Below are positions 1-38,150 of a stretch of 38,150 nt of DNA, one piece after another; the stretch's first letter is position 1; each line of letters opens with the position of its first letter. Under the pieces are notes generated by a model. That model was not told the DNA's origin. It made no database searches and worked only from the letters and a program-made list of their open reading frames with translations. Source of the stretch: a virus; IMG/VR virus record IMGVR_UViG_3300006080_000006, positions 1-38,150 of that record; one strand, given 5' to 3'. Both the position numbers and the translations under genes were made by a program.

Positions 1-2
1 GC

Positions 3-1061
3 ACCGGGTCCAAGATAGAGGCCCCTGACGGGACTGTGAACCGAATCCTCAGCCACAACGCGACGACCAGCCTGTACATGGAGGCGCGGTACGGGGGCGC
101 CACAACCACAGCTACAAACGACGACTCCTGGAAGATTTACTGGGACGAGTACCCGCTTCCTGAGGGGGCTGCTTCAATCGAGTCCATCGTCTGTACGGGC
201 AACGGGTTTGTCAGGCATATCCGAGAGTCGAGCTTACTTTCGCCCCACATGAAGGGGCTCACGGTCAAGGACTACGATTCGTACCCTCAGTACTACGCGC
301 TCGAGCGGCATACGCAGATCCCTGCGCCAGACCTTGCGCCTCGTGTCTCGGGAAGCGCGACCGCCTCGACTACCAACCCAGGGGCCGTCTATACCTACAA
401 GTATTGTTACTTCAATACTAAGACGCAGGAGATGGGCCCACTGTCTGCTGCGTCAGACCAAATCACGACAACGGTCGCCCTCCCGTCAGTGTCGGTGACG
501 GTTGCCCATAAGCCAGACTATGGGGTAGCTCTATACCGAACCAAGAATGGCGGCTCAGAGCTTTACTACCTCTCAGCCAACGACATCCAGACTCTGTCTA
601 CAGATATATTTGCAGATGCTGTCGAGGACGCTGCGCTTGGATTTACCCACCAAGACAGCGACTTCGATGGGTTCACCATGCAGACGAGCATCGGTGCGAT
701 TGCCGAGAGGGGCCCTGTCACCAGCGGCAGTCACCACATCAGGTTTTGGCCCCCTCCAGACGAAGAGTATCTCGTGGATGTGACGTACTTTGTGGCGCCT
801 CGAGAGCTCACAGAGGACCACGACGCGCCGCACCTTCCCAGGCAGCACCAGCCAATTCTTCTTGACCTAGCCGAGAGCTACGCCCTTAGCGAGGAAGAGA
901 ACCATAGCGCCGCAACCCAGAAGCGGGCTTATGCCCTGGAGGCCATCGAGCGAATGGAGCGCGAAGAGGAGGCAGACCCAGGCACACGCATCCAGATTGG
1001 CCGAGGGGAGCCGCAAATCGACGAGGCTCTCGGCAGCTGGCCTAGAACCATCACAGGGTAG
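3..1061 (+). CDS. Head-tail adaptor-like structural protein (5' end outside window)
   Basis: The frame is open to the left edge, so the gene probably starts outside the window; a GTG at 36 is the first possible start seen, with no clear ribosome site. At least 341 residues are encoded. The C-terminal third has the helical pattern (LLDLAESYALSEEE, then an Ala/Glu-rich helix ending in Arg/Glu) usual in podoviral head-completion or adaptor proteins. The middle (about residues 95-165) looks like a beta-sandwich insertion rich in Thr, Ser and Val. It lies 11 bases before a gp10-like gene, the usual adaptor then hub order. The function is inferred from fold pattern and position; a tail-tube role is an alternative. 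Confidence 0.6.
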   Translation, partial: TGSKIEAPDGTVNRILSHNATTSLYMEARYGGATTTATNDDSWKIYWDEYPLPEGAASIESIVCTGNGFVRHIRESSLLSPHMKGLTVKDYDSYPQYYALERHTQIPAPDLAPRVSGSATASTTNPGAVYTYKYCYFNTKTQEMGPLSAASDQITTTVALPSVSVTVAHKPDYGVALYRTKNGGSELYYLSANDIQTLSTDIFADAVEDAALGFTHQDSDFDGFTMQTSIGAIAERGPVTSGSHHIRFWPPPDEEYLVDVTYFVAPRELTEDHDAPHLPRQHQPILLDLAESYALSEEENHSAATQKRAYALEAIERMEREEEADPGTRIQIGRGEPQIDEALGSWPRTITG

Positions 1062-1072
1062 GGGGCGGCTCC

Positions 1073-3547
1073 GTGGCGCGCATAGCTCAAGGCAAAGGGT
1101 TTCACGCTGTACCAGTGCTGACCAGGGGTCTGTCTGACCGTGTTTGGGCAAACAGCGGCGAAATTAACCGGGTCGACGGCTGCTACTTTCAAGTCGTTGG
1201 AACGGTCGAAAAGGTTAAGGGGATCAGGAACCTTGTCGACTGGGATAAAGACAACTTCCATCTTCTAAACACCAGGATAAACGCAATGACTGCGTTTCAG
1301 GCTATTGGTGGCCCAGACGAGCTCATCGTCTCTCTTTCTGGCGATTCTGGCGCTGCGAACTATGTCTATCCGATTGCGACGGGAAAGCTTCTGAAGCCGG
1401 GAACGTCTCAGACGAAGGACAAGTATCGCGGCGGGAGAGTCCTTCTTCTTCGTGGTCGCACACTGGAGCATGATGCGATTCCACACATCGCCATTGGGAG
1501 CGAGTGGCACGATGCTTTTGGGGAGGAGCACTTAGGGGGAGATAGCTTCATTGCTGCTAGGCGCGCAGACTCGCAGGACCAGTTTGATGGAGATTACTTC
1601 GCCAACTGGGGAGGGTGGCTTTTTATATCTAACGGGGTAGACGCTAACCTCAAGTGGGACGGGAGTTACACTTCTGCTGTTGGTGTTCATGTAGCGCCGG
1701 CTGCCCCGAGGACAACCAAGCAAAACTCACCCGGCATGCACCCGGACTTTTCTATTGCAGACGAGTACCCAGGGGCGGGCGGGCCCTTCCGTGGAAACGA
1801 GTCCAACGCCCAGCAAAAGTTCCAGTATCGCTGCACGTTTGTGAACGAGTCGGGTGCCGAGGGCCCTCCTAGCGGCCCAGGAATCTCCGTTAATGCCGGC
1901 GAGGTGTACAAGGAGATAAAGCCAGCGTCCACTGACGTGATTCTGGAGTTCTTTGGCCTGACTCCCGATCCGGAAGACCCAGACTATGTTTGGGTTACTC
2001 CAGACGCAGTACCAATCGAGCCGAATACCTATCGCGCAGTTATCAGAATCGACGGGTTCGACGCGCCTAGCCAGGCAGACATTGTCTGGAGAAACATCTA
2101 CAAGCGGGCAAAGGACGGCGAGTACTACTTTTGGAGGCAGGTAGCGGTAAACGAAAAGGCCGTTTACGACCATGAAAACGTGCTTGACTCTGCAGCAATG
2201 GGAACGCCCCTGGTTGAGGGGCGGTCTGCTCCGCCAACAAGCAAGTTCGTCGGCTTCTTCCGAAGTCGCGGGTACTACGTTTCCACGTCGTTCCCCGCAT
2301 TTGTTTTTTATAGCGATGCAAATGTTCCTGAGCAGATCTCATCTCCGCTTCAGTACTTGGACGTTAACAGTGCTGACGGTCGTCCAATAACCGGCCTGTT
2401 TGCCCTTGGAGACTCTCTTGTTGTTTTCAAGGAGAGCTCTGTTTGGCAGGTAACGTCTTTGGCTGACGGGTCTCCCGTCCTTACCCCAGTGACCGAGTCT
2501 GTCGGAAGCCTTTCTCCAAGAGGGTCGATACTTGCCTATGAAAGGCTTTTGTTTATTGGGGAGCGCGGGGTTTACCAGTACGACGGCGCGGCAGTCAGGC
2601 CTCTCTCGGAAAGCCTTAACAAGTGGTGGAATACCGTTTACGTTGACGGACTGAAGACTGCGACATCCTGGTTGGACGAGAGGGAAAGGCGCCTCTTCAT
2701 CTCCATGCAGAGCGGTCCTGGCGTAGAGAACGACATGGTCGTTTGCTACCACTACCAGCTCGATGCAGTCACTGTGACTAAGGGGCAGCGGATCACCGCA
2801 TCGACGAGATACAAGGGGGAGCCTCTTCTTGGCGTGCGGCTACCTGAGAAGTCCTTTGGCATACCCGGAGGAGACCTTCCTGGGTTTACTGGAGGCTCTG
2901 GGGCGGCTGGCGGTCCCGTTCAGACGGTTACAAAAAAGGTTACTAACTCAGACATCGTTATCTGGGGCCTTGGCGACTCAATGGAGTACGGCTACCTCCC
3001 TGGCGGAGAACCGGACCCAGATGACCAAAAGAGCCCGGTAACCGTTTCCGCCGGAAACATCGCTGGCAAGATCCGGTTTGGCCCGTACAGCGCCAACCAG
3101 ACCGGATGGAACTCGGACGAGGAGATGGAGGTTGCCGGGATTGATGTCTTCTTCCCCTACTGCGGCGACCAGAGCGTTACGGTTCGTTGGTACAAGAACC
3201 GAGACCCGGAGGCCGTTGGAACCAGGGCCTTCCAGCTCAACCAGCACGGTACAGCTGCACAGAAGTCGACCAACCAGGACCTTACGACTGTCGTTGGCTG
3301 GGCTGAGGACGGTTTTCTGACGGGCACCGAGGGCGTTGAGTACAAGACCTGGGAGAGCGTTCCAAGCCAAGATGACGACGGCAAGTGGAACGGGCGCAGG
3401 CAGTTGTTCCAGCGGCTTGTATTCCCAGAGACCGTCGTTTGTCGAGAGATCGAGATCGAGTTTGAGAATGGCAATGAGAAGGAGCCGTTTATGGTCGACG
3501 GGTTCGTCCTCTGGAGGGCCAGCAAGGGCTCAGAGAGGCAGCGCTAA
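1073..3547 (+). CDS. Large tail-hub / gp10-like (DNA stabilisation) structural protein
   Basis: An 824-residue protein starting at GTG 1073. It is beta-rich throughout. Around residues 410-530 it has repeated blade-like strands (FVFYSDANVPEQ, LFALGDSLVVFKESSVWQVT, LLFIGERGVYQYDGAAV) of the kind found in beta-propeller tail-hub proteins such as P22 gp10. A Gly-rich linker near residues 600-620 separates a C-terminal beta domain of about 200 residues. It would act in the virion as part of the tail machine that closes the portal. Its stop overlaps the next ATG (TAATG). The identification rests on fold pattern and gene order, not on a search. Confidence 0.6.
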   Translation: MARIAQGKGFHAVPVLTRGLSDRVWANSGEINRVDGCYFQVVGTVEKVKGIRNLVDWDKDNFHLLNTRINAMTAFQAIGGPDELIVSLSGDSGAANYVYPIATGKLLKPGTSQTKDKYRGGRVLLLRGRTLEHDAIPHIAIGSEWHDAFGEEHLGGDSFIAARRADSQDQFDGDYFANWGGWLFISNGVDANLKWDGSYTSAVGVHVAPAAPRTTKQNSPGMHPDFSIADEYPGAGGPFRGNESNAQQKFQYRCTFVNESGAEGPPSGPGISVNAGEVYKEIKPASTDVILEFFGLTPDPEDPDYVWVTPDAVPIEPNTYRAVIRIDGFDAPSQADIVWRNIYKRAKDGEYYFWRQVAVNEKAVYDHENVLDSAAMGTPLVEGRSAPPTSKFVGFFRSRGYYVSTSFPAFVFYSDANVPEQISSPLQYLDVNSADGRPITGLFALGDSLVVFKESSVWQVTSLADGSPVLTPVTESVGSLSPRGSILAYERLLFIGERGVYQYDGAAVRPLSESLNKWWNTVYVDGLKTATSWLDERERRLFISMQSGPGVENDMVVCYHYQLDAVTVTKGQRITASTRYKGEPLLGVRLPEKSFGIPGGDLPGFTGGSGAAGGPVQTVTKKVTNSDIVIWGLGDSMEYGYLPGGEPDPDDQKSPVTVSAGNIAGKIRFGPYSANQTGWNSDEEMEVAGIDVFFPYCGDQSVTVRWYKNRDPEAVGTRAFQLNQHGTAAQKSTNQDLTTVVGWAEDGFLTGTEGVEYKTWESVPSQDDDGKWNGRRQLFQRLVFPETVVCREIEIEFENGNEKEPFMVDGFVLWRASKGSERQR

Positions 3548-3777
3548 TGTCTGTTTATGATGACGAGGGAAACGTCTCAGGGTGGATGACAAGGCGCCTC
3601 AAGCAGGCTGTTGAGTTCTCAAACCAGGGGGCATCGTCGACTTGGCCGAAGGACCGGGCCGCTTCGTTTTCTGTCAGGTCTGCTGGTTACGGGTTTTCCG
3701 TATCTATGAAGAGCCCGATGTCTGTTCGTCGTGCAATATCTGCCCTTGAAAACCACAAGCACTCTGGGGGCAAGTAG
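3547..3777 (+). CDS. Small hypothetical protein in tail region
   Basis: A 76-residue protein whose ATG overlaps the preceding TAA, so it is probably translated by coupling. It is Ser-rich and polar, with no membrane segment or recognised motif, and ends in HKHSGGK. The next gene starts directly after its TAG. Its place between the hub protein and three fibre-like proteins suggests a virion or assembly component, but no function can be read from the sequence. Confidence 0.65.
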   Translation: MSVYDDEGNVSGWMTRRLKQAVEFSNQGASSTWPKDRAASFSVRSAGYGFSVSMKSPMSVRRAISALENHKHSGGK

Positions 3778-4581
3778 ATGTACTACAGAAGGGGCTTTTA
3801 CCCGAGGCCAGGCCAGGCGGATGTGCCAGACGATCTTTGGGCGGAGTTCCAGAGAATCAGGGGGCACCTGTCCAGGGTTGACCAAAACAACATAGAGAGC
3901 TTTTCCCTCGCCAGGAGCGACATAGCTCTTCCGGACACGCCAGACCATGCTGGATTGTCTGACATCGTTGGCGTTGACGGCGAGTTCCTGCATAAGGAGC
4001 TTACGTTTCAGGGCAGCGACCTTGTTGAGATCGGTCGTGTGGCGAACTTTGATCTCGAGGGGCGATGGTTTGACCTTGGGGGCAAGGGCGCGCTTCTGCG
4101 CGGACACTCGAGGGGCGACGCTCCCTGGATTGTCGCAGCGTCAATAGACTTTTCAGCCCGAGACAGAGAGCTCTCTTCACCGTTGGGCACCATTGCAACC
4201 TCAACCGAAGGTCCGAATACAACCGACTCGTCCTTCGGCTCCGGCCACTATACGCCCACGAGCTCGGTCACCGGCACCATCGACAATATGGAAACCTGGA
4301 CAAGCGCGGAGATTATAGATTCGTCTATTACGCGGGTGAACGTTCGGCTTCGCATTAAAACCAAAGAGGGCCTTTCTGCGGCTGAGGCCGTTGGCGGGGC
4401 AGATAACTACTCCGATGGCGGGTCTCTTGCCGTGGTGACCTGTTCGTTTTCCGGGGGTGGTCCGGTTGAGTTTTCGCCAGTAATAAAAGTTGACGAGAAC
4501 AAGTTTGGGGCGCTCAATAAAGATGGCTGGGCCTGCACCATCCACAGGGTGAACATCTTTGCGTTTGGGCTGTATAAGTAA
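3778..4581 (+). CDS. Fibre- or spike-like structural protein, member 1 of 3
   Basis: A 267-residue protein starting at the ATG immediately after the preceding stop. Residues 20-50 form a helical segment (FQRIRGHLSRVDQNNIESFS) followed by a short linker and a beta-rich C-terminal body with many Thr, Ser and Gly residues. The same plan, an N-terminal helix and then a beta body, recurs in the next two genes. This suggests trimeric virion appendages with a shared attachment segment. Host-receptor binding is an inference from plan and position only. Confidence 0.6.
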   Translation: MYYRRGFYPRPGQADVPDDLWAEFQRIRGHLSRVDQNNIESFSLARSDIALPDTPDHAGLSDIVGVDGEFLHKELTFQGSDLVEIGRVANFDLEGRWFDLGGKGALLRGHSRGDAPWIVAASIDFSARDRELSSPLGTIATSTEGPNTTDSSFGSGHYTPTSSVTGTIDNMETWTSAEIIDSSITRVNVRLRIKTKEGLSAAEAVGGADNYSDGGSLAVVTCSFSGGGPVEFSPVIKVDENKFGALNKDGWACTIHRVNIFAFGLYK

Positions 4582-5276
4582 TGCCTATTCAGGTTTATTC
4601 GGCTGACCTTCGGGTGAAAGACGGCGAGGTTATGAGCTCGTCGGACGTGAAGGACAACTTCCAAAACGTCCAGGACGCCGCCAACTCACTCGACTGGATG
4701 AACGTGGAGGACGGGTCTCTTGACCAGTTTCACTTAAAGATTGGCGAGCCTCTTAAAGGGGTTAGGGGGAGGTTTCGTAAGAACGGCCAACCGCCTGGTG
4801 GTTACCAGTCCTGGCACACCCTGGTAGGAATTAACCCGGAGGTTCAGGAGGGGTCTGCTGTCTATGCGTTTGGCAACGTCACGTTCGACCGGCTGAACTC
4901 TGTGGGCACGGCCAGGGAGAATCTCCTCCCATCACCTTCGGATCAAAGGCCAGACACCCTTAAAACAGAGATAAGGATCTCCGCCCCATACACAGAAAGA
5001 ACCCACTACCACGCATACTGCCCCGCCGTTTATGGGCAAGCTGGGATAGTTCATGCGTACCGTGTAACGTCTCAAATGTTGCAAAACCCTGCAGCTGGCG
5101 GTGCCGCGCATAGCGTAAACTTTGACATTAAGTGTGTGGGAGGTCCACACCCTTACGCAGCCGGCCTGACTCATGCGGCGCTCATCTTCGGCACTCACTA
5201 CCCTGGAGAGTTCTATGATGACCAAGTGAAGATGGGTGTAATGGCTAACTTTGTTGTGTTTGTGATTGACCGATGA
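4581..5276 (+). CDS. Fibre- or spike-like structural protein, member 2 of 3
   Basis: A 231-residue protein whose ATG overlaps the TAA of member 1. Its N-terminal helix (VKDNFQNVQDAANSLDWMNV) and a following LDQFHLK resemble the opening of member 1, and a GRFRKNGQPP turn resembles QSFRKNGTT in member 3. The rest is predicted beta structure with aromatic residues. There is no clear Shine-Dalgarno site, so coupling to the upstream gene is likely. A second copy of an appendage or adaptor protein is the best guess. Confidence 0.6.
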   Translation: MPIQVYSADLRVKDGEVMSSSDVKDNFQNVQDAANSLDWMNVEDGSLDQFHLKIGEPLKGVRGRFRKNGQPPGGYQSWHTLVGINPEVQEGSAVYAFGNVTFDRLNSVGTARENLLPSPSDQRPDTLKTEIRISAPYTERTHYHAYCPAVYGQAGIVHAYRVTSQMLQNPAAGGAAHSVNFDIKCVGGPHPYAAGLTHAALIFGTHYPGEFYDDQVKMGVMANFVVFVIDR

Positions 5277-6343
5277 CGACCGTTGACTTCATGAACTCGC
5301 TCCCTAACGAGGTGTCGGAAGGTGAGCCAGCCACCGCAGAGGGTGCGGCGCATGCGTTTCGTTCCATAGAGGGTCTCTTCCAGGGCGGGGTGCATGGAGA
5401 CGGGGAGAACTTTGCGCCCGGTGGCGCGTTGCGCGGGCAGTCTTTTAGGAAGAACGGCACCACCGAGGTGTTCAAGAGGGCGTCAAGGGACGATTTTTGG
5501 GTTGGTGGCGGAAACAGCACTAGGGCGCGGTCCTCTAACAGGACGTATGACATCCCCGGCGGCGCGCTTCGTTTTCGGCTACGGGCCCCCGCCGATGTGA
5601 TTGTATTTTTCTCTGCAACCATCCACAGATTTAACCGGCCAGATCTCGTGTATCACGGCACTGCGGGTTCTGGTGACTGGGCTAGCGGCATATACGGCGT
5701 TCATGGGATTAGGGGGTGTCCCAAGTCGAGCTTTCTTCTGAAGGTTCAGTCTTGGTGGGAGGCGGAGGATGCAGAGCCTGGCCGTGAATATGAACAGGCG
5801 AGGTCGGTCTTGAAGGGCTGGGGGGCCCTTAACCACGAGCTGCAAAAGAGCGACAAAGACAGCCCACTCACTGGGGGTCATTATGCGGACATGTCTCGAG
5901 GGATATTCCTTCCCTGGAGAATCCGTTCCGTTAACACGGCTGACCCTGACTGGAGAACCGTGGGCGAGACTGTTCCCGAGACCGTCTCTGACACCAGGAC
6001 AATTTCCACCATCCCCTCATCAGTTGCTGGCGGAACTGCCGCAAACCAAGGACGCCTTCAGGCTGGCTGGCACAACATAAGACACTCGGTGACTGACATG
6101 TCCGAGACATCTCAGGGCGATGTGCGGAGGGGCGACGACGAGTATGTTGGCGACCATGCGCGACAAACCCTTAAAGGCCTGGTTTTTTCAAACACTGAAC
6201 TTGTGGTAATAGCGAACTATGGCCCCCGCAGCGACGAGTCAGCCACAGTTCTCTCAGGAACCGTGCTTGACCAGTTGATCCAGGATAAGAAAGCGAGCGA
6301 CAAGGGCCTTGGTATAGTCACCAAGATTAGGTCTGACCTGTAA
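5273..6343 (+). CDS. Fibre- or spike-like structural protein, member 3 of 3
   Basis: A 356-residue protein with an ATGA overlap to member 2. The start carries the same short helical signature (EGAAHAFRSIEGLFQGGVHG) and then an FRKNG motif near residue 60, as in member 2. The remaining 290 residues are beta-rich and Gly/Ser/Thr-rich with no catalytic motif seen. It is the longest of the three and may carry the outermost or receptor-contacting part. The role is inferred. Confidence 0.6.
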   Translation: MTTVDFMNSLPNEVSEGEPATAEGAAHAFRSIEGLFQGGVHGDGENFAPGGALRGQSFRKNGTTEVFKRASRDDFWVGGGNSTRARSSNRTYDIPGGALRFRLRAPADVIVFFSATIHRFNRPDLVYHGTAGSGDWASGIYGVHGIRGCPKSSFLLKVQSWWEAEDAEPGREYEQARSVLKGWGALNHELQKSDKDSPLTGGHYADMSRGIFLPWRIRSVNTADPDWRTVGETVPETVSDTRTISTIPSSVAGGTAANQGRLQAGWHNIRHSVTDMSETSQGDVRRGDDEYVGDHARQTLKGLVFSNTELVVIANYGPRSDESATVLSGTVLDQLIQDKKASDKGLGIVTKIRSDL

Positions 6344-6357
6344 CTTCGGATGTTTTG

Positions 6358-6918
6358 ATGGTAGCCAACCTAACCACAAGAGTTTTTCCTGAGGACATCG
6401 ACTTCTCGCAGGCAATGCAGAAGGTCTATGCGGCCAAGAAAAAGCTGTCAGGTGATCCGATTGACTATTCCCGAAGGGGGGGCATGGCCCTTCTTGAGAA
6501 GGGCGATAGGTCGGCATGGCTACTTAACGCAGTGCAGCAAGCGAAGGCGTCTGCGGACGCGGATCGTGATGAGCGCAGACGGCTGGCGAAGGAGCGTGAC
6601 GCAATGACTCGGGCTATGGCTATGCGGCAGCACGCCGAAAACATCCGAAATGTTGTCGGAGGGACCGGAAAGCTCGTGGGCGAGGGGGTTCGTCATTGGG
6701 CGACGACTGGTCGGCGCGAGATGGACGAAGGAGATTTTCCCGGCAGCGCCGAGGATCTTTTGGCTTCGGGCGCCATTCGCAGGGCCCCTGGAGGCAGATT
6801 CCAGTACACTCCAGGCGGGCTCTTTGAAGAGATGTTCTCCCCCGAAAGGATGTTTGGCCTAAGGGGAGAGATCGACACACTAGGCATTCGCGGCCCTAAT
6901 CCAGGGGGGGGGTACTGA
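6358..6918 (+). CDS. Small virion-type protein with FGLRGEID tail motif
   Basis: A 186-residue protein. I chose ATG 6358 over the TTG three bases upstream. The first 115 residues are strongly helical and charged (a possible coiled coil around residues 55-100, rich in Arg, Glu and Ala). The C-terminal 60 residues are Gly/Pro-rich and contain FGLRGEIDTLG near residue 166, which is nearly repeated in the next protein. It is unrecognised; gene order before the internal virion proteins suggests an ejection or scaffold-related component. Confidence 0.6.
   Translation: MVANLTTRVFPEDIDFSQAMQKVYAAKKKLSGDPIDYSRRGGMALLEKGDRSAWLLNAVQQAKASADADRDERRRLAKERDAMTRAMAMRQHAENIRNVVGGTGKLVGEGVRHWATTGRREMDEGDFPGSAEDLLASGAIRRAPGGRFQYTPGGLFEEMFSPERMFGLRGEIDTLGIRGPNPGGGY
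6853..6884 (+). repeat. Direct repeat copy 1 (FGLRGEID-coding segment)
   Basis: This 32-base segment matches 7179-7210 at 31 of 32 positions and is in the same reading phase in both genes. It encodes FGLRGEIDTLG here. Confidence 0.85.
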
Positions 6919-7877
6919 TGGCTAGCGACCCACGTGTGCTCCCTGGTGGGCTGAGTGTAACTCAGGAAGAACTACGGAGAAAGAGGCGGAAGGACCGCGA
7001 TCTCGCTCGCGAGGCCCGGTGGAACCAGCCCATGTTTGCCGAGGAACTCGGCCCGTCGCTGTCTGGCATCCAGATAGAGGAGGAGGCGCCAGGGCCCTCC
7101 CCGTTCAAGCCGCTTCCGTCGCTTGGTATGGGGCCAGTAAAGGATCTCCAGTACGATTCGCCGTTTAAGCAGGACTTTTTTGGCCTAAGGGGAGAGATCG
7201 ACGCACTAGGGTCGGTGGGCTTGGTCGACCCGAAGAACTTCGACACCGGCTCAATGTTTGGTGGGGTGCTTCCCGGTGGCGAGCTCAGCCTGCCGCCACT
7301 CACCGGAATGGTCGGGAAAACAGGCGGTCTAGCGCCGCCTCTTCCGGAGTTCAACCCAGGCATCCTTGGCGGCGTTGGCACGGCTGCTGGCATTGGGGCT
7401 GGGCTTCTTGGCACAGCTCTGTCGGCAAAGAAGGCGGCTGGTTCAGCAGCCCTGAGCATGAGTCCCAGCGAGTGGCACGCAAGGCGTACAGACCCGTCCC
7501 TTCACGAGATTGACCGCCAAGCGCTTGGTACGGTTGACGCGGCTAGGCGCGGTGCCGAAATGGAGGGGGGGAAGGCTATCGCCGCAAACATTGCGGGAGG
7601 CTCTGGCTGGCTTGGGGAGCGGGCCGGAAGGTCTTTGTCAGACTCCTTTGGTCGAGCTGCCACCTTCGCACAGCAACAAGCGAACCTGCGAAAGGCGAAG
7701 GTGCGGGATGAGAACGAAGAAGAGCGCGTGCGAAGGGTCGCCCTACGGAAAGCCCAACCAGGGCAGGCTGGCAAGGCTCTCTCCGGCCTAGTTGGGCTTA
7801 TTCCTGGCCCTGCCGGCAAAATCGGGCAACTGATTACTGGGCTTGGCAGCAAGGCCATTTCTTCGGCCATCACTTAG
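6918..7877 (+). CDS. Internal virion / ejection protein candidate with Gly-zipper segment
   Basis: A 319-residue protein whose ATG overlaps the preceding TGA. It has a basic N-terminus (RRKRRKDRD), a Pro/Gly-rich linker carrying the FGLRGEIDALG motif near residue 90, a small-residue hydrophobic stretch around residues 147-168 (GILGGVGTAAGIGAGLLGTA) and a second small-residue hydrophobic stretch near the C-terminus. This resembles T7 gp14-type ejection proteins, which enter the cell envelope, although no homology is proven. It is followed by two much larger helical proteins, as in podoviral ejection-protein sets. Confidence 0.6.
   Translation: MASDPRVLPGGLSVTQEELRRKRRKDRDLAREARWNQPMFAEELGPSLSGIQIEEEAPGPSPFKPLPSLGMGPVKDLQYDSPFKQDFFGLRGEIDALGSVGLVDPKNFDTGSMFGGVLPGGELSLPPLTGMVGKTGGLAPPLPEFNPGILGGVGTAAGIGAGLLGTALSAKKAAGSAALSMSPSEWHARRTDPSLHEIDRQALGTVDAARRGAEMEGGKAIAANIAGGSGWLGERAGRSLSDSFGRAATFAQQQANLRKAKVRDENEEERVRRVALRKAQPGQAGKALSGLVGLIPGPAGKIGQLITGLGSKAISSAIT
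7179..7210 (+). repeat. Direct repeat copy 2 (FGLRGEID-coding segment)
   Basis: Partner of 6853-6884 with one mismatch in 32 bases; it encodes FGLRGEIDALG in the following gene. Confidence 0.85.
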
Positions 7878-7889
7878 AGGATTTTCAGT

Positions 7890-10094
7890 ATGGCTAGCAA
7901 CAAGTTGTTTCCGGCAGGCGACCCACGCGCATCGTTGATTTACGCGCACTCCATGGCACCGCTAGCTGAAATCCCCGGAGATGTGTTCGAGGGCATCATG
8001 CAGTCGCGTGAGCAGACACGTCTTGAGGAGGCGCGAAGAGACCAGGAGCGAGCCCGACGAGAGGGGAGAAGAAAGACCAGAAGGACTGAGTTCCTCGAGT
8101 CGGTTGCTGCCGCAGAGGGTGTGCCCGCGACAGCTCAGACAGCCACTACGACCGCAGGTAAAAGGGGCGTAGCTCCAGCTGCTGCTGGCCCAACGTACAC
8201 GACCACCACGGGTCCTGGGGGCCATGAGATGGTTGCCGGGATGGAGTTTGGTCCCGGCAAGGGCAGTCCGGAGGACATCACCCTGGATAGCGTAAGGCCG
8301 TCTCGTGAGGCGACTGTAAGTGGCCTTGAGGAGCGAAGAAAGGCTGGTCATCTCCTGGAGCAGCTCGGGCGCTTCACGGAGCGCAGCCGGGGAGCAGACC
8401 CAACGATTCAAGAGCGCGCCGAGGAAATCGTTCGCGGCTATGGGCTTGACTCACAAAACGCGACAGAGGTTGCTGTGCGCGAGAGTCTCGGGGAGCCGAC
8501 TCCTGCTTTCGACAAGCTAGTGTCGAAGAAGGCAGAGAAGGGGGGCTTTGTCAGCCCGGTGGCAAAGGAGCGAGTGAGAAGGGTCGACCCCGAGGGAGGG
8601 TTCGGGCCAAGCTCAGGCGGAAGGGGGGTTTCCTTTATGGAGCAGGCTCCCACGAAGAAGGGGACGTTCCAGCGTGCTATGGACGCCCCAGAGCAGCCGT
8701 ATGGAGACCCCTATCTTACCCCAATGGCATCTGCGTACAGGGAGAGCTCTCAGGCCATGATGGTAAACGCCATGCTTGAGGGCGACTACCTGGGAGACCA
8801 GACCCCCGAGAGGACAAGGCAGGCCAGGGCCTACGAGAGGTTTGTGACGGAGCTTGGCGACGAGGAGGCAGCAGAGGAACTGAAGCGCGTTCGCAAGATT
8901 GCCTGGGCCCAACAGGCGCGGGAGAAGAAGAAGTTCATGGCTGCAATGGTGCCCAGCCTGAGGAAGGTCAAGATACCCAACCCAGAGGCGGTGGCAGAGC
9001 TCTATTGGGACAACCCAGAGCAGGGCAAGGAAGTGTACAAACAAGCAGAGTCTGCCTATCGACAGGTGCTGGCTAATTACCCACGGGTGCGAGAGGAGGA
9101 CGAGAAGAGGAAGCGCGCCAAGAGTTTGGGTGAGGGAGTGGAGACCAGCATCAGGAGCAGGGCGAGGACCGACCTAATAGAATCCCACAAGAGGGTGCTC
9201 GGGCTAACCAACGATCAGATGGCCGGCATCAAGGAAGATGCCTCGGAAATCGACGCTTTCGAGAGAGGCATCATCTCCCGTCAACCCACGACGGTAGATG
9301 TAACAGGCAAAGACCTCGACGCGCGCGCGAGGTCTCTTCGTGATGACAGGTCTGGGAATGTCTCTGAAGAAGACAAGGAGGCTCTCCGTGAAAGCCGGGA
9401 CAGGCGCAAACTGCTTGACCAGAGGAGGCTTAACCTGGCTATCGACCAAGCGCTTCTTGTCGCGGAAACCGCCTCCCTCAAGGCGGGGGATCAGCAGGTC
9501 GCATTCGATGTCGTCGTTGACGGGAAAACGTACAAGAGAGACGCCCTTTCTGCGGGCGGACAGCTCAGCTTTAACCTTGTGGGGCTTGACAAGCAAAACG
9601 CCGCCACCGTCTACGGCGGGGCTCAGTATGTGAGCTCAACGGCGACCGCAGCGGCCCGAGGCGGGGCCACTGAAGACAGGGCCTACACTTTCCCGCGCTC
9701 AGTCGTTAGCAAACCAGCGCCGCCCCCGAAGACTACCCGTCCAACGGGCGCTGACGTGAACAGCCTGGCAAGGCTTCTCACGGCTCATGGATACAACCAG
9801 GAGGACGCCGAAGCATCTGCGGCAAGTGCGAGCGCCAACCCGGAGTTCTTCTGGAGCCAGGTGGACACACTCAGGAAGAAGAAGAAGGATGGCAATGAGG
9901 AGATTTCTACTGGATTTGAGGAGGGCGAGAAGGAGGTAAGGGACGAGGACATTTACCTCGAGGGCTCCGAGTCCAGGGCCTGGGATGAAGGCTGGAGGAA
10001 GAAGGTAGAGGAGCCTGGTGACGCTGGTGGTTGGAAGCACGAAGGCGAGGGAATATCGTCGAGCCACGCAGCCATACTCGAATCCTACAAATAA
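7890..10094 (+). CDS. Internal virion protein candidate, helical and highly charged
   Basis: A 734-residue protein with a purine-rich ribosome site (AGAGGA) overlapping the previous stop. It is dominated by Glu, Arg, Lys and Ala with several probable coiled-coil stretches (residues 35-60 and 300-400 are clear) and has no enzyme motif. Near residues 535-600 there is a more beta-like patch, and the last 60 residues are acidic and Trp-containing. Size, composition and position before the 1900-residue protein fit the middle member (T7 gp15-like) of a three-protein ejection set. The assignment is positional. Confidence 0.6.
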   Translation: MASNKLFPAGDPRASLIYAHSMAPLAEIPGDVFEGIMQSREQTRLEEARRDQERARREGRRKTRRTEFLESVAAAEGVPATAQTATTTAGKRGVAPAAAGPTYTTTTGPGGHEMVAGMEFGPGKGSPEDITLDSVRPSREATVSGLEERRKAGHLLEQLGRFTERSRGADPTIQERAEEIVRGYGLDSQNATEVAVRESLGEPTPAFDKLVSKKAEKGGFVSPVAKERVRRVDPEGGFGPSSGGRGVSFMEQAPTKKGTFQRAMDAPEQPYGDPYLTPMASAYRESSQAMMVNAMLEGDYLGDQTPERTRQARAYERFVTELGDEEAAEELKRVRKIAWAQQAREKKKFMAAMVPSLRKVKIPNPEAVAELYWDNPEQGKEVYKQAESAYRQVLANYPRVREEDEKRKRAKSLGEGVETSIRSRARTDLIESHKRVLGLTNDQMAGIKEDASEIDAFERGIISRQPTTVDVTGKDLDARARSLRDDRSGNVSEEDKEALRESRDRRKLLDQRRLNLAIDQALLVAETASLKAGDQQVAFDVVVDGKTYKRDALSAGGQLSFNLVGLDKQNAATVYGGAQYVSSTATAAARGGATEDRAYTFPRSVVSKPAPPPKTTRPTGADVNSLARLLTAHGYNQEDAEASAASASANPEFFWSQVDTLRKKKKDGNEEISTGFEEGEKEVRDEDIYLEGSESRAWDEGWRKKVEEPGDAGGWKHEGEGISSSHAAILESYK

Positions 10095-10108
10095 AAGATG
10101 GGTGAACC

Positions 10109-13100
10109 GTGGCTGACCTCTCTGTAGACGAGCTCCGAGCAATGGGGTTTGGGAGACACCCTGACCCTAGCGACGATCCGCTCGCCACGGACGACGAGGT
10201 CGAGGCGCTCACACCGGACGATGAGGACGGCTTGGTGGAGGTTGGCCCTGATGATGTCAAGATGATGAGGCAGCGAAATGCCCTCATAAGGGAAGTCGAG
10301 GACTACGAGCTCCTTCGCGCTAGGTACGCACAGGCAAAGGACGTTGCCGAGAGGACCAACGAGCCGAGGGCGAAGTATCAGGCTGCTGCAGCTGCAAGCT
10401 ACCTCAGAGACCGCATGGTTTCTCGAACCCCGAAGCAAGAGGACCTAGAGGAGTTCCTCGAGACTCAGCGCCTTGCCGGCCACATGCCAGGAAAGAAGGT
10501 TGGGTTCATGGCTGGCGCCGATGTGGCGGACTTCGGGACCTCGCCAGTTGCCAGGCCAGCGTACTCAGCGCTGAGCGCCTCCGCAGACATCGGCTACCTC
10601 AACACGATGACCAGCAAGGACCGGAAAGACTGGATTAACAATCTCCACCCAGACGACCCTAGGGCAGACCTTTTCTGGGAACTTCACGAAAAGATCGACG
10701 CCGTCGATGAGGAGGTTGGCCTAGCGGACCTATCGGAAGAGCTGAAGAAGTCCTTTTGGAGCGCCAACCTGACCGGCCGATACTGGCTTCCTGGCGTCGA
10801 CCCCTACGGCGGCGGCCCAGCCAGACCGTGGCAGGAAATCAAGCGTGGCGGCGAGATCGTTGGAGGCGCCCCGGCGACCACCGTGGACGTGCTTGTTCGG
10901 GGGATTATCCGTGGCAAGGCTGGCGACATCGCAGCTCCTGCGGCAAGAGCCAAGATTCACGGCGCAGCTGAGTATCTTGAGCGTCCCTTTGAGACCGCCG
11001 CCGCCGCCTTTGACTCCAAAGAAACCATGAAAGAGGCGTGGGACAGGTCTGGCGAGGAGGCCTACAAGGTCTGGTCTGGGCACCCTGACGCAGACCCCTA
11101 TGAGGGCTCGTTTCTTCCGTCGCTGGTTTTTACGATTGCGCCAGACTTCATGGTGCCCATCTCTGGGCTTTTCAAGGGGGTTAGGGCTATTGAGTCCGCA
11201 GCCGGCGCGGTAACAAAGGCGGGCGACAACGCCGTTCGCGTGACCACCGCCAGGATGAACGACAAGATCATCAACGCTGCCAGGATGACCGACGAGGACC
11301 TTACCAAGGAGGGCATGGAGGCCCTCATGGACGCTACGCAGGCTCGCGTTGAGGCCGTCTACCTGGCCGTTGGTATTGCGGCAGAAAAGGGTCAACGTGT
11401 TGGGGTAAGGGCCCATCCAACGGAACGCGGGGCGCTTGGCTCAGCCTTGGGCGAGCGGGTTGTTGGTGAGGGCGCGTCCAAGATGCTCAAGCCGACCAAG
11501 AGGACTGGCGTTGTTCACGTTGACATGGACGAAGCGCTTACCCTTGGGCGGGCCGACGACGGCGCCCTTACCGTGGCTTACGACCAGAGCAAGCTCCGCG
11601 TTTTGTATTCAGACGACCCGCTTGTTCGAGCGGCCACAAAAGATGCCCTCATGCGTGGTATGTCTGCTGCTGACAAGGCTACCCTCAATCGCGCAATGGA
11701 GGCCCTTGGCACAGACAAGGTGCGGTCCTCTTCCAACATCTACGCAGAGCTTACGAAGAAGAACCTTGCTCCCAAGATTGCCCTGGTTGGGGCTCTTGGT
11801 TTTGGCGCCGGCTTTCTGGGCGCTGGCGAGGACGTGGAGCTTGGGGAGCGGTTCACTAGCGGGTTGAGGGTCGGCATGGCTGGCCTTGCTGGCGGCGCGG
11901 CTGTCCTTGGTGGCGGTCGCGGGGTTGGGGCGGTTGTTGACGGTGCCGGAAGGAAGGTCGCCAGCATCGGGTTCAAGCCGGGAGCAATTCGCGCAAACGA
12001 GATCATCAACGTGCCAACAATGCGAGCTGGCGAGGACGTGATTGAGGAGAGCGCGGCGCCGTTCGCAGAGAGGGCCGAGAAGTTCCGGAGGGCGATGCCG
12101 GGGTTTAAGCGGTTCAAGCCGTGGGCGAAGAGGAAGATCGACAAGCACGGCAAGGAGTTTTGGGAGCCCATCGTTGTGGCCGACCTGGTCAGCGACCAGC
12201 ACTGGGCGTCAGTGCAGTTCCTCACCAGGAGAAAGGGCATTACCGAGGCCAAGCTGGCCGCTGACGCTCAAAGGGCCGTATTCAATGTGATGAAGGGCGT
12301 TTACAGGAAAGAGGAGCGCGAGATTGTTACGGCGTTAGTCGAGTCGCTCGGGGTGGGCTCTAAGGAGGCCCTTCTTGCTGACAGCCTCCTCGAGGGCCTG
12401 AGGAAGCACTTAAATAAGGCCATCAAGTTCCTTCCAGAAGACCGGGCCGTCTTTACAGCGGAGACCGGGGCTTGGAACTTGGACGCCACCCTCAAGAGCC
12501 TGAACACCAAGGGCAAAAAGTCTGAACAGTTCTTTGAGACCGCAGAGGAGCAGTTAAAGAAGCTCCTCAAGGAGGACCCGTACCTCGAGGCGGGCGAGAT
12601 CACTACCGCAGACCTGATTCTCAAGTACGCAGAGAAGGCAGCTGTCATCAACGGCATTCTCAGGCAGACCCTTGGCTTTGCAACCAAGTCCGAGCTCACG
12701 GCGCTAAGGGCGACCCAGAAGGGCCTTGATAAGTTCCTTGCAAAGACCAGAGGGGTGCTAGACGACAAGGAGTTCGTCGAAGCAGTTAACAAGATGTCTC
12801 CGCTCGAGGCTGGGCGTGCCGCTAAGGCGTTCAGGAAGTCTGGCGGAAAGCTAGACCCGAGATACGCAGACCTGAGTGACGCCGGAAAGAAGGCTGTTAA
12901 CGGGGCAAGGGAGTTCTTTGGGTCGATGTACCGCATCCTGAAGGCGCAGGGCGGCTTGCCGAAGGACTGGAGCCTGGACAAGTTCCTGTACGAGATGGAG
13001 GTTGGTGGATATGCACACCACCTTCTCACCAAGGGTGGCGCTAAGGCTATAGCGAACCTGCAAAAGGAGTTCCCAAGGGCCCTTTCGGGAATTGACACGA

Positions 13101-15811
13101 CTTTGGATGTGGTCAAGAAGCGTAAGCGGATTGGCTCTGCGGAGGAGATTAACGAAGGGGTTCGTCGCGACCTCGCAGAGATGATCTACCGGGAGCAGAA
13201 TCGTCTCGGCGCGGACGATGTCGTCGACCAGTCTTTGCTGGACGATGTGATCAAGGCGAACGGCCTGGACACCGTTAAGTTCTTTGAGACCGATGCGTCG
13301 AAGATCATGACTGCCTACAGCCAAAAGGTGACCAGGTGGCAGTCGAACTTCAAGTACCTCGAGAACCTTCGCATGATGTTTCCGGACGGCGATTCGTTCG
13401 CTGGAATGGGCAGGCTTGCCGGAGACGCTCATGCTGCGAGGGCCGGCTACCGTCGCGTAGACGGTGTCACGCATTTGAGGGCGATTGCTGGCGAGAAGCC
13501 GTGGGACGGGTTCAAAGACCACGCGGACGAGCTGCAAACATTTCTTTCGTCTTCGACCGAAAGTCGTCGCGGGGAGGCTATCTACGAGTGGCTCCGAGAG
13601 AGGGGGATCGACATTGGCGACCCCCAGGTGAGGGTCGGAGTCGAGGCCATGTCGAAGGACATGTACCTGCCGCATATCTACGCGGACATGGTGGAGACGA
13701 TTGCGGTTCCAACCAGGATGGAGAAGTGGGCTTCTGGCGATGGCGTCCTAGCCAAGGCTATTGGCACCTGGGACGACGTGACCAACATGTTCAAGGTGCA
13801 GACGACTATTTTGGCTCCCGCCTTTCATGGGCGCAATTTCATCAGCAACGTCGTCACCAACACGATGGTTCACGGCTGGAAGGCGGTAAGCCCGTCGAAC
13901 CAGATCGACTCTCTTTTCCTGATGCGCGCTCCAGACTATGCCGAATATACGCTCGAGGCTGTAACCGCTGGCGGGCAGAAGTATTCCATTAAGAAGACTG
14001 TCGGAGAGTGGCGGGAGGAGATGAAGGAGAGCGGCATCATTGTCGATAACTTCGACATCTCAGACTCCATCCGCATGGGCGGGAAGCCGAACCACCTAAG
14101 GACTGGGCTGATTGCCGACGTGGGAGAGGTCGTTGCCGGCAGAGGCAAGTTCATGACCGCCATTTTAGGCAAGGGCAAGGCTAGCGAGCTTCTTCGCCCC
14201 TCCAAGTACAGGGTTCCTGCCTACACAGCCGCTCTGGGGGCCTCTATCGGGGCTACGGCGGGCTACGCGACCACAGACAAGGATAAGCCCGAAGAACGGC
14301 TTAGAAGGGCTTTTGCGGGCGTCCTGGTTGGTGGAATGGCTGGCATGGGTACCGGCGGGATGTACGACATCTTCCTGCGCGACCCGGCTATGGCGGCCAG
14401 GCAGGTGGCTGCTTTGTCGGCAGGAAAGGCTCCAGACAGCTTGAAGGGGCTTCTGATTGCTCGCCCTGAGTTCTGGCAAAACATGAAGCCCGCTCTCTCT
14501 GCTGGCTTCGACGAGTGGCTGGACGTTGTTGGCGGCACCGGAAAGGCTGGGTTTAAGGACACCACCCTTCACCTCATGGGTGGAACCAGCGCAGGCAGGG
14601 TTGGTCTTGTTGGTGCTGGCGTTGGCGGGGTGCTTGGCGGCGCAACGGCGACAGCGGAAGAGAACGTAGCGTGGCAGGCCTTGAAGGGGGCTGGAGCCGG
14701 TCTTCTGGGAACGGGCGGCATCCATGCCTGGGGAGAAGGTGCGTTTGTCATTGCTGGCGGGATGGGGCGGAAGATCGAGGAGCAGGCAAAGATTGCCAGC
14801 TACCTTGCCGGCAGGAAGACCGGGCTGAGCGCTGGAGCATCAGCCGACATCGTCCACAAGACGCTGTTCAACTACAACGACTTGAGCAAGTTCGAGCGCC
14901 ACGTTTTGCGAAGGATTTTCCCCTTCTACACATGGAGTTCAAAGAACGCGACTGAGCTGCAGCCGTGGCTTTTGCAGAACAGACCGCTCTCTTATTCCTA
15001 CCTAGCCAAGTTCCTGGACGCTGCAGACGGCGGGTTCAGCTCAGAGCACGACATGGCTCTCCTCCCGGACCACATGAAGTATCGAGCGGTAGTGAACGCT
15101 GGTCTCGGCAAGATTGTTGCTGGATTTGGCCTTCCCCAGGAGGACCTTGCGGAACTGTTCAAGACTCGCGAATCCGACATGTTTGGCGGAGCCAAGGTCA
15201 TCCCTTCAGGGCTGATTGGGCGACTTCATCCTGCGGTTCAACTTCTGTACAAGTTCGCTTTTGCGAAGGACCCCTACTACAACGTCGACTTGGATAGGGT
15301 CCGCTCAGCTCGAGACGTTCGGTATCTGCCGCCGTTTATGAGGGAGTACGTTGGCTTTGCGGAGATTGAGAAGTCGAGGATGGTCGGCGGGAAGAGGGAG
15401 AAGTACACCTCGTATGAGGTCGGTCACTTCCCAACCGCCGCCATGACACCGGGGCAGAGCGGGATGATTGGCGCCAAGAGGCTCGCCCTTCTTAGGTCGT
15501 TCCCTGCCTGGCGGCTTGTCTCTGAGTACAACAAGGTCATGGCTGACACGTTTATGGGCGGAGTCCGCGCAGAGTCTGGAGCGAAGGCTGGTTTTGGAGA
15601 GAGGTTCCTTGCTGTCACGACGGGAATTAAGCCGTATGCGGTAGACTGGGACAGGCTCGAGGAGTACGCATATCGTGACTTTGAGTCCAGGCTGTTTGAG
15701 GAGCTCAAGAGTCGCGGTGAGGCAAATGAAATACCAATCCTATACAAGTTCCCAAAGAATCGAGTCGACGAGCTCGAGATCCTTCGCGATCTGGGCATCT
15801 ACGAGGAGTAG
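10109..15811 (+). CDS. Giant internal virion / ejection protein (large polyvalent type)
   Basis: A 1900-residue protein starting at GTG 10109, the largest gene here. The first 90 residues are acidic and the bulk is helical. Three Gly/Ala-rich hydrophobic hairpins occur at about residues 555-613, 1371-1420 and 1495-1550, each with a short charged loop. Near residue 1230 is FHGRNFISN and near 1590 FERHVLRRIFPFYTWSSKNA. These two motifs I associate with phage large polyvalent proteins carried in virions. No lysozyme-type active site was found. It would be injected with the DNA and help cross the envelope. The role is inferred; the reading frame is certain. Confidence 0.75.
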   Translation: MADLSVDELRAMGFGRHPDPSDDPLATDDEVEALTPDDEDGLVEVGPDDVKMMRQRNALIREVEDYELLRARYAQAKDVAERTNEPRAKYQAAAAASYLRDRMVSRTPKQEDLEEFLETQRLAGHMPGKKVGFMAGADVADFGTSPVARPAYSALSASADIGYLNTMTSKDRKDWINNLHPDDPRADLFWELHEKIDAVDEEVGLADLSEELKKSFWSANLTGRYWLPGVDPYGGGPARPWQEIKRGGEIVGGAPATTVDVLVRGIIRGKAGDIAAPAARAKIHGAAEYLERPFETAAAAFDSKETMKEAWDRSGEEAYKVWSGHPDADPYEGSFLPSLVFTIAPDFMVPISGLFKGVRAIESAAGAVTKAGDNAVRVTTARMNDKIINAARMTDEDLTKEGMEALMDATQARVEAVYLAVGIAAEKGQRVGVRAHPTERGALGSALGERVVGEGASKMLKPTKRTGVVHVDMDEALTLGRADDGALTVAYDQSKLRVLYSDDPLVRAATKDALMRGMSAADKATLNRAMEALGTDKVRSSSNIYAELTKKNLAPKIALVGALGFGAGFLGAGEDVELGERFTSGLRVGMAGLAGGAAVLGGGRGVGAVVDGAGRKVASIGFKPGAIRANEIINVPTMRAGEDVIEESAAPFAERAEKFRRAMPGFKRFKPWAKRKIDKHGKEFWEPIVVADLVSDQHWASVQFLTRRKGITEAKLAADAQRAVFNVMKGVYRKEEREIVTALVESLGVGSKEALLADSLLEGLRKHLNKAIKFLPEDRAVFTAETGAWNLDATLKSLNTKGKKSEQFFETAEEQLKKLLKEDPYLEAGEITTADLILKYAEKAAVINGILRQTLGFATKSELTALRATQKGLDKFLAKTRGVLDDKEFVEAVNKMSPLEAGRAAKAFRKSGGKLDPRYADLSDAGKKAVNGAREFFGSMYRILKAQGGLPKDWSLDKFLYEMEVGGYAHHLLTKGGAKAIANLQKEFPRALSGIDTTLDVVKKRKRIGSAEEINEGVRRDLAEMIYREQNRLGADDVVDQSLLDDVIKANGLDTVKFFETDASKIMTAYSQKVTRWQSNFKYLENLRMMFPDGDSFAGMGRLAGDAHAARAGYRRVDGVTHLRAIAGEKPWDGFKDHADELQTFLSSSTESRRGEAIYEWLRERGIDIGDPQVRVGVEAMSKDMYLPHIYADMVETIAVPTRMEKWASGDGVLAKAIGTWDDVTNMFKVQTTILAPAFHGRNFISNVVTNTMVHGWKAVSPSNQIDSLFLMRAPDYAEYTLEAVTAGGQKYSIKKTVGEWREEMKESGIIVDNFDISDSIRMGGKPNHLRTGLIADVGEVVAGRGKFMTAILGKGKASELLRPSKYRVPAYTAALGASIGATAGYATTDKDKPEERLRRAFAGVLVGGMAGMGTGGMYDIFLRDPAMAARQVAALSAGKAPDSLKGLLIARPEFWQNMKPALSAGFDEWLDVVGGTGKAGFKDTTLHLMGGTSAGRVGLVGAGVGGVLGGATATAEENVAWQALKGAGAGLLGTGGIHAWGEGAFVIAGGMGRKIEEQAKIASYLAGRKTGLSAGASADIVHKTLFNYNDLSKFERHVLRRIFPFYTWSSKNATELQPWLLQNRPLSYSYLAKFLDAADGGFSSEHDMALLPDHMKYRAVVNAGLGKIVAGFGLPQEDLAELFKTRESDMFGGAKVIPSGLIGRLHPAVQLLYKFAFAKDPYYNVDLDRVRSARDVRYLPPFMREYVGFAEIEKSRMVGGKREKYTSYEVGHFPTAAMTPGQSGMIGAKRLALLRSFPAWRLVSEYNKVMADTFMGGVRAESGAKAGFGERFLAVTTGIKPYAVDWDRLEEYAYRDFESRLFEELKSRGEANEIPILYKFPKNRVDELEILRDLGIYEE

Positions 15812-15814
15812 TTG

Positions 15815-16132
15815 ATGCCACTAGGGAGGAAACAGTTTGTCAGGAGAAGGCCGCAGGACCCAGAGAGCCCCAAGTCAACCAGCATAACTCAGCGGGAAAC
15901 CCTGAGGGTTTCTGACAAATCGGTAAGCGCGTCTTCCCCAAGAGCGCTTGACGGAGAAACCGCCAAGAACCTCATCGTCAGCGACCACGCCTACGAAGGG
16001 CAGTACGCATCTGATATAAAGGTGCAAGACTTGCTGCGCGATGTCCTGTATGAACTAAAACACATCAGGCTGCACATGGAAGCGCTGTCTGGCGAAGACC
16101 TCAGAGGAGATGTCGATTATGCAGATCAATGA
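15815..16132 (+). CDS. Small hypothetical virion-region protein
   Basis: A 105-residue protein. ATG 15815 is preferred because GAGGAG lies six bases upstream; a TTG at 15812 is adjacent. The N-terminus is basic (GRKQFVRRRP), the middle is Ser/Thr-rich and the C-terminus is helical (VQDLLRDVLYELKHIRLHME) with a likely short coiled coil. The end overlaps the next gene. This arrangement is compatible with a small neck or tail connector, but the gene is not recognised. Confidence 0.6.
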   Translation: MPLGRKQFVRRRPQDPESPKSTSITQRETLRVSDKSVSASSPRALDGETAKNLIVSDHAYEGQYASDIKVQDLLRDVLYELKHIRLHMEALSGEDLRGDVDYADQ

Positions 16133-16721
16133 TGGAACAGGCCGGGGCTACTCCGCCAAGGTAAGCGAGAGCGGTCGCGTCTCTGTCGATGCAGACGCCG
16201 GTTGCCTCGCAGCTGCAAAGGCTGGCGCCGTCTACGTCCTCACAAACACAGCCGCCAAGCCAACCCTAACCATGACATCTAATGGCGGAATCATGGGTGC
16301 GATTGTCAACGCCTCAAGCTCGAAAAATAGCCTCGTTATCGACTCGGTATCGGTCTCCTCTGGGGCTGTTGGGCTGAATGCGGCGATTTTCATTGGCTAC
16401 ACGGCCGGCACCGTGGGCGCCACTTTGACGGACATGGAGGTTGTGTCTACGCACACAAGCTACCCGAGAGGGTCGAGCTCAACGGTAACTCCCTACATTT
16501 GGGACGAAGCGACTGGCGACACCCTGACGAACCTGACTGGCGGGCATGCAGTTACCAGGACGATTCTTGCCGCTGGTGGGCCCACCGAACTCGTGCCGTC
16601 TGGCAGGATAATCATCGCCCCAGGTGGAAGCCTCGGCGTCTATCTGAAGCCCGCTACCGGAACCCCTGAGATTGCCTTTGCAATCCGCTTCTACGAGATT
16701 GACGAACACCTAGGTTACTAA
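16119..16721 (+). CDS. Beta-rich virion surface protein candidate
   Basis: A 200-residue protein. ATG 16119 is chosen over the in-frame ATG at 16110 because GAGGAG at 16104-16109 is correctly spaced only for the later one. The protein is rich in Gly, Ala, Ser, Thr and Val with alternating hydrophobic strands and almost no charged helices, like phage decoration or tail-surface proteins. A short CDS of the same general composition follows. The specific role is unknown. Confidence 0.6.
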   Translation: MQINDGTGRGYSAKVSESGRVSVDADAGCLAAAKAGAVYVLTNTAAKPTLTMTSNGGIMGAIVNASSSKNSLVIDSVSVSSGAVGLNAAIFIGYTAGTVGATLTDMEVVSTHTSYPRGSSSTVTPYIWDEATGDTLTNLTGGHAVTRTILAAGGPTELVPSGRIIIAPGGSLGVYLKPATGTPEIAFAIRFYEIDEHLGY

Positions 16722-16729
16722 CAACCAAC

Positions 16730-16747
16730 GCCCCTAACGAGCGGGGC
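16730..16747 (+). other. GC-rich hairpin without U-tract
   Basis: GCCCC and GGGGC pair around an 8-base loop in the 45-base gap between two structural genes. No T-run follows, so it is more likely an mRNA-stability or processing element than a terminator. The next gene has AGGAG 7-8 bases before its ATG. Confidence 0.4.
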
Positions 16748-16766
16748 TGCAAGCCAGGAGACTCGA

Positions 16767-17189
16767 ATGGCAATCACCTTCCCCGTATACCAACAATCTA
16801 TTGCGCTGGCTGTTCAGAGTGCCGGCTCTGGCGTGGAAACCACAGCAGCCAACGCTGTCCAGTTGCGCCATAGCGCTGCTGCGGTAGACACCATCACCTC
16901 AGGCGCAGTCGTTGGGCTCGCCGTAAAGCACACGTCGAACGCCGGGGCATCTGAAAAAGTCACCATCCGGCTGTATCGAGCAAACAGCGGCAGCGCCCTT
17001 AGCGACCTGTGCCTGGAGACTGACGTGACGTTCCTTGCGAACAACGACATGGGCTATGTGGACGTGTCTCTTCCAATTCCATTTTTCGGCGGCATCTGGG
17101 CCACCACCGAGTCTACCGGCGCCGGGTACACCGGGGCGCAGGAGACGGTCGAGATCAAGCTCGACAGCCTTGCTATTGCGGGGCACTAA
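16767..17189 (+). CDS. Small beta-rich structural protein
   Basis: A 140-residue protein with a good AGGAG site before ATG 16767. It has strand-like alternation, Ala/Thr/Ser/Val-rich composition and no Cys, resembling phage head-decoration or fibre-tip subunits. Its TAA overlaps the next ATG (TAATG), so the two products may be needed in a fixed ratio. It resembles the proteins at 16119 and 20451 in composition, though alignment is not certain by eye. Confidence 0.6.
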   Translation: MAITFPVYQQSIALAVQSAGSGVETTAANAVQLRHSAAAVDTITSGAVVGLAVKHTSNAGASEKVTIRLYRANSGSALSDLCLETDVTFLANNDMGYVDVSLPIPFFGGIWATTESTGAGYTGAQETVEIKLDSLAIAGH

Positions 17190-18292
17190 TGGCCGTTACC
17201 GCAGTAACCAAGGTGTGGCCCCCGGCGAGAGGGGGTAGCGCCCCCACTTCCTCGACCAACATTGGCGACCTTAACGCTCCCGAATGGAAGGCTCCGTTTA
17301 CTGGAGCTTGGGGAACCCTCGCGGTTGGGACCGAGCAGGAGGTTATTCTTGGCTACCCCACTGCGTCTGGAACGGCTGGGTTCGTGTCTCTGCAATGCAC
17401 CGGAGACACAGACTCGTTTCAGCTTACGGAGGTCGAGGGCGAAGACATTGGTGCCCCCCAGACGTTTGCCGCGATGAAGAACGACCATGACTTTATGTAC
17501 ATCGCGTTCAAGGGAACTCCTGGGCCTTCCAACAGCACTATAAGCATCAAGATAGTCCCTATCTCTAACGGCGGCGTCGCCAGGACCATGACGATTGACG
17601 CCATTGACCATGAGGGCAACTCCGTAGGCACCCTTACTGCGTCCGCGACGCTAACCGGGCTGGTGGTAGTAAGCTCTCAAAGTGACTTTGTGTGGTCAAG
17701 TCGGCAAACCGCTGGAGTTAACGACCTTCAGTGGGCGACAGTAGTGAATCCGGGCGGCGCTGTTGCTGGAACCTATACAGGTCTGCATCGCGCTAACGGC
17801 GCAGGAAACGGTTGGAACAAGTTTATAAGGATAGATAAGGAAATAGTAGACGGTCTTGATGGATACCTTGAGTACACGACAACACCGTCAGCAGCCTGGG
17901 CCGCTCACTGGGTTTTAGGCATAACATATAAGACTACATTCGACGCTGCGTTCCCAACGCAAACGCCAGCGGGCTCGCTGCACCATAAGTGGGGCCATTG
18001 GAACTCGGGCGGTGGCAGCGTCAACGCCAACGACTGGGTTACTAATCCGAGCGGTACGTTGTTTACTGGTAGCTGGTTGACTCCAGCGCAGTCTCTGCGC
18101 ATCGAGTGGAATAGCAACGTTGTAACGTTCGTGGAAAGCACTGACAACTGGGCCTCAAAGAATGTCCTCTACACGTTTGTTGACCAGATAGACACAGCCG
18201 CAAACGGAAACCTCGTAGCCTACTTCACGTTCTATCTCAACTCCCTTACAGGAGTAATCGAAAACATTAAGCTTCGCGGAAACCTTGCGTAA
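17189..18292 (+). CDS. Structural protein with lectin-like C-terminal half
   Basis: A 367-residue protein. Residues 1-150 form a Ser/Thr/Gly-rich beta domain. Residues 155-367 contain aromatic-rich strands (DFVWSSRQ, WNKFIRIDKEIVDGLDG, LRIEWNSNVVTFVES, LVAYFTFYLNS) spaced like a concanavalin-type jelly roll, a fold used in phage appendages for binding carbohydrate. It sits just before the lysis genes and its TAA overlaps the next ATG. The carbohydrate-binding role is an inference from strand pattern. Confidence 0.55.
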   Translation: MAVTAVTKVWPPARGGSAPTSSTNIGDLNAPEWKAPFTGAWGTLAVGTEQEVILGYPTASGTAGFVSLQCTGDTDSFQLTEVEGEDIGAPQTFAAMKNDHDFMYIAFKGTPGPSNSTISIKIVPISNGGVARTMTIDAIDHEGNSVGTLTASATLTGLVVVSSQSDFVWSSRQTAGVNDLQWATVVNPGGAVAGTYTGLHRANGAGNGWNKFIRIDKEIVDGLDGYLEYTTTPSAAWAAHWVLGITYKTTFDAAFPTQTPAGSLHHKWGHWNSGGGSVNANDWVTNPSGTLFTGSWLTPAQSLRIEWNSNVVTFVESTDNWASKNVLYTFVDQIDTAANGNLVAYFTFYLNSLTGVIENIKLRGNLA

Positions 18293-18480
18293 TGGGCCTA
18301 TTCTTCCAGTATTGGCCTATCGCAGCGTCGGCAGCTACCGTACTCATAAGCGGCACGCTATATGCCGCGAAGATGTTTTTCATGCTGCAAACAGTTCTGA
18401 TGAAGCTGGATTCGGTAGAGAAGAACGTCGCCACCCACCAGCATGATGGTGATGGTCGAGTGGTGATTCCTGCTCGCTAA
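18292..18480 (+). CDS. Small single-span membrane protein, holin-type candidate
   Basis: A 62-residue protein with one hydrophobic helix (about residues 5-34, FFQYWPIAASAATVLISGT and onward) followed by a short amphipathic helix and a His-rich polar tail (HQHDGD). It lies directly upstream of the endolysin with a TAATG overlap, the usual position for a holin or an antiholin. A second multi-span membrane protein downstream could instead be the holin, so the division of labour is unclear. Confidence 0.6.
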   Translation: MGLFFQYWPIAASAATVLISGTLYAAKMFFMLQTVLMKLDSVEKNVATHQHDGDGRVVIPAR

Positions 18481-18878
18481 TGCCAACCTTCAGCCAGAGA
18501 AGCCTGGGACACTTGCACTCCTGCCACCCCGATCTGGTGGTGTTGTTCAAGGCTGTTATCAAACACTACGATTGCACGGTCCTTGAGGGACAGCGCACAG
18601 AGGAGCGGCAGCGCGAGCTTGTGCGGACCGGTAAGAGCAAGACCATGTTCAGCAAGCATCTAGCCGAGCCTCTATCGCTGGCCTGCGACGTGGTGCCATA
18701 TCCAGTTGAGTGGAATAGGCGCGGCCAAGAGAGGATGCGGCACTTCGCTGGCTTCGTTTTTGGCGTTGCGTCTCAACTCGGGATCAAGGATCTTCGTTGG
18801 GGCGGCGACTGGGATGGCGATTTCAACCTCAGGGACCAGTCCTTTATGGACCTCCCTCACTACGAGATAAACCGATGA
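18480..18878 (+). CDS. Endolysin, M15-family zinc peptidase
   Basis: A 132-residue enzyme of the L-alanoyl-D-glutamate / VanY-like peptidase family, which cuts the peptide stems of peptidoglycan. The family signature is clear: EGQRTEERQ near residues 36-44, SKH with His60, SLACDVVPYP with Asp70, RWGGDWD at 106-112 and LPHYEI with His127. His60, Asp70 and His127 would bind zinc and an Asp in the WGGDWD motif would be the catalytic acid. There is no signal peptide, so release depends on a holin. The length equals typical single-domain phage forms, and the stop overlaps the next ATG. Confidence 0.92.
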   Translation: MPTFSQRSLGHLHSCHPDLVVLFKAVIKHYDCTVLEGQRTEERQRELVRTGKSKTMFSKHLAEPLSLACDVVPYPVEWNRRGQERMRHFAGFVFGVASQLGIKDLRWGGDWDGDFNLRDQSFMDLPHYEINR

Positions 18879-19063
18879 CTATACGAGCAAGACAATCCCT
18901 AATTGCTGCTGCGATCCTCCTGCTCCTAGTGTGCATGGTAGCCATGCAGTGGAAGGGCTTCGGTGACGATGACGACCCCGTGGCTGTGCTCAGTGACGAC
19001 GACAGTTCAGACGACGACGACAGCGGCAAGTACAGCGACCCTCCCCCGGCGCCGACAAAGTGA
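18875..19063 (+). CDS. Small membrane protein with Asp-rich tail
   Basis: A 62-residue protein with ATGA overlap to the endolysin gene. It has a basic start, one hydrophobic helix at about residues 9-26, then a very acidic tail with three runs of Asp/Ser and a Pro-rich end (PPPAPTK). A Cys lies in the hydrophobic part but the residue before it is Val, so it is not a lipobox. Position in the lysis cassette suggests an accessory lysis, antiholin or spanin-like role. It is not recognised. Confidence 0.6.
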   Translation: MTIRARQSLIAAAILLLLVCMVAMQWKGFGDDDDPVAVLSDDDSSDDDDSGKYSDPPPAPTK

Positions 19064-19434
19064 CTGCGTCTGACTACCTGGAGCTGCTGGCTCGAGGCGC
19101 CGGCATCTCCATGGTGACATACGCAGTCATCGGCCAGGTGGTAAAGCCAGGGCTTAGGATGCTGGCTAAGTACCACTCTAAGCCGGTCGGCAAGCTGACA
19201 AAGGGTCAGGAGGAGTTTTACCGCTGGCTAACCCGCACCCTTTGTGTTGTTATCGGCGGCCTTCTCGGCTGTCTCCCGATCTGGCCCGAGTGGTTCCAAC
19301 TGAGCTGGGGGCCCCTTATCGGCTGCACCGCAGGCTCAATGTCTCCAGGTATATACGTTGCAGTTTCCAAGGCTCTTCCGGGGAGGCTCCGAAAGATCAT
19401 TTCCGGCGCTTCTGTTTCGGGGAGGGGTCAGTGA
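19060..19434 (+). CDS. Multi-span membrane protein, holin candidate
   Basis: A 124-residue protein starting at GTG 19060, overlapping the previous stop. Three hydrophobic segments are visible: residues 12-28, 59-80 (LCVVIGGLLGCLPIWPEW) and 83-103. The loop between the first two is basic and the C-terminus is basic (RLRKIISG). Three spans of this size match class I-like phage holins, which open the inner membrane for the endolysin. The holin call rests on topology and neighbourhood. Confidence 0.6.
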   Translation: MTASDYLELLARGAGISMVTYAVIGQVVKPGLRMLAKYHSKPVGKLTKGQEEFYRWLTRTLCVVIGGLLGCLPIWPEWFQLSWGPLIGCTAGSMSPGIYVAVSKALPGRLRKIISGASVSGRGQ

Positions 19435-19790
19435 GCGCCGCACTCATCAGCATGGCTGTTCTCTTGGCAGTAGCCTTGGTTGTTATTGGCGTTGTCGCGG
19501 CGAAGAACGAGAAGATCAGAACGAAGCTGGTTGGGGTCGGCCTTGGGATTGCCGGTGCCCTTGCTGCAGTCGTTGCAGTTCTCACGCTCAACAGGGAAAA
19601 GAATCGGGCCGATGAGGTTGCGTCCTCGACGAAGGAAGTGAAGGAGGGTCGAGAGTCCGCGAAAGAAGACGCCAGGGAGACCGAGAAGGAGCTCGACTCT
19701 GCGGTTGGTGAGGAGATCGACGCCCACGAGGTGGCTGCCAGCGAGCAGGAAGACCTCAAGGAAATGAAGCGGGAGCGACTCAAGTCGTGA
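19431..19790 (+). CDS. Membrane protein with C-terminal coiled coil, lysis region
   Basis: A 119-residue protein read from GTG 19431 (GTGA overlap with the previous stop). Two small-residue hydrophobic helices at about residues 3-23 and 32-52 are followed by a 65-residue highly charged helix rich in Glu, Lys and Ala, which should be a coiled coil. This layout resembles inner-membrane spanin-type proteins, but these usually have one span and the next gene looks like a complete spanin. A holin partner or regulator is equally possible. Confidence 0.55.
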   Translation: MSAALISMAVLLAVALVVIGVVAAKNEKIRTKLVGVGLGIAGALAAVVAVLTLNREKNRADEVASSTKEVKEGRESAKEDARETEKELDSAVGEEIDAHEVAASEQEDLKEMKRERLKS

Positions 19791-20329
19791 TTGCTCGCCT
19801 GCTAGTACTGGTCGCTATCACCTCGATGGGGTGCTCTCCCCTTCATTACGTGCGTAAAGACCCCATCATCCCGCCCAGTCCGCTCGAGGCGCCAGAGCTT
19901 ACCTATCCAACCATCGAGGACTTCGATTGCCCCAGGTACACGCTAACCCCATCCACAGGCGTGTGGAGCGATGGTGAGTGGGGGGACATCGGGGGGATGG
20001 TTGAGGTTGTCCTGCCTCGAGACAAGCACCCTGCGGTAGACCGCTACGGGAAGAGCAAGTGCCGACACATCATCCTCGCCCCAGGCTGGTGGGTGACTGC
20101 TAGGGAGGCGAGGGACAGGTATCCGTTGGTGCGAAAGCAGCTCGGGCTGTGGCAGGACTACTCGACTCGAGCGGCAGATCGTCACCAGAAAGAATCGGAA
20201 GAAATTGCTAAGTTGGTTAACATGGCGCGGAAGCGTCAAATCGAGGTAGCCTTTGTTGGTGTTGGTGCGGGCTTTGGGGCCGGCGCTATCACTGTTACAA
20301 TCCTGGCGTTGCTGCTTTCTGGGAGATAG
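19787..20329 (+). CDS. Unimolecular spanin (u-spanin) candidate lipoprotein
   Basis: A 180-residue protein starting at GTG 19787, overlapping the previous stop. It begins with a signal peptide and a lipobox-like ITSMGC that would place Cys16 as the acylated residue in the outer membrane. It ends with one hydrophobic helix (residues 154-176, VGAGFGAGAITVTILALLL) that would sit in the inner membrane. An outer-membrane lipid anchor joined to a C-terminal membrane span in one chain is the design of T1 gp11, a u-spanin that joins the two membranes in the last step of lysis. The periplasmic part is longer than in T1, with a helical stretch just before the span. Confidence 0.7.
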   Translation: MIARLLVLVAITSMGCSPLHYVRKDPIIPPSPLEAPELTYPTIEDFDCPRYTLTPSTGVWSDGEWGDIGGMVEVVLPRDKHPAVDRYGKSKCRHIILAPGWWVTAREARDRYPLVRKQLGLWQDYSTRAADRHQKESEEIAKLVNMARKRQIEVAFVGVGAGFGAGAITVTILALLLSGR

Positions 20330-20331
20330 TC

Positions 20332-20451
20332 GTGCCGTATCACACAAAGAAGCCCGCCAAGAAGACGGCCCCAAAGAAGGCTGGCCTCAGGGGCAATGGC
20401 AAGAAGAAGAAGAAGACGGTCGCTCACGGGACCAGGACACGGAGTAGGTAA
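20332..20451 (+). CDS. Very small, highly basic protein
   Basis: A 39-codon frame from GTG 20332 to TAA 20449-20451, which overlaps the next ATG. Roughly 40 percent of residues are Lys or Arg, including a run of five Lys, and there are no acidic residues. Placement between stop 20329 and start 20451 with a 1-base stop/start overlap supports a real gene rather than spacer. The composition suggests nucleic-acid or membrane-surface binding, for instance a packaged DNA-condensing peptide. There is no recognised family. Confidence 0.55.
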   Translation: MPYHTKKPAKKTAPKKAGLRGNGKKKKKTVAHGTRTRSR

Positions 20452-20828
20452 TGGCAGCAACAGCAACTACAGCATCAATCGCAGATCCGTTAGCGAACAC
20501 TCTATACACGGTAACGGAGTCGTCCACGAAGGTGGCTCCCGTGGCACTGGACGCAGACGGCGGCACCCTCTACGCCGTTGAGATCGACAACACAGCAAAC
20601 TCTGCCGTTGCATATCTTCACCTGTACAACATCGCTGTCGGAAGCGTGCTCATCGGCACAACCGATGAGCACTTCACGTTCATGGCCCCCGCCGGCCAGA
20701 GAATCACTTACGCATGTCCTGGCGGGCACATCTACACGACCGCCCTCACTGCGGGAATCGTCTCTTCTCCTGGCGGCGCTGTAGGGCCTAGCGCTTCCGT
20801 CACCGCATACGTCCTCGTCGAAAACTAA
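20451..20828 (+). CDS. Small beta-rich structural protein, tandem paralog A
   Basis: A 125-residue protein with Thr/Ala/Val-rich beta pattern. The central part (GGTLYAVEIDNTANSAVAYL, then a GTTDEHFTFMAP segment) lines up with the next gene (SATVYGIDINNT, then GTTDPDILIPVA), so the two are diverged duplicates. Its position after the lysis genes suggests late expression with the virion set, perhaps as a decoration or fibre-tip protein. Confidence 0.65.
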   Translation: MAATATTASIADPLANTLYTVTESSTKVAPVALDADGGTLYAVEIDNTANSAVAYLHLYNIAVGSVLIGTTDEHFTFMAPAGQRITYACPGGHIYTTALTAGIVSSPGGAVGPSASVTAYVLVEN

Positions 20829-20837
20829 GGAGTAGAG

Positions 20838-21209
20838 ATGGCAACCGCAAGCAAGGACAGCACTGGATCTGGAAGCAAGCTATCTACTCGCCTTATCGAG
20901 ATTACCGACCTCGAGGGAACCGGCCTGTCAGACGTGACCAGTGGCTCGGCAACCGTATACGGAATCGACATCAACAACACCCTAGGCGCCATCACCTACG
21001 TTCGCCTGTACGACAGCGGGGCTCCCACCTACGGAACAACAGACCCTGACATACTGATCCCTGTGGCGGCGAGCACACGGTCGTCTTGGATCATCGCCCA
21101 AGGGCTTTCGTTCGGCACCGGGGTGTCCCTGCACGCACACAGCGACGACGGTCCCGGTGACATCGGGGCGCTTAGCGCGGGACCGACTGTTCTCATGGTT
21201 GTCGCATAA
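20838..21209 (+). CDS. Small beta-rich structural protein, tandem paralog B
   Basis: A 123-residue protein with an AAGGAG site in the short gap before ATG 20838. It has the same strand order as paralog A, including the IDINNT, YVRLYDSG and GTTDPD positions. It is the last gene of the rightward late block; a strong terminator begins within five bases of its stop. Confidence 0.65.
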   Translation: MATASKDSTGSGSKLSTRLIEITDLEGTGLSDVTSGSATVYGIDINNTLGAITYVRLYDSGAPTYGTTDPDILIPVAASTRSSWIIAQGLSFGTGVSLHAHSDDGPGDIGALSAGPTVLMVVA

Positions 21210-21213
21210 AAGA

Positions 21214-21244
21214 AAAGCCCCTGGTGGCTTAAACCAGAGGCTTT
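21214..21244. terminator. Bidirectional Rho-independent terminator
   Basis: A 12-bp stem with one mismatch (21214-21225 with 21233-21244) around a 7-base loop, flanked by CTTTCTTT on the + strand and CTTTTCTTTT on the - strand. It separates the rightward late block from the leftward recombination block. Confidence 0.88.
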
Positions 21245-21302
21245 CTTTAGGACCGGGCGATGGGGGTCAGGCCGGCCCTGAGTCAGAGAGGCCCTGATTA
21301 AA

Positions 21303-21587
21303 TCAGGACTCCGCCCTTGGGTCAATAAGACAAACGTGTTTCGCTACGGCGGCCATGGCTCTGTCGAGCTCGACCTCGTATGCAATCTTGTCTTCGATTT
21401 CGTCGAACGTCACCTCTCCACGAATCACCGACTTCGGTGACTTAGAGAACTCGTTCACTGCATACCGAAACGCAGCGTCAGAGTCGTCTCCAATGCCCAG
21501 CATCGGCACCGAAAACAGGAACAGCTTCACCGTATGGTCGTCTTTAACGTCCTTCATGGCTGACTCAAGTATTCCTGAAGTCTTCAT
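21303..21587 (-). CDS. Hypothetical acidic protein, end of recombination operon
   Basis: A 94-residue protein whose ATG overlaps the stop of the resolvase gene. It is mostly helical, with Asp/Glu-rich segments (SAMKDVKDDHT, EVTFDEIEDKIAYEVELDRA) and no Cys-rich or catalytic motif. It is unrecognised; co-transcription with resolvase and SSB-like genes suggests a role in DNA metabolism. Confidence 0.6.
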   Translation of the reverse strand: MKTSGILESAMKDVKDDHTVKLFLFSVPMLGIGDDSDAAFRYAVNEFSKSPKSVIRGEVTFDEIEDKIAYEVELDRAMAAVAKHVCLIDPRAES

Positions 21588-22087
21588 CCTCGTCTCCCTC
21601 CTAAGATTCTCCTACAGTACTCAGCGATGCACGCAGCGTCTGCGATGTTGTCGTCTGGCTTAGTCTTCCGGCCTGGCGTCAGGTCTAGCGCCGGGAGCAA
21701 CCTCCTCGCAGCTGCAATCGCTCGGGGCTTAGGCTCTCCTGAACCAGGGCATACCTCCTTCTGCCAGGTCTTCGGGTGGACGATGTCGTACCTGCAGCTC
21801 AGGCCGCACAGGAGTCCTTCCAGTCGCCCCCAGTTGCGCCCCATGGTGATAGCGCTGACAGCACCCATCTTAGGGGCTGGACGGCTTCCTAGGGCCTCCA
21901 GGGCCACCGAGAGGGAGTCTATGGTGCATCCCTCTTCTTCACACTGTTGCTCGAGCCAGGTGGTAAGAGCCTTCAGGTCGATGTCTTTACCGACGATGGG
22001 AAGCTTGGTAGCGGAAACAAGACTGCCGTCCCTCCGAAGAAGAACGGCAGCCCCTTGTTTCCCCGGATCAATTCCGAGATACAGCAT
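21584..22087 (-). CDS. RuvC-like Holliday junction resolvase
   Basis: A 167-residue protein with the RNase H-fold resolvase pattern: LGIDPGKQGA with Asp7, VALEAL with Glu64, a WQKEV segment near 108-112, and DDNIADAACIAEY giving Asp146, Asp147 and Asp150. These four acidic positions bind the metal ions that cut branched DNA. RuvC-type phage resolvases clear replication junctions before packaging. It sits in a leftward operon with SSB-like, RecA-like and nuclease genes. It could be called RuvC-family endonuclease with good certainty; exact substrate is unknown. Confidence 0.82.
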   Translation of the reverse strand: MLYLGIDPGKQGAAVLLRRDGSLVSATKLPIVGKDIDLKALTTWLEQQCEEEGCTIDSLSVALEALGSRPAPKMGAVSAITMGRNWGRLEGLLCGLSCRYDIVHPKTWQKEVCPGSGEPKPRAIAAARRLLPALDLTPGRKTKPDDNIADAACIAEYCRRILGGRRG

Positions 22088-22089
22088 GT

Positions 22090-22584
22090 CTAAAACGGGA
22101 TTTCATCATCGGCCACAGCAACGTCGTTGCTAAGGGCTTCGTTGAAGTAGAACTGGTCATACCCGTTTCTGTTCACGGACTTACGCATCTTCACACGCTT
22201 GCCCACAACATCAGCCTGGATGCTGCCGGCCCGGTTCTCTTCCGGGTTGTATATCGCGTCCATGGGGGGAAGGTTCCCCAGCATGAGCATCAGGTCCGAC
22301 GCGAGGATCTTGAGACCCACGTCAGAAGCGGCTTGGAACTTCTCAACAAAGCCACCCTTCATGAGGCCTTCGTCAACCTCCATACCCCACTTGTAGTAGG
22401 TCTTTCCGTCGTCAGTGACCCAGTAGTTGAAGAAGAGAACCCGAACGGAGTAGTCGCCGTTCTCGAGGTCTGCAACCTCCCTCCGCTTCGACAACTCGCC
22501 CGAGTCGCCTCCGCCACCCTTGGGCTTAAAGTCCTCCGCGTTGAAGGTGTCCCAGATGTCTTGTGCTTCTTTCATTGAACCCAT
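22090..22584 (-). CDS. Phage single-stranded DNA-binding protein (DUF669/SSB-like)
   Basis: A 164-residue protein with GAGAGGA about seven bases before ATG 22584. The body has beta strands (GDYSVRVLFFNYWV, TYYKWGMEVD) and ends with the acidic tip DDEIPF, the SSB-type tail that recruits partner proteins. Genes of this type commonly accompany Sak4-like ATPases and phage resolvases, as here. It should coat single-stranded DNA during replication and recombination. Confidence 0.75.
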   Translation of the reverse strand: MGSMKEAQDIWDTFNAEDFKPKGGGGDSGELSKRREVADLENGDYSVRVLFFNYWVTDDGKTYYKWGMEVDEGLMKGGFVEKFQAASDVGLKILASDLMLMLGNLPPMDAIYNPEENRAGSIQADVVGKRVKMRKSVNRNGYDQFYFNEALSNDVAVADDEIPF

Positions 22585-22596
22585 TTGTCAGTCCTC

Positions 22597-23328
22597 TCAG
22601 TTAGTGGGTTTGTCTTGCTTGAAGCTGGCGTCAAATGCAGCAGCAAGCGCTTTGTAATTCAGTTCTAGGAGGTCTGGCATAGGGTTAGCCAGTGTTCCCC
22701 TCGCACCGCACTCTACGTGCTGGTTGCTGTTCTTATAGGGCAGGGTTCGGATGTGTCTTTCCGCATCCTCCCCCAGCTCGACTCGCAAGATGAAGTCGAC
22801 TGCACCATGCAGCACCTTCCTTGCGCTGCCAGGGAGGGCTGACGTGATCGTTGCCGCCCCGGTTCGCCCGCCGTTGTCGTTTACCTCCATCTCCTTGCGC
22901 TCGTGGCTGATGAACACGACGGTCATGTCCATCTTGCGGAGCGTGGCGATTGCGTTCGTCAGCTTGCGGCGAGCTATCTTGTAGCCCTTGCCAAAGCCAG
23001 GGTCCCCAAGGTCCACCCAACCGTTCTCCGAGCAGACATCGTCCACCAGGAACTCGTACAGGTTGTCTATGGTGTCGACCACCAGGGTCTTCCACTTGTG
23101 GTCTTCGTTGAGCAGCGCCTTCACGGCGTTACGGAAGTCCGACCAGGAATTGATCGGCATCTCGGCAGCCTCCATTGCGGCTGTGCCTGGCTCAGTAGCG
23201 AGGAACAGCGCGTCAGGAAACTGGTTGGCGAGCGTGGTCTTGCCGACCTTCGGCTCTCCGAAGAACAGCCAGACGTAGTCACTCATGTTTGTCAGTGGTT
23301 TGTGTTTTTCAGTTGGCACGATTCCCAT
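22597..23328 (-). CDS. RecA-like single-strand annealing ATPase (Sak4 / AAA_24 type)
   Basis: A 243-residue ATPase. ATG 23328 has an AGGAGGAGG site just upstream and is preferred to the longer frame beginning at 23418. Walker A is GEPKVGKTT (residues 24-32), Walker B is TLVVDTIDN (near 76-84) and a FISHE segment follows. The family couples ATP to annealing of single-stranded DNA with the phage SSB encoded next door. The C-terminus (about 60 residues) is helical. Confidence 0.8.
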   Translation of the reverse strand: MGIVPTEKHKPLTNMSDYVWLFFGEPKVGKTTLANQFPDALFLATEPGTAAMEAAEMPINSWSDFRNAVKALLNEDHKWKTLVVDTIDNLYEFLVDDVCSENGWVDLGDPGFGKGYKIARRKLTNAIATLRKMDMTVVFISHERKEMEVNDNGGRTGAATITSALPGSARKVLHGAVDFILRVELGEDAERHIRTLPYKNSNQHVECGARGTLANPMPDLLELNYKALAAAFDASFKQDKPTN

Positions 23329-23338
23329 GCCTCCTCCT

Positions 23339-24211
23339 TTAAGTGGCACCCAGTTCAGGGTGTGGGTTGTCGATAACCCGGTAAGCGTCTTTGGTAACGG
23401 CTTTGCAGCACAGGTCAAGGAAGGCGCACCTTCCGAACCTGCCTACGCAGCTCTCGGTGTTGCGGACTGGTAGCCCGCCGCTCTGTGTGTGGAGAATCCT
23501 CTTGTGGATCTCCCAAGCCTCCTTTCTCCAGAGGTCCATCTCGGCCTCTGTTCTGGTGATGATTTCTCGGAAGAAGTAGAACTCAGGCCTCTTGGCGTAG
23601 TCCTCTTCCATCCTCTTGAGGTAGTCAGCGACTGTGTCGTTCTTCCTTCGCTTCATTGTTGGCTTGCGAAGGATTGTGTAGATCATCTGCCTCATGAGTC
23701 TCTTGAGCCTGATTGACGCCGCCTCGAGCATGGCGGACACCTGGAAGTCCACGTCCAGCCTGTCCATGTAGCTTGCGTCCACCCGGCTGGAGCTCTTGTG
23801 TTCCCAGACATAGCGGTCACACAGGCCGTCCATGACCCCCGCATAGGAGTGCATCGTCGACGACCTCCCCGTGGCAGGGTTCTTGAGGTTCAAAGAGAAC
23901 TCGACCTCTGCTTGGTCGGGCCATTCGTTCCACATCTCAAGGGCGCCGCGAACCATGATTTCGACAATGCCGGCGGAGACCTGAGCTGCCTCGATGTCCT
24001 CACGAAGAATGAGCCCCTTTGAGTTTCCTTCGATGTGAAGCCTTGCTGCCTTTGGGTCCTTGTGCTGCAGCCCCAGGTGAATCGCTGTTCCCATCTCCAG
24101 GTTGGTGCTTTGGAGCCGGGGCCTCAGTAGTTCCAGGTACTTGAACTTGTGCAGCTGTTCGCACCGGCTGAACGTCACCATTTCCGATTGCGTGATTGCT
24201 CTCTTTGTCAT
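23339..24211 (-). CDS. PD-(D/E)XK nuclease of Cas4/RecB type with Fe-S cysteines
   Basis: A 290-residue exonuclease candidate from ATG 24211, with GGGAG upstream. Features are SRCEQLHKFKY with Cys17, GTAIHLGL with His45, GVMDGL with Asp128 and WEHKSSS with Glu137 and Lys139, then a QVSAM motif. Three Cys near the C-terminus (255, 262, 268) with Cys17 would hold an iron-sulphur cluster, as in Cas4 and AddB-type nucleases. It probably makes single-stranded ends for the annealing ATPase. Its first 212 bases overlap a zinc-ribbon frame. Confidence 0.82.
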   Translation of the reverse strand: MTKRAITQSEMVTFSRCEQLHKFKYLELLRPRLQSTNLEMGTAIHLGLQHKDPKAARLHIEGNSKGLILREDIEAAQVSAGIVEIMVRGALEMWNEWPDQAEVEFSLNLKNPATGRSSTMHSYAGVMDGLCDRYVWEHKSSSRVDASYMDRLDVDFQVSAMLEAASIRLKRLMRQMIYTILRKPTMKRRKNDTVADYLKRMEEDYAKRPEFYFFREIITRTEAEMDLWRKEAWEIHKRILHTQSGGLPVRNTESCVGRFGRCAFLDLCCKAVTKDAYRVIDNPHPELGAT

Positions 24212-24335
24212 ACAAACTCTCCCATCCTTCAGCGAGCAAGTGGTCAGCCCCGCAATAGTCGCAGGTGAAGCTTCCATTCATCCGAATGGACACCGCTTCG
24301 TGGTCACAAAACTCGCAACAAATCGCCTCTTCCAT
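24000..24335 (-). CDS. Zinc-ribbon protein, overlapping the nuclease gene
   Basis: A 111-residue frame from ATG 24335, which has AAGGAG seven bases upstream and is the first gene after the leftward promoter. Residues 6-28 form a zinc ribbon (CEFCDHE and CDYCGAD). The C-terminal 70 residues are Gly/Pro/Ala-rich and come from the region that also encodes the nuclease N-terminus in another frame. The zinc part is convincing; the tail may simply be an out-of-frame extension. A small regulator or DNA-binding role is likely. Confidence 0.5.
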   Translation of the reverse strand: MEEAICCEFCDHEAVSIRMNGSFTCDYCGADHLLAEGWESLYDKESNHAIGNGDVQPVRTAAQVQVPGTTEAPAPKHQPGDGNSDSPGAAAQGPKGSKASHRRKLKGAHSS

Positions 24336-24365
24336 GGCGGGTCTCCTTCCAAGAGAGCCGTCAGG

Positions 24366-24394
24366 ATAATACATGTGCAGTTTAATTTGGTCAA
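24366..24394 (-). promoter_or_regulatory. Sigma70-type promoter for the leftward recombination operon
   Basis: Read on the - strand: -35 TTGACC (24389-24394), a 17-base spacer and -10 TATTAT (24366-24371). Transcription would start near 24358, just before the zinc-ribbon gene. It is near consensus and in the correct divergent gap. Confidence 0.78.
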
Positions 24395-24409
24395 CTAGTT
24401 GTAATACAT
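24367..24409. promoter_or_regulatory. Operator-like palindrome and direct repeats in divergent gap
   Basis: A perfect palindrome CAACTAGTTG (24392-24401) overlaps the -35 box of the leftward promoter. TAATACATGTGCA (24367) and TAATACATCTGTA (24402) form a direct repeat 35 bases apart flanking it. The adjacent Cro/CI-type regulator is the obvious candidate binder. No clear rightward promoter could be fixed. Confidence 0.5.
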
Positions 24410-24446
24410 CTGTAAGACCTATATGCTCCTTTCTTTGGAGGTGCGA

Positions 24447-24695
24447 ATGAGTGATATGAATCTCACCGGAATGAGGCTCCTTCGCGAGTGGCAGAGCCGC
24501 GAAGGAATTGATAGAAAACAGGCCGCTGAAAGGCTTTCGGTCGGCATACCAACACTGGACTCCTGGCTGCAGGGCAACCGCCGGCCAGGTCTGGCAGCAG
24601 CCCGAGTTATTGAGGAGGCCACTGGCGGCCTCGTTAAGACAGATGACTGGTTGACTGGCGAGGAGCTCGCCACCGTCCGGTCAGCAGGTATTTAG
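24447..24695 (+). CDS. Cro/CI-type helix-turn-helix regulator
   Basis: An 82-residue protein. ATG 24447 is chosen because GGAGG lies seven bases upstream; the track-length start at 24423 adds nine unlikely residues. Residues 20-45 (DRKQAAERLSVGIPTLDSWL) are a helix-turn-helix with the Cro/CI spacing, followed by two more short helices. It is divergent from the recombination operon and upstream of the replication genes, so it probably controls both. With no integrase or lysogeny gene visible, it is more likely an early/late timing regulator than a prophage repressor. Confidence 0.75.
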   Translation: MSDMNLTGMRLLREWQSREGIDRKQAAERLSVGIPTLDSWLQGNRRPGLAAARVIEEATGGLVKTDDWLTGEELATVRSAGI

Positions 24696-24707
24696 TTCAC
24701 CACACAG

Positions 24708-24728
24708 CCGGGACAGAACCTGTCCTGG
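24708..24728 (+). promoter_or_regulatory. Inverted repeat before the replication initiator
   Basis: CCGGGACAG and CTGTCCTGG pair (one G-T) around a 3-base loop, ending 13 bases before the initiator ATG. No T-run follows. It could be an operator or an mRNA hairpin that tunes initiator translation. Confidence 0.4.
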
Positions 24729-24741
24729 GTTGGGGGTAGTT

Positions 24742-25683
24742 ATGGCAAGAATCAGGTCGGTGAAACCTGAGTTGTTTCACCATGAGGGGCTGGCTTCGTG
24801 TACTCCACATGCCCGCCTTCTCTTCATAGCGATGCTGCAGTTGGCGGACAGAAAGGGAAGGTTCCGCTGGCTTCCGATGCAGGTACACGCACACGCCTTC
24901 CCGTATGAGCCGGGGCTGTCTGTCCACGAGCTGGCAGAGGAACTTCGGGGCATTGGGTGCGTCCAGGTCTACCGCGCTGGCGAGAAGCGCTACGTGGACA
25001 TAGCGAACTTCACCAAACATCAGCGGGTTCCCAATTCTGAAAAGCCCTCAATGGCCCCTGAGCCTCTAGAAAAAACTTTGACAGCTTTTGTTGAACACGA
25101 TGTTGAACAATGTTTGACACCATGTTCAACAAAATCACCCTTGGAAGTATGGAGGGATGGAAGGGGGAAAGGGGAAGAGGGAGGTATGGATGTAGGGAAG
25201 AACAATAAGCCTGTCTTAGAGGCAGGAGATCCAATCTCCAGAATCTGGAACATGTACAAGAGGTACCACCCAAGAAGCAGAACAGAGCCGGCGGAAAGCT
25301 GGCGCGTCCTCATCGAGAAGGCACTCGAGGAACACTCGGCAGAAGAACTCTGCCTGACTGTTCGCTGGGCTAAGGAGGCGCAAGCGTACTCATTCCAAAG
25401 AAGCAAGGGGCACGACAAGCTGAACAACATCCTGGCCTCGACCAAACTACCTGGGCGGGTAGAGGCTGCTCTTGAGTGGGCTGGCATGTCTTCCTCCTTG
25501 GAAGGCTGGCTCGAACACAACGCAAAGGCTGCGCTTCGCTACAGGGACGAAGCCAAGCAGTACGATGCTGAGATGTCTCCTGGCTCGCTGATTCACTACA
25601 TGAGCGAGTATGGGCTGCCTCAGCCGTCACCAGAAGTAGAAGCAAAAGTAATCAATTGGTTGGTATCAAGGGAGTCGATGTGA
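24742..25683 (+). CDS. Lambda-O-like replication initiator
   Basis: A 313-residue protein from ATG 24742 (GGGGG site upstream). Residues 1-95 match the winged-helix start of phage initiators (MARIRSVKPELFHHE, PHARLLFIAMLQLADRKGR). Residues 115-155 are a low-complexity linker whose DNA holds four iterons. The C-terminal half is helical (SWRVLIEKALEEHS, VRWAKEAQAYSF) and would contact the helicase or its loader. The following DnaB-type gene starts inside its stop. The plan, DNA-binding end, iteron-bearing linker and helicase-contact end, parallels lambda O. Exact family is inferred. Confidence 0.75.
   Translation: MARIRSVKPELFHHEGLASCTPHARLLFIAMLQLADRKGRFRWLPMQVHAHAFPYEPGLSVHELAEELRGIGCVQVYRAGEKRYVDIANFTKHQRVPNSEKPSMAPEPLEKTLTAFVEHDVEQCLTPCSTKSPLEVWRDGRGKGEEGGMDVGKNNKPVLEAGDPISRIWNMYKRYHPRSRTEPAESWRVLIEKALEEHSAEELCLTVRWAKEAQAYSFQRSKGHDKLNNILASTKLPGRVEAALEWAGMSSSLEGWLEHNAKAALRYRDEAKQYDAEMSPGSLIHYMSEYGLPQPSPEVEAKVINWLVSRESM
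25089..25131 (+). other. Four iterons, likely origin of replication
   Basis: TGTTGAACA at 25089 and 25101, TGTTTGACA at 25111 and the inverted form TGTTCAACA at 25123. The 9-mers are spaced 12, 10 and 12 bases, about one helical turn, inside the initiator gene. A purine tract follows at once. This matches the intragenic iteron design of lambda-type origins. Confidence 0.7.
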
Positions 25684-26987
25684 CTATCACGAGTTCGGAG
25701 CATTCAGAGAGAGCAGTCCTGGGCGCGGTGTTCATCGCCGGCAGCGACGTGGTCCACGAGGCAGTTGAGATGGGCATCACAGCAGAACACTTCTCCATTC
25801 CAAGCCACCGCAAGGTCTGGGAGTTGGTGTCCTCTGAGGTGGACTCTGGCAGACCTCCTGAGCCTGGGTTCATCGCGGAGAGATACCCAAAGGACGTTAG
25901 GTCCTGCGGCGGGCTGTCCTTCCTGACCAGCCTTGGCGGCTCATGCGGCTCCCTGACCCTGCTCCCTCAGTACGTGGAGAACATCCTCGAGGCGAACAGG
26001 ACGGCGCGGCTGGTGTCTGCAGCGAGGGAGATCCTCCAAGCAGCAGCGTCGTCTGAACACCGAGCCGATGAACTCCAAGCAATCATGGAGCAGGCGCTCA
26101 ACGACTCGTCAAAAGACCTTGGCATCCGAGAGAAGCCAGAGTCGGTAGAGGACATCATCCGCGAGTGGTCGACCAAGCGGGCCCTGGTCCTCTCAGGAGA
26201 GGCGAAGGACACAGACCTCAAGTGGGACCTCTTTGCTCTCGACCGCTTTGTCCTCGCTGGCCCTGGACACCTAGTCGTTATCGGCGGCAGGCCCAAGATG
26301 GGTAAGACACAGCTCGCCGTCTCCCTCATGGCAAACATCGCAAGGAGAAGCGGGCCCGCCCTGTTCTGCTCCGCTGAGATGGGCAAGGAGGCTCTCGCCA
26401 GGCGCATCCTAAGCTCTACCATGGACATCAGGACAAGAGACGCCAGCAAGTTCGCTGTGGGCTTTGAGGAGACTGTCAAGAACTGGCAAGGCGTGCCCCT
26501 CATGTTCGACTACAAGGCTAGGACGGTTCGCAAGGTCTGCGCCAGCATCCGGCAGGCGAAGAGGAAGTTCGACATCAACGCAGCTGCCATTGACTACCTG
26601 CAGTTGCTCGAGATGGACGGCGCCCGTTCGGAGGAGGAAGAGATTGGCAGAGCCAGCAAGACCTTCAAGGGCCTCGCTGAGGAACTTGAGATACCCATCC
26701 TCCTTCTCGTGCAGGTCAACAGGAAGTGCGAAGAGCGACCAGACAAGCGGCCCCTCATGAGCGACATCCGTGGCTCTGGTCGCGTCGAGCAGGACGCAGA
26801 CGCTGTCGTCTTTGTGTACCGAGAGGTCTACTACAACGAACGCTTCCCGAGACCGTCTCAGGTTGAGCTGATTGTCAGAGCCAATAGGCACGGGCCAACC
26901 GGAACCGGAATGTCGTTCTGGACACCCGGCTCTGGCTGGTTCCAAGACCCTACCCATCAGTGGGGAGAAGGGTCACCTCCTCGGTAA
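25680..26987 (+). CDS. DnaB-type replicative helicase
   Basis: A 435-residue protein starting at GTG 25680 (AAGGGAG five bases upstream), inside the stop of the initiator gene. The N-terminal domain (about 1-150) is helical and the RecA-like domain carries Walker A GGRPKMGKT near residue 203, Walker B AAIDYLQLL near 303 and RVEQDADAVVFVYRE near 366, the DnaB arginine-finger region. It would unwind DNA at the fork, loaded by the initiator. It is slightly shorter than bacterial DnaB, as in many phages. Its last 38 bases overlap a convergent gene. Confidence 0.92.
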   Translation: MTITSSEHSERAVLGAVFIAGSDVVHEAVEMGITAEHFSIPSHRKVWELVSSEVDSGRPPEPGFIAERYPKDVRSCGGLSFLTSLGGSCGSLTLLPQYVENILEANRTARLVSAAREILQAAASSEHRADELQAIMEQALNDSSKDLGIREKPESVEDIIREWSTKRALVLSGEAKDTDLKWDLFALDRFVLAGPGHLVVIGGRPKMGKTQLAVSLMANIARRSGPALFCSAEMGKEALARRILSSTMDIRTRDASKFAVGFEETVKNWQGVPLMFDYKARTVRKVCASIRQAKRKFDINAAAIDYLQLLEMDGARSEEEEIGRASKTFKGLAEELEIPILLLVQVNRKCEERPDKRPLMSDIRGSGRVEQDADAVVFVYREVYYNERFPRPSQVELIVRANRHGPTGTGMSFWTPGSGWFQDPTHQWGEGSPPR

Positions 26988-27330
26988 GGCCGCGCTTCCG
27001 CACACTGGCCCTCGGCACCCCGAGAGCTATCCTGTGCCGGCGGACAGTCTCGCCTGAGATTTGCACGCCCCAGCGAAGCGCCTCAATAGCGAGCTCGTGG
27101 TCGTTCGCCCTCGGACTAACCTCCAGGAGGCGGGCGACTACGCTGCGGTTCGCCTCGCCAATCTTCTTTGCTGGCGGGCTATTGAAAACCTTGTCAGCAC
27201 AGCGCTCGCACAGGTCCCAAGTCTCGCTCTCGTTCACCGGCTTCCTTCGCCACCCATCCGGGTAACGCTTCGGGAAGATGAGCCACTCGTCCCTCCCGCA
27301 CTCGTCGCAGCGAACCACCGAGTACCTCAT
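26950..27330 (-). CDS. Zinc-ribbon plus helix-turn-helix regulator candidate
   Basis: A 126-residue protein from ATG 27330 (GTG 27333 is an alternative). Residues 8-45 hold CDEC and CERC pairs, a zinc ribbon, and residues 58-110 hold helices that could form a helix-turn-helix (SGETVRRHRIALGVPR). It begins three bases after the stop of another DNA-binding-type gene. The 3' end overlaps the helicase gene on the other strand by 38 bases, so readthrough there could make antisense RNA. Target unknown. Confidence 0.6.
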   Translation of the reverse strand: MRYSVVRCDECGRDEWLIFPKRYPDGWRRKPVNESETWDLCERCADKVFNSPPAKKIGEANRSVVARLLEVSPRANDHELAIEALRWGVQISGETVRRHRIALGVPRASVRKRGLTEEVTLLPTDG

Positions 27331-27333
27331 CAC

Positions 27334-27687
27334 TCACCCCTCTCCTGCAATAATCTTCATGGCTCGAGATTGAGGCGACTCTATCCCCCTAGCCCTTCTC
27401 GCCATAGACACCGCCTGCCTGCTGACCCCAAGGGCCTCGGCCACCCGAGCGTCCGACCACTGGCCGAGCATTGGGTGGTAGCAAGTCCGCTTCTTTCGAC
27501 CCCTGGTGTCAATGGGCGGGTTTCTTGTGTCGACCCCGAAGCGCCGAAGAGCCTTGAGTACGGTTATCGCGGACACCCCCCACTTCACAGCCAGCGCCTT
27601 TGCTGAGCCCTCGCTTTGGTAGTCAGACAGGAACTCGTCCCGCCTGTTTTCTGGTATGGCCGGTGGCCGGCCTCTTCCGTTAGACAT
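27334..27687 (-). CDS. Helix-turn-helix DNA-binding protein
   Basis: A 117-residue basic protein. It starts with an AT-hook-like GRGRP and carries two possible helix-turn-helix units, near residues 28-50 (AKALAVKWGVSAITVLKALR) and 77-98 (DARVAEALGVSRQAVSMARR). The second matches a motif common in phage regulatory and endonuclease-associated proteins. Its ATG overlaps the end of the DpdA-like gene by 8 bases, so it is expressed with the DNA-modification genes. Confidence 0.68.
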   Translation of the reverse strand: MSNGRGRPPAIPENRRDEFLSDYQSEGSAKALAVKWGVSAITVLKALRRFGVDTRNPPIDTRGRKKRTCYHPMLGQWSDARVAEALGVSRQAVSMARRARGIESPQSRAMKIIAGEG

Positions 27688-28327
27688 CTTTCAGTCCTCC
27701 TTCTTCCTGTGTTGTTTGTTTGCTCCAAAAGTGACCTTGTCTTCGACCAAGGTCTAAACCTCTAAGTGTTTTCCTGAACCTGGTGGGGCTGGATCCGTCG
27801 AAACTGTCGGCTCCCGAGTCCTGGCAGAGATTGATTCTCTTTACGCTGTTCACCCGAGCTACATGGAAATAGCAACCGAGCTCCCTCGCCAGCTCGCCCC
27901 ACATCGACATGGTCTCCAACTTCCAGTCGGTTGAGCCGCCAAGGAAAAGGCCTACCTGCTCCGAGACCATGGACCGAACGTCGTCCGCAACCATCCCGTC
28001 CTGAACAGGGAGGAGCATTGGCCTGCCGATGGACTCGAGCCTCGGCAACCAGGACGCAGACATCTTGAGAGACTTGAGCCCTCCGCCAACAATGTCTGGA
28101 AGGACTATCCAGTCAGCGTTTGGCCCGTGGTCCTGCAGCACACGCTCAAAGCCCGACACGTCGAACGGCACGCCCCTTGTGTGACACCCCCAAGCGCCGT
28201 TATCGAGCCCGTATGGGAGCGGGGATGGTGTTCGGTAGTTCTGGCTGGGCTCGATGATGAACCTCCACCTAGCCACCCTAAGGGCCTCGAGGGTGAGCCC
28301 TGAGCAGCGGGAGGTGTACGCAAGCAT
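27680..28327 (-). CDS. dpdA: DNA 7-deazaguanine transglycosylase (DpdA-like, TGT fold)
   Basis: A 215-residue protein from ATG 28327 (TGATG overlap with the cupin stop). It has the ordered TGT-superfamily active-site positions: LDNGAWG (Asp42), PDIVGGG (Asp78), PVQDGM (Gln109), LFLGGST (Gly130-131) and SFDGSSPTRF, where Asp177 fits the catalytic nucleophile of the FDCVxPTR motif. TGT enzymes swap guanine for preQ bases in tRNA; phage DpdA members do this in DNA. The QueC gene two places upstream supports the DNA role. It is shorter than tRNA TGT, as phage DpdA proteins often are. Substrate base is inferred. Confidence 0.8.
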   Translation of the reverse strand: MLAYTSRCSGLTLEALRVARWRFIIEPSQNYRTPSPLPYGLDNGAWGCHTRGVPFDVSGFERVLQDHGPNADWIVLPDIVGGGLKSLKMSASWLPRLESIGRPMLLPVQDGMVADDVRSMVSEQVGLFLGGSTDWKLETMSMWGELARELGCYFHVARVNSVKRINLCQDSGADSFDGSSPTRFRKTLRGLDLGRRQGHFWSKQTTQEEGGLKDV

Positions 28328-28668
28328 CACCTCGACACCCCCGCCCAGGACCACTCCCTGCGATGCGGCCCCCTGACGCACAATGTCAGGCACCCCCGTC
28401 GACCCACCCGCAGGCTGTGGACAGAAGACGCCTTTCGGAACGACACCGACCGGGCTGTCCGGTATGAAGCCGCTCCCTTTCTGGCCTCCGAGTACCCGCC
28501 AGAGAGAACCACCGTCAGGAAGTCCCACGGGTGGTCGTGCCCCTGAATCTCCGCCTTTGGGGAGAACCGATGCAGGTATACGCCGAGCGGGCGGGACTCA
28601 AGGAACACCAGGCGCTCCATGCTGGGGCAGTCTGACCGCTCAGTGGGGAATATGGGTCGCCACCTCAT
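28327..28668 (-). CDS. Cupin-fold protein in the deazaguanine cluster
   Basis: A 113-residue protein from ATG 28668, which overlaps the QueC stop (ATGA); its own stop overlaps the DpdA-like start. It has a cupin metal site pattern: GHDHPWDF (His44 and His46, with Asp49 nearby), a GGYSE segment and a later VHSL (His84), then CVRGPHRREW. Small cupins bind metal and can be oxygenases, isomerases or binding proteins. Tight coupling between QueC and DpdA suggests work on preQ0 or on the modified base. The reaction is unknown. Confidence 0.7.
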   Translation of the reverse strand: MRWRPIFPTERSDCPSMERLVFLESRPLGVYLHRFSPKAEIQGHDHPWDFLTVVLSGGYSEARKGAASYRTARSVSFRKASSVHSLRVGRRGCLTLCVRGPHRREWSWAGVSR

Positions 28669-29291
28669 CGCGCCATCCCCGCCGCTCGAGCCAGGCACGC
28701 GCCGCACTCTCGGCAGGGTGTTTCGCCGCCGGCATAGCAACTCCACGACATGGTTACCAAGTTGGTCGCCCCCAGCTCAGCTCCCAACTCAACGACCTCC
28801 TTCTTGGTCATGCTGATCAACGGGGTGTGGATTTTTATTCGGAGCTCGCCTTCCATCGACCTGAAGAATCCAGGACGACAGTCCTCAAAAACCTCATGAT
28901 CGTCGGCGCATGCCCCAAACACCAAGGCGTCGGGAAGCTTTGGTTCGTGTTCAAGTGCGGCGGCAACCAAAAGGGCTCGGTTTCGACCACCAACCACAAC
29001 GCAGGAACCAGACAACCCCCCCTCGTTTCCGAGAAGGGAGCTGTCGCTCGGGTTCCAGTCGCCCACGCCGCCCGTGATGTCGTAAACAGTCAGACTGACC
29101 CTTGCCGTGGAGGCGATCCTCTTTGCGGCGTCGATCTCCTGGCTGGCGTGCAGTTGTCCGTAGTCAAAACAGACAGCGTCAACCACGTTCTCGTATCGAC
29201 CGTGGTTGCGAATCGCCCACGCAAGGCAGACTGCGGAGTCCATTCCCCCAGACAAAAGGACCCGTATTCTCTTGGGGTAGATCTTCTTCAT
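28665..29291 (-). CDS. queC: QueC, 7-cyano-7-deazaguanine (preQ0) synthase
   Basis: A 208-residue enzyme. It has the PP-loop SGGMDS (14-19), FDYGQLHASQEI (42-53), GGRNRALL (101-108) and a C-terminal zinc site SCYAGG...CRECGAC with Cys185, 193, 196 and 199. QueC turns 7-carboxy-7-deazaguanine into preQ0 with ATP and ammonia. It overlaps both neighbours by 4 bases, showing an operon with the methyltransferase and the cupin. No QueD, QueE or GTP cyclohydrolase is in the window, so earlier steps come from the host or from genes elsewhere. Slightly shorter than bacterial QueC. Confidence 0.9.
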   Translation of the reverse strand: MKKIYPKRIRVLLSGGMDSAVCLAWAIRNHGRYENVVDAVCFDYGQLHASQEIDAAKRIASTARVSLTVYDITGGVGDWNPSDSSLLGNEGGLSGSCVVVGGRNRALLVAAALEHEPKLPDALVFGACADDHEVFEDCRPGFFRSMEGELRIKIHTPLISMTKKEVVELGAELGATNLVTMSWSCYAGGETPCRECGACLARAAGMAR

Positions 29292-30796
29292 TGATTGGCC
29301 TTTCCTGCTTTCGCAATTTGTTCTGCAATCCGCTGCGCCACAATTGGCGTGACTGCGTTTCCTGCTTGTCGGTACCTGCTCTGCTTGGACCCCTGGAATG
29401 GGTGCCCATCAGGAAAATCCATCAGGCGGGCACACTCCTCGACTGTTAGGCGGCGGCGCCCCGTGGCTAGCCAGAGCGTGTCTGACGCCCTCGCCGGCCC
29501 ACCCTGAGCCGTCCACCCAGTAGACTCCTTCCCGTTGGTGCCCTTGTACTCCGTAGCGCTGACCAGGGCGCTGGGCCTGTCCAGGAGTTCGGGGTGCTCG
29601 CCCTTCCGCCACTTAGCCCTCAGCGCCAGTGACGTTCCCTGACAGGCACGCACCGTTGGGCTGGGCTCGTCTATCGAGCGAGCCCCCTGGTTGCCCCCGG
29701 TCTTCCCCCCGTCGTTGAGGCCGGTGACAACCTCAATCCATGGCCCTGCATTCCCTATCTGGGAAGCGGCGATGGTGGTGCAGGGCTCGTTAGTGATGTC
29801 GCGGTAACTGCGCTTGTCGGCATCGGCTGAGCTGCGCGGGTTGGTTCCGCCGCCGATCACCCGAAGAAGCATCCCGTTGCCGACAACCCGAAGCATCTGG
29901 TTGCCGTTGCCGACAACCCGAAGCATCTGGTTGCCCTTGCCGTTGACCGTGGGTGCTGGCTCGTTGAGCGTGTGCGGCCTTTCCTGGTTTGGGTTGTTGT
30001 CGCTGTTGCGGCCACCGTCGAGCTGGACCTCGTCCCACCCATACAGTCCGCCGAGAGCATTGCCCCCAGCCACGGGTTGGCACGACGGGGTGTCCGCACT
30101 CTTCGGCACGCCAGCGACCCCATTCCCGCTCCGCCCTGTTGCGGTACCCCAAGCAGCCAGCCCAAGGGCCTGGCGCACCGTATTCCATGGCTTCAGCCCT
30201 GGGGCGAAGAGGTCTTCCTGCGTCTTGTTCGGGTTGCCGTGTGTCGGCTCGGGCCACTTGATGGGGCGTGGCCCGCCCACCAGGAAGACACGGCGCCTTC
30301 TCTGCGGCACCCCGAAGTCTGCCGAGTCAAGCACCCTCCAGCCCACCCAATCAAAGTGCTTCTCCAGGTTCTTCAGGATCACTTGGTGGAAGTAGGCGTT
30401 CGGGCAGAGAGGCGTCCCTATGCAGGTCTTCCCGCCCTTACACGCCCCCTTGTGGTTGGTGAGACCGACCACGTTCTCCCCCACAAACCAAGTGGGTCCG
30501 GTGAAGTCGATAGCGGCCTCGGTTGCAGGCCACATGTTCCTCTCGTCTTGGGCACCCTTCCTCTTCCCCGCCGTGGACCAGGCCTGACAGGGGAACGAGG
30601 ACCACAGGAGGTCTGGGGCCATGCCCACGTATAGGGAAAGGTCCCTAACGTCTCCTCGCACGGCTGGGAGCCCCGCAGCCTCAAGTGTGGCGCAGGCGTC
30701 CTCGTCCCACTCCACGCAGGCCAGGTGCTCAAAGCCAGCAGCCTCGAGGCCGAGAGCTGCGCCCCCTGCCCCAGCAAATAGTTCAAGTGTTTTCAT
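29288..30796 (-). CDS. C5-cytosine DNA methyltransferase with repeat-rich recognition domain
   Basis: A 502-residue enzyme with the classic motifs: I LELFAGAGGAALGL (4-17), IV FPCQAW with catalytic Cys70, VI ENV (107-109), VIII QRRRR (165-169) and X GNAVTPIVAQ (479-488). It methylates cytosine at position 5 using S-adenosylmethionine. A Cys-containing insert lies near 119-131. Residues 230-440 form an unusually long recognition region with several copies of a (N/D)EPxPTV-like phrase and a tandem 10-residue repeat. It starts the leftward segment leading to QueC and the DpdA-like enzyme. GGAAGGAG lies upstream. Confidence 0.93.
   Translation of the reverse strand: MKTLELFAGAGGAALGLEAAGFEHLACVEWDEDACATLEAAGLPAVRGDVRDLSLYVGMAPDLLWSSFPCQAWSTAGKRKGAQDERNMWPATEAAIDFTGPTWFVGENVVGLTNHKGACKGGKTCIGTPLCPNAYFHQVILKNLEKHFDWVGWRVLDSADFGVPQRRRRVFLVGGPRPIKWPEPTHGNPNKTQEDLFAPGLKPWNTVRQALGLAAWGTATGRSGNGVAGVPKSADTPSCQPVAGGNALGGLYGWDEVQLDGGRNSDNNPNQERPHTLNEPAPTVNGKGNQMLRVVGNGNQMLRVVGNGMLLRVIGGGTNPRSSADADKRSYRDITNEPCTTIAASQIGNAGPWIEVVTGLNDGGKTGGNQGARSIDEPSPTVRACQGTSLALRAKWRKGEHPELLDRPSALVSATEYKGTNGKESTGWTAQGGPARASDTLWLATGRRRLTVEECARLMDFPDGHPFQGSKQSRYRQAGNAVTPIVAQRIAEQIAKAGKANQ
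29875..29934 (-). repeat. Perfect 30-bp tandem repeat in methyltransferase gene
   Basis: 29875-29904 and 29905-29934 are identical and in frame, encoding two copies of NQMLRVVGNG; a diverged copy precedes at 29851-29880. Copy-number change would keep the frame. Confidence 0.9.
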
Positions 30797-31017
30797 TTTC
30801 CTTCTCCTTCCTTGTGCCGCTTGATTGCGGCGCTAGACGTTTGCCTTAGGCACCTAGCCATCAGGGCGAACTCCGAAATAAGGGACACCATCTCGAACTT
30901 GGTTGCTTCCCCCTCTTCTCCGAGCAGGGCGATAACATCCGAACAGGCCGAGTCGACCGCCTCTGCGAACGTGTCTGCCTGACACGCCACCAGATAAAGT
31001 TCGCTTACCTCCTTCAT
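30793..31017 (-). CDS. Small hypothetical acidic helical protein
   Basis: A 74-residue protein from ATG 31017, with GGAGGAGGA directly upstream and 4-base overlaps on both sides. Predicted all-helical (ADTFAEAVDSACSDVIALLG, FALMARCLRQT). It is not recognised; coupling to the methyltransferase start is the only functional hint. Confidence 0.6.
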   Translation of the reverse strand: MKEVSELYLVACQADTFAEAVDSACSDVIALLGEEGEATKFEMVSLISEFALMARCLRQTSSAAIKRHKEGEGK

Positions 31018-31307
31018 TCCTCCTCCTTCCATTTTGGGCAGTCAGAGTTGACTCCAGACTCTATGCCTGGACACACGCCGCCCAACTTATCTCCAGGGCA
31101 CCAGGGCTCCTCCTCGATGAGGTCGCCCCCTCCTTCCTTCTTCCCAGCCTCAAAGCCTAGGCTCCACGCCCGCTCAATCAAATCGCACACCTCGCGAGCG
31201 GCTTCGCTTCCGGTAAGGGCCGCTATTCCAATCTTGCCGGGAACCGCCTCCATCCACTCAGGCAGTAGTTCGTCAAGGGGATGCTTGGGTTCCGCTGTCT
31301 TGCTCAT
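31014..31307 (-). CDS. Small hypothetical protein
   Basis: A 97-residue protein with the recurrent AGGAAGGAGAGAG ribosome site before ATG 31307. The first 60 residues are helical and the acidic end carries a CPGDKLGGVCPG and a later Cys that might bind metal. It is not recognised. It belongs to the run of small early-type genes on this strand. Confidence 0.6.
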   Translation of the reverse strand: MSKTAEPKHPLDELLPEWMEAVPGKIGIAALTGSEAAREVCDLIERAWSLGFEAGKKEGGGDLIEEEPWCPGDKLGGVCPGIESGVNSDCPKWKEEE

Positions 31308-31321
31308 GTCCTCTCTCCTTC

Positions 31322-32122
31322 CTAGACGACGATTCCGTCGCCATCACATGACTTGCATTCGGGATCTACCGGGCGCATCCCGTAGTCCTCAGGGCCAGCC
31401 TCGTTGCCCCACGCATCGCAGACGGTCTGACCGCCCCAGCACTTCTCACATCCGTGGGTGCGGAGCCACTCAGCCGCCGACTCTTCCTCCGCTTCCTTCT
31501 CAGCAGCGTCCAGCTCAGCGACGGAGCAGGGCAGCCTCACCCGGTAGCCTCCGTTGCAGTCCAAGCCGTCGCTTCCTTCGCAGTAGGGGGAGACCGTGAA
31601 CACCCCGAGAGGGTCGAACTCGTTGGTCTCAAAGACCACCGGCAGTCCTGCTGCTGTGTACTTGAAGAACGTCCTTTTCAGGCTACGAAGGGACATGGCG
31701 TCCGCCTCAGCCTGAGTGCATGGCCTGTTTCCTGGCGCCGCGTCAGCGTCGAACCCGCCAGATGCCCGGAAACCGTTTGGCACTGACTCTCCTGCCTTTA
31801 CGGTGCATCCGTAGTGGTCGAACAGGTCGGTCGCTGAGCGGATGGTCTTCCCCTCCTTACGGGCGAACCCCCGGACGACAGCCTTGGGAACGTCGCTGTG
31901 CTTCCAGCCGTTGTCCTCGCTGTATGCCCCCGTGCAGGTTGCGCTGCAGAAACCATTCTGCCACCAGGAGTCCAGCGGCCCATTGCCGATGAACCCAAGC
32001 GGGTTGGGGATTCCGGGGTCATTCTCTGGAAGTTCCGCGTAGCAGAAATTGCAGATGTCGTCTGGGAAGTCGTTCATCTGGCAGTATCGATCCCAGTCTT
32101 GGCTGGGGCAGTAATCAATCAC
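31322..32122 (-). CDS. Cys-rich zinc-binding protein
   Basis: A 266-residue protein from GTG 32122 (the recurrent AGGAAGGAGAGAG site decides this start). Cys residues are clustered at the N-terminus (CNFCYAEL and an FCSATC segment) and at the C-terminus (CEKCWGGQTVC, CKSCDGDG, like a DnaJ-type zinc module). The middle (about 90-190) is mixed with no active site seen. It may bind protein or nucleic acid during host takeover; function unknown. Confidence 0.65.
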   Translation of the reverse strand: MIDYCPSQDWDRYCQMNDFPDDICNFCYAELPENDPGIPNPLGFIGNGPLDSWWQNGFCSATCTGAYSEDNGWKHSDVPKAVVRGFARKEGKTIRSATDLFDHYGCTVKAGESVPNGFRASGGFDADAAPGNRPCTQAEADAMSLRSLKRTFFKYTAAGLPVVFETNEFDPLGVFTVSPYCEGSDGLDCNGGYRVRLPCSVAELDAAEKEAEEESAAEWLRTHGCEKCWGGQTVCDAWGNEAGPEDYGMRPVDPECKSCDGDGIVV

Positions 32123-32472
32123 GTCCTCTCTCCTTCCTGGCTTTCAGCCAACTCGTCTTCCGTCTGCCTGATTGCCCACTGCAGGTCCGCCATCTTCCGC
32201 GCCGGCTTCCCCTCCCAGTCACGGGAAGAGATGCACCCCTCTATGGCGTCGAGCGCGGTGTTCATAGCGTCCACCTTCCCCCTGAGGTAAAGGCGGTGCA
32301 TCGACAGCGAAGACAGTTGTGCCTGCATCTTGCTCAGTTCGTCTGACGGCGTGCCTTCTAGGCACCCTTCGTTCAACTCCTCAGTGTCCGTATCAACTAT
32401 CTGAGAGGCTTCCTCGATCAGCCTCATGCGCTCAGACAGGAGCTTCTTCACAATGTTCAAGTAGTCCGACAT
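32119..32472 (-). CDS. Coiled-coil hypothetical protein
   Basis: A 117-residue protein from ATG 32472, behind AGGAAGGAGAGAGAG. It is nearly all helix with heptad-like hydrophobics (residues 1-30, 45-80 and 93-115), so it probably forms a coiled coil. Its first 41 bases overlap the end of the upstream gene in another frame, since the strong ribosome site is itself inside that coding end. Confidence 0.6.
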   Translation of the reverse strand: MSDYLNIVKKLLSERMRLIEEASQIVDTDTEELNEGCLEGTPSDELSKMQAQLSSLSMHRLYLRGKVDAMNTALDAIEGCISSRDWEGKPARKMADLQWAIRQTEDELAESQEGERT

Positions 32473-32953
32473 CTCTCTCTCCTTCCTGGTGGAATGTCCA
32501 CCAACCCACTACGTCCAGCAGTGAGCCAAACAGTTCCGGTCTATCCGCCCATGCGGACGCCTCTTCAATCGTCAGACCAAGGCTGAGCCCAAGTTCGACC
32601 GCGTACTCCACGGCAGCCTCTGCCCAGTCAGCCTTGTCCATGTTGAGGACCCGCTCCTTGTCGGTGTCCTCTACATGCTCCTTCCATCCATCCAACATCT
32701 CCTGTGTAGGGGTGCCCCGAACGACCACCTCCACCTTCCCATGCGTCTCTATCCAGACGTGCGCCCCGCACGAGAGCGGCTTCTCCGGTCGGTAGACGAC
32801 GCGAGCTGCCTCGCTCCCGTCCTGTCCGTAGATGACCGCCTCGTGTGCGTAGTCGTTCGACTTGTAGGTCTTCACCGTAAGCACGGGACAAGTCTCGCCG
32901 TGCTTACGATTGGACTTAATCTTGTGCTGGTTTACATGCACGATTGTCTTCAC
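32432..32953 (-). CDS. Conserved-type phage hypothetical protein (HVNQH family)
   Basis: A 173-residue protein. GTG 32953 with AGGAGGGAGGG upstream fits better than the longer frame from 32983. Residues 3-75 hold IVHVNQHKIKSN, PVLTVKTYKSN and RPEKPLSCGAHVWIET, a set I recall from many tailed-phage early proteins of unknown function. The second half is helical with a Trp-rich end. Roughly half beta-type, half helical; no catalytic residues identified. Confidence 0.7.
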   Translation of the reverse strand: MKTIVHVNQHKIKSNRKHGETCPVLTVKTYKSNDYAHEAVIYGQDGSEAARVVYRPEKPLSCGAHVWIETHGKVEVVVRGTPTQEMLDGWKEHVEDTDKERVLNMDKADWAEAAVEYAVELGLSLGLTIEEASAWADRPELFGSLLDVVGWWTFHQEGERDVGLLEHCEEAPV

Positions 32954-32966
32954 CTCACCCTCCCTC

Positions 32967-33218
32967 CTAAAGCCACTCGACATGGCCGAGCGGCATCTCT
33001 ATTACGGACATCCCCGCATACTCCGCGTAGTCGGGGAATGACCTGGGCTCGCCCTGGTCGTTTCTGGGATACCCTCCACGGGTCTTCCGCCCTGCGAGGT
33101 ACTCCTTCCTCATCGCCTTGACGCACTCTTCCTTTGTCTCGCCAACGACGGTGAGCTCGTAGTTGAAGACGTTTAGTTGGGCGAGATAGACGCTCTTGGG
33201 CTCCTTCTTCTTGCTCAT
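32967..33218 (-). CDS. Small hypothetical protein
   Basis: An 83-residue basic protein (SKKKEPKSV start) with ATGA overlap to the gene upstream. The strand-helix pattern LNVFNYELTVVGETKEECVK followed by a basic GRKTRGGYP looks like a small alpha/beta domain, similar in style to other early phage proteins. No family is recognised. Confidence 0.65.
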   Translation of the reverse strand: MSKKKEPKSVYLAQLNVFNYELTVVGETKEECVKAMRKEYLAGRKTRGGYPRNDQGEPRSFPDYAEYAGMSVIEMPLGHVEWL

Positions 33219-33625
33219 GCTCCCTCCTTCTCAAGCCCGTCCCTTACCTGCTGCTCGCGGAACTTGTAGACCCTTCCGTCGACGATGCTCTCACCGAGCA
33301 CGGTGAACTTACGGCCCTTGGGCTTGATGCCGCAGACCCGGAACACACCCGTGTACGTCTTGAACATCTTCCCGTAGTCATCTGGCTGGAGACCGAACCT
33401 GGCCGCGTACTTGCGGAACTCCGTCTCCTTCAAGTCGACAGCCTCACCGCCCTCCGTTCTCTCGGGAGCGACGAGCTTGAACGCCACCGGCATCTCGTTG
33501 TGGTGGTAAGTGCAGCGCTTTTGCTGCAGCACCAGCCCGAAGTCCTCAGCTACGAGCTCAAGCGCCTCCTTGCAAGCGTCCAGGACCTCTCCAACATTCT
33601 TACTATCAAAGCTCTGAATTGACAT
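33215..33625 (-). CDS. Hypothetical alpha/beta protein
   Basis: A 136-residue protein from ATG 33625, where GGAAGGAG lies seven bases upstream. It is alternately helical and stranded, with a YGKMFKTYTGVFRVCGIKPK stretch. There are two Cys and no zinc pattern. It resembles in style small phage proteins that carry a basic C-terminus, but it is not recognised. Confidence 0.65.
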   Translation of the reverse strand: MSIQSFDSKNVGEVLDACKEALELVAEDFGLVLQQKRCTYHHNEMPVAFKLVAPERTEGGEAVDLKETEFRKYAARFGLQPDDYGKMFKTYTGVFRVCGIKPKGRKFTVLGESIVDGRVYKFREQQVRDGLEKEGA

Positions 33626-33640
33626 GACATCTCCTTCCCT

Positions 33641-33656
33641 CGCCCACTGATGGGCG
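33641..33656 (-). other. Perfect hairpin upstream of a ribosome site
   Basis: CGCCCA and TGGGCG pair around a CTGA loop, just upstream of the GGAAGGAG of the next leftward gene. No T-run follows; mRNA stability or translation control is more likely than termination. Confidence 0.4.
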
Positions 33657-33660
33657 GGTG

Positions 33661-33867
33661 TTATGCGGACTTCGTCGCCCCTCTGACGACGAATCGACCG
33701 CCCTCGCACTCACTCCAAGCCAGCGCGACCCTGTGCCGCTCCATGCTTGGAGTGAATATCCTGATTGCGCCGGCCCCCTCGTGGGACACCGAACGACCAA
33801 CCCTAAGCAGGGCCAACAGGTCCTTGATTTTCAATGACTCGTGAACGGCAATAATCTCATTCGGCAT
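33661..33867 (-). CDS. Small hypothetical protein
   Basis: A 68-residue protein from ATG 33867, with a GGAAG-type site nine bases upstream. It alternates strand and helix (IIAVHESLKIKDLLALLRVG, VALAWSECEGGRFVVRG). It lies between two better-supported genes with gaps of 35 and 30 bases. No homology is recognised. Confidence 0.55.
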   Translation of the reverse strand: MPNEIIAVHESLKIKDLLALLRVGRSVSHEGAGAIRIFTPSMERHRVALAWSECEGGRFVVRGATKSA

Positions 33868-33897
33868 TCAGCACTACTTCCTGCCCGTCTCTGGGCG

Positions 33898-34206
33898 TTA
33901 ACTCGAGGCCCAGCCGAAGAACAAGAACGTCTTGACCCCGGTGTCCTCATATTCCCCGGTCTGAATGCAGCCCGCAGGACCCCACTTGTCGTCAACCCTG
34001 GGGTCGCACTCGTCAATCAGCTTGTCCGCAAACTTCGTCGGCTCCTCCCCTTCCGGCACGGCGATTGACGTGAAGGCGCCCTTCTCCGCAAGGGTTCCGG
34101 TGTAGCCGGCGTGACCGTAGTCGTACCGAGCCTGGTCAACCGCCTCGTTGAAGGCCTCCTGAGCGGTCTTGCCACTCGCATTTGTAAAGAAAACGTCAGC
34201 TCCCAT
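33898..34206 (-). CDS. Conserved-type phage early protein (AF..A...DYGHAGYTGT motif)
   Basis: A 102-residue protein behind GGAAGGAG and ATG 34206. It has FFTNASGKTAQEAFNEAV and YDYGHAGYTGTLAEKG, a combination I recall from many phage early proteins of unknown function. The remainder is strand-rich and ends in a hydrophobic VKTFLFFGWASS. A promoter-like sequence lies just upstream, so it may be expressed separately. Confidence 0.7.
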   Translation of the reverse strand: MGADVFFTNASGKTAQEAFNEAVDQARYDYGHAGYTGTLAEKGAFTSIAVPEGEEPTKFADKLIDECDPRVDDKWGPAGCIQTGEYEDTGVKTFLFFGWASS

Positions 34207-34221
34207 TTCTATCTCCTTCCA

Positions 34222-34257
34222 GGTACAAGCGTACCATTTGAGGTTGCTTCATGTCAA
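34222..34257 (-). promoter_or_regulatory. Promoter-like sequence with overlapping inverted repeat
   Basis: On the - strand: TTGACA (34252-34257), 18 bases, then TGG-TACGCT, an extended -10 form (34228-34233). GGTAC and GTACC (34222-34235) form an inverted repeat across the -10. An AT-rich run lies upstream. The -10 is a weak match, so this is moderate. Confidence 0.5.
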
Positions 34258-34285
34258 CCCCAAAGTTAAATAAATAAGTCACCAT

Positions 34286-35140
34286 TTAGGCCACAATACG
34301 CAGCCACCCACTCGCCAGTTCGCCCCTCTGAACGAACCCAGTAGTGTCCCTTGTAGCCGGCCCCTTGGCGTGCAGAATCACCCAGTGCCCAGGTGGATCC
34401 CAGAACCGAATGTCGTCCTCGTCGCCAGAGACGACAGGGAACCCATTCCAGACCCCGGCCTCGACAATCTGTCTGGACGCTTCCTTCGCAGTCGTCCTTG
34501 TCATGCCAGTGGCTGTCTGCACCACAGCCGCAGCGTTGTGCCCTGCCTCGAGGTAACGCAGCGCCCTCCCCATAGACTCCGGGTCCTCGCTGAGACTGAA
34601 CGTCAGGTTGTAGTTCGGCGGAGTCCTCCGCCTCTCAAGAGGCACCTTCGTGTAGTCGTACCAGTAGATGTCCTGGAACTCGTCGATGACTCCGGACCTC
34701 TCCCATAGGATGTCACTCGTACCGTTCAGCCTGACCGCAGGCTTCATGCCCTTGATCTTCGCCAAGTACACGTGCTGGTGGAGTTCCATCCTGAGCTGCT
34801 CCATGAAGTCCTCTCGGAAGAGGTGATAGAACAGCGTCTTGCTGACTCGAGCAGTCCTCGCCATGTTCGTCACCAGTTGACCAGTCGTCTTGATGCAGAC
34901 ATCGGCGCAGCTGGTGGCGAACGGACATGTGTTGAACCCAGACTCGATTGCCGGCGCCAAGTGCATCACCGCAGTCAGGACTCCTTGACCCTCACCCTTC
35001 ATGCACTTGAAGTTCTTGCCGAACAACTGACGAAGACTTCCTGTCTTCGTGTACCTCAGCCGGTCCCTCAGGTTCGCGTCATCCGGGTCCAGGCCGATTG
35101 ACCTGATTCCTTCACGCACTCTCTCGTTTTCGATCCCCAT
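34286..35140 (-). CDS. Conserved phage protein, TIM-barrel-like, Cys-containing
   Basis: A 284-residue protein from ATG 35140 (GGAAGGAG upstream), preferred to the longer frame that overlaps the gene before it. A Cys cluster NTCPFATSCADVC lies near residue 82. Strand-like conserved blocks follow: AVRLNGTSDILWE, IYWYDYTKVP, NLTFSLSEDPE, VSGDEDDIRF and WVILHAKGPA. The block order looks like a barrel fold and I recall the set from phage proteins of unknown function. The enzyme role is not known; Cys may bind metal. Confidence 0.7.
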   Translation of the reverse strand: MGIENERVREGIRSIGLDPDDANLRDRLRYTKTGSLRQLFGKNFKCMKGEGQGVLTAVMHLAPAIESGFNTCPFATSCADVCIKTTGQLVTNMARTARVSKTLFYHLFREDFMEQLRMELHQHVYLAKIKGMKPAVRLNGTSDILWERSGVIDEFQDIYWYDYTKVPLERRRTPPNYNLTFSLSEDPESMGRALRYLEAGHNAAAVVQTATGMTRTTAKEASRQIVEAGVWNGFPVVSGDEDDIRFWDPPGHWVILHAKGPATRDTTGFVQRGELASGWLRIVA

Positions 35141-35414
35141 CGCTTTCTCCTTCCAAAGTGTCAATACAATCGGGGCAAACCCCGCCTTCCATGTGCTCTT
35201 TGAACGTCCACTCCTTGCAGACAGGGCAGCACACATCTCCCATTTCCAAGCACCCGAGACAGGTTCCTTCCTCCAAGTCGTCGGGGGCCTTCGGTTTCTC
35301 ACATCTCTCACACTCTTCGCAGTCACACTGCACCGTGCCGCTAGCGTGGCACCTCCCTCCGCACTCCGAGCATGTGCCGTAGTAGTTCCCCCAACTAGGG
35401 GATAGGTTGCTCAC
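35112..35414 (-). CDS. Zinc-binding small protein, multiple Cys pairs
   Basis: A 100-residue protein starting at GTG 35414 (GTG 35417 is an alternative), in a GTGA overlap with the stop of the preceding gene. Cys pairs CSEC, CDCEEC, CLGC, CPVC and CPDC mark several zinc ribbons. The end overlaps the next gene start by 29 bases. Likely a protein- or nucleic-acid-binding adaptor; target unknown. Confidence 0.65.
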   Translation of the reverse strand: MSNLSPSWGNYYGTCSECGGRCHASGTVQCDCEECERCEKPKAPDDLEEGTCLGCLEMGDVCCPVCKEWTFKEHMEGGVCPDCIDTLEGESDGDRKRESA

Positions 35415-35575
35415 CACTCCTCCTCTTCCGGCTCATAAGGAATGCCCTCTTTGTTGAGCAACCCCTTCGCGCCCTCGATTGCGTCCCACAGTTCTCGACC
35501 CATGTCATCCTTGTCGATCTCTGCGTAGTTCAGTCTCGCTAGATACTGCAAAAACTCTCTTGCTTCCTTGCTCAT
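35411..35575 (-). CDS. Small acidic hypothetical protein
   Basis: A 54-residue protein whose start 35575 is set by GGAGGAAGC right before ATGAGC. It is helical and acidic, ending in EPEEEEW. The ribosome site lies in a 27-base repeat shared with the next gene upstream. No function is seen. Confidence 0.6.
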   Translation of the reverse strand: MSKEAREFLQYLARLNYAEIDKDDMGRELWDAIEGAKGLLNKEGIPYEPEEEEW

Positions 35576-35596
35576 GCTTCCTCCTTCTCCGTCGAC
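35570..35596 (-). repeat. 27-base translation-junction repeat, copy 1
   Basis: Identical to 35950-35976. It covers the end of one gene (STEKEEA stop), the GGAGGA site and the start of the next. Confidence 0.85.
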
Positions 35597-35955
35597 CACC
35601 CCATGGCCTCGTTGTACGCATCGCAACCATGCGCCATACCCTGTTGCATGGCCCACTCGCTTTGCCAGTCGTCGTATAGGTCGTCGTCGTTGGTTGGGCT
35701 GAAGTTGGGGTTTGCCATGAGAGCGAGTCGCTCCCACACCTCAACACCGTCACCATTGACCCCGCAGAAGCGGCACAGCTCGACGTAGGCGGCGCTTGGG
35801 CCCCATGCCCAGACGAACCCATCTCCCGGCCTGCTAAAGGCGTCCAAAGCCTTCCTTAGGCTCTCGTAGTCGTTGCCAGTCCAGCAGTCGTCGTTGTCGC
35901 TGTCGGGGTGCGAGCCCCAGACAGACACTGTGTACCGATTATGCTCCTCGCTCAT
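35572..35955 (-). CDS. Hypothetical acidic protein
   Basis: A 127-residue protein from ATG 35955 in ATGA overlap with the gene upstream. It is acidic, with a few aromatic and Cys residues (a VELCRFCGVNG piece could be half a zinc site) and a WSTEKEEA end shared with the next gene. A mixed alpha/beta pattern is seen (RYTVSVWGSHPDSDND). Unrecognised. Confidence 0.65.
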   Translation of the reverse strand: MSEEHNRYTVSVWGSHPDSDNDDCWTGNDYESLRKALDAFSRPGDGFVWAWGPSAAYVELCRFCGVNGDGVEVWERLALMANPNFSPTNDDDLYDDWQSEWAMQQGMAHGCDAYNEAMGWSTEKEEA

Positions 35956-35976
35956 GCTTCCTCCTTCTCCGTCGAC
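35950..35976 (-). repeat. 27-base translation-junction repeat, copy 2
   Basis: Second copy of 35570-35596 at the next gene junction. Confidence 0.85.
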
Positions 35977-36218
35977 ACCACCTCCGCGAACGCTGCCTTG
36001 ATTTCGGTGGTACCGCCTTCGTAGCGAATAAGGTCGCCAAAGCTGACCGCATCGCAAAAGGACGGATAGTTGTTTAGGATTCCAGTGCCGTCGTCGTCCG
36101 TTCCGCTGACCTTCTTTACCCACATGGACTCACCGGCCACCGGAGAGCCGCCCGGAACAGGGAAGTTGATCACCTTTATGAAGGTGTCTCCGCCCTCTTC
36201 TATTTTCCAGTTGCTCAT
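35952..36218 (-). CDS. Small hypothetical protein
   Basis: An 88-residue protein from ATG 36218, two bases after the stop of the preceding gene. It is strand-rich (WKIEEGGDTFIKVINFPV, MWVKKVSGT) and ends in VSTEKEEA, the same tail as the neighbour. No motif or family is recognised. Confidence 0.65.
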   Translation of the reverse strand: MSNWKIEEGGDTFIKVINFPVPGGSPVAGESMWVKKVSGTDDDGTGILNNYPSFCDAVSFGDLIRYEGGTTEIKAAFAEVVSTEKEEA

Positions 36219-36220
36219 GC

Positions 36221-36646
36221 TCAGTCCTCCAATGCGAACGCCAGGTCCTCACCCAGCGCCTTTGTTGCGAGCTCGCGACCATCTCCCCAATCCGAGAAGT
36301 ACCCGTCTGAGCTGATGTAGTACGGGTCCTTCAGCGTGCCCTCCTTAGTCAGGTGGTGTCCCACAATGCACAGCACTGCAGTGACAGCCTCGTCGTATGG
36401 CTTGCGAGCGGTCTTGCAGAAGTTGAACCCGCCAGGATTGGCCCGCTCAACGTAGAACGTCTCGTGTCCGTCTTGACCCTTCCCGTTGAACCGGATTATG
36501 TCCGGGCCATTCAGGGGAGGGATCGACCTGTTGAAGTCGAACTGCAGGTTCGGAACCTCAGCAATGACCTCCTTAGACGCAGCCTGAATCTTGGCCCACG
36601 TCTCCTCGTCGATCTCCGGTAGCTTCCAATAGTGTGTGTATCCCAT
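36221..36646 (-). CDS. Conserved-type phage protein (MGYTHYW start)
   Basis: A 141-residue protein behind GGAAGGAGAGAGACA. Its start MGYTHYWKLPEID and the segments IIRFNGKGQDGHETF and FNFCKTARKPYDEAVTAVL are typical of a small protein family I recall from phages and some bacteria, function unknown. It has no zinc or membrane signs. Operon member of the leftward early block. Confidence 0.72.
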   Translation of the reverse strand: MGYTHYWKLPEIDEETWAKIQAASKEVIAEVPNLQFDFNRSIPPLNGPDIIRFNGKGQDGHETFYVERANPGGFNFCKTARKPYDEAVTAVLCIVGHHLTKEGTLKDPYYISSDGYFSDWGDGRELATKALGEDLAFALED

Positions 36647-36668
36647 TGTCTCTCTCCTTCCTTGTCCG

Positions 36669-36914
36669 CTAGTTGGCGGTGAAACCCCAGTACAACCGGG
36701 GCGAATGTTGGAACATCAGCGAGCCCCTGGCCCCGTCGCTCTTGCGCCGCACCATCATGTAGGGCGCAGCGAAGCCGATGACCTCGAACTGCTCGCGGAT
36801 CTCGTCGCTGTCGTAGACGGTGCCGTGTCGCTCCTCCAGTTCCTGGCGCACGGTTGCGTTGCCGTTGATCTGGCTTACCAGAACTCGTCTGGTGGCCTCC
36901 GTTGGATCTCCCAT
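36669..36914 (-). CDS. Small hypothetical protein
   Basis: An 81-residue protein from ATG 36914, fixed by GGAAGGAGAGAGAC upstream. The first half is helical and polar, the second holds strands with an RRKSDGARGSL turn. It resembles early phage proteins of the same operon in size but is not recognised. Confidence 0.62.
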   Translation of the reverse strand: MGDPTEATRRVLVSQINGNATVRQELEERHGTVYDSDEIREQFEVIGFAAPYMMVRRKSDGARGSLMFQHSPRLYWGFTAN

Positions 36915-36933
36915 GTCTCTCTCCTTCCGGCCC

Positions 36934-37239
36934 TTAGGCCTGTGCAGCGCGGATGTGCGCTGTCTCGTCTCCGCCGCCACTACCAGCTTGGTAGTGCTCG
37001 TAGTTGCGGATCGGTGAATCCTCCTTGTAGTGCTCCTCAATCGAGGGGCTTCGTCCGTACTTCGCCCTGTACGCCTGGAGGAACTTCCCCGCGTCCATGT
37101 CCTCCTCGAGGTAGGCGAGGTGGTCTTTCATGTACGAGTAGGACGAGACGCTCCATTGGATCCCCAGTTCAACAAGCAGGTGCTTGGGAACTTCCAGCCA
37201 CCCATGTCCAGGGTCTGTGTAAAAGTTGAACGTAACCAT
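36934..37239 (-). CDS. Conserved-type phage protein (YTDPGHGWLEV)
   Basis: A 101-residue protein behind GGAGG. It begins TFNFYTDPGHGWLEVPKHLL and continues with SSYSYMKDHLAYLEEDMDAG, a small protein family I recall from tailed phages. Function is not known. No zinc, membrane or enzyme motif is evident. Confidence 0.7.
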   Translation of the reverse strand: MVTFNFYTDPGHGWLEVPKHLLVELGIQWSVSSYSYMKDHLAYLEEDMDAGKFLQAYRAKYGRSPSIEEHYKEDSPIRNYEHYQAGSGGGDETAHIRAAQA

Positions 37240-37240
37240 G

Positions 37241-37498
37241 TCAGCCTCCGTTCACGGGGAAGACTAGGCTCTCCCCCTCGGGGCCTTGGCCGCGCAGGGT
37301 GCCTCCGTCGTTCCCCTCGTCGTCCTTCGACGGGTAGAGGAGGGTTCCGTCGTCCAGGTGGATCACGATGGGCCGCTTGTACCAGTCGCCAGCCTCCTCA
37401 TCCGACATCCAACGCACGCTCTCAATCTTCCTTCCAACGAGGTGCTTCTTTCCGTAGGCGTTCCAGTGCTTGATTCGGGCCTTGTCGTCCTTAAACAT
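37241..37498 (-). CDS. Conserved-type phage protein (RPIVIHLDDG)
   Basis: An 85-residue protein behind AAGGAGG. The segments VGRKIESVRWMSDEEA and RPIVIHLDDGTLLYPSKDD, with a following DDEGNDGG, are recurrent in phage early proteins. Strand-rich; no known function. It is separated from its neighbours by one base on each side. Confidence 0.68.
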   Translation of the reverse strand: MFKDDKARIKHWNAYGKKHLVGRKIESVRWMSDEEAGDWYKRPIVIHLDDGTLLYPSKDDEGNDGGTLRGQGPEGESLVFPVNGG

Positions 37499-37499
37499 C

Positions 37500-37721
37500 T
37501 CACTTTCCTCCTTTGACCTTGACGAAGTTGACCTTCGTCATCCGTTGATAGCGAACCCGAAACTGCCCCTTGCCGGGGTGCATCTGAACGAGGTCGCTCT
37601 TGTTTGTCACTTGACCCGATTGAGTCATGAAGTCTTTGTTGCCATCAAAGTCTTCTTGAACAGCCTTCAGGCTCTTGTAGTCCCGTCCATAGGCGGGGGT
37701 TAATGGCTCTAATCCAAACAT
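37500..37721 (-). CDS. Small conserved-type phage protein (LTPAYGRDYKS)
   Basis: A 73-residue basic protein behind AAGGAGAGTGAG. LTPAYGRDYKSLKAVQEDF is a motif I recall from small phage proteins; the remainder (FRVRYQRMTKVNFVKVKGG) is basic and strand-like. Possibly binds nucleic acid, but nothing confirms this. Confidence 0.68.
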   Translation of the reverse strand: MFGLEPLTPAYGRDYKSLKAVQEDFDGNKDFMTQSGQVTNKSDLVQMHPGKGQFRVRYQRMTKVNFVKVKGGK

Positions 37722-37722
37722 C

Positions 37723-38052
37723 TCACTCTCCTTCTTTCTCTTTTATCCAGTCGACGGAGCGCCGCTGGTAGTCAGTTAACATTCTCTCTGGGAGTCGGAC
37801 GTGTCCGGTTCCTGAGCACGTAGTGCATTCGCGGTCTGTGAATAACAGCGACCCGTAAGAGGTCTCTGTTTTTCCAAAGCCGTGGCAGCCCTCGCACTCC
37901 GCCTTGGGCGGAACGCTAACTCCTGCAGCCACCAGGACGGCGATGCTCTCCTCGCTGGGAGGCTTGTAGTCGTCATCCCAGGAGTAGCCTGCCGCGCATG
38001 CCTGCTCCACTAGGTCAGCGACGACGCGCTTAATGTCATCGTTCAGTTCCAT
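37723..38052 (-). CDS. Small DnaJ-like zinc-module protein
   Basis: A 109-residue protein from ATG 38052, fixed by GGAAGGAGAGAG directly upstream. After 50 mostly helical residues it has CEGCHGFGKTE and CTTCSGTGHV, the CxxCxGxG pairs of a DnaJ-type zinc finger. A short basic/acidic helix ends it. The module may bind protein; the partner is unknown. Confidence 0.68.
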   Translation of the reverse strand: MELNDDIKRVVADLVEQACAAGYSWDDDYKPPSEESIAVLVAAGVSVPPKAECEGCHGFGKTETSYGSLLFTDRECTTCSGTGHVRLPERMLTDYQRRSVDWIKEKEGE

Positions 38053-38065
38053 CTCTCTCCTTCCA

Positions 38066-38150
38066 TCATCCAGTGTGTATGAGCTCGCCACAGATGGAAC
38101 ATTCCTGTCCGTGGTACCAACGCCCAGACTCCTCATCCTCAAACCCGTAC
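38066..38150 (-). CDS. C-terminal end of a small zinc-ribbon protein, cut by window edge
   Basis: An open - frame from the right edge to TGA 38066-38068. The last 27 residues include ECSICGE and a HTG end, so one Cys pair of a ribbon is seen. It is followed 14 bases later by the ATG of the DnaJ-like gene. The rest lies outside the window. Confidence 0.55.
   Translation of the reverse strand, partial: YGFEDEESGRWYHGQECSICGELIHTG

Follow-up and report, generated by a model that had tools for sequence, protein, structure and literature searches.

The Rep protein of plasmid pSK41 has a three-part layout, in which the N-terminal domain binds four Rep boxes in the middle of its own gene, the linker is encoded by the origin and is dispensable, and the C-terminal domain serves the replication machinery (PMC5703833). 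In initiators of the RepA_N type, the sites are semi-palindromic with repeats of 8-9 bp, and the N-domains form dimers (PMC7145576). The lambdoid origin is also found mid-gene, within O, where four iterons are bound by O dimers (PMC7466680). Furthermore, the Rep proteins of plasmids are able to bind a single strand of repeats adjoining the iterons (PMC4081077).

Here we analyse a viral record of 38,150 bases, which we call the window. A preliminary description of this DNA had proposed an intragenic iteron origin in a lambda-O-like initiator gene. Below, we compare the locus with the systems described above, with its close relatives and with a wider family of homologues.

The initiator gene and its neighbours

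The initiator gene lies between a gene for a small regulator and a gene for a replicative helicase, in the following order:

24423-24695, + strand: gene for a small helix-turn-helix regulator, upstream of the initiator (weak HTH_31 and PHROG repressor matches)
24742-25683, + strand: initiator gene, 313 aa, with ATG at 24742 (from the open reading frame list)
24742-25023, + strand: codons of the winged-helix N-domain, up to a conserved His-Gln (AlphaFold2 model and PDB neighbours)
25231-25668, + strand: codons of the helical C-terminal region (low-confidence model with helices from residue 164; conserved in relatives)
25656-26987, + strand: gene for a DnaB-like replicative helicase, directly downstream (PF03796, E 3e-57; PF00772, E 9e-9)

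The initiator protein matches PHROG 16167/12556/1408/2149, annotated as 'replication initiation protein', with E values down to 1e-32. N-terminal profile matches to the PHROG replication-initiation group (16167, 1408, 2149, 12556 and 17247), whose function is assigned by annotation, were obtained for 31 of 31 homologues including the window protein. On the other hand, searches of the window protein against Pfam (E up to 1) and NCBIfam profiles gave no match, including to Phage_rep_O and RepA_N (PF06970). The same was true of a Pfam search with the N-domains of the 31 homologues, again including Phage_rep_O and RepA_N, and a PDB sequence search with the initiator found no relative. The AlphaFold2 model of residues 1-100 has a mean pLDDT of 87 and the order helix-strand-helix-helix-strand-strand, and the model of the full-length initiator was of poor quality. 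Residues 90-161 are predicted to be disordered; this linker spans the site array and the G-rich tract described below, the sites being located at codons 116-130.

The small regulator was weighed as a binder of these sites and rejected. A perfect palindrome, CAACTAGTTG at 24392-24401, is located between the regulator gene and the leftward genes, where it overlaps a promoter-like match on the - strand and is likely an operator. Elsewhere in the window, a tandem 30-bp repeat (29866-29942, 97% matches) lies inside a - strand ORF that we take, from its reading, to be a putative cytosine-5 DNA methyltransferase. Another ORF (28665-29291, - strand), judged by its translation, may encode a QueC-type 7-deazaguanine synthesis enzyme, which would suggest that the phage DNA is modified.

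Four palindromic sites in the linker codons

The sites were read from the sequence as follows:

25089-25097, + strand: site 1, TGTTGAACA
25101-25109, + strand: site 2, TGTTGAACA
25111-25119, + strand: site 3, TGTTTGACA, which fits TGTYNRACA
25123-25131, + strand: site 4, TGTTCAACA
25086-25134: the whole array as one inverted repeat (49 nt; 24-nt arms, 83% complementary, 1-nt centre)

That four 9-mers with a spacing of 10-12 occupy linker codons, as the preliminary description had claimed, can be read directly at 25089-25131, where the site starts are 12, 10 and 12 nt apart and the four 9-mers fall within 43 bases. All four sites match the palindromic class TGTYNRACA (9-bp near-palindromes). 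As the 9-mers are palindromic save for the centre base, the remark that one of them is inverted holds for that base and not otherwise. The site said to carry one mismatch is site 3, which in fact differs from TGTTSAACA at two positions and was missed by a one-mismatch scan.

The earlier reading of the sites as an origin had been made to depend on the 9-mer being uncommon elsewhere in the genome. The 9-mer is indeed not scattered through the 38,150-base record, which may itself be a fragment: exact TGTTSAACA occurs at just three places, all in the array, and a single copy of TGTYNRACA is found outside it, at 3956. When the initiator gene was shuffled 20,000 times among synonymous codons, no palindromic half-site ever came to stand three times within 60 nt, and 300 order-1 Markov versions of the window were likewise free of such clustering. 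Because the clustering is absent from the synonymous shuffles, protein coding does not explain the array. Sites 1 and 2 encode Val-Glu, site 3 Cys-Leu-Thr and site 4 Cys-Ser-Thr in differing reading frames, so that similar 9-mers encode different residues. As is asked of an iteron-type origin, the repeats are more clustered than expected by chance and are limited to a single locus.

Composition around the sites

Two stretches of unusual composition cover or adjoin the array:

25065-25134: AT-rich stretch, the second most AT-rich 70 nt of the record, covering the sites and the DNA just upstream; a candidate melting region
25140-25213, + strand: G-rich purine tract immediately after the sites

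The purine tract reported to follow the sites is present: it holds the most purine-rich 70-nt windows of the + strand in the whole record, as well as the strongest G4Hunter position of the record (25154), and GGGATGGAAGGGGGAAAGGGGAAGAGGG at 25154-25181 fits a G-quadruplex pattern. Nevertheless, the G-rich score does not exceed that of synonymous shuffles with the amino acids fixed, and part of the signal could therefore reflect protein-level selection. As for an AT-rich flank of the lambda O type, the AT-rich DNA here extends over the sites and upstream of them, and G-rich DNA lies downstream. GC skew, which had been suggested as a check, tracks the coding strand and gene orientation; it marks no start site in the window and says nothing on where replication begins.

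Comparison with RepA_N initiators and lambda O

The predicted N-domain may be closest to the RepA_N plasmid initiators of pSK41 and pTZ2162 and to PLE RepA. Its best structural neighbours include 4pql (Z 8.8), 4pt7 (Z 7.9), 5kbj (Z 7.7) and 4pta (Z 7.5), middling scores that are nearly reached by unrelated winged helices. In addition, the window sites are located mid-gene and the linker is encoded by the sites, as is the case for the Rep boxes. RepA_N initiators also have a DnaD-like C-domain for contact with primase or helicase; the C-terminal region of the window protein is helical in a model of low confidence. The window protein differs from RepA_N initiators in that PF06970 gave no match to it up to E 1, and its sites differ in being 9-bp palindromes 10-12 bp apart without a central poly-A. 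Moreover, a G-rich tract follows the sites, and the adjacent gene codes for a phage DnaB. The repeats bound by plasmid Rep proteins are AT-rich, whereas the tandem tract of the window family is G-rich and found on either strand.

The likeness to lambda O is one of sequence architecture only, in that the window iterons also reside inside the initiator gene. Lambda iterons are ~18 bp and thus longer than the 9-bp sites of the window. In lambda the AT-rich region comes after the iterons, whereas in the window AT-rich DNA lies over and before the sites and G-rich DNA after them. A Phage_rep_O match is absent from the window protein, and the next gene is not for a P-type loader but for DnaB. Lambda O was not among the structural matches listed for the N-domain, which is no evidence of a difference. 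Hence, 'lambda-O-like' applies to the layout only, given that no Pfam Phage_rep_O match was found, while the reading as an intragenic iteron origin is supported, at the level of sequence, by the PHROG matches, the DnaB gene next door, the enrichment among homologues and the confinement of the 9-mer. The new feature, compared with the known systems, is that the sites are linked to a G-rich tandem tract, which lies downstream of them and can be on either strand.

Turnover of sites in close relatives

Close relatives of the initiator are encoded on 21 viral contigs. In relatives of ~91% identity, two to four sites still fit TGTYNRACA although bases have changed, and those of ~62% identity keep none to two, always inside the same 50 bases. 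Two relatives of 62% identity, with records of 38 kb and 41 kb, each have a single copy of the pair TGTYNRACA-N3-TGTYNRACA, which lies in the initiator gene. The 62% group is without a 30-nt in-frame stretch corresponding to sites 3 and 4, the second arm of the inverted repeat, and gain or loss of sites may proceed in blocks. Across the wider clade, the array of four sites is not kept; as far as these sequences indicate, the array turns over and its place does not. The 30-nt in-frame difference between clades (L004-L024 versus the window; alignment A2, columns 125-134) coincides with half of the array.

A shared layout among 39 homologues

For the wider family, 29 phage homologues and further viral contigs were dereplicated at 80% identity to 39 genes, which were aligned on the His-Gln ending the winged helix and compared with synonymous shuffles. 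Across the 39 genes, inverted 7-mer pairs were 3-fold more frequent than in the shuffles between +60 and +120 nt (z 7-8). A weaker excess was seen at +150 (z 4), and another at -120 (z 6), within the winged-helix codons. Short-period direct repeats exceeded the shuffles at +60 to +240 with a 6-fold peak at +120 to +180 (z 17-24). All of these z-values overstate certainty, as the homologues are related, sampled by homology and non-independent. For the same reason, the statistics show a shared layout and not independent origins of it. When genes were tested singly, significant inverted pairs were found in the zone in 13 of the 39 (2 expected), and two thirds of the homologues had no significant palindromic excess. 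The strongest G- or C-run tract fell at +90 to +210 in 21 of the 39 (~6 expected), 12 of these tracts having G and 9 having C on the coding strand.

Palindromes can be recognised by eye, such as CTCGCGAG in Phrann, ACGCGT in Vibrio 1.176 and GGAAGTTCC in Jablanski; that they differ between phages is expected if the sites are initiator-specific. The tract units vary as well: GGAACAGG and GGGAAGGGAA occur, as does the opposite-strand form CTGATTCC. The wide family alignment held too few conserved stretches for a search. We regard the positional excess across the family as the best evidence that points to an initiator-binding origin over a coding accident.

With more doubt than confidence, we tentatively propose that the members of a widespread initiator family, for which Pfam has no model, have in common an intragenic origin of two parts, in which phage-specific palindromes are followed at a roughly fixed distance by tandem G-rich repeats. 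These can be on either strand and take the form (GGAACAGG)n, (GGGAAA)n or, as the complement, (CTGATTCC)n. The tract might then serve to separate the strands or to load a protein, either replacing a classical AT-rich unwinding element or acting alongside one. No earlier description of the layout or the tandem tracts was found in the openly licensed literature, and one may exist elsewhere. The layout offers a simple rule for candidate origins, namely to search 60-250 nt after the His-Gln ending the winged helix, which would reach many uncharacterised phages and prophages (of Pseudomonas, Vibrio, Gordonia and Mycobacterium, E. coli HK639, and environmental ones). It also connects phage initiators with the RepA_N mechanism and poses the testable question of a G-rich element beside initiator sites.

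Proposed function of the array and alternative explanations

We consider it likely that the array is the initiator-binding part of a phage replication origin inside the initiator gene, and that it works by the mechanism proposed here as a whole. The N-terminal winged helix would bind the four TGTYNRACA palindromes, probably with one dimer per 9-bp site and cooperatively, because neighbouring sites are 10-12 bp, or about one turn, apart; the symmetry of the sites makes a dimer at each of them plausible, as had been suggested before. The bound initiator would bend or open the AT-rich DNA over and beside the array. The unstructured, origin-encoded linker would let the C-terminal region, to which we ascribe a putative role in helicase or primase recruitment, recruit the phage DnaB encoded just downstream. 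The G-rich tract would be a second origin element, which probably keeps one melted strand apart during helicase loading, either by folding or by binding the initiator or a host protein. By analogy, we hypothesise that the tandem tract is a strand-specific element like the repeats bound by plasmid Rep proteins.

Alternatively, the sites could be operators: bound there, the initiator or the small helix-turn-helix regulator encoded upstream would tune or block the transcription of replication genes. Repressors typically have palindromic sites such as TGTYNRACA, the regulator gene lies 47 bp upstream of the initiator, and plasmid initiators commonly autoregulate at their own sites. We nonetheless judge this explanation improbable, since the array is ~350 nt into the gene, no promoter-like match was found in or near it, the divergent promoter region has another palindrome that is a likelier operator (CAACTAGTTG), and the homologues hold differing site sequences at the same intragenic place.

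A DNA or mRNA hairpin, or a cruciform, formed by the 49-nt inverted repeat in place of four protein sites seems even less probable. The 24-nt arms and the single-strand fold of the array (z -3.1) are what such a structure would call for. However, the relatives of 62% identity are without the second arm, yet in some of them sites 1 and 2 persist as a direct pair, and base changes in L004 and L005 break arm pairs while sites 1 and 4 stay TGTYNRACA. Just as improbable as the hairpin is a coding or repeat-slippage accident that left repeats without a DNA role in a fast-evolving linker: the protein sequence of the linker is poorly conserved, and many TGTTGAACA repeats in other genes are mere Pro-Val-Gln-Gln coding repeats, but the synonymous shuffles (0 of 20,000), the different reading frames and residues of the sites, and the positional excess across the family all argue against it.

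TGTTSAACA in other genomes

At least three TGTTSAACA sites in the linker, often followed by a purine tract, were found in L035, L041, L103, L104, L111-L113 and L123. These arrays are in initiators of the Lin1244_N (PF14297), DUF1376 (PF07120) and O-like PHROG families, the N-domains of which belong to other families than that of the window protein. Among viral stretches with three TGTTSAACA sites, 19 of 48 were in initiator genes of several families, as called from PHROG or Pfam matches or from close similarity to scanned members, compared with 0 of 13 stretches in a control with two scrambled palindromes. In prophage loci (36 Lin1244_N and 9 DUF1376), an array was present in 1 of 45, and that locus had been pre-selected. 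A universal TGTTSAACA code was rejected on this count; the 9-mer is recurrent, not universal. Many of the remaining hits are coding repeats of low complexity.

Arrays were also encountered outside initiator genes. Three TGTTSAACA with 2-bp gaps and then a purine-rich stretch lie in a gene for a head maturation protease (phrog_976), a non-initiator, in L093 (5550-5580) as well as in L101, L117 and L120. The arrays in the viral contigs L100, L106 and L114 lie where there is no long ORF (the longest being 53-72 aa) and are possibly intergenic origins. Finally, TGTTCAACACCGAGTGTTGAACA-type elements are repeated outside long ORFs in the CPR genomes L135, L141, L150 and L182 (Candidatus Niyogi-, Zambryski- and Nomurabacteria).

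Follow-up and report, generated by a model that had tools for sequence, protein, structure and literature searches.

A predicted compact DpdA-like transglycosylase encoded with a lone QueC in a virus operon: a candidate system for host-assisted 7-deazaguanine modification of DNA

A minus-strand operon in a virus record (IMG/VR IMGVR_UViG_3300006080_000006; all 38,150 nucleotides were analysed and are called the window here) combines a cytosine-C5 methyltransferase, QueC, a small cupin and a barrel protein of the TGT/DpdA type. The best explanation for this combination, and one that we consider likely, is that the operon directs host-assisted 7-deazaguanine (preQ0 or ADG) modification of the phage DNA together with cytosine-C5 methylation. 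DNA modification by DpdA and QueC is already known in phages; what is new here is a small DpdA variant accompanied by QueC as the lone preQ0 gene. We coin the name mini-DpdA for this compact DpdA subfamily of ~205-215 aa.

Layout of the operon

The first-pass annotation had described four coupled genes on the minus strand at 27680-30796. The open reading frames are indeed in place, and their coordinates give overlaps of 4 nt between the methyltransferase and QueC, 4 nt between QueC and the cupin and 1 nt between the cupin and mini-DpdA. The coupling extends both ways, with an upstream gene overlapping the methyltransferase by 4 nt and a helix-turn-helix (HTH) gene overlapping mini-DpdA by 8 nt, and in every gene of the operon GC content peaks at the third codon position. 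The features are as follows:

30793..31032, minus strand: 79-aa protein; open reading frame overlapping the methyltransferase start
29288..30796, minus strand: C5-methyltransferase, 502 aa; Pfam, PHROG and NCBIfam matches and motifs
28665..29291, minus strand: QueC; PF06508, PDB QueC 3bl5 and motifs
28327..28668, minus strand: small cupin, 113 aa; phrog_4786, likely three-His metal site (H44, H46, H84)
27680..28327, minus strand: mini-DpdA, 215 aa; predicted base-exchange barrel of the TGT/DpdA superfamily (alignment, model and structure matches)
27334..27687, minus strand: small helix-turn-helix protein; HTH Pfam matches below cut-off

A Pfam search with the 79-aa protein gave no match. The HTH protein belongs to the same operon as mini-DpdA, and a relative occupies the same place in contig L007. 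The record is a fragment rather than a complete genome, because a collinear relative, G003, continues for ~9.5 kb past its stretch of similarity to the right end of the window. An Rfam scan of the window returned zero matches, preQ1 riboswitch included, and searches with two proteins produced no match informative about the phage host.

A compact and divergent member of the TGT/DpdA superfamily

Mini-DpdA had no match in Pfam, NCBIfam or PADLOC, and PDB sequence searches with the protein or its profile gave no useful match. It belongs to phrog_15826 (E 1e-40), a PHROG of unknown function with members on well over 100 virus contigs of environmental origin. Main-clade mini-DpdA proteins also occur in two published isolates, Erythrobacter phages ZS04 and R6L. 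The protein could nevertheless be aligned block by block with DpdA of Enterobacteria phage 9g, two environmental DpdA1 proteins and two actinophage DpdA proteins (DNGAW/DSGAF, PDIVGG/LDVIGD, LGGST/LGGLV, FHVARVN/VHGFGIT and SFDGSS/SCDSSS). Residues D42, D78, Q109, G130-G131, H155 and D177 are invariant across 27 aligned sequences, and the key positions as a whole are invariant or nearly so, which upholds the ordered TGT-like active-site residues, FDGSSPTRF among them, that had been noticed at first reading. Both catalytic Asp positions are present, D42/D177 corresponding to D72/D215 of 9g DpdA and D89/D264 of E. coli TGT; as aligned automatically, the final block lies one or two columns off register between groups. 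The invariant H155 aligns with His196 of 9g DpdA (we take the His196 of PMC6884629 to follow 9g numbering), a position at which E. coli TGT has Met.

Profile comparison with single DpdA or TGT sequences is weak and served solely as a rank test: among 100 proteins, 9g DpdA, E. coli TGT and two actinophage DpdAs took ranks 2, 4, 7 and 8, with a family member ranked above them, while DpdA2 of Vibrio phage nt-1 ranked 75 with no detectable profile match. The pairwise profile comparison of mini-DpdA with DpdA1 was likewise weak (P 2.6e-4). AlphaFold produced a barrel model with a pLDDT of 87. In the structural comparison of 27680-28327 proposed by the first-pass annotation, the named matches in a viral Foldseek search were mostly queuine transferases and included nt-1 DpdA2 at 1.4e-5, whereas the best 50 PDB matches were generic TIM barrels only and are not diagnostic. 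From the alignment, the model and the viral structure matches together we place mini-DpdA in the TGT/DpdA superfamily, as a compact, highly divergent DpdA subfamily that fails ordinary HMM tests and whose sequence does not identify it as DpdA1 or DpdA2.

A TGT-superfamily fold would also suit an enzyme that acts on tRNA. According to such a model, QueC would raise host preQ0 and the barrel would act on tRNA, or the phage would boost host tRNA queuosine, in either case aiding translation, and a queuosine-boosting role has been suggested for phages that carry preQ0 genes without DpdA (PMC6884629). We regard this as unlikely. Mini-DpdA stops ~38 residues past the nucleophile and is therefore missing the zinc motif found in TGT (CDCYTC, E. 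coli 302) as well as the C-terminal portion of that enzyme; the zinc site is absent, with zero Cys after D177 and no counterpart of the bacterial TGT motif CxCxxC...H. Moreover, H155 sides with DpdA rather than TGT, DNA methyltransferases adjoin mini-DpdA in several relatives, and the window contains no tRNA genes.

QueC and the preQ0 genes around mini-DpdA

The window's QueC matches PF06508 (E 5.7e-35; 121 bits against a Pfam cut-off of 22), and the PP-loop and Cys zinc site reported for it earlier were both recovered (SGGMDS and the Cys4 site CYAGGETPCRECGAC). Its remaining motifs depart somewhat from the canonical ones: YGQLHASQE has one residue more than YxQxHxxE, VGGRN has G for P relative to VPxRN, and FEDC has F for Y relative to YPDC; in E. 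coli QueC the Y131F substitution leaves activity partly retained (PMC13329287). The protein scores under the NCBIfam TIGR00364 equivalog cut-off (118.6 versus 150.3 bits), which is passed by the QueCs of L124 (198 bits) and L069 (155 bits).

A QueC-family protein beside a TGT-family protein recalls type IV CBASS, in which Cap9 (QueC-like) and Cap10 (TGT-family) jointly handle 7-deazaguanine (PMC11996544), and the window's pair could be a phage version of, or a decoy against, that protein-deazaguanylating system. The spacings YxQ(x)5E and C(x)7C in the window's QueC are Cap9-like (motifs from PMC13329287). However, Gat-QueC of 9g has the same unusual spacings, and sister QueCs (L009, L064, L067) have the canonical YxQxHxxE and are overall nearer the canonical motifs. 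Against PDB sequences the match to QueC (3bl5, 4e-18) is closer than that to Cap9 (1e-6), and the first zinc Cys is followed by the essential Tyr (CY) where Cap9 has CE. The Cap9 motif CE(x)6CxxCxxC is missing from the window's QueC, and no CD-NTase neighbour turned up, PADLOC matching neither mini-DpdA nor any of ten flanking operon genes. Mini-DpdA itself keeps the catalytic Asp positions. Cap9/Cap10 also differ in being a bacterial defence whose target is a protein N-terminus, with other motifs and another neighbourhood. With Cap9 as the partner compared directly, we consider this explanation very unlikely, and a Cap9/Cap10 or Qat system was rejected; the window's QueC is QueC-like, not Cap9- or QatC-like.

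The neighbourhood of mini-DpdA was compared across 85 contigs. A preQ0 gene lies within 3.5 kb of mini-DpdA in 34 of them (directly adjacent in 29), QueC in 30, and the other 51, many of them partial loci, have no preQ0 gene within that distance. The background rate of QueC in phages is 0.5% (269/50,697 records). Other relatives have QueD or QueE adjacent, with FolE nearby in two, and in L013 and L080 QueC, QueD and QueE all stand beside mini-DpdA. Neighbours clear the equivalog cut-offs for QueE, QueD and QueC, as well as the cut-off for FolE. Mapped on the mini-DpdA tree, presence of a preQ0 gene switches to absence or back at least 10 times; the link is therefore not a single inherited accident, and a chance pairing of QueC and DpdA was rejected. 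Together with the 9g alignment including His196 and the structure matches, this adjacency bears out the earlier description of the last gene as TGT/DpdA-like and tied to the 7-deazaguanine pathway.

These data also bear on whether mini-DpdA exchanges another base, or has a nucleotide or nucleoside as its substrate, with QueC as a generic PP-loop ATPase in a different DNA modification. Over half of the family members lack a nearby preQ0 gene, PAPS-reductase-like genes are frequent (11 of 34 records), and QueC singletons were deemed ambiguous in an earlier survey (PMC6884629). Nevertheless, QueC, QueD or QueE adjoin family members in many separate lineages, and the window's QueC retains its zinc site along with most of the canonical motifs. 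Since mini-DpdA relatives repeatedly adjoin preQ0 genes and QueC is rare in phages, the window's QueC is unlikely to be an unrelated PP-loop ATPase, and we find the generic reading improbable.

Proposed pathway, known systems and accessory genes

Under the preferred model of host-assisted DNA modification, the phage QueC, going by its family, would convert a precursor by amidation, taking one or two ATP-dependent steps, into ADG and/or preQ0, and mini-DpdA would exchange selected guanines for the 7-deazaguanine base, with DNA as its substrate. By analogy with TGT and from residue conservation, D177 would attack C1' and release guanine, while D42, D78 and the GG loop would handle the bases. Candidates for the final base are preQ0, ADG and further derivatives; the likely benefit would be evasion of host restriction. 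The operon encodes one of the four enzymes for making the base, and the host presumably supplies the rest: as the first-pass annotation had stated, QueC is the sole preQ0-route gene in the window, and the earlier steps are likewise missing from the additional 9.5 kb in G003, the nearest long relative. Host supply has precedent because Salmonella phage 7-11 and Pantoea phage MED16 contain dADG and carry dpdA without preQ0 genes (PMC6884629, PMC8306585); their pathways are similarly incomplete, but their dpdA belongs to another subfamily and comes without QueC. Mycobacterium phage Orion, with dpdA only and no modification, counts against the model.

The window resembles the DpdA1 systems of 9g, Escherichia phage CAjan and Mycobacterium phage Rosebush in joining a DpdA-superfamily enzyme and QueC in one operon, with the same motif order including His196 and 7-deazaguanine in DNA as the expected product; in CAjan, DpdA is essential for modification (PMC6884629, PMC8306585). 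It differs from them in having a much smaller enzyme (DpdA1 has ~317 aa) without a BLAST- or HMM-level match, one of four preQ0 genes, and a cupin and C5-methyltransferase in addition. With nt-1 DpdA2 it shares the structural match and preQ0-pathway neighbours, but DpdA2 has 464 aa and lacks the His196 that mini-DpdA has an equivalent of (PMC6884629). Actinophage proteins annotated 'DpdA-like tRNA-guanine transglycosylase' (Aoka, Sonali gp81, Majeke; ReqiPine5 gp03) belong to the same family, with ~30-33% identity and shared catalytic positions, yet form a clade separate from the main group on a long branch. Searches of the whole genomes of Aoka and ReqiPine5 revealed no QueC, and we found no report of a functional test of these four phages' proteins. 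Arthrobacter phage Sonali encodes its distant mini-DpdA relative (33% identity) plus a classical DpdA with a full preQ0 set, so the two families may not be interchangeable.

If the model is correct, phages supplement host metabolism with lone preQ0 steps (QueC, QueD or QueE) to modify their own DNA, and the lone phage QueC genes previously put aside gain a plausible role. Likewise, phrog_15826 gains a testable function, that of a minimal ~205-residue transglycosylase, a compact enzyme possibly useful for DNA base exchange.

The cupin may oxidise or trim the base before or after insertion. Its sole match was phrog_4786 'cysteine dioxygenase' (E 3.3e-19), with no Pfam match above cut-off, and three His are invariant across four relatives. 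It has no structural assignment because the AlphaFold model from four sequences was poor (pLDDT 35). Cupins recur beside mini-DpdA as two types, the first in the window, L008, L009, L034 and L067 and the second in L023, L025, L026, L031, L077 and L087. That the recurrent cupin tailors the 7-deazaguanine, for example as an oxygenase, hydratase or decarboxylase, into a derivative new to DNA is a tentative and rather doubtful idea.

The C5-methyltransferase would add a second, independent mark on cytosine. It matches PF00145 (E 2.2e-53), phrog_116 (3.5e-73) and TIGR00675 (159 bits), and, like QueC, clears its curated Pfam cut-off. Its translation contains the motifs PCQ, ENV and QRRRR and a long target-recognition region built of repeated P-x-x-T-V/I modules.

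A compact DpdA-like gene within an operon

The window is a single 38,150-base virus record from IMG/VR. Four minus-strand genes are arranged head to tail at 27680-30796 with successive overlaps of 4, 4 and 1 bases, as the first-pass annotation had described:

29288-30796, - strand: C5 cytosine methyltransferase, passing the curated Pfam cut-off
28665-29291, - strand: QueC, passing the curated Pfam cut-off
28327-28668, - strand: small cupin, matching a PHROG named cysteine dioxygenase
27680-28327, - strand: DpdA-like gene (mini-DpdA), in phrog_15826, a PHROG of unknown function

More genes overlap at both ends, and the operon is therefore longer than these four genes. The cupin was recognized by no model other than the cysteine dioxygenase PHROG, and three histidines are invariant across four relatives. 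Farther upstream on the same strand (34286-35326) lies the gene for a GP88-family protein (PF17338, 1.6e-32), which is conserved among phages and of unknown function. We interpret the four genes as a predicted host-assisted modification operon containing mini-DpdA, which we judge to be a real, compact DpdA variant. The family may or may not coincide with DpdA3 or DpdA4 of Cui et al. 2023.

Relationship of mini-DpdA to the TGT/DpdA family

The sole family match of the mini-DpdA protein was phrog_15826, and ordinary homology searches did not recognize it as a DpdA. An alignment of 27 mini-DpdA sequences identified the invariant residues D42, G44, D78, Q109, G130-G131, H155 and D177. In an alignment of mini-DpdA that also included E. 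coli TGT, the DpdA of phage 9g, two DpdAs from actinophages and environmental DpdA1 proteins, these residues mapped in order onto the known TGT blocks (DSGAF/DNGAW, LDVIGD/PDIVGG, LGGLV/LGGST, VHGFG/FHVAR and SCDSSS/SFDGSS), bearing out the earlier claim of ordered TGT active-site residues in the last gene. Invariant H155 aligned with histidine 196 of 9g DpdA, a position occupied by methionine in E. coli TGT. His196 is reported to be conserved in DpdA and missing from DpdA2 (PMC6884629), apparently in 9g numbering; residue 196 of 9g DpdA is indeed histidine. In the same alignment neither mini-DpdA nor 9g DpdA contained the TGT zinc site. In a rank test of 100 proteins, four of the five TGT/DpdA proteins took places 2, 4, 7 and 8, after a family member (hypergeometric chance ~5e-5).

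The structural comparison with DpdA and TGT proposed at first pass used a confident AlphaFold model (pLDDT 87). In a viral structure library its top match was a marine virus protein without a name (47% identity); below it came many entries annotated as queuine tRNA-ribosyltransferase, and DpdA2 of phage nt-1 (E 1.4e-5). The best 50 PDB matches were generic TIM barrels, and therefore the structure search alone is not decisive. One BFVD entry, A0A0F7L9Z1, is a 499-residue uncultured marine virus protein that joins a mini-DpdA domain (47% identity) to ~290 more residues; it may be a fusion and, if so, would identify a partner.

QueC and the comparison with CBASS

The window QueC contains the PP-loop and the zinc site noted at first pass, the latter with its essential tyrosine. 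It departs from the canonical motifs in having VGGRN rather than VPxRN, FEDC rather than YPDC, and a YxQxHxxE motif longer by one residue. E. coli QueC Y131F keeps partial activity, and Cap9, a defence paralogue of QueC, has the spacing Y/FxQ(x)5E (PMC13329287). Canonical spacing is found in the sister QueCs of contigs L009, L064 and L067, and the odd spacings recur in the Gat-QueC of 9g, so these deviations do not make the window protein a Cap9. Its predicted product is preQ0, or ADG if the reaction stops there.

In type IV CBASS, QueC-like Cap9 is paired with TGT-family Cap10 to modify protein (PMC11996544). Because the window operon has the identical pairing of protein families, we took seriously the alternative that its QueC and mini-DpdA form a CBASS-like protein modification pair. 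With Cap9 as the member of the pair compared by sequence, we consider this very unlikely: the window protein matches QueC better than Cap9 and has CY instead of the CE of Cap9, the flanking operon genes have no defence-system match, and mini-DpdA retains the catalytic aspartate positions. In the QueC tree Cap9 formed a long branch of unsure placement.

Gene context, supply of the base and cassette exchange

We surveyed 85 non-redundant contigs encoding the mini-DpdA family, with a reach of 3.5 kb. QueC was present in 30 (adjoining in 24) and any preQ0 gene in 34 (adjoining in 29); preQ0 neighbours were thus absent in more than half of the family, and many loci were partial. As a background rate, a QueC relative was detectable in 269 of 50,697 phage records; the enrichment is approximate, as these come from a different collection and the QueC profile was partly built from this family. 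QueC, QueD and QueE all lie beside mini-DpdA in L013 and L080; QueD alone is within reach in L091 and L113, and QueE alone in L102 and L130; the records of L124 and L135 contain FolE, QueE and QueC, the latter also QueD. Several of these neighbours exceed NCBIfam equivalog cut-offs, and preQ0-gene presence switches at least ten times on the family tree. This pattern is hard to explain unless mini-DpdA uses a 7-deazaguanine.

PAPS-reductase-like PP-loop genes are frequent in records with mini-DpdA (11 of 34, among them L010, L012, L015, L016, L017, L033, ReqiPine5 (L004) and the Erythrobacter phages L002 and L005), and a second, different cupin type adjoins mini-DpdA in L023, L025, L026, L031, L077 and L087, with no preQ0 genes in reach. 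Relatives are also present on bacterial genome contigs (L046-L059; Pseudomonas, Thiohalocapsa, Methylobacterium, Micromonospora and others), where they may belong to prophages; in the copy from Pseudomonas nitroreducens (L051) the coding sequence is split between two reading frames.

QueD, QueE and FolE were absent from the window, where QueC had been noted as the sole preQ0-route gene, and also from G003, the nearest long relative, which reaches ~9.5 kb beyond the segment matching the window's right end; both records are incomplete. Supply of the 7-deazaguanine by the host would have precedents in Salmonella phage 7-11 and Pantoea phage MED16, whose only pathway gene is dpdA yet whose DNA contains dADG (PMC6884629, PMC8306585).

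The operon is a moving cassette whose parts are swapped independently. In L006 and L007, mini-DpdA is 94% identical to that of the window and the flanks are similar, whereas QueC is only 55% and the methyltransferase ~27-29% identical, and neither locus has a cupin; L008 has its methyltransferase gene on the opposite side of mini-DpdA. Such exchange fits the expectation for anti-restriction genes, the purpose we infer here. The target-recognition region of the methyltransferase is made up of repeated modules (EPAPTV, EPCTTI, EPSPTV and RPSALV), and an in-frame 30-base tandem duplication in the window copy (GNQMLRVVGN; repeat ~29866-29942) suggests gain and loss of modules, which could alter specificity.

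The actinophage mini-DpdA branch may have a different role, because cultured Arthrobacter phage Sonali (L152) combines a distant mini-DpdA with a classical DpdA and the full pathway of QueC, QueD, QueE and FolE. Its gp81 and gp87 lie at 4054-4671 and 7041-7931.
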